Part shown: in pieces, positions 1 through 37,134 of the stretch
How the letters are laid out: each line of letters opens with the position of its first letter
Numbering within the stretch: the first letter of the stretch is position 1
Source: a virus
Virus record (IMG/VR): IMGVR_UViG_3300018080_008170
Span: 1-37,134 of that record
Direction: 5' to 3' (one strand)
Length of the DNA stretch: 37,134 bases
The notes under the pieces: generated by a model
Databases searched by the model: none
What the model saw: only the letters and a program-made list of their open reading frames with translations
What the model was told of the DNA's origin: nothing
Translations under genes and position numbers: made by a program

Positions 1-495
1 ATTGTTTACAGTCATTGCGATACAGGAGGTTCTCATGTTTATTATGTCCTTAATGAAGGTGAGGGTAAAGAATGGAAGCCGGTGATGCTTCCTGATCCGC
101 CTGTAAGAAATGGTGATGTGGAAGGTACAGGGTCATTTCATTCACTGGGCATAGCTGATTTCAACATGGATGGTCTGCCCGATATTTTTGCAGGAGAGCA
201 GGAAGATCCTGATGTATATATGGAGAGTGACGGTAAGGTGGCAATGAAACCGAGGGGGTTAAAGGAAAGAGGTGTGATATGGTATAACGAAAGTAAAAAC
301 GCCATGGTTTCAAAGCCTGTTTTTAAGCCATACATCATTCATATTGACAATCCCGGCTGGCATGATGCAGTTCTGTATGATATTGACAATGATGGTGATG
401 TTGATATCATAACCAAGATATGGAATGCCGACGGACCTGTATATCATCTCGATTACTGGAGGAATGAGCTGATCACTACTACAAGTGTTAAATAA
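1..495 (+). CDS. FG-GAP/VCBS-repeat protein, C-terminal part (host gene, 5' truncated)
   Basis: The frame is open from base 1, so only the last ~164 codons are present. Two calcium-binding FG-GAP/VCBS loops are visible: DFNMDGLPD and, about 75 residues later, DIDNDGDVD. Such loops occur in beta-propeller blades of secreted or surface proteins, and Bacteroidota carry many of them. The protein ends at a TAA 124 bp before the tRNA gene and on the same strand. It belongs to the chromosome left of the prophage and has no visible role in it. Its specific function cannot be told from the C-terminus. Confidence 0.75.
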   Translation: MVYSHCDTGGSHVYYVLNEGEGKEWKPVMLPDPPVRNGDVEGTGSFHSLGIADFNMDGLPDIFAGEQEDPDVYMESDGKVAMKPRGLKERGVIWYNESKNAMVSKPVFKPYIIHIDNPGWHDAVLYDIDNDGDVDIITKIWNADGPVYHLDYWRNELITTTSVK

Positions 496-541
496 ATCCT
501 GTTTTATTTTTCGATATTTCGTGTAATTAGAAAATAAGTAA

Positions 542-579
542 TATTTTTGCGCTGCCGAAAACCTATGCTGATACTTTGG
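542..579 (+). promoter_or_regulatory. Candidate tRNA-Pro promoter
   Basis: A perfect Bacteroidota -7 box (TATTTTTG, TAnnTTTG) lies at 542-549, and a near match (TACTTTGG) at 572-579 lies 22 nt after TTTTTG. Either could start the tRNA precursor 40-70 nt upstream of the mature 5' end. Neither has a convincing -33 partner at the preferred distance, so this is weak. The leader between it and the tRNA contains an imperfect GTCCTCC/GGAGGAC hairpin around 588-619. Confidence 0.3.
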
Positions 580-619
580 CAAATAAGGTCCTCCTTCGCC
601 AAGGCTTCGGAGGAGGGAC

Positions 620-694
620 CGGGGTATAGCGCAGTCCGGTTAGCGCACCTGCTTTGGGAGCAGGGGGTCGCAGGTTCGAATCCTGCTACCCCGA
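620..694 (+). tRNA. tRNA-Pro (anticodon UGG)
   Basis: A 75-nt cloverleaf can be drawn. The acceptor stem is CGGGGTA/TACCCCG with discriminator A694. The D arm is GCGC/GCGC, the anticodon stem CCTGC/GCAGG around loop TTTGGGA (anticodon TGG), and the T arm GCAGG-TTCGAAT-CCTGC. The 3' CCA is not encoded. The gene is intact, but everything from the anticodon stem onward (650 on) is the prophage-borne copy of the attachment core. The host's original 3' part now lies at attR. Confidence 0.96.
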
Positions 695-698
695 CAAA
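650..698 (+). other. attL core (tRNA-Pro 3' half)
   Basis: These 49 bp match 36131-36179 exactly. The identity starts at the T preceding GCTTTGGGAG in the anticodon arm and ends three bases past the discriminator plus C. The bases just outside differ (C649 against G36130, C699 against A36180), which fixes the limits. Integration into the 3' half of a tRNA while restoring the gene is typical of tyrosine-integrase phages. The strand-exchange point within the core cannot be placed. Confidence 0.93.
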
Positions 699-702
699 CT
701 GT

Positions 703-745
703 AAGGAGCCTGTAATTCACATATTTACAGGCTCCTTTCTTTTAT
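703..745 (+). terminator. Phage-borne terminator for the restored tRNA gene
   Basis: A 13-bp perfect stem (703-715 with 725-737, AAGGAGCCTGTAA paired with TTACAGGCTCCTT) encloses a 9-nt loop and is followed by a T-rich tail. It lies 8 bp after the tRNA on the phage side of attL. The host's own tRNA terminator is stranded beyond attR at 36190-36217, so the phage supplies a replacement. Confidence 0.8.
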
Positions 746-801
746 TATATCTTAATCAAGATAAAAAATATTTGCTCGTTTTTATTCTTTTTTCTACCTT
801 T

Positions 802-821
802 TGCACTCCATATGCACTCCA
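802..821 (+). repeat. Left arm-type site, twin TGCACTCCA direct repeat
   Basis: Two copies of TGCACTCCA separated by TA (period 11 bp, one helical turn) form a 20-bp block. It is repeated exactly, in the same orientation, at 36050-36069 near attR. Both blocks lie inside the prophage, 103 bp and 61 bp from the cores. This fits the arm-binding sites of a tyrosine integrase or its excision factor in the reconstructed attP. The protein that binds is inferred. Confidence 0.7.
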
Positions 822-835
822 AAATTAATTAGTCA

Positions 836-2047
836 ATGCCTTCAATAAAACCAGTTATTAAAAAGAATGTTATCAACTCCGATAACAAAGCTAATATAAA
901 AATCAGGATCTCGCATAACAGAAAGGTACGTTATTTTAAAACTCCCTGGTATATTGAACCGAAATATATAGGGTCCGATGGCCTGATTAAAACATCTTAT
1001 CCAGGTCATATATCACTTAATGGATCCCTGATGAGACAGGTACATGAATATAATAACATAATTGCCTCAATCGGACCCGACATTATATATATGGATATAA
1101 ATACCCTGGTCAATAAGCTCAGGGTACAGACTACCCACGGATCCTCTTTCAGCTCATACATGAAACACAGAATTAAAGAACTTGAAAAGGAGGGCCGGTT
1201 CAGCTATGCAGAGAGTTATGGCGGAACATTGAAACATTTGACGAATTATACCCACAGGGAAGAAATTCGGTTCAATGAAATAACTGTCAGTTTTCTTAAG
1301 GATTTTGAGAGGTATTTAAGGCATGATCTCTCACTAAGGATTAACAGTACTCGTATTTACCTGAATAATATCAGAGCTGTTTTCTATCATGCCCTGGATG
1401 CCGAAATAATTAAGGTTGCTGTTTCTCCATTCCGTAAGTTTAAAATCAGTCAGGAGAAAACACGACCAAGACCAGTCAATTTAACTGACCTCAGAAGAAT
1501 GCTGCAGGCCCAACCATATCTTACCGGGGCCGAACAGAGAGCTATTGACATCTTCTTCCTGATTTTTTACCTTGGAGGAATTAACCTGAAGGATTTGTTA
1601 TACCTTAAAAAGGGAGATCTCTATAAAGGGCGCATCATTTATAAAAGATTCAAAACCGGCCGTGAATATTCTGTTAAAGTATTCCCGGAAGCAATGGAGA
1701 TCTTCGAAAGATATCCTGGTAAAAAGTATTTACTCTCATTCATAGAGGAGAAGATGGCTATTACACCTTCATCCAGGAAGGGTTATGAACATAAGGATCT
1801 GCTGAGAAACACAAATAAATTCCTAAAAATAGCCGGTAAAGATTGTGGAATCGAGCTACCGATCACAACCTATGTGGCAAGATATAGTTTTGCAACGATA
1901 GCATCTAAGATCGGGATCCCGAAAGATATCATTGCACAGATACTGGGTCACGGACTGAATACCATGACAGATCTTTATATCGATTTCGATCAGGAGAAAG
2001 TTGATGAGGCAATACAGACAGTAATAAACTTACTGAAAAAATTTTAA
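836..2047 (+). CDS. Phage integrase, tyrosine recombinase (Bacteroidetes type)
   Basis: This 403-aa protein sits just inside attL and most likely catalyses integration into and excision from tRNA-Pro. It has an N-terminal arm-binding-like region (about 1-100), a SAM-like core-binding region (about 105-205) and a C-terminal catalytic domain. In the catalytic domain I see VAR-Y (R349), LGH (H372) and the nucleophile context DLYIDFD (Y381). The first catalytic Arg, normally in an RGM-like motif, is replaced by GGIN at 247-250. Some Bacteroidetes integrases seem to share this variation, but the exchange is odd for an enzyme expected to be active. The 3' end overlaps the convergent small gene at 2030-2206 by 18 bp. 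Confidence 0.93.
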   Translation: MPSIKPVIKKNVINSDNKANIKIRISHNRKVRYFKTPWYIEPKYIGSDGLIKTSYPGHISLNGSLMRQVHEYNNIIASIGPDIIYMDINTLVNKLRVQTTHGSSFSSYMKHRIKELEKEGRFSYAESYGGTLKHLTNYTHREEIRFNEITVSFLKDFERYLRHDLSLRINSTRIYLNNIRAVFYHALDAEIIKVAVSPFRKFKISQEKTRPRPVNLTDLRRMLQAQPYLTGAEQRAIDIFFLIFYLGGINLKDLLYLKKGDLYKGRIIYKRFKTGREYSVKVFPEAMEIFERYPGKKYLLSFIEEKMAITPSSRKGYEHKDLLRNTNKFLKIAGKDCGIELPITTYVARYSFATIASKIGIPKDIIAQILGHGLNTMTDLYIDFDQEKVDEAIQTVINLLKKF

Positions 2048-2206
2048 TCCAGATTTTGCCAAAAAAATAATTGCTCCAATTATTATAATAATAACAAAGA
2101 TTACAAATCCTGTTTTGCAACCACTTCTTTTACCTGAGGACGGATAACGAGGCATACCTTGTAATTTCTGATATTGAGCCTCATCTTGGATGTCATCTAA
2201 ATTCAT
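2030..2206 (-). CDS. Small single-pass membrane protein
   Basis: This is a 58-aa ORF whose ATG lies 13 bp downstream of the DUF262-HNH stop, so it is probably the third gene of that operon. A longer reading of the same frame begins inside the HNH gene and looks like shadow sequence. Residues about 35-55 form one strongly hydrophobic helix (GFVIFVIIIIIGAIIFLA) after a basic, Cys-containing stretch, with a short charged end. It converges on and overlaps the integrase 3' end. No family is recognised. A membrane effector or accessory factor of the neighbouring nuclease is possible but speculative. Confidence 0.5.
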   Translation of the reverse strand: MNLDDIQDEAQYQKLQGMPRYPSSGKRSGCKTGFVIFVIIIIIGAIIFLAKSGLKFFQ

Positions 2207-2219
2207 TTCATTTAATTTT

Positions 2220-3383
2220 TTAACGATTTCCTTTGGCACGATTGTGCGTCTTACACAACATCTGACAGTTCTTGGCCTCTGTCGTGCCACCCTTGCTCCA
2301 TGCTGTTACATGATCAGCATCCATTTCATTTAATTTCCAAATCTTGCTCTTATTGGCATCATGTCCAATTGCACAAAGTGGACAATTTGATTCTCCTTTA
2401 TTTTCAACTTTAGCAGTTTGTGCTTTATAAACAGCTATCTTGGTTGCCTCATCAAAAACTCGTATATCAAGTAATTTCGTGTCGATTGAACCACCAAGGA
2501 TGTACTCAAAGATACCCTTGAGGTCTTTGACATATGGATCATCGTAGAGCTTTTGTACTTCGGCTGATACCTTTTTAGGGTTATACGATTTCTTATGATA
2601 CTCTTCATATAATCGTCCCCACTCTCGTCCTCGCATCTCACTCTCTACATCGGTAAAAACACCAGACACCCAGTCAATCACACTGTTAAAATAGATTTTT
2701 AACTCATTAATGTTATTGTCGAATCGGTGACGGCTCAAATAATCGTCAATGTTTCCTTTACTCACCCAGTCCAGTGCCCTCTCTAAAAACTCCTGCCGGT
2801 TGGCACTTCCCTTTATGTATGCACTCCATTTCTGGATGTTGGAGTTTTGACTATTACTAAATTCTTCTTTGCCAAGTGTTACAAATGGCCCAGAATACAC
2901 AGCATTCAATAACTCTTGGTTATTGAGAGGGATTCCAGTAATATTAATCGTACGGTACCACTCTTTTATCTCGCTTTCCGTGCCTTCACATTCGTAAATG
3001 AGAAGTTTCGTTTCCATAATCGTTTCTTGTTTGTCTGTTGCAATACCGCTAAAATACTGCTCCATACAGTTTTCATCTTTGATGGCAAATTTGTTAGTCA
3101 CAAACCGTCCGATACTTGTGATACGTTGTTGTCCGTCTAAAACCTCTAAATTGTCGTCGCATACTTTGTTGAAGTATATCAAACCAATTGGGTAGCCCTT
3201 GAGGATGGATTCCATTACGGCCACATCTTTTTTGCCATCGGCATAGATATAGTTACGCTGGTACTCCGGTTGGATTGTCAGTTTACCAGACAGACCAAAC
3301 AATCCCTTGCCTTCAAGTTCGTTATAGACAAAACCTTCACAAATATCTTTAACGGTGATGTCGGTTTTTAAGGTTGTTTTCAT
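2220..3383 (-). CDS. DUF262-HNH nuclease
   Basis: This 387-aa protein has an N-terminal DUF262 (ParB/GmrS-like) domain with PEYQRNY at 39-45 and LDGQQRIT at 82-89, the usual DUF262 signatures. A C-terminal HNH nuclease follows, with CPLC at 334-337, the DH of DADH at 357-358, N372 and H380. DUF262 proteins with nuclease domains, such as GmrSD and SspE, act in NTP-dependent restriction or modification-sensing defence. The gene starts 5 bp after the methyltransferase stop and is surely co-transcribed with it. That makes it the likely restriction partner. The target and the effect of methylation on it are unknown. Confidence 0.8.
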
Positions 3384-3388
3384 ATCGT

Positions 3389-4561
3389 TTAATTCAGACG
3401 TTTAATAAAAATACGTTTGTATACCGCTCTGACGGGATATCCTACGTCAAAATATGTTCCAGAGCCAAAATGACTTTCTCTAATTACACAACCCATTGTT
3501 CCTGTGTTTGATTTCATTCTTTTTCCATCTACAACCTTTACTTTGTGAGAATATTTCTTTTTAGGTGGTGTTCCTTCATACGCATCACTTCCTGTAATCT
3601 CAAACTGATCTGGACTGTATTTATCGAGAAAACTAATTGGCACCCCCATCACTCCTTCATAATCAATCGGAATGGCATCAGTGAATGGTACTTCGATGGC
3701 GTCATAATTGTCGTAATGATCGTAAGATTCGTTGCCTTTAACCTCCTTGTGTTTACTGAATTTCAAATTATCTTGCATCGTCATCAACGGCAACATTTCG
3801 TGGCGCCGACCATGGTCAATATTTGTAAACCAACGAACACCTTTAATACGTAAAAACTTCTGGCCCTTTTCATCAATTCTCCAACCTGCTGCCTTTATTG
3901 GATATTCATCAGGTACTCGGAATTCGCGATCACCACTCTTAATACTCGGTCCAAGCCACATTTTATTTTCCTTAATCAGCGGAAAAACTTCTTTGTAGGT
4001 AATGGCGTTCATATTACCAATAATCACAAACTGCTTGTTGGCTTCCATAATCCATGCCAAGAACTCACGGAATAAAGAGAAAGGAGGGTTGGTAATGATT
4101 ATATCAGCTTCATCGCGAAGTTCTTTAATCTCATTACTTAAAAAGTCACCATCACCTGCTAAGTAATACCACTCTAAGTCATTTACATCTATCTTGCCAT
4201 CACCAGTCATATCGTGCGCCAGGGTAAAAATTTTGCCGTTTTTTGTAGTTTTATTTTTATCGTATTGTGGATTGTTTGTTTCAAAAAGAGTTGGCTGGTA
4301 AGCGATTTTGTATTTTTTGCTATCTGATGCGTAACTGGTACTGATGAGCTTCTTTAGACTATACCGATCAAAATTTTGGGCAAAAAACTTGGTGAAGTTA
4401 CTCCACTCTGGATCATCACAAGGCAATAGCACTGTCTTGCCCCGAAATACATCAGGGTTGTATTCCAAGTATGAAGCTATTTCTTTTTCGATATCGTGGT
4501 ACTGTGTGAAAAACTCGTCCATTTTTGCCAATTTGGCATTTGTGAGATCTCTGTTTGCCAT
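3389..4561 (-). CDS. EcoRI-type adenine-specific DNA methyltransferase
   Basis: This 390-aa protein resembles the EcoRI methylase family (PF13651). It has the [15 protein letters not shown] region at 42-56 and the adenine-methyltransferase motif NPPF at 158-161, followed by [16 protein letters not shown] calcium-loop-like stretch ([13 protein letters not shown], 117-129) sits in the middle, as in other members I recall. It is the first gene of a leftward operon with the DUF262-HNH gene and starts about 80 nt downstream of promoter copy 1. It probably methylates adenine in a short DNA site, either to protect phage and lysogen or to license the partner nuclease. No EcoRI-like endonuclease gene is present. 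Confidence 0.85.
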
Positions 4562-4601
4562 ATTTTTTATTGCTTAATTCATGTCCTTTTTGCTTGCCGC
4601 C

Positions 4602-4723
4602 AACTTGTTTATATAGTCACCATTATTAATTCTTACAGACATATCAAATTTAAACAAGAGAATAATCTCATGCAAATTTTTATCGATCTTTCCCGGATCT
4701 GTTTATATAACTTAACAGCCTTA
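4602..4723 (-). promoter_or_regulatory. Repeated promoter element, copy 1 (methyltransferase operon)
   Basis: Read leftward, a -33 TTTG (4673-4676) and a perfect -7 TAAATTTG (4645-4652) are separated by 20 nt. Conserved flanks are CATGAG after the -33 box, ATATGTCTGTAA after the -7 box, and a 5' leader ending GTGACTATATAAACAA. The conserved part stops at AAC 4602-4604 (GTT on the transcribed strand), where operon-specific sequence begins. Upstream of the -33 box, the 28 bp at 4696-4723 are identical to 8796-8823 in copy 5. Confidence 0.8.
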
Positions 4724-4753
4724 TATTCAATTGAAGGATGAAAATATAACTAT

Positions 4754-4830
4754 AAAAAACCCGCCGGTTTCCCGGCGGGCTCGCTGCATTTTCCCCGTGC
4801 TTCAGGGTGGGAAGCGAAAGCTTCCCTAGA
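4754..4830 (-). ncRNA. Structured 3' element / terminator, copy A
   Basis: Read leftward, a stem GGGAAGC-TTTC-GCTTCCC (4809-4826) is followed by a conserved linker. A GC-rich hairpin CCCGCCGG-GAAA-CCGGCGGG (4760-4779) then ends in six T (4754-4759), a textbook intrinsic terminator. The 63 bp 4754-4816 are identical to 7581-7643. It starts 20 bp after the stop codon of the 4851-5225 gene, so here it is that gene's 3' UTR, possibly processed into a small RNA. The linker is too conserved for a plain terminator. Confidence 0.65.
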
Positions 4831-4850
4831 GTTATGTTTAATTCTCTAAG

Positions 4851-5225
4851 TTAAAATTTTATTCTTACACCTCCCGGATAAACACCCAGAGAAGCTTTTT
4901 TGAGCCATTTGTCCGAATCAAAAAACACAATTATCGAAGCAGTACCGGAAATTGCCGATGCTATAAACATATATTTAGCTAATTCGGAACTGTAATCTGT
5001 TGTAGCGACACCGATTCCTGAAAACAAAGCTGCCGTTCCGGCGAAAGTCCATGCAATCTGCCTTTCTTTATGATATTTGCCAATATTATAACGCAAGGCA
5101 GATATTTCTGAGCTATATGACAAAGTGTCTCTCCTTTGGCTTTTTGGAGAGAAATACAAATCGTCTTGTGCAGAAATGCTGCACGTTGTCAGAAAAAGTA
5201 CAAGTAAACCGATTATTATTCTCAT
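4851..5225 (-). CDS. Small secreted or membrane protein with signal peptide
   Basis: This 124-aa protein has a clear N-terminal signal (MRIIIGLLVLFLTTCSISA, cleavage near SA-QDD). A short polar region follows, then two hydrophobic stretches (about 58-74 WTFAGTAALFSGIGVAT and about 85-101 YMFIASAISGTASIIVF). The end is a beta-strand-like GVYPGGVRIKF. The layout resembles small Bacteroidota envelope proteins, but I recognise no family. It has its own copy of the island promoter (copy 2) and the structured RNA element A just after its stop. In a defence island, an envelope protein could alter receptor access or DNA entry; that is inference only. Confidence 0.65.
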   Translation of the reverse strand: MRIIIGLLVLFLTTCSISAQDDLYFSPKSQRRDTLSYSSEISALRYNIGKYHKERQIAWTFAGTAALFSGIGVATTDYSSELAKYMFIASAISGTASIIVFFDSDKWLKKASLGVYPGGVRIKF

Positions 5226-5249
5226 CTTATCAGGGTATTAAATTAATAT

Positions 5250-5320
5250 GCATTTACAGACACATCAAATTTAAGCAAGAGAATTTTCTCATGCAATTTT
5301 TTTTCGATTAACAGTACAAT
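5250..5320 (-). promoter_or_regulatory. Repeated promoter element, copy 2 (secreted protein)
   Basis: Read leftward, TTGC (-33, TTG at 5294-5296) and TAAATTTG (-7, 5266-5273) have a 20-nt spacer and the shared flanks CATGAGA and ATGTCTGTAA. Unlike copies 1, 3, 4 and 5, the conserved 5' leader is cut short. It lacks TATATAAnnnnGTT and diverges soon after TGTAAATGCATATTAAT. The ATG of the secreted protein follows about 40 nt after the -7 box. Upstream, TTAACAGTACAATA (5309-5322) recurs upstream of copy 6. Confidence 0.78.
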
Positions 5321-5394
5321 ACTAAAATCCTGATTTGTATTTGATTGATGGAAAATTGCAAAAACCGTGACACAGCCTATTAATTATATTGCAT

Positions 5395-5409
5395 GTTATA
5401 TGCTGTTGG
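5395..5409. repeat. Cassette 3' end (R''-like), pairs with 6791-6805
   Basis: GTTATATGCTGTTGG here is complementary in 14 of 15 positions to CCAATAGCATATAAC at 6791-6805, so the two form an inverted repeat flanking the ApeA-like gene. The copy lies just past that gene's stop. On the coding strand it continues AACATGCAATATA, identical over 13 bases to the corresponding position of the attC-like site at 19054-19188. This fits an integron-cassette R'' arm; the rest of the palindrome is not obvious. Confidence 0.55.
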
Positions 5410-5413
5410 TGTA

Positions 5414-6766
5414 TTATTCAAATAATTCATCAGATTCAAAACCAGAAGTAATAGTCTTGCATCGGTTTTCATATTTGCCTTTAAATTTCATATGTTTCAA
5501 TAATATTCTCTCTACATACCAGATTCCTAGATGTAATGCTTCGTATTTTGCATCTTTACTAACTCCCTTAAGTGTTTGCCTTTTCTTCTTACTTGGATGG
5601 ACTATACAGTTCCTTATTCTAACGAATGCTTCTGGACCGTTAAGAATATTAAATTCTTGTGAATATTTAACAAGCCCACATAACTCATTGGGAATATCAG
5701 GTGAGATGTTAAATGTTGCAAGTAAGAAACTAATCTTTGTAGCTGCAGAAAGGTTATCAGCATCATTCGATGTAACATAAGACAATGACTCAGAAATAAT
5801 CCAATGGAAGAGCAATTCAAGGGCTGTTTGAATTAGAATTATTGACCCTTCTACATATGCAGCATTGCTATTTGCTTCAACATACCAGTGTAGAATCGAT
5901 TTTAAGCAATCTACATTGATTCGGTCTTTCCAAAGAATCCTAAAATTCGACCACAATTGTGATATACCTTCTATAGAGTTTTTCGATGGCCAGGTTATCA
6001 CATATTTATAGCTATCAATGATATAAGGTGTATAATCTTTCCATATTATTTCATCATCAATATATCCATGAAGGATTAGTGGAGAAGTTCTTCTTCCGTT
6101 GATGAAATAAAGAAAGCAAGTAAAATTCTCAAGTAGGTCCTGTATTGATTTGATATTTATATTTTTATTATTAATCCTTTCAATAGAACCTGTATATTGA
6201 AGCAAGTAACCACCATTAGTTTTTAAATTAGAAATCTTTTTTAGTTTAAATGAGGTATTATCTAAGATTATCCTATAGTCTTTATCCTCCAATAATAACC
6301 TGCCTTTATAAACCGACTTTTGTCTTCGAATCGGTAGCCCAGACAGTTTTAAAAGATTGGGCACTTCAAATCTTACAATATTTACATCAGTTCTTTGATT
6401 ACCGAGATATATGGGTGGATTAAGAATTCCAGATATAGTATGATTCTGGCCTGATATGTTAATCATCTGGATAAGCCCATTACAACTAAAATTCAGGTTT
6501 TCTGAAACAACTTCTATCTCTAAATCAGAAATGAATTCTTCAAATGAAATTTTATCATTATCTGATGAAAATTCTCCTCGAAACTTAACAGATACACTTG
6601 GAATCCAAGAAAAAATAATTCTACCTGTTACTTTAAACTCCTTTTTTTTCCATTTAACATGGAATTCTCCTTCGTCTAAAAGTAACTCCTTATTTGGAGT
6701 TTTTGAGGTAATGATAGGTGTCATACCTTCTGGAATATCATTAAAACTTTTAATTTCAGCTTCCAT
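5414..6766 (-). CDS. ApeA-like HEPN-domain protein, probable anti-phage effector
   Basis: This 450-aa protein has a beta-rich N-terminal half (to about 250) and an alpha-helical C-terminal domain. The C-terminal domain carries RNCIVH at 385-390, matching the HEPN ribonuclease signature R-(polar)-x3-H, after a helix with IILIQTALELLFHWI. Length, order of domains and the YVE-xxx-ALE-type helix resemble ApeA, a single-gene HEPN defence protein with an ApeA-type N-terminal domain. HEPN effectors usually cleave RNA and cause growth arrest on infection. The gene has its own promoter (copy 3) and is flanked by a 15-bp inverted repeat that defines a cassette. The sensor role of the N-terminal half is inferred. 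Confidence 0.7.
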   Translation of the reverse strand: MEAEIKSFNDIPEGMTPIITSKTPNKELLLDEGEFHVKWKKKEFKVTGRIIFSWIPSVSVKFRGEFSSDNDKISFEEFISDLEIEVVSENLNFSCNGLIQMINISGQNHTISGILNPPIYLGNQRTDVNIVRFEVPNLLKLSGLPIRRQKSVYKGRLLLEDKDYRIILDNTSFKLKKISNLKTNGGYLLQYTGSIERINNKNINIKSIQDLLENFTCFLYFINGRRTSPLILHGYIDDEIIWKDYTPYIIDSYKYVITWPSKNSIEGISQLWSNFRILWKDRINVDCLKSILHWYVEANSNAAYVEGSIILIQTALELLFHWIISESLSYVTSNDADNLSAATKISFLLATFNISPDIPNELCGLVKYSQEFNILNGPEAFVRIRNCIVHPSKKKRQTLKGVSKDAKYEALHLGIWYVERILLKHMKFKGKYENRCKTITSGFESDELFE

Positions 6767-6790
6767 GATTTCTAGTAATAATCCTCTTCA

Positions 6791-6895
6791 CCAATAGCAT
6801 ATAACTCGTTTATATAGTTACCATTATTAACTTTACAGACATATCAAAATTAAACAAGCGGACAATCTCATGCAAGTTTTTTAATTAACACTGCA
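6791..6895 (-). promoter_or_regulatory. Repeated promoter element, copy 3, with ApeA cassette start
   Basis: Read leftward, -33 TTG (6873-6875), a 20-nt spacer and -7 TAATTTTG (6845-6852) are followed by ATATGTCTGTAAAG and the leader GTAACTATATAAACGA. The shared part ends at AAC 6803-6805 (GTT on the coding strand). Cassette-specific sequence TATATGCTATTGG follows and is repeated inverted at 5395-5409. The ATG of the ApeA-like gene lies about 80 nt after the -7 box. Confidence 0.8.
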
Positions 6896-6922
6896 ATACA
6901 AGCAAATAACCTTATTGACCCT

Positions 6923-6939
6923 GTTATAGGCAGGTAATT
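6923..6939. repeat. Possible cassette 3' end (R''-like) of the coiled-coil gene
   Basis: On the coding strand this reads AATTACCTGCCTATAAC. It resembles the inverse of the cassette's own start (AATTACTTGCAAC on the plus strand, 7436-7448), with a 4-nt insertion and one substitution. It overlaps the stop codon. Taken alone it is weak, but it occupies the position predicted from the two better-preserved neighbours. Confidence 0.35.
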
Positions 6940-7447
6940 ATTTTTTTACTTTTTCATCAAAATCACTAATTAATGCTCTCATAAGGTATACTCCATCTTT
7001 ACCTAGTTTTCTATTATTCAGCCCTAAATCTTTTCTCATTTCAACCATTACTCTTGTTAATAACCTGAAGAGTCTTATATCATCTTGTTTTTGTACATTA
7101 TTAACGATTGAGTATAAATATTGAAAATAATTTGAAAAAGCATTAATTACACCTGGTGAAGCATAGATTACATACTTTTTATAGAAATCATAAAGTTTAC
7201 TTATTTGTTTAGATCCTATATCTTCTATTTTTTCATTTTTTTTGACATCCCCTAAAATATCAATGATTAAATCAACAAATTGTTGATAAACTTCTCTTCT
7301 GACTTTCGACACTTCACTGGATAGTTCTTTCTTTTTCTCAATTATATGTTTAAGTAAATAACCTAATCCTCCACCGATTAAGGTTAGAAGAATCGATAAA
7401 AAAGGTATGAATGAAGTAATATCTCTCATAAAAATAATTACTTGCAA
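6938..7447 (-). CDS. Membrane-anchored coiled-coil protein (accessory)
   Basis: This 169-aa protein has one N-terminal transmembrane helix (about 13-33, FIPFLSILLTLIGGGLGYLL). A lysine/glutamate-rich coiled coil (about 35-75) and a helical cytoplasmic remainder follow. A second ATG six codons in (MRDITSF, 7429) is an equally good start. Architecture and size closely match the 19209-19766 product in the second island, though sequence identity by eye is low. It follows the DUF2971 gene in transcription order but has its own promoter (copy 4). Single-TM coiled-coil proteins in phage cargo often act in superinfection exclusion or as defence effectors; no family is recognised. Confidence 0.6.
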   Translation of the reverse strand: MQVIIFMRDITSFIPFLSILLTLIGGGLGYLLKHIIEKKKELSSEVSKVRREVYQQFVDLIIDILGDVKKNEKIEDIGSKQISKLYDFYKKYVIYASPGVINAFSNYFQYLYSIVNNVQKQDDIRLFRLLTRVMVEMRKDLGLNNRKLGKDGVYLMRALISDFDEKVKK

Positions 7448-7530
7448 CTAACTTATAAAGTTACTTTAATTAACTCTTACAGACATATCAAAGTTATGCA
7501 AGTACTTTTTCTCATGCAAATTTATTTTTT
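7436..7530 (-). promoter_or_regulatory. Repeated promoter element, copy 4 (coiled-coil gene)
   Basis: Read leftward, -33 TTTG (7517-7520), a 20-nt spacer and -7 TAACTTTG (7489-7496) come with the shared flanks CATGAGAAA and ATATGTCTGTAAGAG. The leader AGTAACTTTATAAGTTA ends at the same GTT point (AAC 7446-7448) as copies 1, 3 and 5. The gene's ATG follows within 20 nt, so the mRNA leader is about 40 nt. Confidence 0.78.
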
Positions 7531-7580
7531 TAGATCACTAAATGTTAAATAATGGATCGAAAAGAAAAACCAATTGACAC

Positions 7581-7676
7581 AAAAAACCCGCCGGTTTCCC
7601 GGCGGGCTCGCTGCATTTTCCCCGTGCTTCAGGGTGGGAAGCGGGGGCTTCCCTGCAATAAGTTTTTATACTTTAA
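7581..7676 (-). ncRNA. Stand-alone small RNA candidate, structured element copy B
   Basis: Promoter copy 6 (-7 box 7681-7688) points leftward into this stretch, which holds no ORF and ends in a perfect intrinsic terminator. The terminator has stem CCCGCCGG/CCGGCGGG at 7587-7606, a GAAA loop and six T at 7581-7586. A second hairpin GGGAAGC-CCCC-GCTTCCC lies at 7636-7653. Predicted length is about 95 nt. The 63 bp 7581-7643 match copy A exactly, while the hairpin loop differs (CCCC against TTTC) with the stem kept. It could be a regulatory RNA, or the remains of a cassette that lost its gene. Confidence 0.55.
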
Positions 7677-7680
7677 TTAT

Positions 7681-7735
7681 CAAAGCTAAACAAACTAAAC
7701 ATTGAATACAAATTTTTTTTAATTAACAGTACAAT
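7681..7735 (-). promoter_or_regulatory. Repeated promoter element, copy 6 (no ORF downstream)
   Basis: Read leftward, -33 TTTG (7709-7712), exactly 20 nt, and -7 TAGCTTTG (7681-7688) are present. The spacer and 3' flank have diverged from the other five copies, but the upstream TATTGTACTGTTAATT block (about 7721-7736) matches the one upstream of copy 2. The only thing it can transcribe before a terminator is the structured RNA of 7581-7676. Confidence 0.6.
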
Positions 7736-7831
7736 AGCAGGATTCGATTTTATCTCTGAGTAGTAAGCTGTCAAGATGGTTGGAGTAAAACAGATAAATA
7801 CTGTTACAAATAAATGCCCTTTGTTGTCCGT

Positions 7832-7844
7832 GTTAGGCATAGGG
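7832..7844. repeat. Cassette 3' end (R''-like) of the DUF2971 gene, pairs with 8693-8705
   Basis: GTTAGGCATAGGG begins six bases beyond the end of the DUF2971 coding region. It is complementary in 11 of 13 positions to CCTTATGCCAAAC at 8693-8705, the point where promoter copy 5 joins the gene unit. GTTAGGC also fits the integron R' consensus GTTRRRY. Confidence 0.5.
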
Positions 7845-7849
7845 TATTT

Positions 7850-8674
7850 TTAGATTATCCGCACTTTACTGAGTTTGAATTTATAAGGGACTTGTACAGC
7901 CTTAAATAATGGTACTTTTAAATCTTTTGCATAATCAATCATAGTCGAAAGATCCTTTTCTGGAAACTGTAATCCTATAAAAAGACTTCTAAAACTATCC
8001 CTATTGATCTTAATTTGTCTCGACTCATCATAGAATTGCATAGGAAAAATATTTGAAAAAATCCTATACTCTTTTTCATGTTTCCAGCCAGAAGCTTTAA
8101 TATGGGATCTTTCGAAACAGCTGTCTATAAATTCTTGTGATGGACTTTCTTTCTCATATGGTGCAAGCGGATTCACTTTTGGATATTCTTTTCGATAAAT
8201 TGTCTTCATTGATCTGAAACCCGGAATAAATTTTATTAATTCTTCTGTTATAAGACCAATACAAAATCCAGTGTGGTAGTTTGAATAATAACTCCACATT
8301 TGGATACTATTCCATATTGTTGAAGCACAGAAAATTCCGAAATGTTGATTGCCTTTTTCAATATAAGCTTTATTGTATTCTTTTATATAGTCACTTTTTC
8401 TATACTTAATGAAATCAAACATCTTGGTCTTAATAGTCTTTACATCAACATTCCGATTCTGATTTATTGACGGACTATCTTTTATGTAATTTTCAACATA
8501 TGCTTTTATCTTTTCATCAGAATCTAACATTTCAAGAGAGATTGGTGGTCTACAATCAAATGGATCATTTAGGTCTTTGGGCGAGGGAAGGTAAATGATC
8601 TTTGACTTAAGAATCTCTTGATGGAACGGATTTGTCCAATCTCTATATTTATAAATTGTTGATGGATAAATCAT
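7850..8674 (-). CDS. DUF2971-family protein
   Basis: This 274-aa protein has the hallmarks of DUF2971: IYKYR at 7-11, NDPFDC at 36-41, FCAST at 115-119, MWSYYSNYHTGFCIG at 126-140, and a late W-KHEKEYRI near 197-205. The family occurs widely in defence-rich and mobile regions of bacteria. Its biochemical activity is not established to my knowledge. Here it has its own promoter (copy 5), is bordered by a cassette-type inverted repeat, and lies upstream of a membrane coiled-coil gene. The second island repeats that pairing. A partner role in a two-component defence unit is inferred. Confidence 0.8.
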   Translation of the reverse strand: MIYPSTIYKYRDWTNPFHQEILKSKIIYLPSPKDLNDPFDCRPPISLEMLDSDEKIKAYVENYIKDSPSINQNRNVDVKTIKTKMFDFIKYRKSDYIKEYNKAYIEKGNQHFGIFCASTIWNSIQMWSYYSNYHTGFCIGLITEELIKFIPGFRSMKTIYRKEYPKVNPLAPYEKESPSQEFIDSCFERSHIKASGWKHEKEYRIFSNIFPMQFYDESRQIKINRDSFRSLFIGLQFPEKDLSTMIDYAKDLKVPLFKAVQVPYKFKLSKVRII

Positions 8675-8692
8675 CTATTGACAGTTTTGTCA

Positions 8693-8823
8693 CCTTATGC
8701 CAAACTTACTTATATAGTTACCTTATTTAACTTTTCAGACATATCAAAGTTAAGCCAAGAGTGCTTTTCATGCAAATTTTTTTCGATTTGACTTAGATCT
8801 GTTTATATAACTTAACAGCCTTA
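8693..8823 (-). promoter_or_regulatory. Repeated promoter element, copy 5 (DUF2971 gene), extended
   Basis: Read leftward, -33 TTTG (8773-8776), a 20-nt spacer and -7 TAACTTTG (8745-8752) carry the shared flanks CATGAAAA and ATATGTCTGAAAAG. The leader GTAACTATATAAGTAA stops at GTT (AAC 8703-8705). Beyond that lies the cassette-specific TTGGCATAAGG. Upstream, 8796-8823 is identical to 4696-4723 of copy 1, so these two copies share about 120 bp. Confidence 0.8.
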
Positions 8824-9000
8824 CATTCTGGCTCCTGAGACGTACAATTATCTTATAACTCGAGATAAGTTGCCGGCATAAGAAGCTGATTGTTTTTTGG
8901 AGAGCAGCGATACGTAACTCTTCAGTAGGATTAGGTTTGTTCATGACAGGATTGCATTAGGGTTGACTCTTAATCAACGCAATTTTCATGCCCAAATTAT
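8824..9000. other. Non-coding stretch between the accessory island and repressor
   Basis: No convincing ORF is present. It holds an imperfect palindrome around the CTCGAG at about 8860 (TTATCTTATAA/TTATAAGATAA-like) and a weak GTTGA/TCAAC hairpin at about 8962-8982. That hairpin could end leftward transcription from the repressor gene. Together with copy 5 it makes a 326-bp gene-free interval. Confidence 0.4.
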
Positions 9001-9384
9001 TTATTCATCCTTGTTTTTGAGTTTTGTCAGCTGGTCTATTAATTCGGTCTGCTGTTGAATGATTTTTTCGTATTTCTCGATGATGAGATCCTTATCCTTA
9101 CATGCCTGGCATTCCTGTTCGTTTTTGGCTTTCTCATCCTTTACTTTTTCTATTGGCCGACCTTTAGTAATTATCATTTCTCCGGTACCATTTAGTAACC
9201 ACTCAGGATTAAGATTAGGATAATTACTTACAACTCTTTTCAATAATGCTTGAGTAATTGCTCTTTTTCCAGCAATTACGTCATAAATAGTTGTCGGTGT
9301 TGATAGACCAATTTCTTTTGAAAAAGAATTTGGAGTTTCTATTAAATAGTCAATGATTTTTTTCAGCCTATCTGCTTGACTCAT
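9001..9384 (-). CDS. Prophage repressor, HTH_XRE type
   Basis: This 127-aa protein has an N-terminal helix-turn-helix (about 5-60; SKEIGLSTPTTIYDVIAGKR) and then the NPEWLLNGTGEM segment (59-70) typical of Bacteroidota phage-type regulators. A C-terminal coiled coil (about 90-125), likely for dimerisation, follows. There is no LexA-like peptidase domain, so induction would not be by RecA-stimulated self-cleavage. It is divergent from the early operon and separated from it by 116 bp with four GTTARTA-like repeats, as expected for a lysogeny switch. Confidence 0.85.
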   Translation of the reverse strand: MSQADRLKKIIDYLIETPNSFSKEIGLSTPTTIYDVIAGKRAITQALLKRVVSNYPNLNPEWLLNGTGEMIITKGRPIEKVKDEKAKNEQECQACKDKDLIIEKYEKIIQQQTELIDQLTKLKNKDE

Positions 9385-9392
9385 ATATTAAG

Positions 9393-9452
9393 TTAATATA
9401 ATTGTTAATAACTGTTAATAACATATAATGCGTGTATATAACTGTTAGTAAG
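9393..9452. promoter_or_regulatory. Operator array in the lysogeny switch
   Basis: GTTAATATA (9393), GTTAATAAC (9404), GTTAATAAC (9414) and GTTAGTAAG (9444) are direct repeats with start-to-start distances of 11, 10 and 30 bp. All lie on nearly the same face of the helix. They sit between the divergent repressor and early gene, the last one just upstream of the early -7 box. Binding by the repressor is inferred from position. Confidence 0.55.
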
Positions 9453-9463
9453 TTTTTATTGCA

Positions 9464-9471
9464 TATATTTG
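9464..9471 (+). promoter_or_regulatory. Early rightward promoter, -7 box
   Basis: TATATTTG is an exact TAnnTTTG box, 30 nt before the ATG at 9501. No good TTTG is found 20 nt upstream; the last operator repeat (9444-9452) lies in the spacer, so repressor binding would block this promoter directly. Confidence 0.5.
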
Positions 9472-9500
9472 TGCTCATGAACCAAAGATATAATAAATAA

Positions 9501-9773
9501 ATGGATCGAGTCAATAGCACAAATACAGTAAAAAATGGAAACAGGGTCATTATCGAGGGTGGCTTTAATGTTGCATATAGATCCCTGCCTTACAGAATTG
9601 TAAGGGAAGCACGTAAAACGATCTCCCGGGATTGTTCCTGGGCACGTAGCACTTTCGATAAAAAACTGAGGGGGCAGACTCTGTTTTCGAATCTCGAAAT
9701 CAAATATCTCGAGGAATTTTTCGAACAATACAATCTCGATGCCTGGACAGGAGAATCAATCAACCAGAACTAG
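9501..9773 (+). CDS. Small early DNA-binding protein, Cro-like position
   Basis: This is a 90-aa basic protein, first gene of the rightward early operon. Residues about 42-85 (ISRDCSWARSTFDKKLRGQTL) are compatible with a small helical DNA-binding fold in which a helix-turn-helix reads S-W-A-R-S-T-F. I do not recognise a named family. Position directly opposite the repressor suggests a Cro-like or excision-control role. Its stop is followed one base later by the next ATG (9775), so translation may be coupled. Confidence 0.65.
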   Translation: MDRVNSTNTVKNGNRVIIEGGFNVAYRSLPYRIVREARKTISRDCSWARSTFDKKLRGQTLFSNLEIKYLEEFFEQYNLDAWTGESINQN

Positions 9774-9774
9774 T

Positions 9775-10185
9775 ATGGAAAGGGTTAGCACGAACATGGA
9801 ATCCTGTCTCTCGGACAGAGAAAAATCAATAGCCAGGCTGCTGGCCTGGGGATACACTCAAAAAGAGATAGCTGACAAATTATTTGTTTCAAATCACACT
9901 ATCTCGGCTCACCTGCGAAATATTTACCGCAAGCTTGCTATTCATAAAGAAACGGATCTCTGCCGTTGGTGGATCTTCTATGAATATGCAATTACAGATA
10001 ATCCGTTTAAAAAGATTATCGCTGTATTCTTACTGGTACTATCGCTTACGATGATAATGACCGAAAATAACATGGTGAGGGTATTCAGAAGTGCCCCTGC
10101 ACGTCCCGCGACCAGGGCCGCAAGATCTTCACGGGCCCGGCGTTACGAGAATATCTTCGATATACACCTTGCCCTGATGACTTAG
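9775..10185 (+). CDS. LuxR-type HTH protein with membrane segment
   Basis: 136 aa from the ATG right after the previous stop; a longer form from 9739 would overlap that gene. Residues 11-58 form a GerE/LuxR DNA-binding domain (LSDREKSIARLLAWGYTQKE then VSNHTISAHLRNIYRKL). A hydrophobic helix at about 81-96 (IIAVFLLVLSLTMIMT) and an Arg/Ala-rich tail follow. LuxR HTH domains tethered to a membrane helix are common in Bacteroidota mobile elements and presumably respond to envelope or host signals. It lacks a receiver domain. The target is unknown. Confidence 0.75.
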   Translation: MERVSTNMESCLSDREKSIARLLAWGYTQKEIADKLFVSNHTISAHLRNIYRKLAIHKETDLCRWWIFYEYAITDNPFKKIIAVFLLVLSLTMIMTENNMVRVFRSAPARPATRAARSSRARRYENIFDIHLALMT

Positions 10186-10262
10186 CTAACCCGCCGGGGA
10201 AGGGAGGGATGCCACGCTGCACAGCAGGCTCACCTCCCTGCACCGGTAAAAAATTGAATCTT

Positions 10263-10472
10263 ATGGCAACGACACCCGGATCAAAGCCTCTCGACGGATC
10301 CCTGTACGGTGATGCCGTGAAGCTGTTGGAGAGGATCAATGCAGAGTTAAATGAGCACAAGCTTAAAAACGATATCAACATCAGGATGGTGGGAGTAATA
10401 AAGTACCTCAATGATGTCCAGGTGAGTGAAATCACCGGAGAGCTGATAGACAAAGATACTGATCAGGAATGA
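10263..10472 (+). CDS. Small hypothetical early protein
   Basis: 69 aa from ATG 10263 (MATTPGSKPLDG). The frame also opens at 10209, but the extra 18 residues (MPRCTAGSPPCTG) look like non-coding GC-rich sequence. It is predicted mostly helical (GDAVKLLERINAELNEHKL) with acidic ends. It overlaps the next gene by 4 bp, typical of the early operon. No family recognised. Confidence 0.55.
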   Translation: MATTPGSKPLDGSLYGDAVKLLERINAELNEHKLKNDINIRMVGVIKYLNDVQVSEITGELIDKDTDQE

Positions 10473-10759
10473 AGGATCCTGTTGTCATAGAACGTGAGGA
10501 TCTCATCGAAATGGCTGAGACCATAGCCGAGAAATCGACCAGATTCACACTTGAAAATCTCGGCATAAAGCCTTCGAATTACAAGCCATGGATCTCTCAG
10601 AACAAAGCCAGGAAGATGGGCATAAGCATCAGGCGGCTTCACAGGGCGATGTTTATTGAGGGCACGGTACAATTCAAAAAAGACCATGCCAGGCCTAAAA
10701 GTAAATACCAGATAAGCCTGAAAGATATTCAGAAATTATTAAGACAACCTGATTTATGA
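10469..10759 (+). CDS. Putative HTH/excisionase-like DNA-binding protein
   Basis: This 96-aa protein has a middle segment (KPWISQNKARKMGISIRRLH, then RAMFIEGTVQFKKDH) that reads like a winged-helix substrate: an adaptor helix with alternating polar residues and a beta-wing KYQISLKDIQKLL. Small MerR-like excisionases in Bacteroidota have this size and ending. It overlaps both neighbours by 4 bp. An Xis role acting on the TGCACTCCA arms is possible but untested. Confidence 0.45.
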   Translation: MKDPVVIEREDLIEMAETIAEKSTRFTLENLGIKPSNYKPWISQNKARKMGISIRRLHRAMFIEGTVQFKKDHARPKSKYQISLKDIQKLLRQPDL

Positions 10760-11058
10760 GTATGAAAATTTATATAGCAGGAAGAGTATCGGGATTACCC
10801 AGGGTCGATGCTGAAAGAAACTTCGAAAGAGGTGAAAGGGCCCTCCAGGCCAACGGGATGAATTTTGTCAATCCGCTTAAGCTGGTAGGCGAAGATATCT
10901 CTCCCATGGAAGCGATGAAAATACTTATTCCTGCCATGCTGGACTCGGATGGCATCCTGATGCTCAATGACTGGCAATGGAGCGAGGGAGCCAGGATAGA
11001 ACAGATGCTTGCACAATATGCCGGTCTCCGGATTATCGAAGAAGACGATTTATACTAA
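10756..11058 (+). CDS. DUF4406 protein, nucleoside 2-deoxyribosyltransferase-like
   Basis: This 100-aa protein begins MSMKIYIAGRVSGLP, the strand and glycine loop typical of DUF4406 and related nucleoside 2-deoxyribosyltransferases. An acidic stretch DSDGILMLNDWQWSEGARIE completes the fold (IxxLxxW-S-GAxxE motif). DUF4406 is common in tailed phage early regions. A role in nucleotide metabolism is suggested by the fold, but the catalytic activity of these short forms is unproven. Confidence 0.8.
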   Translation: MSMKIYIAGRVSGLPRVDAERNFERGERALQANGMNFVNPLKLVGEDISPMEAMKILIPAMLDSDGILMLNDWQWSEGARIEQMLAQYAGLRIIEEDDLY

Positions 11059-11072
11059 ATTCTTTATTATTT

Positions 11073-11906
11073 ATGGCAAAAAGACTAACCGATACCGATA
11101 AATATAAGAAGCCCTTTATAAGGGGCTTGCCAGGGCCTTATAAGCTCCTTTGGGACTATCTCTGTCATGAGTGTGATCACGCAGGAATATGGATAATCGA
11201 TTTCGAGGTCGCCCAGGTCTATCTCGGACAGGACATGAAGGTCAACAGAGAGGATGCTCTCCGATATTTTAACCAGGGAGAAACGCGTATTATTGAAATT
11301 GATCGCAATCGATGGTTTATTGCACCTTTCATTGAATTTCAATATGGAGTTCTAAACGAACAAAACCGTGTCCATAACTCGGTTATCAAAGTACTTAAAA
11401 AATATAATTTATGGGATGGGGCTAGTAAGGGCCTTACTAGCCCCTTACTAGGGTCTAGCAAGGGGCTAGCTAGCCCCTTGCTAGGGTCTAAGGATAAGGA
11501 TAAAGATAATAATAAAGAGAAAAAAGAGGGGTGTGGGGAGAAAAAGGAGAAAAATAAAAATTCCCAGGAAGCAGAAAATCTTTATGAACAGGTCATAAGA
11601 TATTTCGATACGGATCTCAGGCCGAAAACAAAAAATCAGAAACAGGAATGGGTAAATACCCTGGATAAGCTCATCCATATCGACGGTCATCCGCCTGATC
11701 GGATCAGAAAGGTCATTGCCTGGGCCAGGCAGGATGATTTCTGGCAGCTGAACTTCCTGTCGCTTCTGAAGCTTCGAAAAAAGGACAAATCAAAAGTGCC
11801 ATACTTCACAGTTTTTGAACAAAGAATGAAAATCAATGGAAACAATAGACAATCTGGTGAAAGATACATTAAAAGGGTTAACGACCTCTGGAATAAGGAG
11901 GAATAA
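11073..11906 (+). CDS. Phage replication initiator-like protein (DnaD/O-like)
   Basis: 277 aa from ATG 11073 (MAKRLTDTDKYKK); the frame runs upstream into the DUF4406 gene, but that part is a shadow. The N-terminal ~115 residues (FIRGLPGPYKLLWDYLCHEC, then FIAPFIEFQYGVLNEQNRVH) match the winged-helix initiator region of Bacteroidota phage replication proteins. A low-complexity linker (SKGLTSPLLG repeated, then K/D/N/E-rich) is followed by a helical C-terminal domain. The 3' end overlaps the DnaC-like gene by 71 bp. The linker is encoded by palindromic CTAG-rich DNA that probably is the origin, as in the lambda O gene. Confidence 0.75.
   Translation: MAKRLTDTDKYKKPFIRGLPGPYKLLWDYLCHECDHAGIWIIDFEVAQVYLGQDMKVNREDALRYFNQGETRIIEIDRNRWFIAPFIEFQYGVLNEQNRVHNSVIKVLKKYNLWDGASKGLTSPLLGSSKGLASPLLGSKDKDKDNNKEKKEGCGEKKEKNKNSQEAENLYEQVIRYFDTDLRPKTKNQKQEWVNTLDKLIHIDGHPPDRIRKVIAWARQDDFWQLNFLSLLKLRKKDKSKVPYFTVFEQRMKINGNNRQSGERYIKRVNDLWNKEE
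11421..11550. other. Probable replication origin inside the initiator gene
   Basis: Seven CTAG tetranucleotides occur within 63 bp (11422-11484). 11455-11484 is a perfect 30-bp palindrome with half-site CTAGCAAGGGGCTAG. 11422-11440 is a near-perfect palindrome around GGGCC. AGCCCCTTrCTAGGGTCTA is repeated directly at 11439 and 11472, 33 bp apart (three helical turns). Right after follows a purine-rich, strand-asymmetric, easily melted tract (11490-11550, GATAAGGATAAAGATAATAA). Iterons next to an AT-rich element inside an initiator gene match the lambda-type origin design. Function is inferred. Confidence 0.6.
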
Positions 11907-12534
11907 ATACATGCCATACAAAATGGATGTTGCCCTGGCTGTTGTAGAACGGATCGGTAAGAGTCTCGAACCGCAGTTTACATTAACTCCGGAAGCTGAA
12001 AGCATTTACAGGATATTGATACAGTGGTTTCACGGGGATCCCGGATTCGAGAAAAACGGCTATTTATCGAAGGGAATAATGCTGATGGGACCTACAGGTA
12101 CCGGGAAAACGCTTGCAATGAAGGTCATGTCTGTCTATCGCGAGATAGATAACATAATGTTCCTTATCGACGGCAAATTCTACAAGCTTTCCTACGATGT
12201 GATCGATGTAAATCACATTGTCAACTCATTCGTGCAGAGTGGTTATGAAGGTATCAGTGTATACAATACCAGAATAGCCCTTTGCCTGGATGACCTCGGA
12301 TCCGAATCGGAATATGTCAGGCGATTCGGGAACAAGGTCGATGTTATCAGCTATATCATTTCGGAACGGCACCTGAGAAGGCTGTTGACACTGGGTACTT
12401 CAAATTTTCCTCTCACTACCCTGGAAGAGAAGTATGATGATCGTGTTGTAAGCAGGATGTACGGAATATTCAACTTCCTGACCATGAAAGGACAGGATTT
12501 CAGGCGCAGACAAACGAAAAATCCAGCATCATAA
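11836..12534 (+). CDS. DnaC-like helicase loader (AAA+ ATPase)
   Basis: This 232-aa protein has Walker A GPTGTGKT at 85-92, Walker B IALCLDD at 147-153, sensor-like TSNF at 188-191 and a probable arginine finger in DRVVSRM (202-208). This order and size fit IstB/DnaC-type helicase loaders. It follows the initiator gene and overlaps it by 71 bp; an internal ATG at 11911 (MPYKMD) would remove the overlap. No phage helicase gene is visible, so the phage presumably loads the host DnaB helicase. Confidence 0.85.
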   Translation: METIDNLVKDTLKGLTTSGIRRNKYMPYKMDVALAVVERIGKSLEPQFTLTPEAESIYRILIQWFHGDPGFEKNGYLSKGIMLMGPTGTGKTLAMKVMSVYREIDNIMFLIDGKFYKLSYDVIDVNHIVNSFVQSGYEGISVYNTRIALCLDDLGSESEYVRRFGNKVDVISYIISERHLRRLLTLGTSNFPLTTLEEKYDDRVVSRMYGIFNFLTMKGQDFRRRQTKNPAS

Positions 12535-12543
12535 AATACTGTG

Positions 12544-12885
12544 ATGAATAGTAAAACAAAAGAACTGATAAAAGCTGAACGCAGGCGCAATGATTTCACA
12601 TTCATAACCGAAGTTGTTCAGCGGGGAAGGACCAGGCCGAAGAAATATAAGCACTATTTACGCATGCCTACATTTCTCTATGAAGAGATGAGAGACAGAA
12701 ACTGGATAGATCCGGAGAGATATTTCATCGATGAATCTGCATTCTTTGAGTTTACGGAAAAAACTGTGACGATAAGCTTTATGACTCTTTGCATGTGTGA
12801 AGATCTTCACCGGCATATCGACCAATACCTGGTTATAAAATTTGCCGGCAGTTACCCGATAGAGAGAGGAGGGAGATTCTTCTGA
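12544..12885 (+). CDS. Hypothetical early protein
   Basis: 113 aa starting at the ATG next to a GTG. The N-terminus is basic and helical (TKELIKAERRRNDF). The centre has alternating hydrophobic and aromatic strands (MPTFLYEEMRDRNWIDPERY, FFEFTEKTVTISFMTLCMC), and the protein ends GGRFF. The stop overlaps the next start by one base. Not recognised; the neighbours suggest a role in DNA metabolism. Confidence 0.6.
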   Translation: MNSKTKELIKAERRRNDFTFITEVVQRGRTRPKKYKHYLRMPTFLYEEMRDRNWIDPERYFIDESAFFEFTEKTVTISFMTLCMCEDLHRHIDQYLVIKFAGSYPIERGGRFF

Positions 12886-13217
12886 TGTTACGTCCGAAAT
12901 CGAGACCGAGACCATGGAGCCTGAAAAAGGCAAAAACAAGACCCATGCAGGAGCGCAAAAGCAGCTCCTTTTATCATACAGCGAGATGGACACGGGAAAG
13001 CAGGGCATTCAGACAGGCTCATCCCCTGTGCGAGAAATGCCGGGAGGAAGGAGTCACTTATCCTGCAGAGGTGGTAGATCATATCATCCCTCTCGAGATC
13101 TGCCTGGATCCCTGGGATAAAAACAACTGGCAATCACTATGCAGGAAACATAATAACATCAAAGCAGCACAGGACAAGATAATGATTCAGAAACACCGAA
13201 AAGAACACAAAAAATGA
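12885..13217 (+). CDS. Phage HNH endonuclease
   Basis: This 110-aa protein is very basic at its N-terminus and carries a zinc-HNH fold: CEKC at 49-52, VVDHIIPL with D65/H66, N81 and LCRKHNN with C86/H89. It matches the small HNH proteins of cos-type HK97-like phages, which cooperate with terminase in genome-end cleavage. It lies about 2.4 kb before the terminase genes rather than right next to them. It overlaps both neighbours by 1-4 bp in a tight operon. Confidence 0.85.
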   Translation: MLRPKSRPRPWSLKKAKTRPMQERKSSSFYHTARWTRESRAFRQAHPLCEKCREEGVTYPAEVVDHIIPLEICLDPWDKNNWQSLCRKHNNIKAAQDKIMIQKHRKEHKK

Positions 13218-13522
13218 ACTGGCTTAAGAAACAAAAGATAGAAATACAGCGCGGACTGTACAGGATGAAACTGAAGCGCAACCTGCGTTATGATCTCAAA
13301 AGACATAAAAGAGCAATAAGAAAAGCCGACCGGCTGAGCAAAAGAATGAGAAAGAGGCTGTGGGTGTTCCGGGAAGCTCCCGGTGTATATCATATCTATA
13401 CCAAGCCCCAGGTAAAAGCAGCTGCCAGGGCTTTCAGGGAAAGCCGTCTGCCGGTATTCAATTTCTACCAGACTAATGATTTTATAGTTCACATAACCAA
13501 TAAAGGCAATGAAAACAATTAA
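13214..13522 (+). CDS. Basic hypothetical protein
   Basis: This 102-aa protein is strongly basic over residues 1-60 (KRNLRYDLKRHKRAIRKADR, KRMRKRLW), probably helical and able to bind nucleic acid. A small beta-like C-terminal half (FNFYQTNDFIVHITN) follows. It overlaps the HNH gene by 4 bp and the next gene by 14 bp. No family recognised. Confidence 0.55.
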   Translation: MNWLKKQKIEIQRGLYRMKLKRNLRYDLKRHKRAIRKADRLSKRMRKRLWVFREAPGVYHIYTKPQVKAAARAFRESRLPVFNFYQTNDFIVHITNKGNENN

Positions 13523-13838
13523 AGAAATCAAAAAAGAAGAGGCCGATCTCCATGAGCAGATCAAAACCGCTGATCATAGCGAAACAAAACGAATAACCAA
13601 AAGGCTCGAATTGTTAAAGATCTGCAGGCTATACCTGGAGACAAAACCCAGCGAAGAATCTCTCCGTGGTCAGCTGGACGATCTGAATCACAATATTAAG
13701 ATCATCGATGAACGCTTTTCAGCCTGGTCCTCCGGAAAAACAGGGTCCGGCACAGGACTTAAGCGTCAATATGCTGCAATTACAGAGAAACGTAAAATTA
13801 AAGCACAGGTAAATACACTTACATACCTGCTTTCCTGA
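13509..13838 (+). CDS. Coiled-coil hypothetical protein
   Basis: This 109-aa protein is almost wholly charged helix: EIKKEEADLHEQIKTADHSE with heptad-like spacing, a central LEIL-type stretch, and a second helical pair after a Gly/Ser turn (SSGKTGSGTG). It is likely a small coiled-coil dimer. It lies at the end of the tight early cluster that begins with the HNH gene. Function unknown. Confidence 0.55.
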   Translation: MKTIKEIKKEEADLHEQIKTADHSETKRITKRLELLKICRLYLETKPSEESLRGQLDDLNHNIKIIDERFSAWSSGKTGSGTGLKRQYAAITEKRKIKAQVNTLTYLLS

Positions 13839-13879
13839 ATGAACTCCGATTAAATGGATCTTTTAAAAAACTACATACT

Positions 13880-14209
13880 ATGGGTGCAATGAAAAATCTC
13901 TCTATTGAAAAAGCAAATATCACCTGGTATTATGCCAGGGTCGATAAGGATTACTGGACTTCAAAAAATAAAGCTGAAGAACAGGTCAAGAAACTTGGCC
14001 GTGAGAAGACAAGACGAATTATAATGACTGACAAAGTGGAACAGTTCATAAAAGAATTTATCGATAGAGTAGAGGAAATCAATAAAGCAAATCCCCGGTG
14101 TAAACCTTTACATGCATACAAAGCTGATTACCTGCCACCGGATAACCACGATATTTATGTAATTGTTGATGGTGTAACGCATATCGAACTGGCCTGGGTA
14201 AAAGACTAA
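13880..14209 (+). CDS. Hypothetical early protein
   Basis: 109 aa from ATG 13880; a second ATG at 13889 (MKNLSIEK) is an alternative. The sequence has a mixed charged helix (KVEQFIKEFIDRVEEINKAN) and an ending HDIYVIVDGVTHIELAWVKD that looks like paired strands. It is 10 bp before the recombinase gene and so probably co-expressed with it. No family recognised. Confidence 0.5.
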   Translation: MGAMKNLSIEKANITWYYARVDKDYWTSKNKAEEQVKKLGREKTRRIIMTDKVEQFIKEFIDRVEEINKANPRCKPLHAYKADYLPPDNHDIYVIVDGVTHIELAWVKD

Positions 14210-14219
14210 TCCATAATCA

Positions 14220-15179
14220 ATGAACTCAGACAAACCCATATTACAGCTGATGGATGAGTTCCTGGCCAACCAGGACATAAGTGAGAATTCACGAAGGAAG
14301 TATCGTGATAATATGCATGTTTTCATAGGATGGATGACACGCAATGCAGATGTGAGATATCCCAAACGATCGGACATCATTCAGTATAAACAGTGGCTTA
14401 TCAAATCGGGTCGCAGCGCCCTGACTATCGATAACTACCTGGCCCCTGTAAGGCAGTTCTTCAGATACCTGGAAGATATCGGTGAATATGACAATATTGC
14501 TGCCGGTGTACATTCTCCCAGGAAATACTTGGGATATCGTAAGGATTATCTCAGGCCGGACCAGGTCACCAGGTTACTGGCGACAATCAACAGGTTGTCG
14601 ATCCAGGGACTCAGGGATTATGCTGTTGTCAATCTCATGGTTCGTACAGGGATGCGCTGTATAGAAGTTACCAGGATAGATCTAAAAGACCTAACGATCG
14701 AGAATAAAGGATGGATCATTTACATCCAGGGGAAAGGACATTTGGAGAAAGACAGAGCCCTGGGCCTATCACTGAAAGTCATCAATCCGATCAGAGAGTA
14801 TATCAATGCTCTGGATAGTACCAGGGAATCAGATCCATTATTCAGGAATCATTCATATGTAAGTAACAATACCAGGCTGTCACCGGTGACCATAAGTAAG
14901 TTTATAAAGAGATACCTGAGATCCATTGGGATCGATTCACCCAGGATCACTGCACATTCCCTAAGACATACAGCTGCAATTACTGCTCTTAAGAACGGAG
15001 CAACCATATTCGAGGTTTCGAGAATGCTAGGTCATCGTAGCATCGAGACTACTCAAATCTATTTAAGAGCGATTGAGGAAGAGATGTCCAGAAACGGTAC
15101 TGCAGTACGTCGTCTGGACAATGCGTTCAAAACAGGTAAAAAGAACAACAAAATAAAGGAAATCTATATACCGAAATAG
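14220..15179 (+). CDS. Second tyrosine recombinase, XerC/XerD-like
   Basis: This 319-aa protein has a SAM-like N-terminal domain (about 5-90) and a complete catalytic set: R146 (TGMRCIEV), K172 (QGKGHLEKDRA), H246 and R249 (HSLRH), H272 (LGHRS) and Y281 (TTQIYLRA). Unlike the attL-linked integrase, all canonical residues are present. It lacks the extra insertion found between the catalytic Lys and HxxR of integron integrases. It lies between replication and packaging genes, where multimer resolution, genome circularisation or cassette mobilisation are possible roles. No att-like repeats are seen directly beside it. Confidence 0.9.
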   Translation: MNSDKPILQLMDEFLANQDISENSRRKYRDNMHVFIGWMTRNADVRYPKRSDIIQYKQWLIKSGRSALTIDNYLAPVRQFFRYLEDIGEYDNIAAGVHSPRKYLGYRKDYLRPDQVTRLLATINRLSIQGLRDYAVVNLMVRTGMRCIEVTRIDLKDLTIENKGWIIYIQGKGHLEKDRALGLSLKVINPIREYINALDSTRESDPLFRNHSYVSNNTRLSPVTISKFIKRYLRSIGIDSPRITAHSLRHTAAITALKNGATIFEVSRMLGHRSIETTQIYLRAIEEEMSRNGTAVRRLDNAFKTGKKNNKIKEIYIPK

Positions 15180-15307
15180 GTACATGGTAAAGAAAGCTAT
15201 AATTTGTTGACCATTTAACATATTGACAATCTGTTAATTAAGTGGAATTAGCAAAGAAAATAAAATAACATCTTTTATAAGAAGGTGTATATCAGGTAAT
15301 TAAAAGG

Positions 15308-15667
15308 ATGATTAAAATGAAGGCAATCTGTTTACAATGCCAAAATGTAATTGAGTTTAGACTTCAAAGAGGAAATAAACTATCTAATTACAAATGCAAA
15401 TGTGGAGGATCCTTTCATCCATTGAGAAGCGATTATGAAGTGGGCCGTTTTCTAAATTGGGAAAAGGATATTTACAAAGTCAAAACCACTGAAGGAATTA
15501 AAAGATTTGAAAGGACCGGCGACAATAAGTATGTTTTATATGTCCCTCCTGCAGAATTTTTTAAAACGGACAGGGGGGGTGAAATCTCTGGAGAGAAAGT
15601 CCCTGAGACAGCATGCCCCCCTTTCGCGCGCTTCTGTCAAAATTCATGGGAGGGGTTAAATGGGTAG
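15308..15667 (+). CDS. Small zinc-ribbon-like protein running into cos-like region
   Basis: This 119-aa ORF has two Cys pairs (CLQC near 11-14 from the second ATG at 15317, CKCGG about 18 residues later) that could bind zinc. The last ~30 codons coincide with the GC-rich cos-like sequence and end GGEISGEKVPETACPPFARF. That part may be fortuitous. It overlaps the terminase small subunit by 8 bp. Small zinc-ribbon proteins upstream of terminase occur in other phages; no function assigned. Confidence 0.5.
   Translation: MIKMKAICLQCQNVIEFRLQRGNKLSNYKCKCGGSFHPLRSDYEVGRFLNWEKDIYKVKTTEGIKRFERTGDNKYVLYVPPAEFFKTDRGGEISGEKVPETACPPFARFCQNSWEGLNG
15571..15640. other. Candidate cos (packaging) site
   Basis: Seven G (15573-15579) are matched by six C (15616-15621) about 37 bp away. 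Between them lies GGAGAGAAAGTCCCTGAGAC, and after them TTTCGCGCGC. A G-run, a C-run and a CGCGCG tail just before the terminase small subunit resembles the cohesive-end region of HK97-type phages carrying a small HNH gene. The exact nicking positions cannot be read from sequence. Confidence 0.42.
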
Positions 15668-16148
15668 TAAGTCAGGCAGGCCACCGGTACCGGCCAGGAT
15701 AAAAGAATTATCCGGAACAATACGGAAGGACCGTATAAAGGAAGGTATCGATTTCGCTATTATCTCCAAGGTACCGAAACCTGAAGTCTGGCTGGAACCG
15801 AAGGCGAAAAAATATTTCAAGAATATCTGTGATCTGCTGATCAGACATAAACTCCTGAATGAAGGTAATGTTCCGCTCGTTCTGATCATGGCCCAGGAGT
15901 TTGCCACCTACGAAAAAGCGACCAGGGAACTTAAGAACGGATATACCACACTTGTCGGTAAGAACAACTACGAGGCAGCATCTCCCTGGATCGCTATACG
16001 CAACCAGGCACAAAAGAATTATAAGGATATTGCGGCTCTCTTCGGACTCGATCCGCTGTCATGTCAAAAGATAGGTCCGGCAGGAAAAGGAGATGAAGAT
16101 CCGTTCGATAAGGCGATTAAAAAATATGAAGATGATCCGCGCAGCTGA
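15660..16148 (+). CDS. terS: Terminase small subunit, P27 family
   Basis: This 162-aa protein starts MGSKSGRPPVPARIKELSGT, the GRPP...LxGT opening characteristic of P27-family small terminases. A helical body (PKAKKYFKNICDLL, LVLIMAQEFATYEKATRELK) and a Pro/Lys/Asp tail follow. It recognises the packaging site and guides the large subunit. It immediately follows the cos-like sequence and overlaps the large subunit gene. Confidence 0.9.
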   Translation: MGSKSGRPPVPARIKELSGTIRKDRIKEGIDFAIISKVPKPEVWLEPKAKKYFKNICDLLIRHKLLNEGNVPLVLIMAQEFATYEKATRELKNGYTTLVGKNNYEAASPWIAIRNQAQKNYKDIAALFGLDPLSCQKIGPAGKGDEDPFDKAIKKYEDDPRS

Positions 16149-17805
16149 AAAATATATTACAGATGTCCTTTCCGGAGAGGTAGTTGTAAGTAAAACTACT
16201 AGGTTGACATTCGAGCAACATAAACGAGATCTTCTTCATGCACCTGAAAACGGCTGGTATTTCGATAAGAGATCTGCACAGCGTGTATTCGATTTCTGCT
16301 CATTCCTGAAACATTCTCCGGATAAGAGAGCCTGGGTTCCATTTGTTCCCGAACCCTGGCAGGCAGCTATTATTTATATCCTTTTCGGTTGGAAAAAGAA
16401 AGACGGTACCAGGCGGTTCAATTATGCTTATATAGAGATCCCTAAAAAGAACGGAAAGACAACCTTTGCAGCTGTCTTTGCCAACTACCTTTTATTCTTC
16501 GACGGTGAGGAAGAAGCGGAGATTTATTTTGCAGCCTCTGTCGAAAAGCAGGCCCGGCTGTGTTTCACCATGGCCAGGAAAATGATCGAACATTCTCCGT
16601 CACTGAAAAAGCGGACCAGGATCCTGACCAAGAATATCAACATCCCGGAAACCGGTTCGAAAATGGAAATGCTGGGTCGTGATTCCGAGACCATGGAAGG
16701 GATCAATCCTCACGGAGCGATCATCGATGAATACCATGTCTGGAAGAACAATGAAGTTTTCGAAAATATTCAGAGTGCCACAGTCAACCGTCGGCAGCCT
16801 CTTGTTATTATAATTACCACTTCCGGAAGGGATAAAACACTTCCCTGTTTCGCCTACCGGCAGTTATGTATCGATATTCTGAAAGGTATCCTGATCCAGG
16901 ACGATACATTTGCCATAATTTATACTCCGGATGAAAAGGATGACTGGAAGGATCCTATATCCTGGAAGAAGGCGAATCCGAATTATGGAATATCTGTTAT
17001 CCCGGATAGATTTAAAGGCGAGTTCCAAGGAGCTGTAAACGATACAACCAAAGAGGTCAGTTTCAAAACAAAGAATCTCGACATATGGGTCGATGCTCCT
17101 ACAGTATGGATTCCCGATGACAAATGGATGCTATGTTATCATAAAACCAGACCGGCATATCTCAAAGGCAAACCATGCTACTGGGGTCTCGACCTAGCAT
17201 CACATGTCGACATCAATGCCCTAGCATTATACTTCCCGGATTTCAAAGGAAAGCATCCTGTTAAAATGTTCTACTGGATCCCTGAGACCAAGATACAGGA
17301 AAAGAAGGATCGAGTAGATTACGGTATATGGGTGAAAGGCAAATGGATCAAGACCACTCCCGGTGATGTAATAGATATCGAAACACAGGTGAACGATATC
17401 ATGCAGATCTCACGTGATTATTTGTGTATGAATCTTTCGTTCGATCCTGCCAAAGCATATCATGGAGTTATCCAGGGGCTGATCCGTGCCGGCTTCGACC
17501 AGACAAAACTCGATGAATTCGCCCAGGGAATAATGAATATGAGTGCACCGACAAAAGAGTTCCAGCGGTTGGTTATGTCCGGAGTATTGGACCACCTTAA
17601 TGATCCGGTCCTCCGTTGGATGCTCTCTAATGTTCAGATCTACCAGGATATCAATAACAATATCAAGCCCGACAAAAAGCGAAGCCGGGAAAAAATCGAC
17701 GGCATTGTCGCTCTTATCAATGCTATCGGCGGATATATGTCGCTCAATAATGCTTCAGAAGATAAAGAAATATATAATCACGGACATTCATTAAGATTCC
17801 TATGA
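16126..17805 (+). CDS. terL: Terminase large subunit (ATPase and nuclease)
   Basis: I prefer ATG 16126 (MKMIRAAEKYITDVL), which overlaps the small subunit by 23 bp; a longer start at 16093 is possible. The ATPase P-loop is PKKNGKTT (codons 16441-16464) and the Walker B IIDEYH (16720-16737). An adenine-binding EPWQ lies before them, and the RNase H-like nuclease shows GLDLASHVD, SFDPAKAY and a final DGIVALINAIGGY. Length (559 aa) and motifs fit the Terminase_1 / HK97 type. It powers DNA packaging and cuts the concatemer. Confidence 0.93.
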   Translation: MKMIRAAEKYITDVLSGEVVVSKTTRLTFEQHKRDLLHAPENGWYFDKRSAQRVFDFCSFLKHSPDKRAWVPFVPEPWQAAIIYILFGWKKKDGTRRFNYAYIEIPKKNGKTTFAAVFANYLLFFDGEEEAEIYFAASVEKQARLCFTMARKMIEHSPSLKKRTRILTKNINIPETGSKMEMLGRDSETMEGINPHGAIIDEYHVWKNNEVFENIQSATVNRRQPLVIIITTSGRDKTLPCFAYRQLCIDILKGILIQDDTFAIIYTPDEKDDWKDPISWKKANPNYGISVIPDRFKGEFQGAVNDTTKEVSFKTKNLDIWVDAPTVWIPDDKWMLCYHKTRPAYLKGKPCYWGLDLASHVDINALALYFPDFKGKHPVKMFYWIPETKIQEKKDRVDYGIWVKGKWIKTTPGDVIDIETQVNDIMQISRDYLCMNLSFDPAKAYHGVIQGLIRAGFDQTKLDEFAQGIMNMSAPTKEFQRLVMSGVLDHLNDPVLRWMLSNVQIYQDINNNIKPDKKRSREKIDGIVALINAIGGYMSLNNASEDKEIYNHGHSLRFL

Positions 17806-18059
17806 ATAAGAAAGCCTATGAAAAACCAAGGGTTAGCAAAGTTGAAGTCGACAGTCAGATTATCCGGATGTTTACTCGCCAGGGCTTTATCGAAGTGTTC
17901 CGTGAAGAATTGAAGGCAAGACGAAAGGAAAATCCAAAGATTACTGAGAAAGAAGTATTCGATTCACTAAACCAGAAATTTTTGGAAGTATTCAATGAGT
18001 TTCGTTACTCAAGTTATGATAGTTTCAGACAGAGATTAGATAAAAAGTCTCAGGGTTAA
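17802..18059 (+). CDS. Small hypothetical protein after terminase
   Basis: This 85-aa helical, charged protein (FIEVFREELKARRKENPKIT) starts inside the last codons of the terminase gene (4-bp overlap). It ends just before the second accessory island, so it is the last gene before the interruption of the late operon. No family recognised. Confidence 0.55.
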   Translation: MNKKAYEKPRVSKVEVDSQIIRMFTRQGFIEVFREELKARRKENPKITEKEVFDSLNQKFLEVFNEFRYSSYDSFRQRLDKKSQG

Positions 18060-18119
18060 TAAAGACTATTTTGACCCTTGTTTTTTCCATTTATCATAGT
18101 TATTATTTCTATAATGATA

Positions 18120-18253
18120 TATAACGGTTCAGGCTATAGGCAGTGGTAAATTATTTTTAATCTGTCAATGACTATTTGGTGGTTGACTTATTATGTTTTT
18201 AATATTATCATTTAATTGAGCGCTGCCATTGTCTTTAGCAAATGTTTAGGGCC
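18120..18253 (-). repeat. attC-like palindrome B, end of cassette 2
   Basis: This 134-bp imperfect hairpin has arms GGCTATAGGCAGTGG (18132-18146) and CGCTGCCATTGTCTTTAGC (18221-18239), plus an inner GTCAA/TTGAC stem. On the minus strand it begins GGCCCTAAAC, 28 bp after the DUF2971-like gene's stop, and ends GAACCGTTATA. It is close in length to site A (134 and 135 bp) and shares its AACCGTTA end. The start GGCCCTAAAC resembles the inverse of the cassette's own 5' end (GTTAGAGCC). Confidence 0.5.
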
Positions 18254-18280
18254 AGTTTTAATTTTTTTTATGCTTTTTAT

Positions 18281-19036
18281 TTAGAATTCACAGTATTGTC
18301 TCGCCTCAGGGCAATTAATTACTTTTGCATCAGTAACTTCATCAGAAATAAACCATATAAATCTATATTCATTTTGAGGACTAAACTGACTTGTTTTTAC
18401 AAAATATTTGTACTCATTTACTATTTCAAGCACACTTAGATCAATTCTAGATGGATTGAAGTTTCCCGGTAACGGTCCTTGTATGATCTTATATTGTGCA
18501 TAGATACATTTAGCTCGTTTATGATAAATTGAATTTATTGTTTTACTAATCGCCAGCAAGAAATTTTCCGGATCTCGAATTATAAATGAATCGTCATACT
18601 CAAACTTTTTAATAATATCTTCGTTTGGATCACCGTCATAACAACAAAAAAGTCTACAATTATATCCGCCACCTACATTTGCTACAATAGTTAGGTCATC
18701 TTTTTCTCCAATCAGGACAAATTTGGCTTCAGAAGGATCACCGATTTCAGGATTGTCATGCTTTTGATAATAAAGAAAGGAGCCTAACTGTAAATTGCCG
18801 TTTTCTTTAAAGTCCTTTTTATATCCAGCTTTTATCATTTTGATTATTTTGTTTTTAGGCTGAACCTTATCTGTAAAGTCTTTTATATCTACAATAGGGC
18901 TAATGTTTATATCTGGATCCGGATCTGATAATCCCATATAACCTAAAAAACTCTTACCTAAGGTAATCTTTTGATCAAGAGTAAATTTCTTTCTAGATAT
19001 TGAGTATTGTGAAACCAGAAATTTTATTTCATGCAT
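18281..19036 (-). CDS. DUF2971-like accessory protein
   Basis: This 251-aa protein carries late motifs reminiscent of DUF2971 and its relatives: LQLGSFLYY at 82-90, IGDPSEA at 98-104, a Cys/aromatic strand CRLFCCYDG near 127-135, and K-TSQFSPQNEYRF at 214-226. It lacks the N-terminal YKYR and NDPFD motifs, so it is a divergent or separate family. It is on the strand opposite to the late operon, between terminase and portal, following a membrane coiled-coil gene and bounded by attC-like palindromes. A defence or exclusion function is inferred from context. Confidence 0.55.
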   Translation of the reverse strand: MHEIKFLVSQYSISRKKFTLDQKITLGKSFLGYMGLSDPDPDINISPIVDIKDFTDKVQPKNKIIKMIKAGYKKDFKENGNLQLGSFLYYQKHDNPEIGDPSEAKFVLIGEKDDLTIVANVGGGYNCRLFCCYDGDPNEDIIKKFEYDDSFIIRDPENFLLAISKTINSIYHKRAKCIYAQYKIIQGPLPGNFNPSRIDLSVLEIVNEYKYFVKTSQFSPQNEYRFIWFISDEVTDAKVINCPEARQYCEF

Positions 19037-19053
19037 ATGTTTTCATTTAAATT

Positions 19054-19188
19054 GGCTCTAACGGTTGGCAATATGCGTAGGCCGGGATTTCGAAGCCCCA
19101 ACTTATCAAACCGTTGCGATTTTGAGTAAATGTATAAAGGTTTGAGTTACCCACAACCCCCGGCTTACGTATATTGCATGTTAGTGCC
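19054..19188 (-). repeat. attC-like palindrome A between the two cassette genes
   Basis: This 135-bp near-continuous hairpin has outer arms GGCTCTAACGGTTGGCAATA (from 19054) and TATTGCATGTTAGTGCC (to 19188), extended by CGTAGGCCGG against CCGGCTTACG, with an inner TCAAACC/GGTTTGA stem. On the minus strand it starts GGCACTAAC (R''-like), right after the coiled-coil gene, and ends AACC-GTTAGAGCC just before the DUF2971-like gene. GGCACTAAC is the exact complement of GTTAGTGCC at the start of that cassette (19815-19823), as in a true integron cassette. Confidence 0.65.
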
Positions 19189-19208
19189 AGTGTTTCTTTC
19201 TTTAATTG

Positions 19209-19766
19209 TTACTTTTTTAGCCAATATAGTTTGTCGTTAGTTTTATGCTTCGATTTCACAAATGACCTTACGTTATCCAAATCAGCAAAGTCATTCATTA
19301 ATTGTTGTTCGATTTTTTTTCTGTAATCTCTAAGTTTTTCATTGTAAAGCAATCCCAAGTCAATAAGACACCTGTCTCTTTCATTTTGTTCCTCACCTTT
19401 TATTTCGTGAGTAATTTGGTTTAAAAGAAAAATATTAAAGTCAAGTAATATATCAGAAAGTTTACTGCTCAACCAAAATGAAATATTTACAGAAGAAGCA
19501 AGTAGTAATGAGAAAGATTCATAGTGTTTTTCTCCTGTTGCACAAATTCTGTTGCACAATGCCCCTTCGTCTAGTTTAACTTGAATCCGTAGTTCGTTGG
19601 ATAGACTCAAAATTTGTTCTTGTGCGTCAATTCTACGCTCAATCAGTTTCTTATAATATTCACGTTTATAATTTAAGTTTTGGATTCTAAAGTTAACAAA
19701 GCCTGTCAGGATAGCAGATAGAACTGAACTTGAAATTATAAGTGTTATTATTTCTGATGTCCCCAT
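19209..19766 (-). CDS. Membrane-anchored coiled-coil protein (accessory)
   Basis: This 185-aa protein has one N-terminal transmembrane helix (about 5-24, EIITLIISSSVLSAILTGFV). A charged coiled coil (about 30-62, YKREYYKKLIERRIDAQEQI) and a helical cytoplasmic domain with a second amphipathic stretch follow. Its architecture matches the 6938-7447 product of the left island, and like it is paired with a DUF2971-type gene. It begins 49 bp from the GTTAGTGCC cassette start. Probably a membrane-located sensor or effector; no family recognised. Confidence 0.6.
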   Translation of the reverse strand: MGTSEIITLIISSSVLSAILTGFVNFRIQNLNYKREYYKKLIERRIDAQEQILSLSNELRIQVKLDEGALCNRICATGEKHYESFSLLLASSVNISFWLSSKLSDILLDFNIFLLNQITHEIKGEEQNERDRCLIDLGLLYNEKLRDYRKKIEQQLMNDFADLDNVRSFVKSKHKTNDKLYWLKK

Positions 19767-19814
19767 AATCTTATTTTATCGTTTGATTGTCTTTAATTGG
19801 TCGCACTTAACATT

Positions 19815-19823
19815 GGCACTAAC
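19815..19823 (-). repeat. 5' boundary of the second cassette island
   Basis: On the minus strand this reads GTTAGTGCC (continuing AATGTTAA). It is complementary over all nine bases to GGCACTAAC at the start of attC-like site A. The same GTTAGTGCCA recurs on the plus strand at 19180-19189. It marks where the cassette joins the phage backbone. Confidence 0.5.
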
Positions 19824-19892
19824 TCATTTATTTCAGCAATAAAATTACACAATAATATCTTAATTAGACATTTAATCAATATATTTACATTG

Positions 19893-19962
19893 TAACCGGC
19901 GTCTTCCTAATATCCCGTTCCGGGATATTCTACGTTTAGTTTTTTGCGCCGGTTATTTTTTT
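19893..19962 (+). terminator. Nested double hairpin with T-run before the portal gene
   Basis: The outer stem TAACCGGCG (19893-19901) pairs with CGCCGGTTA (19947-19955) and is followed by seven T. Within its loop sits a perfect inner hairpin AATATCCCG-TTC-CGGGATATT (19909-19929). The outer stem plus T-run is a strong rightward terminator; the inner hairpin is unusual. It could end transcription reading out of the terminase region, or be a conditional leader or small RNA ahead of the head operon. Around it, 19767-20125 has no gene apart from the cassette boundary. Confidence 0.65.
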
Positions 19963-20125
19963 GTTAATAAGTACTTTTTATTTCCATCCCTCTTCCTCTC
20001 TGTTTCTTACGTTAAATTGCCTTTTGTCCCTGTTGATAACTTACAAAATTCCTGTAAACAATGTTCCATAATAATTTCATTTGCCTGTCGGAACTTTGTA
20101 GAAGCTTTTATGGTAAAAAGTTTCT

Positions 20126-21406
20126 ATGAGAAAAACTGTAAACAGGCTATCGATGAAATTTCCGGACAGGATCCGCAATGCATATCATATTATGCGTCGC
20201 GGCACCTACCTGATGCCTGTAACAGAATACCTCAAGACATATTCGGATTTCAGTGGTCAGTCGGGTTCGGGTGTCAATGTTAATCCGACTTCAGCAATGA
20301 AGCTCTCTGTTGTATTTGCCTGTGTCCGTCTGCTGGCCGAACAGGTCGCTTCATTCGAAATGTCGGTTCGGAAAAAAGCGAATGGCAAGAGCGAGGATCT
20401 CACAGGAGGAACAATTCATCACCTGCTCCACTATCCCAACAAATTCATGAACAGCTTCTCGTTCATGGAACTTATGAATGCCAGGTTACAGCTACATGGC
20501 AATGCATATGCTGTTATCCGGTTCGATATGTCCGGAAATCCTGTCGACCTTATTCCTGTCGATACACATTCCGTAACTGTAAAAGTGCTGAATGGTGAAC
20601 CGTTCTATATCATCCGTGATGACGAAATGGGCATCAATGGTACATTCTTCTATTGGGAGATCATCCATTTCAAGATGATATCGCGTAACGGCATCATCGG
20701 TCTCAGTCCTATCGCTGCAGCACGCGAAGGAATAGGATTGGGCCTGGCTGCTGAAAGATTCGGAGCCGACTTTTTCGCAAAGGGAGGTAATCTAAAAGGT
20801 ACTGTCGAAACAGACGGGCATATCCCCGATAAAGAATTCAAGGCATGGAAAGCAAGATGGGATAAATATTATGGAGGGCCTGTCGGGGATCATACTACAC
20901 CCATACTGGAGTATGGCCTGAAATACAAACAACTCGGAATCCCTCCTGATGATGCTCAGTTCATAGAAACGCGTCAATTTCAGATACAGGATATATGCCG
21001 GTTCTTCCTGGTTCCTCCTCCCCTGGTCGGGGATCTGAGCCGTGCAACATTCAATAACGGGGAACAGCAGAATCTTCAATTCATGAAATACACTCTCAGG
21101 CCGCTGGTAAAGCGTGAAGAGATGGAACTCGAATGCAAGCTCGTAAGCCGCAGGGATGAAGGAACCATCGATATCAATTTCAATATAGACGAGCTGCTCC
21201 GTGCCGACACCAAGACACGTGCCGATTATGAGATCAAGCTTGTCCAGGCAGGGATCCTGACACGTAACGAAGCACGTGAAATCGAAAACAGGGATCCTTT
21301 ACCGGGACTGGATGAACCTCTCGATCCTGCATTCCTTACAGGTAAGGAGGAAAAAGATGAAGAAGAAGAAAATGAAAACCTAAATAATTCGAACGACAAT
21401 GAGTAA
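20126..21406 (+). CDS. Portal protein, HK97 family
   Basis: This 426-aa protein has the family landmarks SAMKLSVVFACVRLLAEQVA, HGNAYAVI, DLIPVDTHSV and HFKMISRNGIIGLSPIAAAR. A Gly-rich wing (FFAKGGNLKG) and ETRQFQIQDICRFFLVPPPL near the stem also fit. An ATG at 20153 (MKFPDRI) is an alternative start. It forms the dodecameric DNA gateway at the capsid vertex and binds terminase. Its 3' end (acidic, Asn-rich) overlaps the protease gene by 8 bp. Confidence 0.93.
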   Translation: MRKTVNRLSMKFPDRIRNAYHIMRRGTYLMPVTEYLKTYSDFSGQSGSGVNVNPTSAMKLSVVFACVRLLAEQVASFEMSVRKKANGKSEDLTGGTIHHLLHYPNKFMNSFSFMELMNARLQLHGNAYAVIRFDMSGNPVDLIPVDTHSVTVKVLNGEPFYIIRDDEMGINGTFFYWEIIHFKMISRNGIIGLSPIAAAREGIGLGLAAERFGADFFAKGGNLKGTVETDGHIPDKEFKAWKARWDKYYGGPVGDHTTPILEYGLKYKQLGIPPDDAQFIETRQFQIQDICRFFLVPPPLVGDLSRATFNNGEQQNLQFMKYTLRPLVKREEMELECKLVSRRDEGTIDINFNIDELLRADTKTRADYEIKLVQAGILTRNEAREIENRDPLPGLDEPLDPAFLTGKEEKDEEEENENLNNSNDNE

Positions 21407-22166
21407 AAAAATCACTTTCGGACATGTCCGTGAAATTCCTGATGATGTCAATGAGACAAGGATCATTCCTTTCACATTAAGCACTCCTACACGTGACAGG
21501 TATCATACTGTGCTCAATCAGTCAAACTGGCAACTGGATAATTATCGGAAAAATCCTGTGGTCGGTTATATGCATAACCTGTACGGTGATATATGTAATC
21601 CCCCTGATCCCGACGATGTGATCGCAATGGATAAGGGTATTGCAGTTCAGGATATCGACGGGATTCTTACACTTACCGGCATGCCTAATTTCGAGCCGGC
21701 CAGCATTAACATGGTTGCAGACAAGATATTCCGGAAAATCCTTCTCGGCACTTTACGTGCTGCATCGGTCGGGTTCAATGAAATAGGTGAAGGTGAATGG
21801 GGATCCGAAGAAGAAGCAGAGGGAGAGGAAAGAGAGACATATTATTTCGTAGGGCAGGAACTATGGGAATATTCTATTGTGAGCATTCCTGCGAATCCCG
21901 ACGCAGTGAAAAAGAGCATGAGAAAACAGACAGGCGCGGCATTGAGCTATGTAATGCAGGCTCTCGGAACGAAATATCGTATTTCTCAGATCGAGCAGAT
22001 GCGTGTATGTGATGTCCTGGACCTTCTTGATGGCAAGGATATAGAGATCCGTGAGACGGATCCTGAAAAGGTACGGAAGATGATAAAGGATGAAATGGCC
22101 CGGGAGGAAGTTGCTAAAGTTATCGAGCAGCAACAGGCAGAGATTAAAAAGAAATTAGGCCTTTGA
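21399..22166 (+). CDS. Prohead protease, HK97/U35 type
   Basis: This 255-aa protein has catalytic His in VGYMHNLYGD and Ser in LRAASVGF, followed by LWEYSIVSIPANPDA, the signature block of S78/U35 prohead proteases. The C-terminal ~70 residues are a charged coiled coil (EKVRKMIKDEMAREEVAKVI), possibly scaffold-like. It would cleave the delta domain of the capsid protein encoded next. The gene lies between portal and capsid, the canonical order. Confidence 0.9.
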   Translation: MSKKITFGHVREIPDDVNETRIIPFTLSTPTRDRYHTVLNQSNWQLDNYRKNPVVGYMHNLYGDICNPPDPDDVIAMDKGIAVQDIDGILTLTGMPNFEPASINMVADKIFRKILLGTLRAASVGFNEIGEGEWGSEEEAEGEERETYYFVGQELWEYSIVSIPANPDAVKKSMRKQTGAALSYVMQALGTKYRISQIEQMRVCDVLDLLDGKDIEIRETDPEKVRKMIKDEMAREEVAKVIEQQQAEIKKKLGL

Positions 22167-22197
22167 GGCAATTTATTAACTATTAATATTTTACAAA

Positions 22198-23676
22198 ATG
22201 AAAACAGTTATCAGTATTCTCTTTTCGATCTGTATCGGGGTGGTTTTTGCAATAGCAGGTACCATAATCGATGCGGATCCGGTTGTAGTTGGATCTATCG
22301 GCCTGGTGATTTCACAGATGCCGGTATATGCCAACAGTTTAGTAATGGCGCTGGGAACAAATATTATCTCTGAACAGCCCGGAGCCAAAGGAAACAGCAG
22401 GGTGTTGCGTGAAAAACGAGCTGCCCTTCTTAAGGAGCTAGAACCGCTTGCAAATAAGAAGGCTTCTGAGTTTACAGATGAGGACCGCAGTCTGTGGACT
22501 GAAAAACACGCTGAACTCCAAAAAGTCGATAAAGATCTTCGTCTCGTCCTGGAACAGGAAGAGGTACTTAAGAGCCGTGCGCTCATCGATGGAAAAGATC
22601 TGAGTGACCAGGACCTCCGTGATATTGCACGGTATTCTTTCCGTAAGGCTATCCTGTCGCAGCTCCAGGGAGGTGCTCTCGATGGTATCGAACTCGAAAT
22701 GCACCAGGAAGCTATGAAAGAAGCAAAAACAGAAGGACGTGTAATACAGGGTATTGGAATCCCTTATTTACTCCTTAGCAAGAGACCTATGCAAAGGGCT
22801 TCCACAGGGCAGAATGTAACAACAGCTGCCGAAGGAGGCTACCTGGTTCAGGAAGAGCCGCTGCTCTATTACCAGGCACTTCGGAATAAACTTCTTCTCC
22901 CCGGTATGGGAGCGAAACTGCTCACAGGACTAGTAGGTGATCTGCCTCTGGTTGAAGGTGGAACATTTACTGCAAGCTGGCTTGCCGAGGATGGGGAAGA
23001 CACTACGACAAAAGTGACTTTAGATGAACTGGTGATGAAACCTAAAAGGCTTTCAGCGACCGGTGCTTTGTCCAAGCAGCTGCTGAGACAGACATCTATC
23101 GATGTCGAACGCCTCATTGAAGATGAACTTATCATGGCTCATTCCCAGGGACTTCAGTTTGCAGCTATCAACGGTTCCGGAACGGATCCCGAGCCCAGAG
23201 GTATACTTAATAAATCAGGTATCGGATCTGTAGCAGGAGGAGACAATGGACTGGCTCCTGCCTGGAGTCATATTATAGGTCTTGAGACCGAGGTGTCGAT
23301 CGACAATGCCGATGGTCAGGCAATGGCTTACCTCACTAACTCCAAAGTAAGAGGTAAGCTGAAGCAGGTTGAAAAAGCAAGCAATACCGGGCAGTTTGTA
23401 TGGGTCGGGAATGAAACCAACGGGTATCCGGCATATGTTACCAATGCTGTACCCAGTAATCTTACGAAAGGCACATCCGAAAATGTATGTTCGGCTATAA
23501 TATTCGGTGATTTCAGTAAACTGCATATCGGTCAGTGGGGAAATATCGAGATAATCGTCGATCCTTATTCACTTAAGAAAAAAGGTGAGGTCGAGGTGAC
23601 CGTGATAAGTTACGGTGATATCGGTATCCTGCAGCCTGAAGCTTTTGCAGCAATGAAGGATGCACTGACTACTTAA
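22198..23676 (+). CDS. Major capsid protein, HK97 fold, with hydrophobic N-terminus
   Basis: 492 aa. The C-terminal ~290 residues are a typical HK97 capsid: TTAAEGGYLVQEEPL, LPLVEGGTFTASWLAEDGED, LVMKPKRLSATGALSKQLLRQ and a GDFSKLHIGQWG. Residues about 65-180 form the coiled-coil delta/scaffold domain. Unusually, residues 1-55 contain two hydrophobic segments (ISILFSICIGVVFAIAGTII; VVVGSIGLVISQM) resembling membrane helices. Protease cleavage probably falls near residue 200 (KRPMQRAS), removing both. The start is the only ATG upstream and is preceded by an ordinary 31-bp gap. Confidence 0.92.
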   Translation: MKTVISILFSICIGVVFAIAGTIIDADPVVVGSIGLVISQMPVYANSLVMALGTNIISEQPGAKGNSRVLREKRAALLKELEPLANKKASEFTDEDRSLWTEKHAELQKVDKDLRLVLEQEEVLKSRALIDGKDLSDQDLRDIARYSFRKAILSQLQGGALDGIELEMHQEAMKEAKTEGRVIQGIGIPYLLLSKRPMQRASTGQNVTTAAEGGYLVQEEPLLYYQALRNKLLLPGMGAKLLTGLVGDLPLVEGGTFTASWLAEDGEDTTTKVTLDELVMKPKRLSATGALSKQLLRQTSIDVERLIEDELIMAHSQGLQFAAINGSGTDPEPRGILNKSGIGSVAGGDNGLAPAWSHIIGLETEVSIDNADGQAMAYLTNSKVRGKLKQVEKASNTGQFVWVGNETNGYPAYVTNAVPSNLTKGTSENVCSAIIFGDFSKLHIGQWGNIEIIVDPYSLKKKGEVEVTVISYGDIGILQPEAFAAMKDALTT

Positions 23677-23713
23677 GAACAGGGTTTTTTCATATGGTTA
23701 GTTTAGAGTTATG

Positions 23714-23749
23714 GAGAGGCCTGCGGCTCCTGCTTAACGGCCTCTCTTT
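23714..23749 (+). terminator. Hairpin after the capsid gene
   Basis: GAGAGGCC (23714-23721) pairs with GGCCTCTC (23739-23746), with a 17-nt loop and a short T tract. Partial termination here would keep capsid mRNA more abundant than the downstream genes, as in many phages. Confidence 0.55.
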
Positions 23750-23770
23750 AAACAATTAAAATCTGAAACA

Positions 23771-24088
23771 ATGGCAAAACTGGTTAATGTAAAATTTCTA
23801 AAACCACATCCGGCATATGCATATTTTGCCGGTGATACGGGTAAGATAAATGCCGATAAGGCAGCAAAACTCATCAAGGATGGATATATAATGATCGCTC
23901 CGGATAAGGATGACATTGAAAATCCATTACCTGAAGATCTTCCTGCCCGTGATATCCTGTTTGAAAACGGATTCGACACTGTCGAAAAAGTTAAAAAGGC
24001 AGGTGAGTCAATCCTGGATATCTCAGGTATCGGAAAAGGTACTCTGAAGCAGCTGGAAACATACCTGGAAACCGATAACGAACAATAA
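23771..24088 (+). CDS. Small virion-region protein with C-terminal HhH motif
   Basis: 105 aa. The N-terminal 50 residues (NVKFLKPHPAYAYFAGDTGK) are similar to the start of the 34056-34331 product (VKVRFKQSHFEFAYNAGDIG), so they share a module. The C-terminal part (ISGIGKGTLKQLETYL) is a helix-hairpin-helix, usually DNA-binding. It sits between capsid and head-tail connectors. Head completion or DNA contact are possible roles. Confidence 0.65.
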   Translation: MAKLVNVKFLKPHPAYAYFAGDTGKINADKAAKLIKDGYIMIAPDKDDIENPLPEDLPARDILFENGFDTVEKVKKAGESILDISGIGKGTLKQLETYLETDNEQ

Positions 24089-24097
24089 TTCTTCGTC

Positions 24098-24673
24098 ATG
24101 TCCAATCCGAGGTACAAACTGAAAACAGCACCAACATGGGATCCGGTCACGGTCAATGCATTGAAGCGCAATCTTCATATCGATGCAGGCAACCATGATC
24201 AGGATGAATACCTGCAGGAGATCCTGGATTCTGTAGTAAAAGAATGGCAGGAAAACAATGGCAGGCAGATCGCCCGTGCTACATATACCATGTACCTGGA
24301 TTTTTATCCCGGTAATGACGAAGTGGAAATAACACTCGGACCTGTCGATGAAATATCGTCTGTCAAGTATTATGCCGATGGAGCGACAGAGCTTACTACA
24401 GTGGATACTTCCAAATATCAACTCGATAATGTGGAACTGACAGCCAGGTTGCGGTTTTTCGAGTCGTTTACTCCGGATTCGGACCGTATGAATGTTATCG
24501 AGATTGAATTTACCAATGGATGGGACAGCGCTGCAGAAGTGCCCGAAGACATAAAGGATATCATTATTCTCCTGGGTACCGAGCGTTACCTGAATCCCGA
24601 GAACCAGGGTGTGAGTACACGTCAGAGTGCTGCAGAAAGACTGTCGAGAAACTATCGAATACAAAGATATTGA
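24098..24673 (+). CDS. Head-tail connector, gp6-like
   Basis: This 191-aa protein opens KTAPTWDPVTVNALKRNLHI and ends in helices with VPEDIKDIIILLGTERYLNPE, the layout of HK97 gp6-type adaptors that bind under the portal. The middle is beta-rich (YTMYLDFYPGNDEVEITLGP). It overlaps nothing upstream and ends one base before the next ATG (24675). Confidence 0.8.
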   Translation: MSNPRYKLKTAPTWDPVTVNALKRNLHIDAGNHDQDEYLQEILDSVVKEWQENNGRQIARATYTMYLDFYPGNDEVEITLGPVDEISSVKYYADGATELTTVDTSKYQLDNVELTARLRFFESFTPDSDRMNVIEIEFTNGWDSAAEVPEDIKDIIILLGTERYLNPENQGVSTRQSAAERLSRNYRIQRY

Positions 24674-24674
24674 T

Positions 24675-24992
24675 ATGGGTGAGATAGGTAAAATGGATAG
24701 AAGAGTCTCGTTTCAGGTTGTCGCCAACACAAAAACGAGCGGAGGAGCTCCGAAGAAGACCTTTACTCATTCATTTTACGGGTGGTGTTCCAGGCAGATG
24801 ATCGGTGACGGTAGCGAGCAATATGCCAATGACCGGTTGGTATCACAGTACAGGTACAGGTACAAAACTCATAAAAGGGATGATGTGGATGAAACGATGC
24901 GCATAGTCGATGCATCGGTAACATACGAAATACTGGCCGTCAATCCGGTCGGGTTGTTCATTGAAATTCTGGTTGAGAAAGTCACGGCATGA
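24675..24992 (+). CDS. Head closure / head-tail adaptor protein
   Basis: 105 aa from ATG 24675; the frame opens earlier (24627), but that part overlaps the connector gene. It reads MGEIGKMDRRVSFQVVANTK with aromatic strands (HSFYGWCSRQMIGDG, QYRYRYKTHKRDDVDETMRI) typical of SPP1 gp16-like small beta-barrel stoppers. It seals the head pore after packaging. A 4-bp overlap links it to the next gene. Confidence 0.75.
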   Translation: MGEIGKMDRRVSFQVVANTKTSGGAPKKTFTHSFYGWCSRQMIGDGSEQYANDRLVSQYRYRYKTHKRDDVDETMRIVDASVTYEILAVNPVGLFIEILVEKVTA

Positions 24993-25492
24993 GTTCGGAT
25001 TTCGCTATCGATGGGACCGATAATCTTAAGCGGATATTCAACGAACTGCCGGATAAGGGGTATAATAAACCCGTCAAGGCTGCTTTCCGTAAAGCTGCGA
25101 AGCCGGTTTCCAAGGCAATGGCCGGTAATCTTCCTCCGAGTTTAAGCAGTATAAGGAAGATTATAAAGACTAAACCCGGCCGTGGTAAAAGTATGACTTT
25201 GTCGGTCGGCTTTACAGCAGGTATCTCGAAATTTGTAAACAGAAGAGGTCAGGCATGGGATCCATGGCAATTAATCTACTGGTTTAACTACGGAACCCTG
25301 TCAAACAGGCTTGCTTCCCATAATTTCAAGGCAGCCAGGAGAGGTAAGACAGCTTCTTATTCCGGAGGTATCAGACCGGGTCAGTTCGTTGAAAAAGCCA
25401 TTGAGCAAAGTATACCTGAAGCCCAGAAGACTTTTGAACAGGAATTTGAAAAGGAATTTATAAAGTTTCTTGAAAAACGTGCAGCGAGATGA
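24989..25492 (+). CDS. Neck/tail protein, HK97 gp10-like
   Basis: This 167-aa basic protein has DNLKRIFNELPDKGYNKPVK and KAAFRKAAKPVSKAMAGNLP at the N-terminus. A late GTLSNRLASHNFKAAR and RPGQFVEKAIEQSIPEAQKT match the HK97-gp10/minor tail family. It helps join head and tail. It is in the expected slot and overlaps the next gene by 4 bp. Confidence 0.75.
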   Translation: MSSDFAIDGTDNLKRIFNELPDKGYNKPVKAAFRKAAKPVSKAMAGNLPPSLSSIRKIIKTKPGRGKSMTLSVGFTAGISKFVNRRGQAWDPWQLIYWFNYGTLSNRLASHNFKAARRGKTASYSGGIRPGQFVEKAIEQSIPEAQKTFEQEFEKEFIKFLEKRAAR

Positions 25493-25854
25493 TAAGCGAT
25501 GCAATACAGAGCACTGTCGAGGCTGTTATCCCGAACACCTTTCAATCGATAGGTGATGAAGATATAACGGTCCCGTATTGTATTCATGAAGAGAACGACA
25601 CTCCGGAATACCTGAAAGAGGGATTGAGCGGCTACGGCTGGAGCGTGGAAATAGGTATCGTTCATAATACTCCGGATGATGCCGAGACGCTTGCCGTAAG
25701 TGTTATTTCGGCTGTCGGGGCACTGGCCGGTACTACCACGGATGGAACTGAAATAGAAACTGTCGAATACCAGGGATGTGAACCGGGCTTTGATCAGGCA
25801 ACACGCGAATATTTGAAATTATTACGATTCATAATAAACACTAAAAACCGTTAA
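25489..25854 (+). CDS. Tail terminator / completion protein
   Basis: This 121-aa protein shows the strand pattern and length of DUF3168-type tail terminators: VPYCIHEENDTPEYLKEGLS, GWSVEIGIVHNTPDDAETLA and a final YLKLLRFIINTKNR. It is assigned mainly by position between the gp10-like and tube genes. Confidence 0.65.
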   Translation: MISDAIQSTVEAVIPNTFQSIGDEDITVPYCIHEENDTPEYLKEGLSGYGWSVEIGIVHNTPDDAETLAVSVISAVGALAGTTTDGTEIETVEYQGCEPGFDQATREYLKLLRFIINTKNR

Positions 25855-25865
25855 AACTCAGTACA

Positions 25866-26303
25866 ATGGATGGAACAAAAGTATATCAGTACCAGCTTAC
25901 AATAAAGTGGGGTACTAAAATTATCAAAGGGCTTAAGACTGTCGGATTGAAGCTTAAAGCCAACTTTGAAGAAATACTTCTTAAGGAACAGGAAGGTGTT
26001 CCCGTTGACGATTTTATCGATTATGATACCGACATGTCGATAGCAGGTGACACATGGGAAAAAGATGTCTCCGAAGAATCCTCTCATGAGGATTTTGAAA
26101 CCCTCCGTGAAGCTCTTGCAGATGGAGCTACAGTGGCATTTGTCTATGGGCGGATGACTGAAGGAGAAAAGATAGTATCGGGCAATGCTCAACTTATAGA
26201 CTGGAGCGAAGATGCCGGATCCGAAAAGAAACCCGGTTCATGGAGCGGGTCGATAAAGGCTGTAAAAGGATCTGTTTCATTTACTACTTATTCTTCTACG
26301 TAA
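25866..26303 (+). CDS. Major tail tube protein
   Basis: This 145-aa beta-rich protein (GTKVYQYQLTIKWGTKIIKG, GVPVDDFIDYDTDMSIAGDT, GSWSGSIKAVKGSVSFTTYS) sits just before the frameshifted chaperone and tape measure. That is the invariant place of the tube protein in siphoviruses. It would polymerise around the tape measure. Confidence 0.78.
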   Translation: MDGTKVYQYQLTIKWGTKIIKGLKTVGLKLKANFEEILLKEQEGVPVDDFIDYDTDMSIAGDTWEKDVSEESSHEDFETLREALADGATVAFVYGRMTEGEKIVSGNAQLIDWSEDAGSEKKPGSWSGSIKAVKGSVSFTTYSST

Positions 26304-26304
26304 T

Positions 26305-26655
26305 ATGAAGATATATTATCTGATATTATCCGATGACCGTAAGGTCCGTGTCGAATGGAATATGAACTCTATGGAGGAATTCCGGTCCATCACAGGAATG
26401 GAGCTTACAGATCTGGCTGTGAAGAAAGCCGATATACCTACCCTGAGGACTATTGCCTGGTGCTCGATCCGTGAAGGTGAGGAAATAGAAGGCCGGGATT
26501 TTGAACTAGATGAAAAGGGTCTTGGCCGGTTAATGGGTATGAAAGAGATTGTGAAATTCTCAGAGATACTGGCTGAGCAATCCAATCCCGGGGAGCAAAA
26601 AAAAACGAAACCACCCAGGAGATTTCCTCTGATACACTTCAGGAGGAAGGGTTAG
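26305..26655 (+). CDS. Tail assembly chaperone, short (zero-frame) form
   Basis: This 116-aa protein is the G-like product that coats the tape measure during tail assembly. Sequence such as KVRVEWNMNSMEEFRSITGM and an acidic helical body fit Bacteroidota phage chaperones. It ends shortly after an A9 run where a -1 shift would give the longer form. Confidence 0.75.
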   Translation: MKIYYLILSDDRKVRVEWNMNSMEEFRSITGMELTDLAVKKADIPTLRTIAWCSIREGEEIEGRDFELDEKGLGRLMGMKEIVKFSEILAEQSNPGEQKKTKPPRRFPLIHFRRKG

Positions 26656-27029
26656 ATCTCGGTGATATTACCAGGTACAGGTGGAAATACCTGCGAAAGT
26701 TTGCTCTCGGATGCCTGAATTATACTCCTGAAAGGTTCGGCCGCACCAGGGTTGGCGATATGCTCGATGCAATGGGTGGTTATACCGAAGGAGAGAATGA
26801 CAGGATAAAAGTGATAGCACAGATTATCCGGACCGCTACAACGAAACTATGGAACACGCAGATAATCGAGGAGGACAGACTTACAGAAGAAGAGCTTTGG
26901 CCATTTCCCTGGGAAAAGAACAATATACAGGTAGAAGAGACAGATGAAGAGGAAAAGAAGAGAATATCTGATGAACAGGAAAAATATTTAATAAAACATT
27001 TCCCCGATAATGGGAACAGTAATAAGTAA
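26305..27029 (+). CDS. Tail assembly chaperone, long form by -1 frameshift
   Basis: After codon 100 a -1 shift at the A-run moves into a frame open to the stop at 27027-27029, giving about 241 aa (GT-like product). The extension reads ETTQEISSDTLQEEGLDLGD, then WKYLRKFALGCLNYTPERFG and IIRTATTKLWNTQI. There is no plausible independent start close to the site; the first in-frame ATG is at 26760, in the middle of the helical segment. Overlap with the tape measure gene start (27010) is normal. Confidence 0.78.
26598..26604 (+). other. Programmed -1 ribosomal frameshift site (A AAA AAA)
   Basis: Nine A in a row (26597-26605) contain an in-phase slippery heptamer A-AAA-AAA, read as CAA AAA AAA ACG in frame zero. 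Shifting back one base joins the two chaperone frames without a stop between. Conserved G/GT-type frameshifts lie at this place in most long-tailed phages. Confidence 0.8.
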
Positions 27030-28554
27030 TCTTAAGGCAAAATTCGGTGTCGACTCTTCAGATTTTAAGAAGGGTTTGAAGGATGGCGACAGAGCTGTAG
27101 ACGAATTCAAAGGATCGGCCGGCAGCAAGCTCGATGAGTTTGCATCGATGTTCGGTGTCAATATGGGAGCTGTCAACGGTTCCATAAATACAGCTAACAA
27201 ATCACTTAATTTTTTCGGACAGTCATTACGGGGAGCTGCAAAGGGTGGTAATTTACTTACTATCTCGATGAAGGCTCTGAAAATAGCGCTTATATCGACA
27301 GGTATAGGAGCTCTTGTTGTTGCCCTGGGATCCCTGATTACATACTTTAAAGGTACAGGAGAGGGTGCCCTGAAGTTTGCAGGAATCATGTCAAAGATAA
27401 GGTCCGTGATCGATAATATTATCGATAGGTTTCAGAATTTCGGAGCAGGTCTTGCTGATATATTCTCGGGTAATTTCCGTGAAGGCTGGGAAAAAATGAA
27501 GACTGCCTTCAAGGGTATCGGTGATGAGATTACGAAAGACTGGGTGGCATCAGGTAAGCTGGCTGATCGTGAAGATGCACTTTATAAAAAAGAGACCGCT
27601 CTTACTGTGAGCCTCTCGGAACGCAGGACAAAAATGGAGGAGCTGCGCCTTGCAGCACGTGACCTTAACCTGACAGAACAGGAACAGCTTGAAGCCCAGA
27701 AAGGGGCCATGGAAGTGCGTAGGAGCATGATGAACGATGAGCTTGGTATCGAGGTAGAGCGTCTGGCAATAATGAAGGAGCGCCTTGCTATCAGTGCCTC
27801 GGATCCCACTAACGAACAGCTGCGTGAGATAGCAGAGCAGGAGGCCAGGGTGAACCAGGTACGTGCAAGCGGTACACGTGAGATAAAAACAATGGCAGAG
27901 TATTATAATACTCTCACACGTAAAGTCGAAAAGCTGCATGCTGCTGAAAAGGAAAGGGCAACAATTATTGCCATAACAAAAGCTGAGATAGATAATCTGG
28001 CATTTCCTGATTTCGGGAAGGCTGTCGAGAATGCACTTGCCCCTATGCCTACTTTTCAGAAGCAGATAAAAGAGACCATGGTAGATATAAGCGATTCTAT
28101 CAATGGAGCATTTGAGAGTATGGCTTCAGGACTTGGTGAGTTCCTGGGTGCTCTGGCTATCGGTGATGCCGGCATAAAAGATTTCGGTAAAATGATGGCT
28201 TCGGCTTTTGCGGACCTTGCGGTAACAGTGGGAAAGATTGTGATAAAAGCTGCCCTGGCTATGGCCGGTATTGATAAGGCTCTTAAGATGCCTGGTGCCT
28301 GGCCGGTTGCCCTGGCTGCAGGGGTAGCTCTTGTGGCCATAGGGAGTGTTGTCAGAGGGGCTCTTGCAAATGCTGCGTCTGGTAGCGGTTCTGCAAATTT
28401 GAGCCTGAGATCCAATACATATACGTATGACACTCGTGCAACAGCGGCAACTACTAAAATGGAATTATCTATTGCCGGAAAGCTGACTGCCGAAGGATCT
28501 GACCTGGTATATGTTTTTAATAATGAGAATAACCGTAAAAACCTGGTAACATAA
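27010..28554 (+). CDS. Tail tape measure protein
   Basis: 514 aa: an N-terminal coiled-coil/phage-minor-tail region (AKFGVDSSDFKKGLKDGDRA), a hydrophobic segment ALKIALISTGIGALVVALGS near 90-115, long charged helices, and a C-terminal Ala/Gly hydrophobic part (AGIDKALKMPGAWPVALAAG). At the usual ~0.15 nm per residue it predicts a fairly short tail of 70-80 nm. No muramidase or peptidase domain is seen. Confidence 0.88.
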   Translation: MGTVISNLKAKFGVDSSDFKKGLKDGDRAVDEFKGSAGSKLDEFASMFGVNMGAVNGSINTANKSLNFFGQSLRGAAKGGNLLTISMKALKIALISTGIGALVVALGSLITYFKGTGEGALKFAGIMSKIRSVIDNIIDRFQNFGAGLADIFSGNFREGWEKMKTAFKGIGDEITKDWVASGKLADREDALYKKETALTVSLSERRTKMEELRLAARDLNLTEQEQLEAQKGAMEVRRSMMNDELGIEVERLAIMKERLAISASDPTNEQLREIAEQEARVNQVRASGTREIKTMAEYYNTLTRKVEKLHAAEKERATIIAITKAEIDNLAFPDFGKAVENALAPMPTFQKQIKETMVDISDSINGAFESMASGLGEFLGALAIGDAGIKDFGKMMASAFADLAVTVGKIVIKAALAMAGIDKALKMPGAWPVALAAGVALVAIGSVVRGALANAASGSGSANLSLRSNTYTYDTRATAATTKMELSIAGKLTAEGSDLVYVFNNENNRKNLVT

Positions 28555-31500
28555 ATGGCTTATGGACTCAAATACGAACTCTTATGTAAATCCAGGCTTG
28601 ATAATCTGTATAAGCTGAAGCTTTCTTTTGATGGTTATGAAGGATCCGAAATAGATCGTAACCTTGCACTACCGGGCGCCATCAAATTAAGAAAAGATAA
28701 GGCAGGGATTATCAGGGGGACCTCACTCGAATTTACTCTCCGTGAAGAAGTCGATTTTGAATTTCTTGAATTCTATTCTAATAATGCGAAATACATAAAA
28801 GCTCAATTATATCTCGGATCTACATTGCTGTGGACAGGATATGTGGCTCCACAGCAATACCAGGCAACATATAAGCCGGCACCATCGAACATTACTTTTA
28901 CAGCGACTGATGGACTGGGGCTACTCAAAAATGAAGATTTCACATTAACAGGCAGCCAGGATCAGCTGGCAATAATAAGGCATTGTTTAGATAAGATCGG
29001 CCTTAATCTGGGCTATTCCATAGCAATAGATCTTTATGAAACAAACCATAACGAAACATACTCTCCCCTCTCACAAACTTATGAAGATGCATCTCTATAT
29101 GCTGATGATAATTGTTATGAAGTACTCGAAAAGATATTGGGTAAATATAATGCAGAGATATCACAATGTGGGGGCCGATGGAGGATAGTATGTGATAACG
29201 ATAAAAAAAGCACTCCGAAACTATATACTTATGCCGGTGTTTATGAGTCGGCAGGATCTGCACCCTCAGTCCTGGATCTAGGGTACCTGAAAGACGGGGC
29301 AGATGTTTCTCCTGTAGGCACGCTGCAGATGGGTATGGAGCCCGGAGCAAAGAAAGTCAAGATAACACATGATTTCGGTCGCAAGGATTCATGGCTTACA
29401 AATTATGATTTCACCGAGTATGAATCCAGTATGTTTACAGGATGGAATAAGAACGGAAGTTTCGATGTTCTGCAGCGTGAACATGAAGGAAAGAAATATG
29501 CATTTCTTAATGGATATTCCAATACTGGTGTGGACTATATTCATCAGTCAATATCGGTTGTTAATACCGATGCTGATGATTTTGTTTTTGAGATCGATGT
29601 TGCCCCTATAGGTTTTCTTTCTCACGGTTATTCAAGTAAGTCATCTATACAGATGACAGTTAAGATGCTTATAAGGCTTTATGATGGAGACTCCACATAT
29701 TATTATCTCGGAACCGAAGGATGGGAAACATCTGAAACATATCTTGAAATAGAACTTCCATCCTCCATCCGACGTCCTGTATGGAATAAGATAAGCATTA
29801 CCACATCTGCTCTTCCCTGTAGTGGTACGCTTTTAGTACGCTTATATAGATTTCAGGCATCAAGTGAACCTGAGAATACAACTTATACAGGGATTGCTTA
29901 TTCAAACGTGGATCTTTATTCGCTTTATGAAGCACAGCTTCTCCCTGGGATCCTCGAGACCATTGTCGGCTTCGATAATAGTAGTGAGCCAGGTACTCTT
30001 TCCGATATCAAAATATTTATTGCCGATGCTCCCGATTATGATAATGCAGGCTTAATCTATAAATATATAACAAGACTGAGCGATGGATCTCCTACCGGTC
30101 CTTCTACCTGGTACCGGTTCGGAAGCGAAGATGAATATTCTCTTATTGTTCAGCTGGCCAGAATGCTTGCGAGCAATAACCGTGTGGCCAGGCAGAAGCT
30201 AACAGGCACGATAAAGGGAAGCTCTCTTGCATTTGACAGCATTATCAAGCATGTTTATAATGATAACCGCGAATTTGAAATAGCTGAAGGCACCTGGGAT
30301 CTCTATGAAGAGAAATGGAATGTAACACTGCTGGAAGTTCTCTCCTGGAGTGATGAAGATATTACTTTCTCCACTGAAACCTCCCAGGGATCATCCAGCT
30401 CGGGAGGATCCTCGAGCGTAGTAACAGGAATAGTAACCGGGAATCCTCCGGAGATGAGTGGGGAAGATATCCTGACTAAGCTTCTCGATGTTGACGGTCC
30501 GGGATCTCTGCTTGATGCAGATCTGCTCGATGGTCATGAAGCAACATATTTTGCTACAGCTGATCATCTTCATACGGATACATATATCCCTCTAATTGAT
30601 TCTCCCACAAGCGGGAAATTTCCCACTATAAATGCGATCGGAGGACTCAATAATAGTAGTTACGGCCCTTCAAGTTTTGAGCCGGCAATATCAAAAAGTA
30701 CCGGCTACCTTTATTCAAACGGAACGACATGGTCGTTTAAGAACGAAACTTATATCAAAGCTATTACCGGATCATTTGAGGGCTACCTTCCATTAATAAC
30801 CGCTACTGGATCACTTATAGGGAGTGCATATCAGCCATCGGATTTTGCATCATCGACCCATAATCATTCAGGAGTCTATCAGCCCCTGGATTCTGATTTG
30901 ACAGCTATAGCTGCGTTATCCGGAGACGGGATCCTTAAGAAAACTTCCGGAACATGGGGCATGGATACTACCGGCTATCAGCCGGCAGATGCAATACTGA
31001 CCGGTATATGCAATGGATTGACAGGTCATTCCGGAGGGCCACATTTTGTAAAAATGACAGGCCCAAGCACCTTCTCTGTAGATACGAGCTCATACCAGCC
31101 CCTGGATTCAGATCTCACAGCCATAGCTGCCCTCTCCGGGGATGGTATCCTCACAAAGGAAAGTGGTACATGGAAAATGGATTCTAATTCTTATGCACAG
31201 GTAACACTGCAAGGCGATGATGGAGATATAATAGTATCGGACGGATCAGGAGATATTTATTCTTCGGGAAACCAACTATCAGATTATGCAGATGTATCTC
31301 ATAATCATTCTGCAGCAGATATTACTTCTGGGACACTTAATAATGCAAGACTAAACCAAGCTCTTTCAGTAACAACATCAATAACAGCTCCAGTAGCATA
31401 TATAGATGGTATAACCTTGCAAGATTCAACAGACAGGACAGGATTATTGGAATTGTCTTGTTCAGGAAAAACATACGTGGGGATACAGATGAAAGATGAC

Positions 31501-32154
31501 GAAGGACAGTTATGGTCTATGATGGGCAGTCATACTTATGCAGGGATTTATGATGATACAAATAGCAGTTGGCATGTTCTGTGTTCTGTGGGGAGTTTTA
31601 CGAGATTGTGCTATGATGGTTCAACCAGATTACAAACATCAAGCACAGGAGTAACGATTTACGGTGTTAATACTTCTACGAGCTTTGCGACACCCAACTG
31701 GACAATAGCAGAGAGTGGCAATGAATTACAATTCAAACGTGGAGCAAGTCAATATTTAACACTCAATGAAGCCGGAGCAACAGCAAAGATATTACAGGGA
31801 GACGGAGCATGGATAAGTAAGGGAGATGTTTTCACAGCATTTTATACACTTGGTTATTCAGCCAGCAAAACTTGGGATATAGATAACGGATATAATGCCA
31901 AGATAACCCTTACCGGAGATTGTGTTTTGACGATTACAAATGCAGACGATGGATGCAGCGGATGCCTTATTGTTATACAGGATGCATCCGGGGGACATAC
32001 TTTAAGTTTTGCAGCACCTACATATAACAAGGTTATTGACGGGGGATTTTTAACACTTAATGAATCAGCAAATGCAATCAATATATTAACTTTTGTAAGC
32101 GACGGGACAAACCTGTATTGGAGCTATGGAAATAATTATTTATCACCAAGTTAG
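28555..32154 (+). CDS. Tail tip / tail fibre protein
   Basis: 1199 aa, the largest gene, directly after the tape measure. The N-terminal ~600 residues resemble a distal-tail/baseplate hub (FTLREEVDFEFLEFYSNNAK, TFTATDGLGLLKNEDFTLTG). A Ser/Gly linker (TSQGSSSSGGSSS) leads to a fibre with LLDADLLDGHEATYFATADH and two copies of YQPLDSDLTAIAALSGDGIL. The C-terminal domain has ITLTGDCVLTITNADDGCSG and LYWSYG, typical of fibre tips. It probably adsorbs to the cell surface. Composition becomes more A-rich after about 31200, suggesting module exchange. Confidence 0.82.
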   Translation: MAYGLKYELLCKSRLDNLYKLKLSFDGYEGSEIDRNLALPGAIKLRKDKAGIIRGTSLEFTLREEVDFEFLEFYSNNAKYIKAQLYLGSTLLWTGYVAPQQYQATYKPAPSNITFTATDGLGLLKNEDFTLTGSQDQLAIIRHCLDKIGLNLGYSIAIDLYETNHNETYSPLSQTYEDASLYADDNCYEVLEKILGKYNAEISQCGGRWRIVCDNDKKSTPKLYTYAGVYESAGSAPSVLDLGYLKDGADVSPVGTLQMGMEPGAKKVKITHDFGRKDSWLTNYDFTEYESSMFTGWNKNGSFDVLQREHEGKKYAFLNGYSNTGVDYIHQSISVVNTDADDFVFEIDVAPIGFLSHGYSSKSSIQMTVKMLIRLYDGDSTYYYLGTEGWETSETYLEIELPSSIRRPVWNKISITTSALPCSGTLLVRLYRFQASSEPENTTYTGIAYSNVDLYSLYEAQLLPGILETIVGFDNSSEPGTLSDIKIFIADAPDYDNAGLIYKYITRLSDGSPTGPSTWYRFGSEDEYSLIVQLARMLASNNRVARQKLTGTIKGSSLAFDSIIKHVYNDNREFEIAEGTWDLYEEKWNVTLLEVLSWSDEDITFSTETSQGSSSSGGSSSVVTGIVTGNPPEMSGEDILTKLLDVDGPGSLLDADLLDGHEATYFATADHLHTDTYIPLIDSPTSGKFPTINAIGGLNNSSYGPSSFEPAISKSTGYLYSNGTTWSFKNETYIKAITGSFEGYLPLITATGSLIGSAYQPSDFASSTHNHSGVYQPLDSDLTAIAALSGDGILKKTSGTWGMDTTGYQPADAILTGICNGLTGHSGGPHFVKMTGPSTFSVDTSSYQPLDSDLTAIAALSGDGILTKESGTWKMDSNSYAQVTLQGDDGDIIVSDGSGDIYSSGNQLSDYADVSHNHSAADITSGTLNNARLNQALSVTTSITAPVAYIDGITLQDSTDRTGLLELSCSGKTYVGIQMKDDEGQLWSMMGSHTYAGIYDDTNSSWHVLCSVGSFTRLCYDGSTRLQTSSTGVTIYGVNTSTSFATPNWTIAESGNELQFKRGASQYLTLNEAGATAKILQGDGAWISKGDVFTAFYTLGYSASKTWDIDNGYNAKITLTGDCVLTITNADDGCSGCLIVIQDASGGHTLSFAAPTYNKVIDGGFLTLNESANAINILTFVSDGTNLYWSYGNNYLSPS
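30877..31152 (+). repeat. Intragenic repeat in the fibre gene
   Basis: The segment encoding YQPLDSDLTAIAALSGDGIL occurs at 30877-30936 and 31093-31152, exactly 216 bp (72 codons) apart. The protein copies are nearly identical and the DNA has many silent changes. A likely fibre shaft repeat. Confidence 0.75.
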
Positions 32155-32157
32155 AAG

Positions 32158-32493
32158 ATGAAAAGGGCATTAACAGTACATCACGGATTGAATTACGAGA
32201 GGACAGTCCCGGTTTATCTGAACGTCGATCCCGAAGTATTCAACAATGTTGCATACGGAGGAGAGGATTTATATGCAGATGTTGATGTGGGAAGTGAAGC
32301 ACAGGAATGGGATGCAGACTCAAATGACTGGTGGATATTAGTCATGAGTGAAAATAGTCCCGGAGATGATACGGTGACGTTAAGAGTAGCAGCAAATTCG
32401 ACAGGATCTCCACGGCAGGGAACGGTAACTTTCAGCTCCGATGATTGCGATGATGTAGTGGTAACTGTTAATCAACTTGCAAATCCAACATAA
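32158..32493 (+). CDS. BACON-like domain protein next to the tail fibre
   Basis: 111 aa. Residues about 55-108 (DWWILVMSENSPGDDTVTLR, ANSTGSPRQGTVTFSS, VVVTVNQLA) show the BACON pattern: W, then valine strands, N-x(1,3)-G-xxR-G-T-V-F, and a final VxVxQ. BACON domains are Bacteroidota Ig-like modules linked to carbohydrate or mucin binding, and crAss-like phages carry them in tail proteins. The gene begins 4 bp after the fibre stop. A virion adhesin role is inferred. Confidence 0.7.
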   Translation: MKRALTVHHGLNYERTVPVYLNVDPEVFNNVAYGGEDLYADVDVGSEAQEWDADSNDWWILVMSENSPGDDTVTLRVAANSTGSPRQGTVTFSSDDCDDVVVTVNQLANPT

Positions 32494-32725
32494 AATCAAT
32501 GTAATAGCAGAAAAACAAACGGAAAAGGACCTTGAAAAGTATTATGAACTTTTTGAGGCAAAGGACATGCTTACAGTAACCGATGAGGTAGCAAAAGTAA
32601 AAATATCTCTCGGACTATTTACACTCGAACAGCTCGAAGCAGACAGAGCTATGTTTGAGGAGAAACTGGCAAATATAAACGCAATGATTGAATCTATTAA
32701 TAACCTTAAAATTGAAGAAAAATGA
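32477..32725 (+). CDS. Small charged helical protein
   Basis: Up to 82 aa if translation starts at the TTG at 32477, inside the BACON gene; there is no ATG near, so the start is uncertain. The sequence is largely charged helix (KQTEKDLEKYYELFEAKDML, LEADRAMFEEKLANINAMIE), coiled-coil-like. The stop overlaps the next ATG (ATGA at 32722). Function unknown. Confidence 0.5.
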   Translation: MQIQHKINVIAEKQTEKDLEKYYELFEAKDMLTVTDEVAKVKISLGLFTLEQLEADRAMFEEKLANINAMIESINNLKIEEK

Positions 32726-32889
32726 ACGGATTAACAGCATTTATTTTGGGGCTTATTTTCTGTGCAATAATTGCATGGGGAATAGTCGCAACAGTAAAGA
32801 AAAGAAAAAAAGCTTCCGGCACGACTTCCGGAGGAGGATCCAGTAAGCCTTCAAGTGAGGGTAAACCTGAAATGAATAATCAGCAATGA
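32722..32889 (+). CDS. Small membrane protein (55 aa)
   Basis: This short ORF is translationally coupled on both sides (ATGA at each junction). It encodes MNGLTAFILGLIFCAIIAWG as a single membrane helix, then KKRKKAS, a Ser/Gly linker and a polar tail. It is a candidate holin accessory, spanin-like or virion membrane protein; the evidence does not decide. Confidence 0.6.
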   Translation: MNGLTAFILGLIFCAIIAWGIVATVKKRKKASGTTSGGGSSKPSSEGKPEMNNQQ

Positions 32890-33434
32890 TGACTAACAGA
32901 GAGTGCTTAGATATGTTGGGGGCCTTACATTTAATGGATCAGGTCAGCCCTGCTCTGTTACATGTAAGGCTTGCCTATGCGGTGGCGAAGAATAAGAGAA
33001 AGCTATCGGAAATAGAAGAGGATATAAAAGCCCTTTTAAAGCAATCTGAAGGTTACAGCAAATTCATAGATGAAAAAACCAAGCTTCTTCAAAAGCATGC
33101 TGAACGTGATGATAAGGACCGACCTGTTACGAAGATTATTAATAGCATTGAGGGTCCTATTGAAAATTATACTCTCAGGGGAGGATCCGGACCGGGATCT
33201 CCATTTGCAAAGGATCTTGAAAAACTAAAACTAAAGCATAAAAAGGAGATCGAGGAAAGAGAGGAGCAGGTTAAGAAATACAACCAGTTCCTTGAAGAAA
33301 AAAGCGATTTCGATCCCCATATGATAACCGAAGATCTCCTGCCTGAGAAAGGGATTCCCCAGGCTGCCATGAATGGATTGATATTCATGATTAAAGAAGA
33401 GCCAAAGCATAGAAATGCAAGGAAACAGAAGTGA
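32886..33434 (+). CDS. DUF1617-like phage protein
   Basis: This 182-aa charged helical protein begins TNRECLDMLGALHLMDQVSP and LLHVRLAYAVAKNKRKLSEI, resembling DUF1617 proteins found after tail fibre genes in siphoviruses. A Gly-rich break (GGSGPGSPFA) separates two coiled-coil parts. Function is not established; it may be a small tail or structural helper. Confidence 0.5.
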   Translation: MMTNRECLDMLGALHLMDQVSPALLHVRLAYAVAKNKRKLSEIEEDIKALLKQSEGYSKFIDEKTKLLQKHAERDDKDRPVTKIINSIEGPIENYTLRGGSGPGSPFAKDLEKLKLKHKKEIEEREEQVKKYNQFLEEKSDFDPHMITEDLLPEKGIPQAAMNGLIFMIKEEPKHRNARKQK

Positions 33435-33455
33435 GTATTTATAAATACAATTGAA

Positions 33456-33803
33456 ATGAGCACAATATATAATGTTCAGCCTGCAGAGATAGATATAGTA
33501 GTAACTAAAGGGGATACTTTCGATGTTACATTCAACGTGGATTTGAACGGTGAAGATTATACTATCTCCGGACAATTGGATATGAAAATCAAAAAAGCCG
33601 ATGGCACCCTGGTTAAAACACTATCAAGTGAGGGTGCAGATCCCGAAATAACAATCGATGATGATTCCTATAACGTGAAAACAGACGCCTTCTCTGAAGT
33701 ATCATTATTGAAATATGATGTTCAGGAAACCAAGGATGGAGATAAATATACAATCCAGAAAGGAAAAATAATTGTAACTGAAGAACAAACAACCGAAAGT
33801 TAA
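33456..33803 (+). CDS. Small beta-domain virion protein
   Basis: 115 aa with a regular strand pattern (EIDIVVTKGDTFDVTFNVDL, YTISGQLDMKIKKADGTLVK, SLLKYDVQETKDGDKYTIQK). This matches the small baseplate-type beta-sandwich found in tail regions, sometimes as the N-terminal domain of BppU-like proteins. It sits 21 bp after the DUF1617-like gene. Confidence 0.55.
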   Translation: MSTIYNVQPAEIDIVVTKGDTFDVTFNVDLNGEDYTISGQLDMKIKKADGTLVKTLSSEGADPEITIDDDSYNVKTDAFSEVSLLKYDVQETKDGDKYTIQKGKIIVTEEQTTES

Positions 33804-33804
33804 T

Positions 33805-34038
33805 ATGCAATGGTTCACTTCGACATATTCCAATCCAAAACTGTTCGAGTGTGAGCAAGTAAATGCCAGGCAATTTACTTCGAAACATTTTAATCCCAGA
33901 CTATTTAAATGTGATCATGTAAATCCCAGGCAGTTTGCTTCAGGACATACTAATCCAAAGAGGTTTGAATGTGAATATATTATAAAACCTACGATTCCAT
34001 TGGCAACTCCTCCTGAAAACCCAACACCGAGAGGTTAA
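33805..34038 (+). CDS. Decapeptide-repeat protein
   Basis: 77 aa, starting one base after the previous stop. About residues 8-57 are five tandem 10-residue repeats with consensus H/Y/V-x-N-P/A-R/K-x-F-x-x-x: YSNPKLFECE, QVNARQFTSK, HFNPRLFKCD, HVNPRQFASG, HTNPKRFECE. Three of them form 20-residue super-repeats with alternating FxC. A Pro/Thr tail ends the protein. I know no family with this repeat; a short solenoid or adhesive surface is possible. Confidence 0.6.
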   Translation: MQWFTSTYSNPKLFECEQVNARQFTSKHFNPRLFKCDHVNPRQFASGHTNPKRFECEYIIKPTIPLATPPENPTPRG

Positions 34039-34055
34039 TTATTAAATATATCGAT

Positions 34056-34331
34056 ATGGTAGATTTTGTAAAAGTCAGGTTTAAACAGTCTCATTTTGAA
34101 TTCGCGTATAATGCCGGTGATATTGGTCATGTCAATAGCTCTAATATTCCTGATCCGTTGAGTGATGATTTTATCGAGAGGATAGACGATGAAACAGGAT
34201 ATGTTGAAAATAATGTTATTGACACTGATAATGGCATTGATATGCAAAAGAAAGTAAGATACCTGATCATTGGTTTGATATTAGAAGGTATAACAATATT
34301 GATTCTGGCATCAATACTTATTTTCAAATGA
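34056..34331 (+). CDS. Small membrane protein with capsid-region module
   Basis: 91 aa. The N-terminal 45 residues (VDFVKVRFKQSHFEFAYNAG) resemble the start of the 23771-24088 product. The C-terminal helix YLIIGLILEGITILILASIL is a membrane segment. The combination of a virion-region module with a TM helix is unusual. The stop overlaps the next ATG by 4 bp. It might be a holin-like protein or a DNA-ejection factor. Confidence 0.55.
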   Translation: MVDFVKVRFKQSHFEFAYNAGDIGHVNSSNIPDPLSDDFIERIDDETGYVENNVIDTDNGIDMQKKVRYLIIGLILEGITILILASILIFK

Positions 34332-34588
34332 GTCAATATTTCAGTATAGGGATGAAAAGGAAGATTTTTTTACCTCCTGAAGGAGTCGAGGGAGGATATT
34401 TGTCAGCATTACTCAGGAGTATTGTTAAAGCATTATCAATAAAAATATATAAAAGAAGAGCGAAAGGTAACGGATGGAAAATCGGAGTTTTAAGTATATA
34501 CAATTGCGTGAAGGATACAACAACTGATCCTAAGTTAGAATCGAGGTTTGTAATTGAATTGGCAGTTTATAAATCTAAAGATGGGTAA
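34328..34588 (+). CDS. Hypothetical protein before lysis cassette
   Basis: 86 aa, basic, with an amphipathic helix (GGYLSALLRSIVKALSIKIY) followed by beta-like KIGVLSIYNC and FVIELAVYKSKDG. It is 4-bp overlapped with the upstream gene and 1-bp with the downstream one. Not recognised. Confidence 0.5.
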   Translation: MSQYFSIGMKRKIFLPPEGVEGGYLSALLRSIVKALSIKIYKRRAKGNGWKIGVLSIYNCVKDTTTDPKLESRFVIELAVYKSKDG

Positions 34589-35049
34589 TGATGCCGGAGA
34601 TACCGATAAATCCAGATACACGTCCTCAAAATTCTGACATGATGGAAGATAAGGAAATATTTGAATTGGTAGATAAAAAGGTACTGCAAAGCAGCCAACG
34701 CTTGGAACGGCAAATGCAAAGTCAATACAAATCATTAACCTTATTTATAGCCGATGAAAACCAGCAAATACGAAAGTCGATATCGGACTTAGGGACTAAA
34801 ATAGAAAAGCAGAATGGAGCGGTCAGGGATTTGCAGAACTGGAGATCGGAGATGAAGGGAATACAAAAGCAAAAAAGTAAGGGTTTCGTAAATGTCATGA
34901 AAATAGTTATGACTTTGATTGCAGCTGCAGGATTACTTTTTACTGTATATACAAAGATGAATAAGACAGAGAAGGCTTTGGAAGAATTAGTTAATAACAG
35001 TTCAATTATAAAAGATCAAGAAAATGGAATATCCGGAAATATTCAATAA
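34588..35049 (+). CDS. Membrane coiled-coil protein of the lysis cassette
   Basis: 153 aa: a polar start, a charged coiled coil (about 30-90), one membrane helix VMKIVMTLIAAAGLLFTVYT near 103-122, and a short polar tail. The layout is like XhlA-type haemolysin/holin partners or tail-associated membrane anchors. Its 3' end overlaps the lysozyme gene by 26 bp. The ATG pair 34588/34591 leaves the start uncertain by one residue. Confidence 0.6.
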   Translation: MMPEIPINPDTRPQNSDMMEDKEIFELVDKKVLQSSQRLERQMQSQYKSLTLFIADENQQIRKSISDLGTKIEKQNGAVRDLQNWRSEMKGIQKQKSKGFVNVMKIVMTLIAAAGLLFTVYTKMNKTEKALEELVNNSSIIKDQENGISGNIQ

Positions 35050-35560
35050 ATGCATAAAGATCATCCTCAAAAATGAGGGTGGTTATGGTAATCATCCTGC
35101 GGATCCCGGAGGAGAAACAAAATACGGTATTGCCGATGCTTCAGATGGCAATAAGGATGGTATGGTCGATATCGACCGCGATGGTCGTGGAGATGTTCCG
35201 GTTAAGGATCTCACTGTTGACCAGGCTAAAGAGATATACTTTAAAAAATACTGGATCCCGATGAACCTCGATGGGATCCGCAATGAAGAGCTGGTCCTCC
35301 AGGTATTTGATTTTGGTGTTAATGCAGGACCGGTAACAGCAATTAAGCTCATGCAGAGGGTAGTTGGTACAGTGGTTGATGGTAAATGCGGGCCCAAAAC
35401 ATGCAGGAAAGCTAATTATTTCGAGGGTGATGTTTCAGAAGCCTTTCGGAAAGCGCGGAGACAGTTTTATCTCGATCTCATTACCCGTAAACCAAATTAC
35501 CAGGTATTTATTGCCGGATGGCTTAACAGGGTAGATCATACTAACTTCCAATATACATAA
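35024..35560 (+). CDS. Endolysin, glycoside hydrolase 108-type lysozyme
   Basis: 178 aa with the GH108 signature KNEGGYGNHPADPGGETKYG (catalytic Glu18 in EGGY) and a C-terminal peptidoglycan-binding part (FDFGVNAGPVTAIKLMQRVV, DGKCGPKT). Between lies an Asp/Gly-rich insert DGNKDGMVDIDRDGRGDV (41-58), like two EF-hand-type calcium loops. Without a signal peptide it needs the holin. It digests host peptidoglycan at lysis. Confidence 0.88.
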   Translation: MEYPEIFNKCIKIILKNEGGYGNHPADPGGETKYGIADASDGNKDGMVDIDRDGRGDVPVKDLTVDQAKEIYFKKYWIPMNLDGIRNEELVLQVFDFGVNAGPVTAIKLMQRVVGTVVDGKCGPKTCRKANYFEGDVSEAFRKARRQFYLDLITRKPNYQVFIAGWLNRVDHTNFQYT

Positions 35561-35563
35561 GTC

Positions 35564-36046
35564 ATGGGTATATTTTCTAAATCAAAAGGTGCTGCAAATT
35601 TAATTGTATCGGCCGGCAGCCTGGCAGGAAAAATAGGTGATGCTTTCGATAAGAACTTCACAAGCCAGGAAGAGAAGATGGAGGCCCGAAATGAACTTAT
35701 GTCCGACACTAATAAGCTTATTGGTGATCTTAATAAGCTCCGGCAAGAGGTTATAGTTACTGAGGCTTCAGGAAGTAAGCTGCAACGGAACTGGAGGCCT
35801 GTTCTTATGCTTACCTTTGGAGGTATTATAGTATGTACCTGGGTATTGTTCCCGCTGATCAATATATTCGTTAAGAATTCAGATCTATCTGGCCTTATAA
35901 ACAGCCTCCAGGGAGCAGAGCAATTCTGGAATGTGGTTAAGCTTGGCCTTGGAGGTTATGTGATCGGAAGATCCGTCGAGAAGGTAACTGATTCGGTCGG
36001 CAAGAATATGAATATCTCAATAGGTAAAGGTAAGAAAACAGCATGA
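35564..36046 (+). CDS. Holin, 3-TM family
   Basis: 160 aa: an amphipathic N-terminus with a charged helix (SQEEKMEARNELMSDTNKLI), then RNWRPVLMLTFGGIIVCTWVLFP, typical of the 3TM holins found with GTA and phage lysozymes (PF11351-like). A second hydrophobic helix is ...VVKLGLGGYVIGRS. It starts 3 bp after the lysozyme stop and is the last gene before attR. Confidence 0.8.
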   Translation: MGIFSKSKGAANLIVSAGSLAGKIGDAFDKNFTSQEEKMEARNELMSDTNKLIGDLNKLRQEVIVTEASGSKLQRNWRPVLMLTFGGIIVCTWVLFPLINIFVKNSDLSGLINSLQGAEQFWNVVKLGLGGYVIGRSVEKVTDSVGKNMNISIGKGKKTA

Positions 36047-36049
36047 GCC

Positions 36050-36069
36050 TGCACTCCATATGCACTCCA
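36050..36069 (+). repeat. Right arm-type site, twin TGCACTCCA direct repeat
   Basis: Identical over 20 bp to 802-821 and in the same orientation, it lies between the holin stop and attR, 61 bp from the core. In circular attP the two blocks would flank the core on both sides, as lambda-type integrase arms do. Confidence 0.7.
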
Positions 36070-36130
36070 TGACATATTCAAAATTATTGTAAACCTATTA
36101 TTTCCTGATAGTTTTAGTGATTATACTATG

Positions 36131-36179
36131 TGCTTTGGGAGCAGGGGGTCGCAGGTTCGAATCCTGCTACCCCGACAAA
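36131..36179 (+). other. attR core
   Basis: Exact 49-bp copy of attL. It is the host's original 3' half of tRNA-Pro, now without the 5' half, so no tRNA is made here. The host terminator follows 11 bp later. Confidence 0.93.
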
Positions 36180-36189
36180 AGACAAAAAG

Positions 36190-36217
36190 GCCAGAATGAA
36201 AGTTCTGGCTTTTTTTC
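36190..36217 (+). terminator. Original host tRNA-Pro terminator
   Basis: Stem GCCAGAA/TTCTGGC (36190-36196 with 36203-36209), loop TGAAAG and eight T (36210-36217). It is separated from the functional tRNA by the whole prophage. Confidence 0.8.
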
Positions 36218-36842
36218 AGGAAGACGTCAAAAGCTTGCTTTTGTAAGTCTGACTGAAAATAAAGACAGACTGCCGAAGGCAGTGGCCTTTTTGTCTTTTG
36301 TTTAACCTCAAACCAGGATCACGAGGAACTTTGCCCGCTCTCGCCGAAGGCTATAGCGGGCAAAGTGACGAGTAATCCTGCATCTTACTTTATGAAACCA
36401 CTCCGTGGTTTTAGAACCAGGGGAACCATATGTACAAGTATTTATGCAACCGCTCCGCGGTTGATTATTGTTTTTAGAGACGAAAAGAAGGTGTTGTTTA
36501 AATAGGTGATTATCCTGTGAGCAATATCATATCGCCAGCCACCATAATACCAACGTATTAAAAAACGGCTTTTACAACGTTGATTCTTCGTAATGAACAT
36601 TATATCAATATGATATGAGAGGTACATCTTTCTAACATGTAACAAACATTTGTTTTATTAATGACAGGGTAATCATGGTGGTAGCAGCGATGCATGCATC
36701 GCTGCTACTATCTTCTAACATGTAACAAATATGTATTTTAAAAATGACACTGTAATCATGATAGTAGCAGGGTTATATCGCTAATTGAAGAAAAGGAAGC
36801 CGGAGAAAACCGAGATTTAACCAGGGCAGTTGTACATTGTTA
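36218..36842. other. Host intergenic region rich in palindromes
   Basis: No ORF can be supported. Stem-loops include ACTTTGCCCGCT with its complement (36328-36339 / 36355-36366), AACCA-CTCCG-TGGTT (36396-36410) and CAACCG-CTCCG-CGGTTG (36447-36463), the last followed by a T-rich terminator tail. Further on are a duplicated ~59-bp segment and a 28-bp palindrome listed separately. Such small palindromes are common between Bacteroidota genes. Confidence 0.55.
36631..36772 (+). repeat. Duplicated ~59-bp segment with central 28-bp palindrome
   Basis: 36631-36689 and 36714-36772 both begin TCTAACATGTAACAAA and share ATGACA, GTAATCATG and GTAGCAG at the same offsets (period 83 bp). At the end of the first copy 36681-36708 is a perfect palindrome, half-site GTAGCAGCGATGCA. 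It may be a decayed mobile repeat or an array of binding sites. Confidence 0.6.
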
Positions 36843-37134
36843 TTATCTGTCTTTTTTAAATGATATAAGACAACTGTAATTTGCCCAGCTTAGAATTAAG
36901 TAAATAATTATAAAGAAAATATATAACAGTGAAAAGATATCTGAGCAGACAGATACTATTGTAAATACTGTACATACTATAGCCAGTATTATGTTTTGTA
37001 TCAGATTATAGTATATCGGCCATAGCTTATCTCTGCAAAAAGAGATAAAAACAATAAGCTTTATAATAAACAATATAGAAAGAGAGGTAATTATATAAGT
37101 ATTTACAAAATCAAAAACAGTATATGAATCTCCG
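36843..37134 (-). CDS. Membrane protein, 5' end beyond the window (host)
   Basis: The frame stays open from the window end (reading GDSYTVFDFVNTYIITSLSI on the minus strand) to a TGA near 36843-36860, so an apparent internal TTG start is not needed. At least three hydrophobic segments are seen (IITSLSILFIIKLIVFIS, LIQNIILAIVCTVFTIV, LLYIFFIIIYLILSW), with a basic end SFKKDR. It is a polytopic membrane protein of unknown family, probably small. Confidence 0.55.
   Translation of the reverse strand, partial: GDSYTVFDFVNTYIITSLSILFIIKLIVFISFCRDKLWPIYYNLIQNIILAIVCTVFTIVSVCSDIFSLLYIFFIIIYLILSWANYSCLISFKKDR

Follow-up and report, generated by a model that had tools for sequence, protein, structure and literature searches.

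A probable replication origin within a phage initiator gene

Replication origins that lie inside the gene of an initiator are a well-known kind of element, with lambda, pSK41 and SPP1 as described examples. The lambda ori consists of iterons and an AT-rich tract located in gene O, and for Stx phages six iterons have been reported (PMC7466680). In pSK41, binding boxes are located in a dispensable central linker of the gene, whose product combines a winged-helix N-terminal domain with an exchangeable C-terminal domain; in pPR9, the N-terminal domain and the ori were swapped together (PMC5703833). SPP1 has one origin, oriL, in gene 38 and another of similar build, oriR, in an intergenic position among structural genes (PMC6316719). 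In B. subtilis, DnaD was found to recognise TnnT repeats as single strand, opposite the DnaA-trios of oriC (PMC10201434).

The whole stretch of DNA analysed here, called the window throughout, is a virus record of 37,134 bases. Within it, an initiator gene carries two arrays of helically phased repeats, A and B, and a purine-rich tract that follows array B (Table 1). Judged from the sequence, array and tract very probably form a phage replication origin embedded in the initiator gene, with the array as its binding element and the tract as its melting element.

Table 1. Location of the initiator gene, its domains and repeats, and the neighbouring loader gene in the window
Feature	Position	Strand	Description
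Initiator gene	11073..11906	+	277 aa; holds arrays A and B and the tract; open reading frame with C-terminal matches to DnaD-like/O-like initiators
N-terminal domain	11073..11414	+	predicted winged helix; presumed DNA-binding part
Array A	11109..11150		four half-sites 11-12 bp apart near the gene start, read as KKPFIRGLPGPYKLL; synonymous shuffles p 0.0007
Array B	11416..11489		seven half-sites 10-12 bp apart in the initiator linker, with the CTAG palindromes inside; synonymous shuffles p 0.0007
Purine-rich tract	11490..11561	+	presumed melting element; A every third base over 13 codons (11490-11528)
C-terminal domain	11550..11903	+	DnaD-like/lambda O-like; presumed helicase-loading part; phrog_2514, phrog_391
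DnaC-like helicase loader gene	11911..12534	+	phrog_3277 (E 1e-12), phrog_50 (E 2e-12)

The initiator and its gene neighbourhood

The first 114 residues of the initiator make up an N-terminal domain for which AlphaFold2 predicted a winged helix with a pLDDT of 92. A Pfam search with this domain gave no match in any of seven family members, and in the window's initiator the comparison with PF04492 (Phage_rep_O) yielded no Pfam match and a profile probability of 0.1%. A Foldseek search of the model against the PDB returned nothing below E 0.001; matches to solved structures were weak and mixed and included RepA-type initiators as well as RepE, and the Z of about 5 reached by 4pta, 4pql, 4pt7 and 5kbj, the structures compared for a RepA_N fold, was equalled by unrelated winged helices. 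A viral structure library contained three close, unnamed matches, and replisome organizers recurred among the weak ones.

The C-terminal part is more readily placed. Residues ~141-249 matched DnaD-like and O-like helicase-loader families, phrog_2514 with E 5e-14 and phrog_391 as well, and the same six families (phrog_2514, 391, 2357, 9773, 4880 and 22834) are matched by lambda O. BLASTP aligned the domain with lambda O itself at E 3e-6, with 33% identity over 84 residues. By sequence similarity, the C-terminal domain is homologous to that of lambda O. The DnaC-like loader gene lies directly downstream of the initiator gene. The GC skew of the window, which had been proposed as a check on the origin, turns near 9-10 kb and in this respect fits an origin inside the gene, but it is confounded by gene strand and is therefore uninformative on the position of the origin.

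Elsewhere in the window, at 2220-4561 on the minus strand, a gene for an EcoRI-type adenine methylase (PF13651, E 4e-127) stands beside a gene for a nuclease with GmrSD_N and HNH domains; from their sequences, the two look like a phage-borne restriction-modification or defence pair. Two different tyrosine recombinases are encoded at 836-2047 and 14220-15179. The first contains SAM_5 and Arm-DNA-bind_5, domains associated with Bacteroidota elements, which is a hint at the host.

Phased half-sites and the periodic tract

The repeats are built from an 8-bp half-site, read as AGCCCCTT or, in the complement, as AAGGGGCT, which recurs about every 11 bp, that is, at roughly one turn of DNA. The half-sites of array B are centred at 11419.5, 11430.5, 11442.5, 11452.5, 11463.5, 11475.5 and 11485.5, and the array is a 33-bp module of three half-sites that was duplicated once. 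A scan of the whole window for phased arrays found no third one as strong as A and B; the same type of scan flags the annotated iterons of lambda. Array A had been missed by the first-pass annotation.

That annotation had singled out the palindromes and CTAG tetranucleotides of array B, and its description is largely borne out. The 30-bp palindrome at 11455-11484, CTAGCAAGGGGCTAG joined to CTAGCCCCTTGCTAG, is perfect, and the 19-bp palindrome at 11422-11440 is not only present but lengthens to 27 bp (11418-11444, 13+1+13). The 19-bp direct repeats 33 bp apart exist as two copies of TAGCCCCTTRCTAGGGTCTA that differ by one mismatch, and their period equals three half-sites. Seven CTAG do fall within 63 bp (11422-11484) and are as striking as had been supposed: CTAG occurs 23 times in the window against 104 times expected from dinucleotide shuffles, an under-representation of about 4.5-fold, so that a cluster holding seven of the 23 is far from chance in a virus that avoids this tetranucleotide. 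What did not survive is the role of CTAG and long palindromes as the key feature. Both follow from the orientation of the half-sites and the letters at their junctions; in the window CTAG is the junction between neighbouring half-sites, in relatives TAAG or CAAG mostly stand there, and some relatives have direct repeats only.

The purine-rich tract that had been noted after the palindromes was confirmed, the 77 bases from 11484 being the most purine-rich of that length in the window. Its A residues recur in 12 of 12 triplets, a periodicity equalled at 0.024% of window positions, and most of the tract is a hexamer repeat. Array and tract give the linker of the window's initiator odd peptides, KGLxSPLLG and KDKDKD, and it is selection at the DNA level that would dictate this part of the protein (see below).

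Relatives of the N-terminal domain

At least 577 viral stretches encode the N-terminal domain, as do 19 genome contigs from bins of Bacteroidota, Elusimicrobiota, Omnitrophota, Bdellovibrionota, Thermodesulfobacteriota, Bacillota and others, while a single isolate, Pseudanabaena phage Pan5, carries it among 50,697 phage records. The plasmid search returned no member of the window's family. Nearly all relatives have the same layout, in which the N-terminal domain is followed by a phased array, a KDKDKD-like tract and then C-terminal domains that are unrelated to one another. In the comparison with relatives that the first-pass annotation had called for, the array recurs in hundreds of environmental viruses; an exact search of viral contigs for the window's own palindrome found nothing.

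The usual array in the relatives is AAGCCCCTTACA AGCCCCTTACA AGGGGCTAAGG, two half-sites of like orientation and a third in the opposite one, followed by (GATAAA)n. More distant members keep the geometry with other half-sites, namely AGACTATACA in L106, AAAGGGTATCC in L100 and the ATTAGGTAATGATT type in L107 and L008; Psychrobacillus phage PVJ1 has ACAGTATC at 11-bp intervals. Some arrays, for example those of L127 and L218 in the second initiator family described below, consist of direct repeats only. The type of half-site clusters on the tree of N-terminal domains (0 of 200 shuffles were as low), suggesting that it is inherited together with the domain; this is suggestive only, because the regular-expression classes of half-sites are coarse and partly wrong, L027 and L108 having no clear arrays. 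Periodicity of the tract is not clear in L157, L205 and L216. In L157 the array is directly followed by a run of ten G at ~7030, and shortly beyond it the open frame stops, through a sequencing error or a frameshift. L166 carries about ten half-sites in both orientations at ~3223-3300 on the reverse strand, followed by TAG/TAA triplets outside a readable frame.

A second initiator family

A second family of initiators, whose proteins begin MRDYGKV...FWTG, carries arrays of the same kind in other reading frames; some lie in the linker, others within the part of the gene that codes for the N-terminal region. Translation of its tract gives QEQEQE or GTGTGT, and A nevertheless recurs every three bases, in constant phase relative to the last half-site; in one member (L186, read TVTVT) A occupies every sixth base. 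Tested against synonymous shuffles, most members have significant arrays in the N-terminal region and in the linker. Both N-terminal families are predicted to have a similar winged-helix topology, and a profile comparison between them gave a probability of 20%, for which reason common descent is not claimed. In L127 and L218, among others of the MRDY family, the DNA of the N-terminal array corresponds to the protein stretch GxPLEGASKGLRRL, which forms a turn and a putative recognition helix in the structural model; the DNA-binding helix would here be encoded by its own presumed binding site.

Cultured phages of this family infect E. coli (LMessi, Fraca, CharmingMan, PhiR5_2), Acinetobacter and Klebsiella. 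In PhiR5_2 the gene order is cI-cro-cII-initiator-DnaC, with initiator and DnaC in the place that O and P occupy in lambda. The PhiR5_2 gene (L233) has matches in 2,715 E. coli genomes; in 104 of them the match extends over at least 80% of the gene, and many have just the 3' part in common with it, which indicates that C-terminal parts of the PhiR5_2 type are combined with other N-terminal domains. A match of the second family to a small plasmid was set aside as a functional test, the record being linear and containing prophage genes.

Selection on the DNA element

Selection on the repeats was examined with a score blind to the sequence itself, three 8-mers ~11 bp apart in direct or inverted orientation, which was set against 1,500 synonymous recodings of the segment in question. 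The linker array exceeded the recodings (p<0.05) in 41 of 56 non-redundant genes, with a median p of 0.01, and the array at the gene start did so in 24 of the 56, against 0-3 in four control segments of the same genes; the 56 genes are mutually related, and a combined probability is not to be taken literally. About six of the 15 relatives in which the linker array was not significant (L027, L082, L092, L093, L095 and L108) have no recognisable array in the linker or nearby. Codon choice is likewise constrained, the proline of the motif being CCC in 36 of 38 cases and elsewhere in the genes in 32 of 217.

Searching viral contigs by the DNA pattern alone returned the window's family and the second initiator family, besides L124, L132 and L202. 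L135 resembles the window's family and has its array in another frame, and arrays in other frames specify unrelated peptides (EAPSKPL, QAPYKPL, GTGTGT). The pattern match in L136 was rejected as a module, as it looks like a plain terminator.

Complete modules also occur between genes in three lineages (L114/L117/L123, L148/L164 and L137), with A at 83-100% of every third position in the non-coding copies. In two diverged lineages the intergenic module lies beside a tape-measure-like gene, and the module is conserved while its flanks are not. One record (G004, with copies L245 and L246) contains two near-identical modules 9.5 kb apart, one in the initiator gene on the plus strand and one intergenic on the minus strand, which starts just after a tyrosine-recombinase-like gene; the module alone is common to the two, and the flanks differ. 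The occurrence of the array in different frames and between genes argues that selection acts on the DNA element, not on the encoded protein, and makes these loci clean cases in which selection at the DNA level overrides protein sequence.

Proposed mechanism and alternative explanations

If array and tract are an origin, the winged-helix domain would bind the half-sites, and with their spacing of one helical turn several protomers would be aligned along the same side of the double helix. The array would then nucleate the opening of the neighbouring tract with its A at every third base; this tract may melt, or the initiator or a partner protein may take it up in single-stranded form. The DnaC-like loader and the C-terminal domain, which resembles lambda O and DnaD, would by analogy with their homologues recruit the replicative helicase. 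Array A may serve as another initiator site, for autoregulation or looping. That the C-terminal domain may itself recognise the TnnT strand is an attractive idea because this domain belongs to DnaD-like families.

The arrays could instead be operators, through which the initiator or another regulator controls transcription of the replication operon while replication starts elsewhere. In the window, array A is near the start of the gene, and phased inverted half-sites are typical of repressor sites too, but this explanation is unlikely. The strongest array is in the middle of the gene and always has an A-periodic tract behind it, for which an operator would have no use; the intergenic copies neighbour structural genes, at a long distance from every initiator that the record shows; and the precedents of lambda, pSK41 and SPP1 favour an origin (PMC7466680, PMC5703833, PMC6316719). 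Operator and origin roles are compatible and do not exclude each other. A recombination site, either an attachment site or a mosaic breakpoint, would account for the unrelated domains that follow the module in different members and for the intergenic copy in G004, inverted relative to the coding one and next to a recombinase-like gene. Tyrosine-recombinase sites are not known to combine helical phasing over up to seven half-sites with a periodic tract, and the copies by structural genes in L114 and L148 have no recombinase nearby, so that this role is very unlikely.

It is highly improbable that the palindromes act as RNA, in the form of mRNA hairpins controlling translation, decay or transcription elongation of the replication genes. 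RNA of the window does fold strongly here (-52.8 kcal/mol, z -4.8), but a palindrome with a two-base centre cannot close as a tight RNA loop, and the ~11 bp spacing is kept across members with different half-sites. Several relatives (those with direct repeats only) would form no such hairpins, so that hairpins cannot be the principle shared by all members. Scarcely credible, finally, is an explanation at the protein level, in which a flexible, charged linker with conserved short peptides (KPLxSPLQG, KDKDKD) is what matters and the DNA repeats are a by-product of slippage. The peptide is indeed conserved in one frame in most members of the window's family; this reading is contradicted by the frame-shifted copies with their unrelated peptides and by the modules in non-coding DNA, and the codon choice goes beyond what the peptide needs.

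The origin within the initiator gene, therefore, is the reading preferred here. It is also possible, though advanced more tentatively, that the module is portable, moving between initiator families and between coding and non-coding sites and dictating amino acids on its way, as a phage counterpart of the DnaA-box with DnaA-trio/DRE, in which the initiator would spread from double-strand sites onto a periodic single strand. No description of such a module was found in the open-access literature, which is weak evidence of novelty; on that evidence, what appears to be new is the code of half-site and tract, its use by both initiator families and in different frames, the existence of non-coding copies and the wide spread among uncultured viruses. 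The code offers a signature by which origins could be recognised from sequence in a large group of uncultured phages, and it brings to light a family of DNA-binding domains missing from Pfam. The triplet-periodic tract makes a trio-like loading element in phages directly testable, and second-family relatives in phages of E. coli K-12 make such tests tractable.

Comparison with known systems

A lambda-like origin inside the initiator gene had been the central claim of the first-pass annotation, and it holds in kind, through the comparison with relatives, the lambda O-like C-terminal domain and the loader gene next to the initiator, but not in detail. As in lambda, repeats that presumably bind the initiator lie inside its gene and are followed by an AT- or purine-rich tract, with the loader gene next, and iteron number varies. 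Unlike in lambda, the N-terminal domain is not PF04492, which lambda O itself matches at E 6e-36; a half-site occurs every ~11 bp, whereas lambda has 18-bp iterons every 20-24 bp; and the tract with A strictly at every third base and the second array at the gene start are further differences.

With the pSK41-type RepA_N initiators the locus shares a winged-helix N-terminal domain (predicted here), boxes in the central linker and an exchangeable C-terminal domain; it differs in having no RepA_N match in Pfam and a weak similarity of fold (Z about 5), and in its phage context, DnaC-like loader and lambda O-like C-terminal domain. SPP1 is matched by the single in-gene and single intergenic copies of G004, and in position by those of L114/L148, whereas the window has no intergenic copy, its only two arrays both being in the gene, and the sequences are unrelated as far as described. 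Like the DnaA-trio and the DnaD recognition element, the tract is triplet-periodic and adjoins presumed double-strand binding sites; its A at every third base reads TnnT on the other strand, and the C-terminal domain falls into DnaD-like families. Unlike at DnaA-trios, no DnaA is involved, and hexamers rather than triplets make up most of the tract. By its predicted domain content, the window initiator is a hybrid of a new N-terminal domain and a lambda O-like C-terminal domain, and for this reason it is filed as a member neither of lambda O nor of RepA_N.
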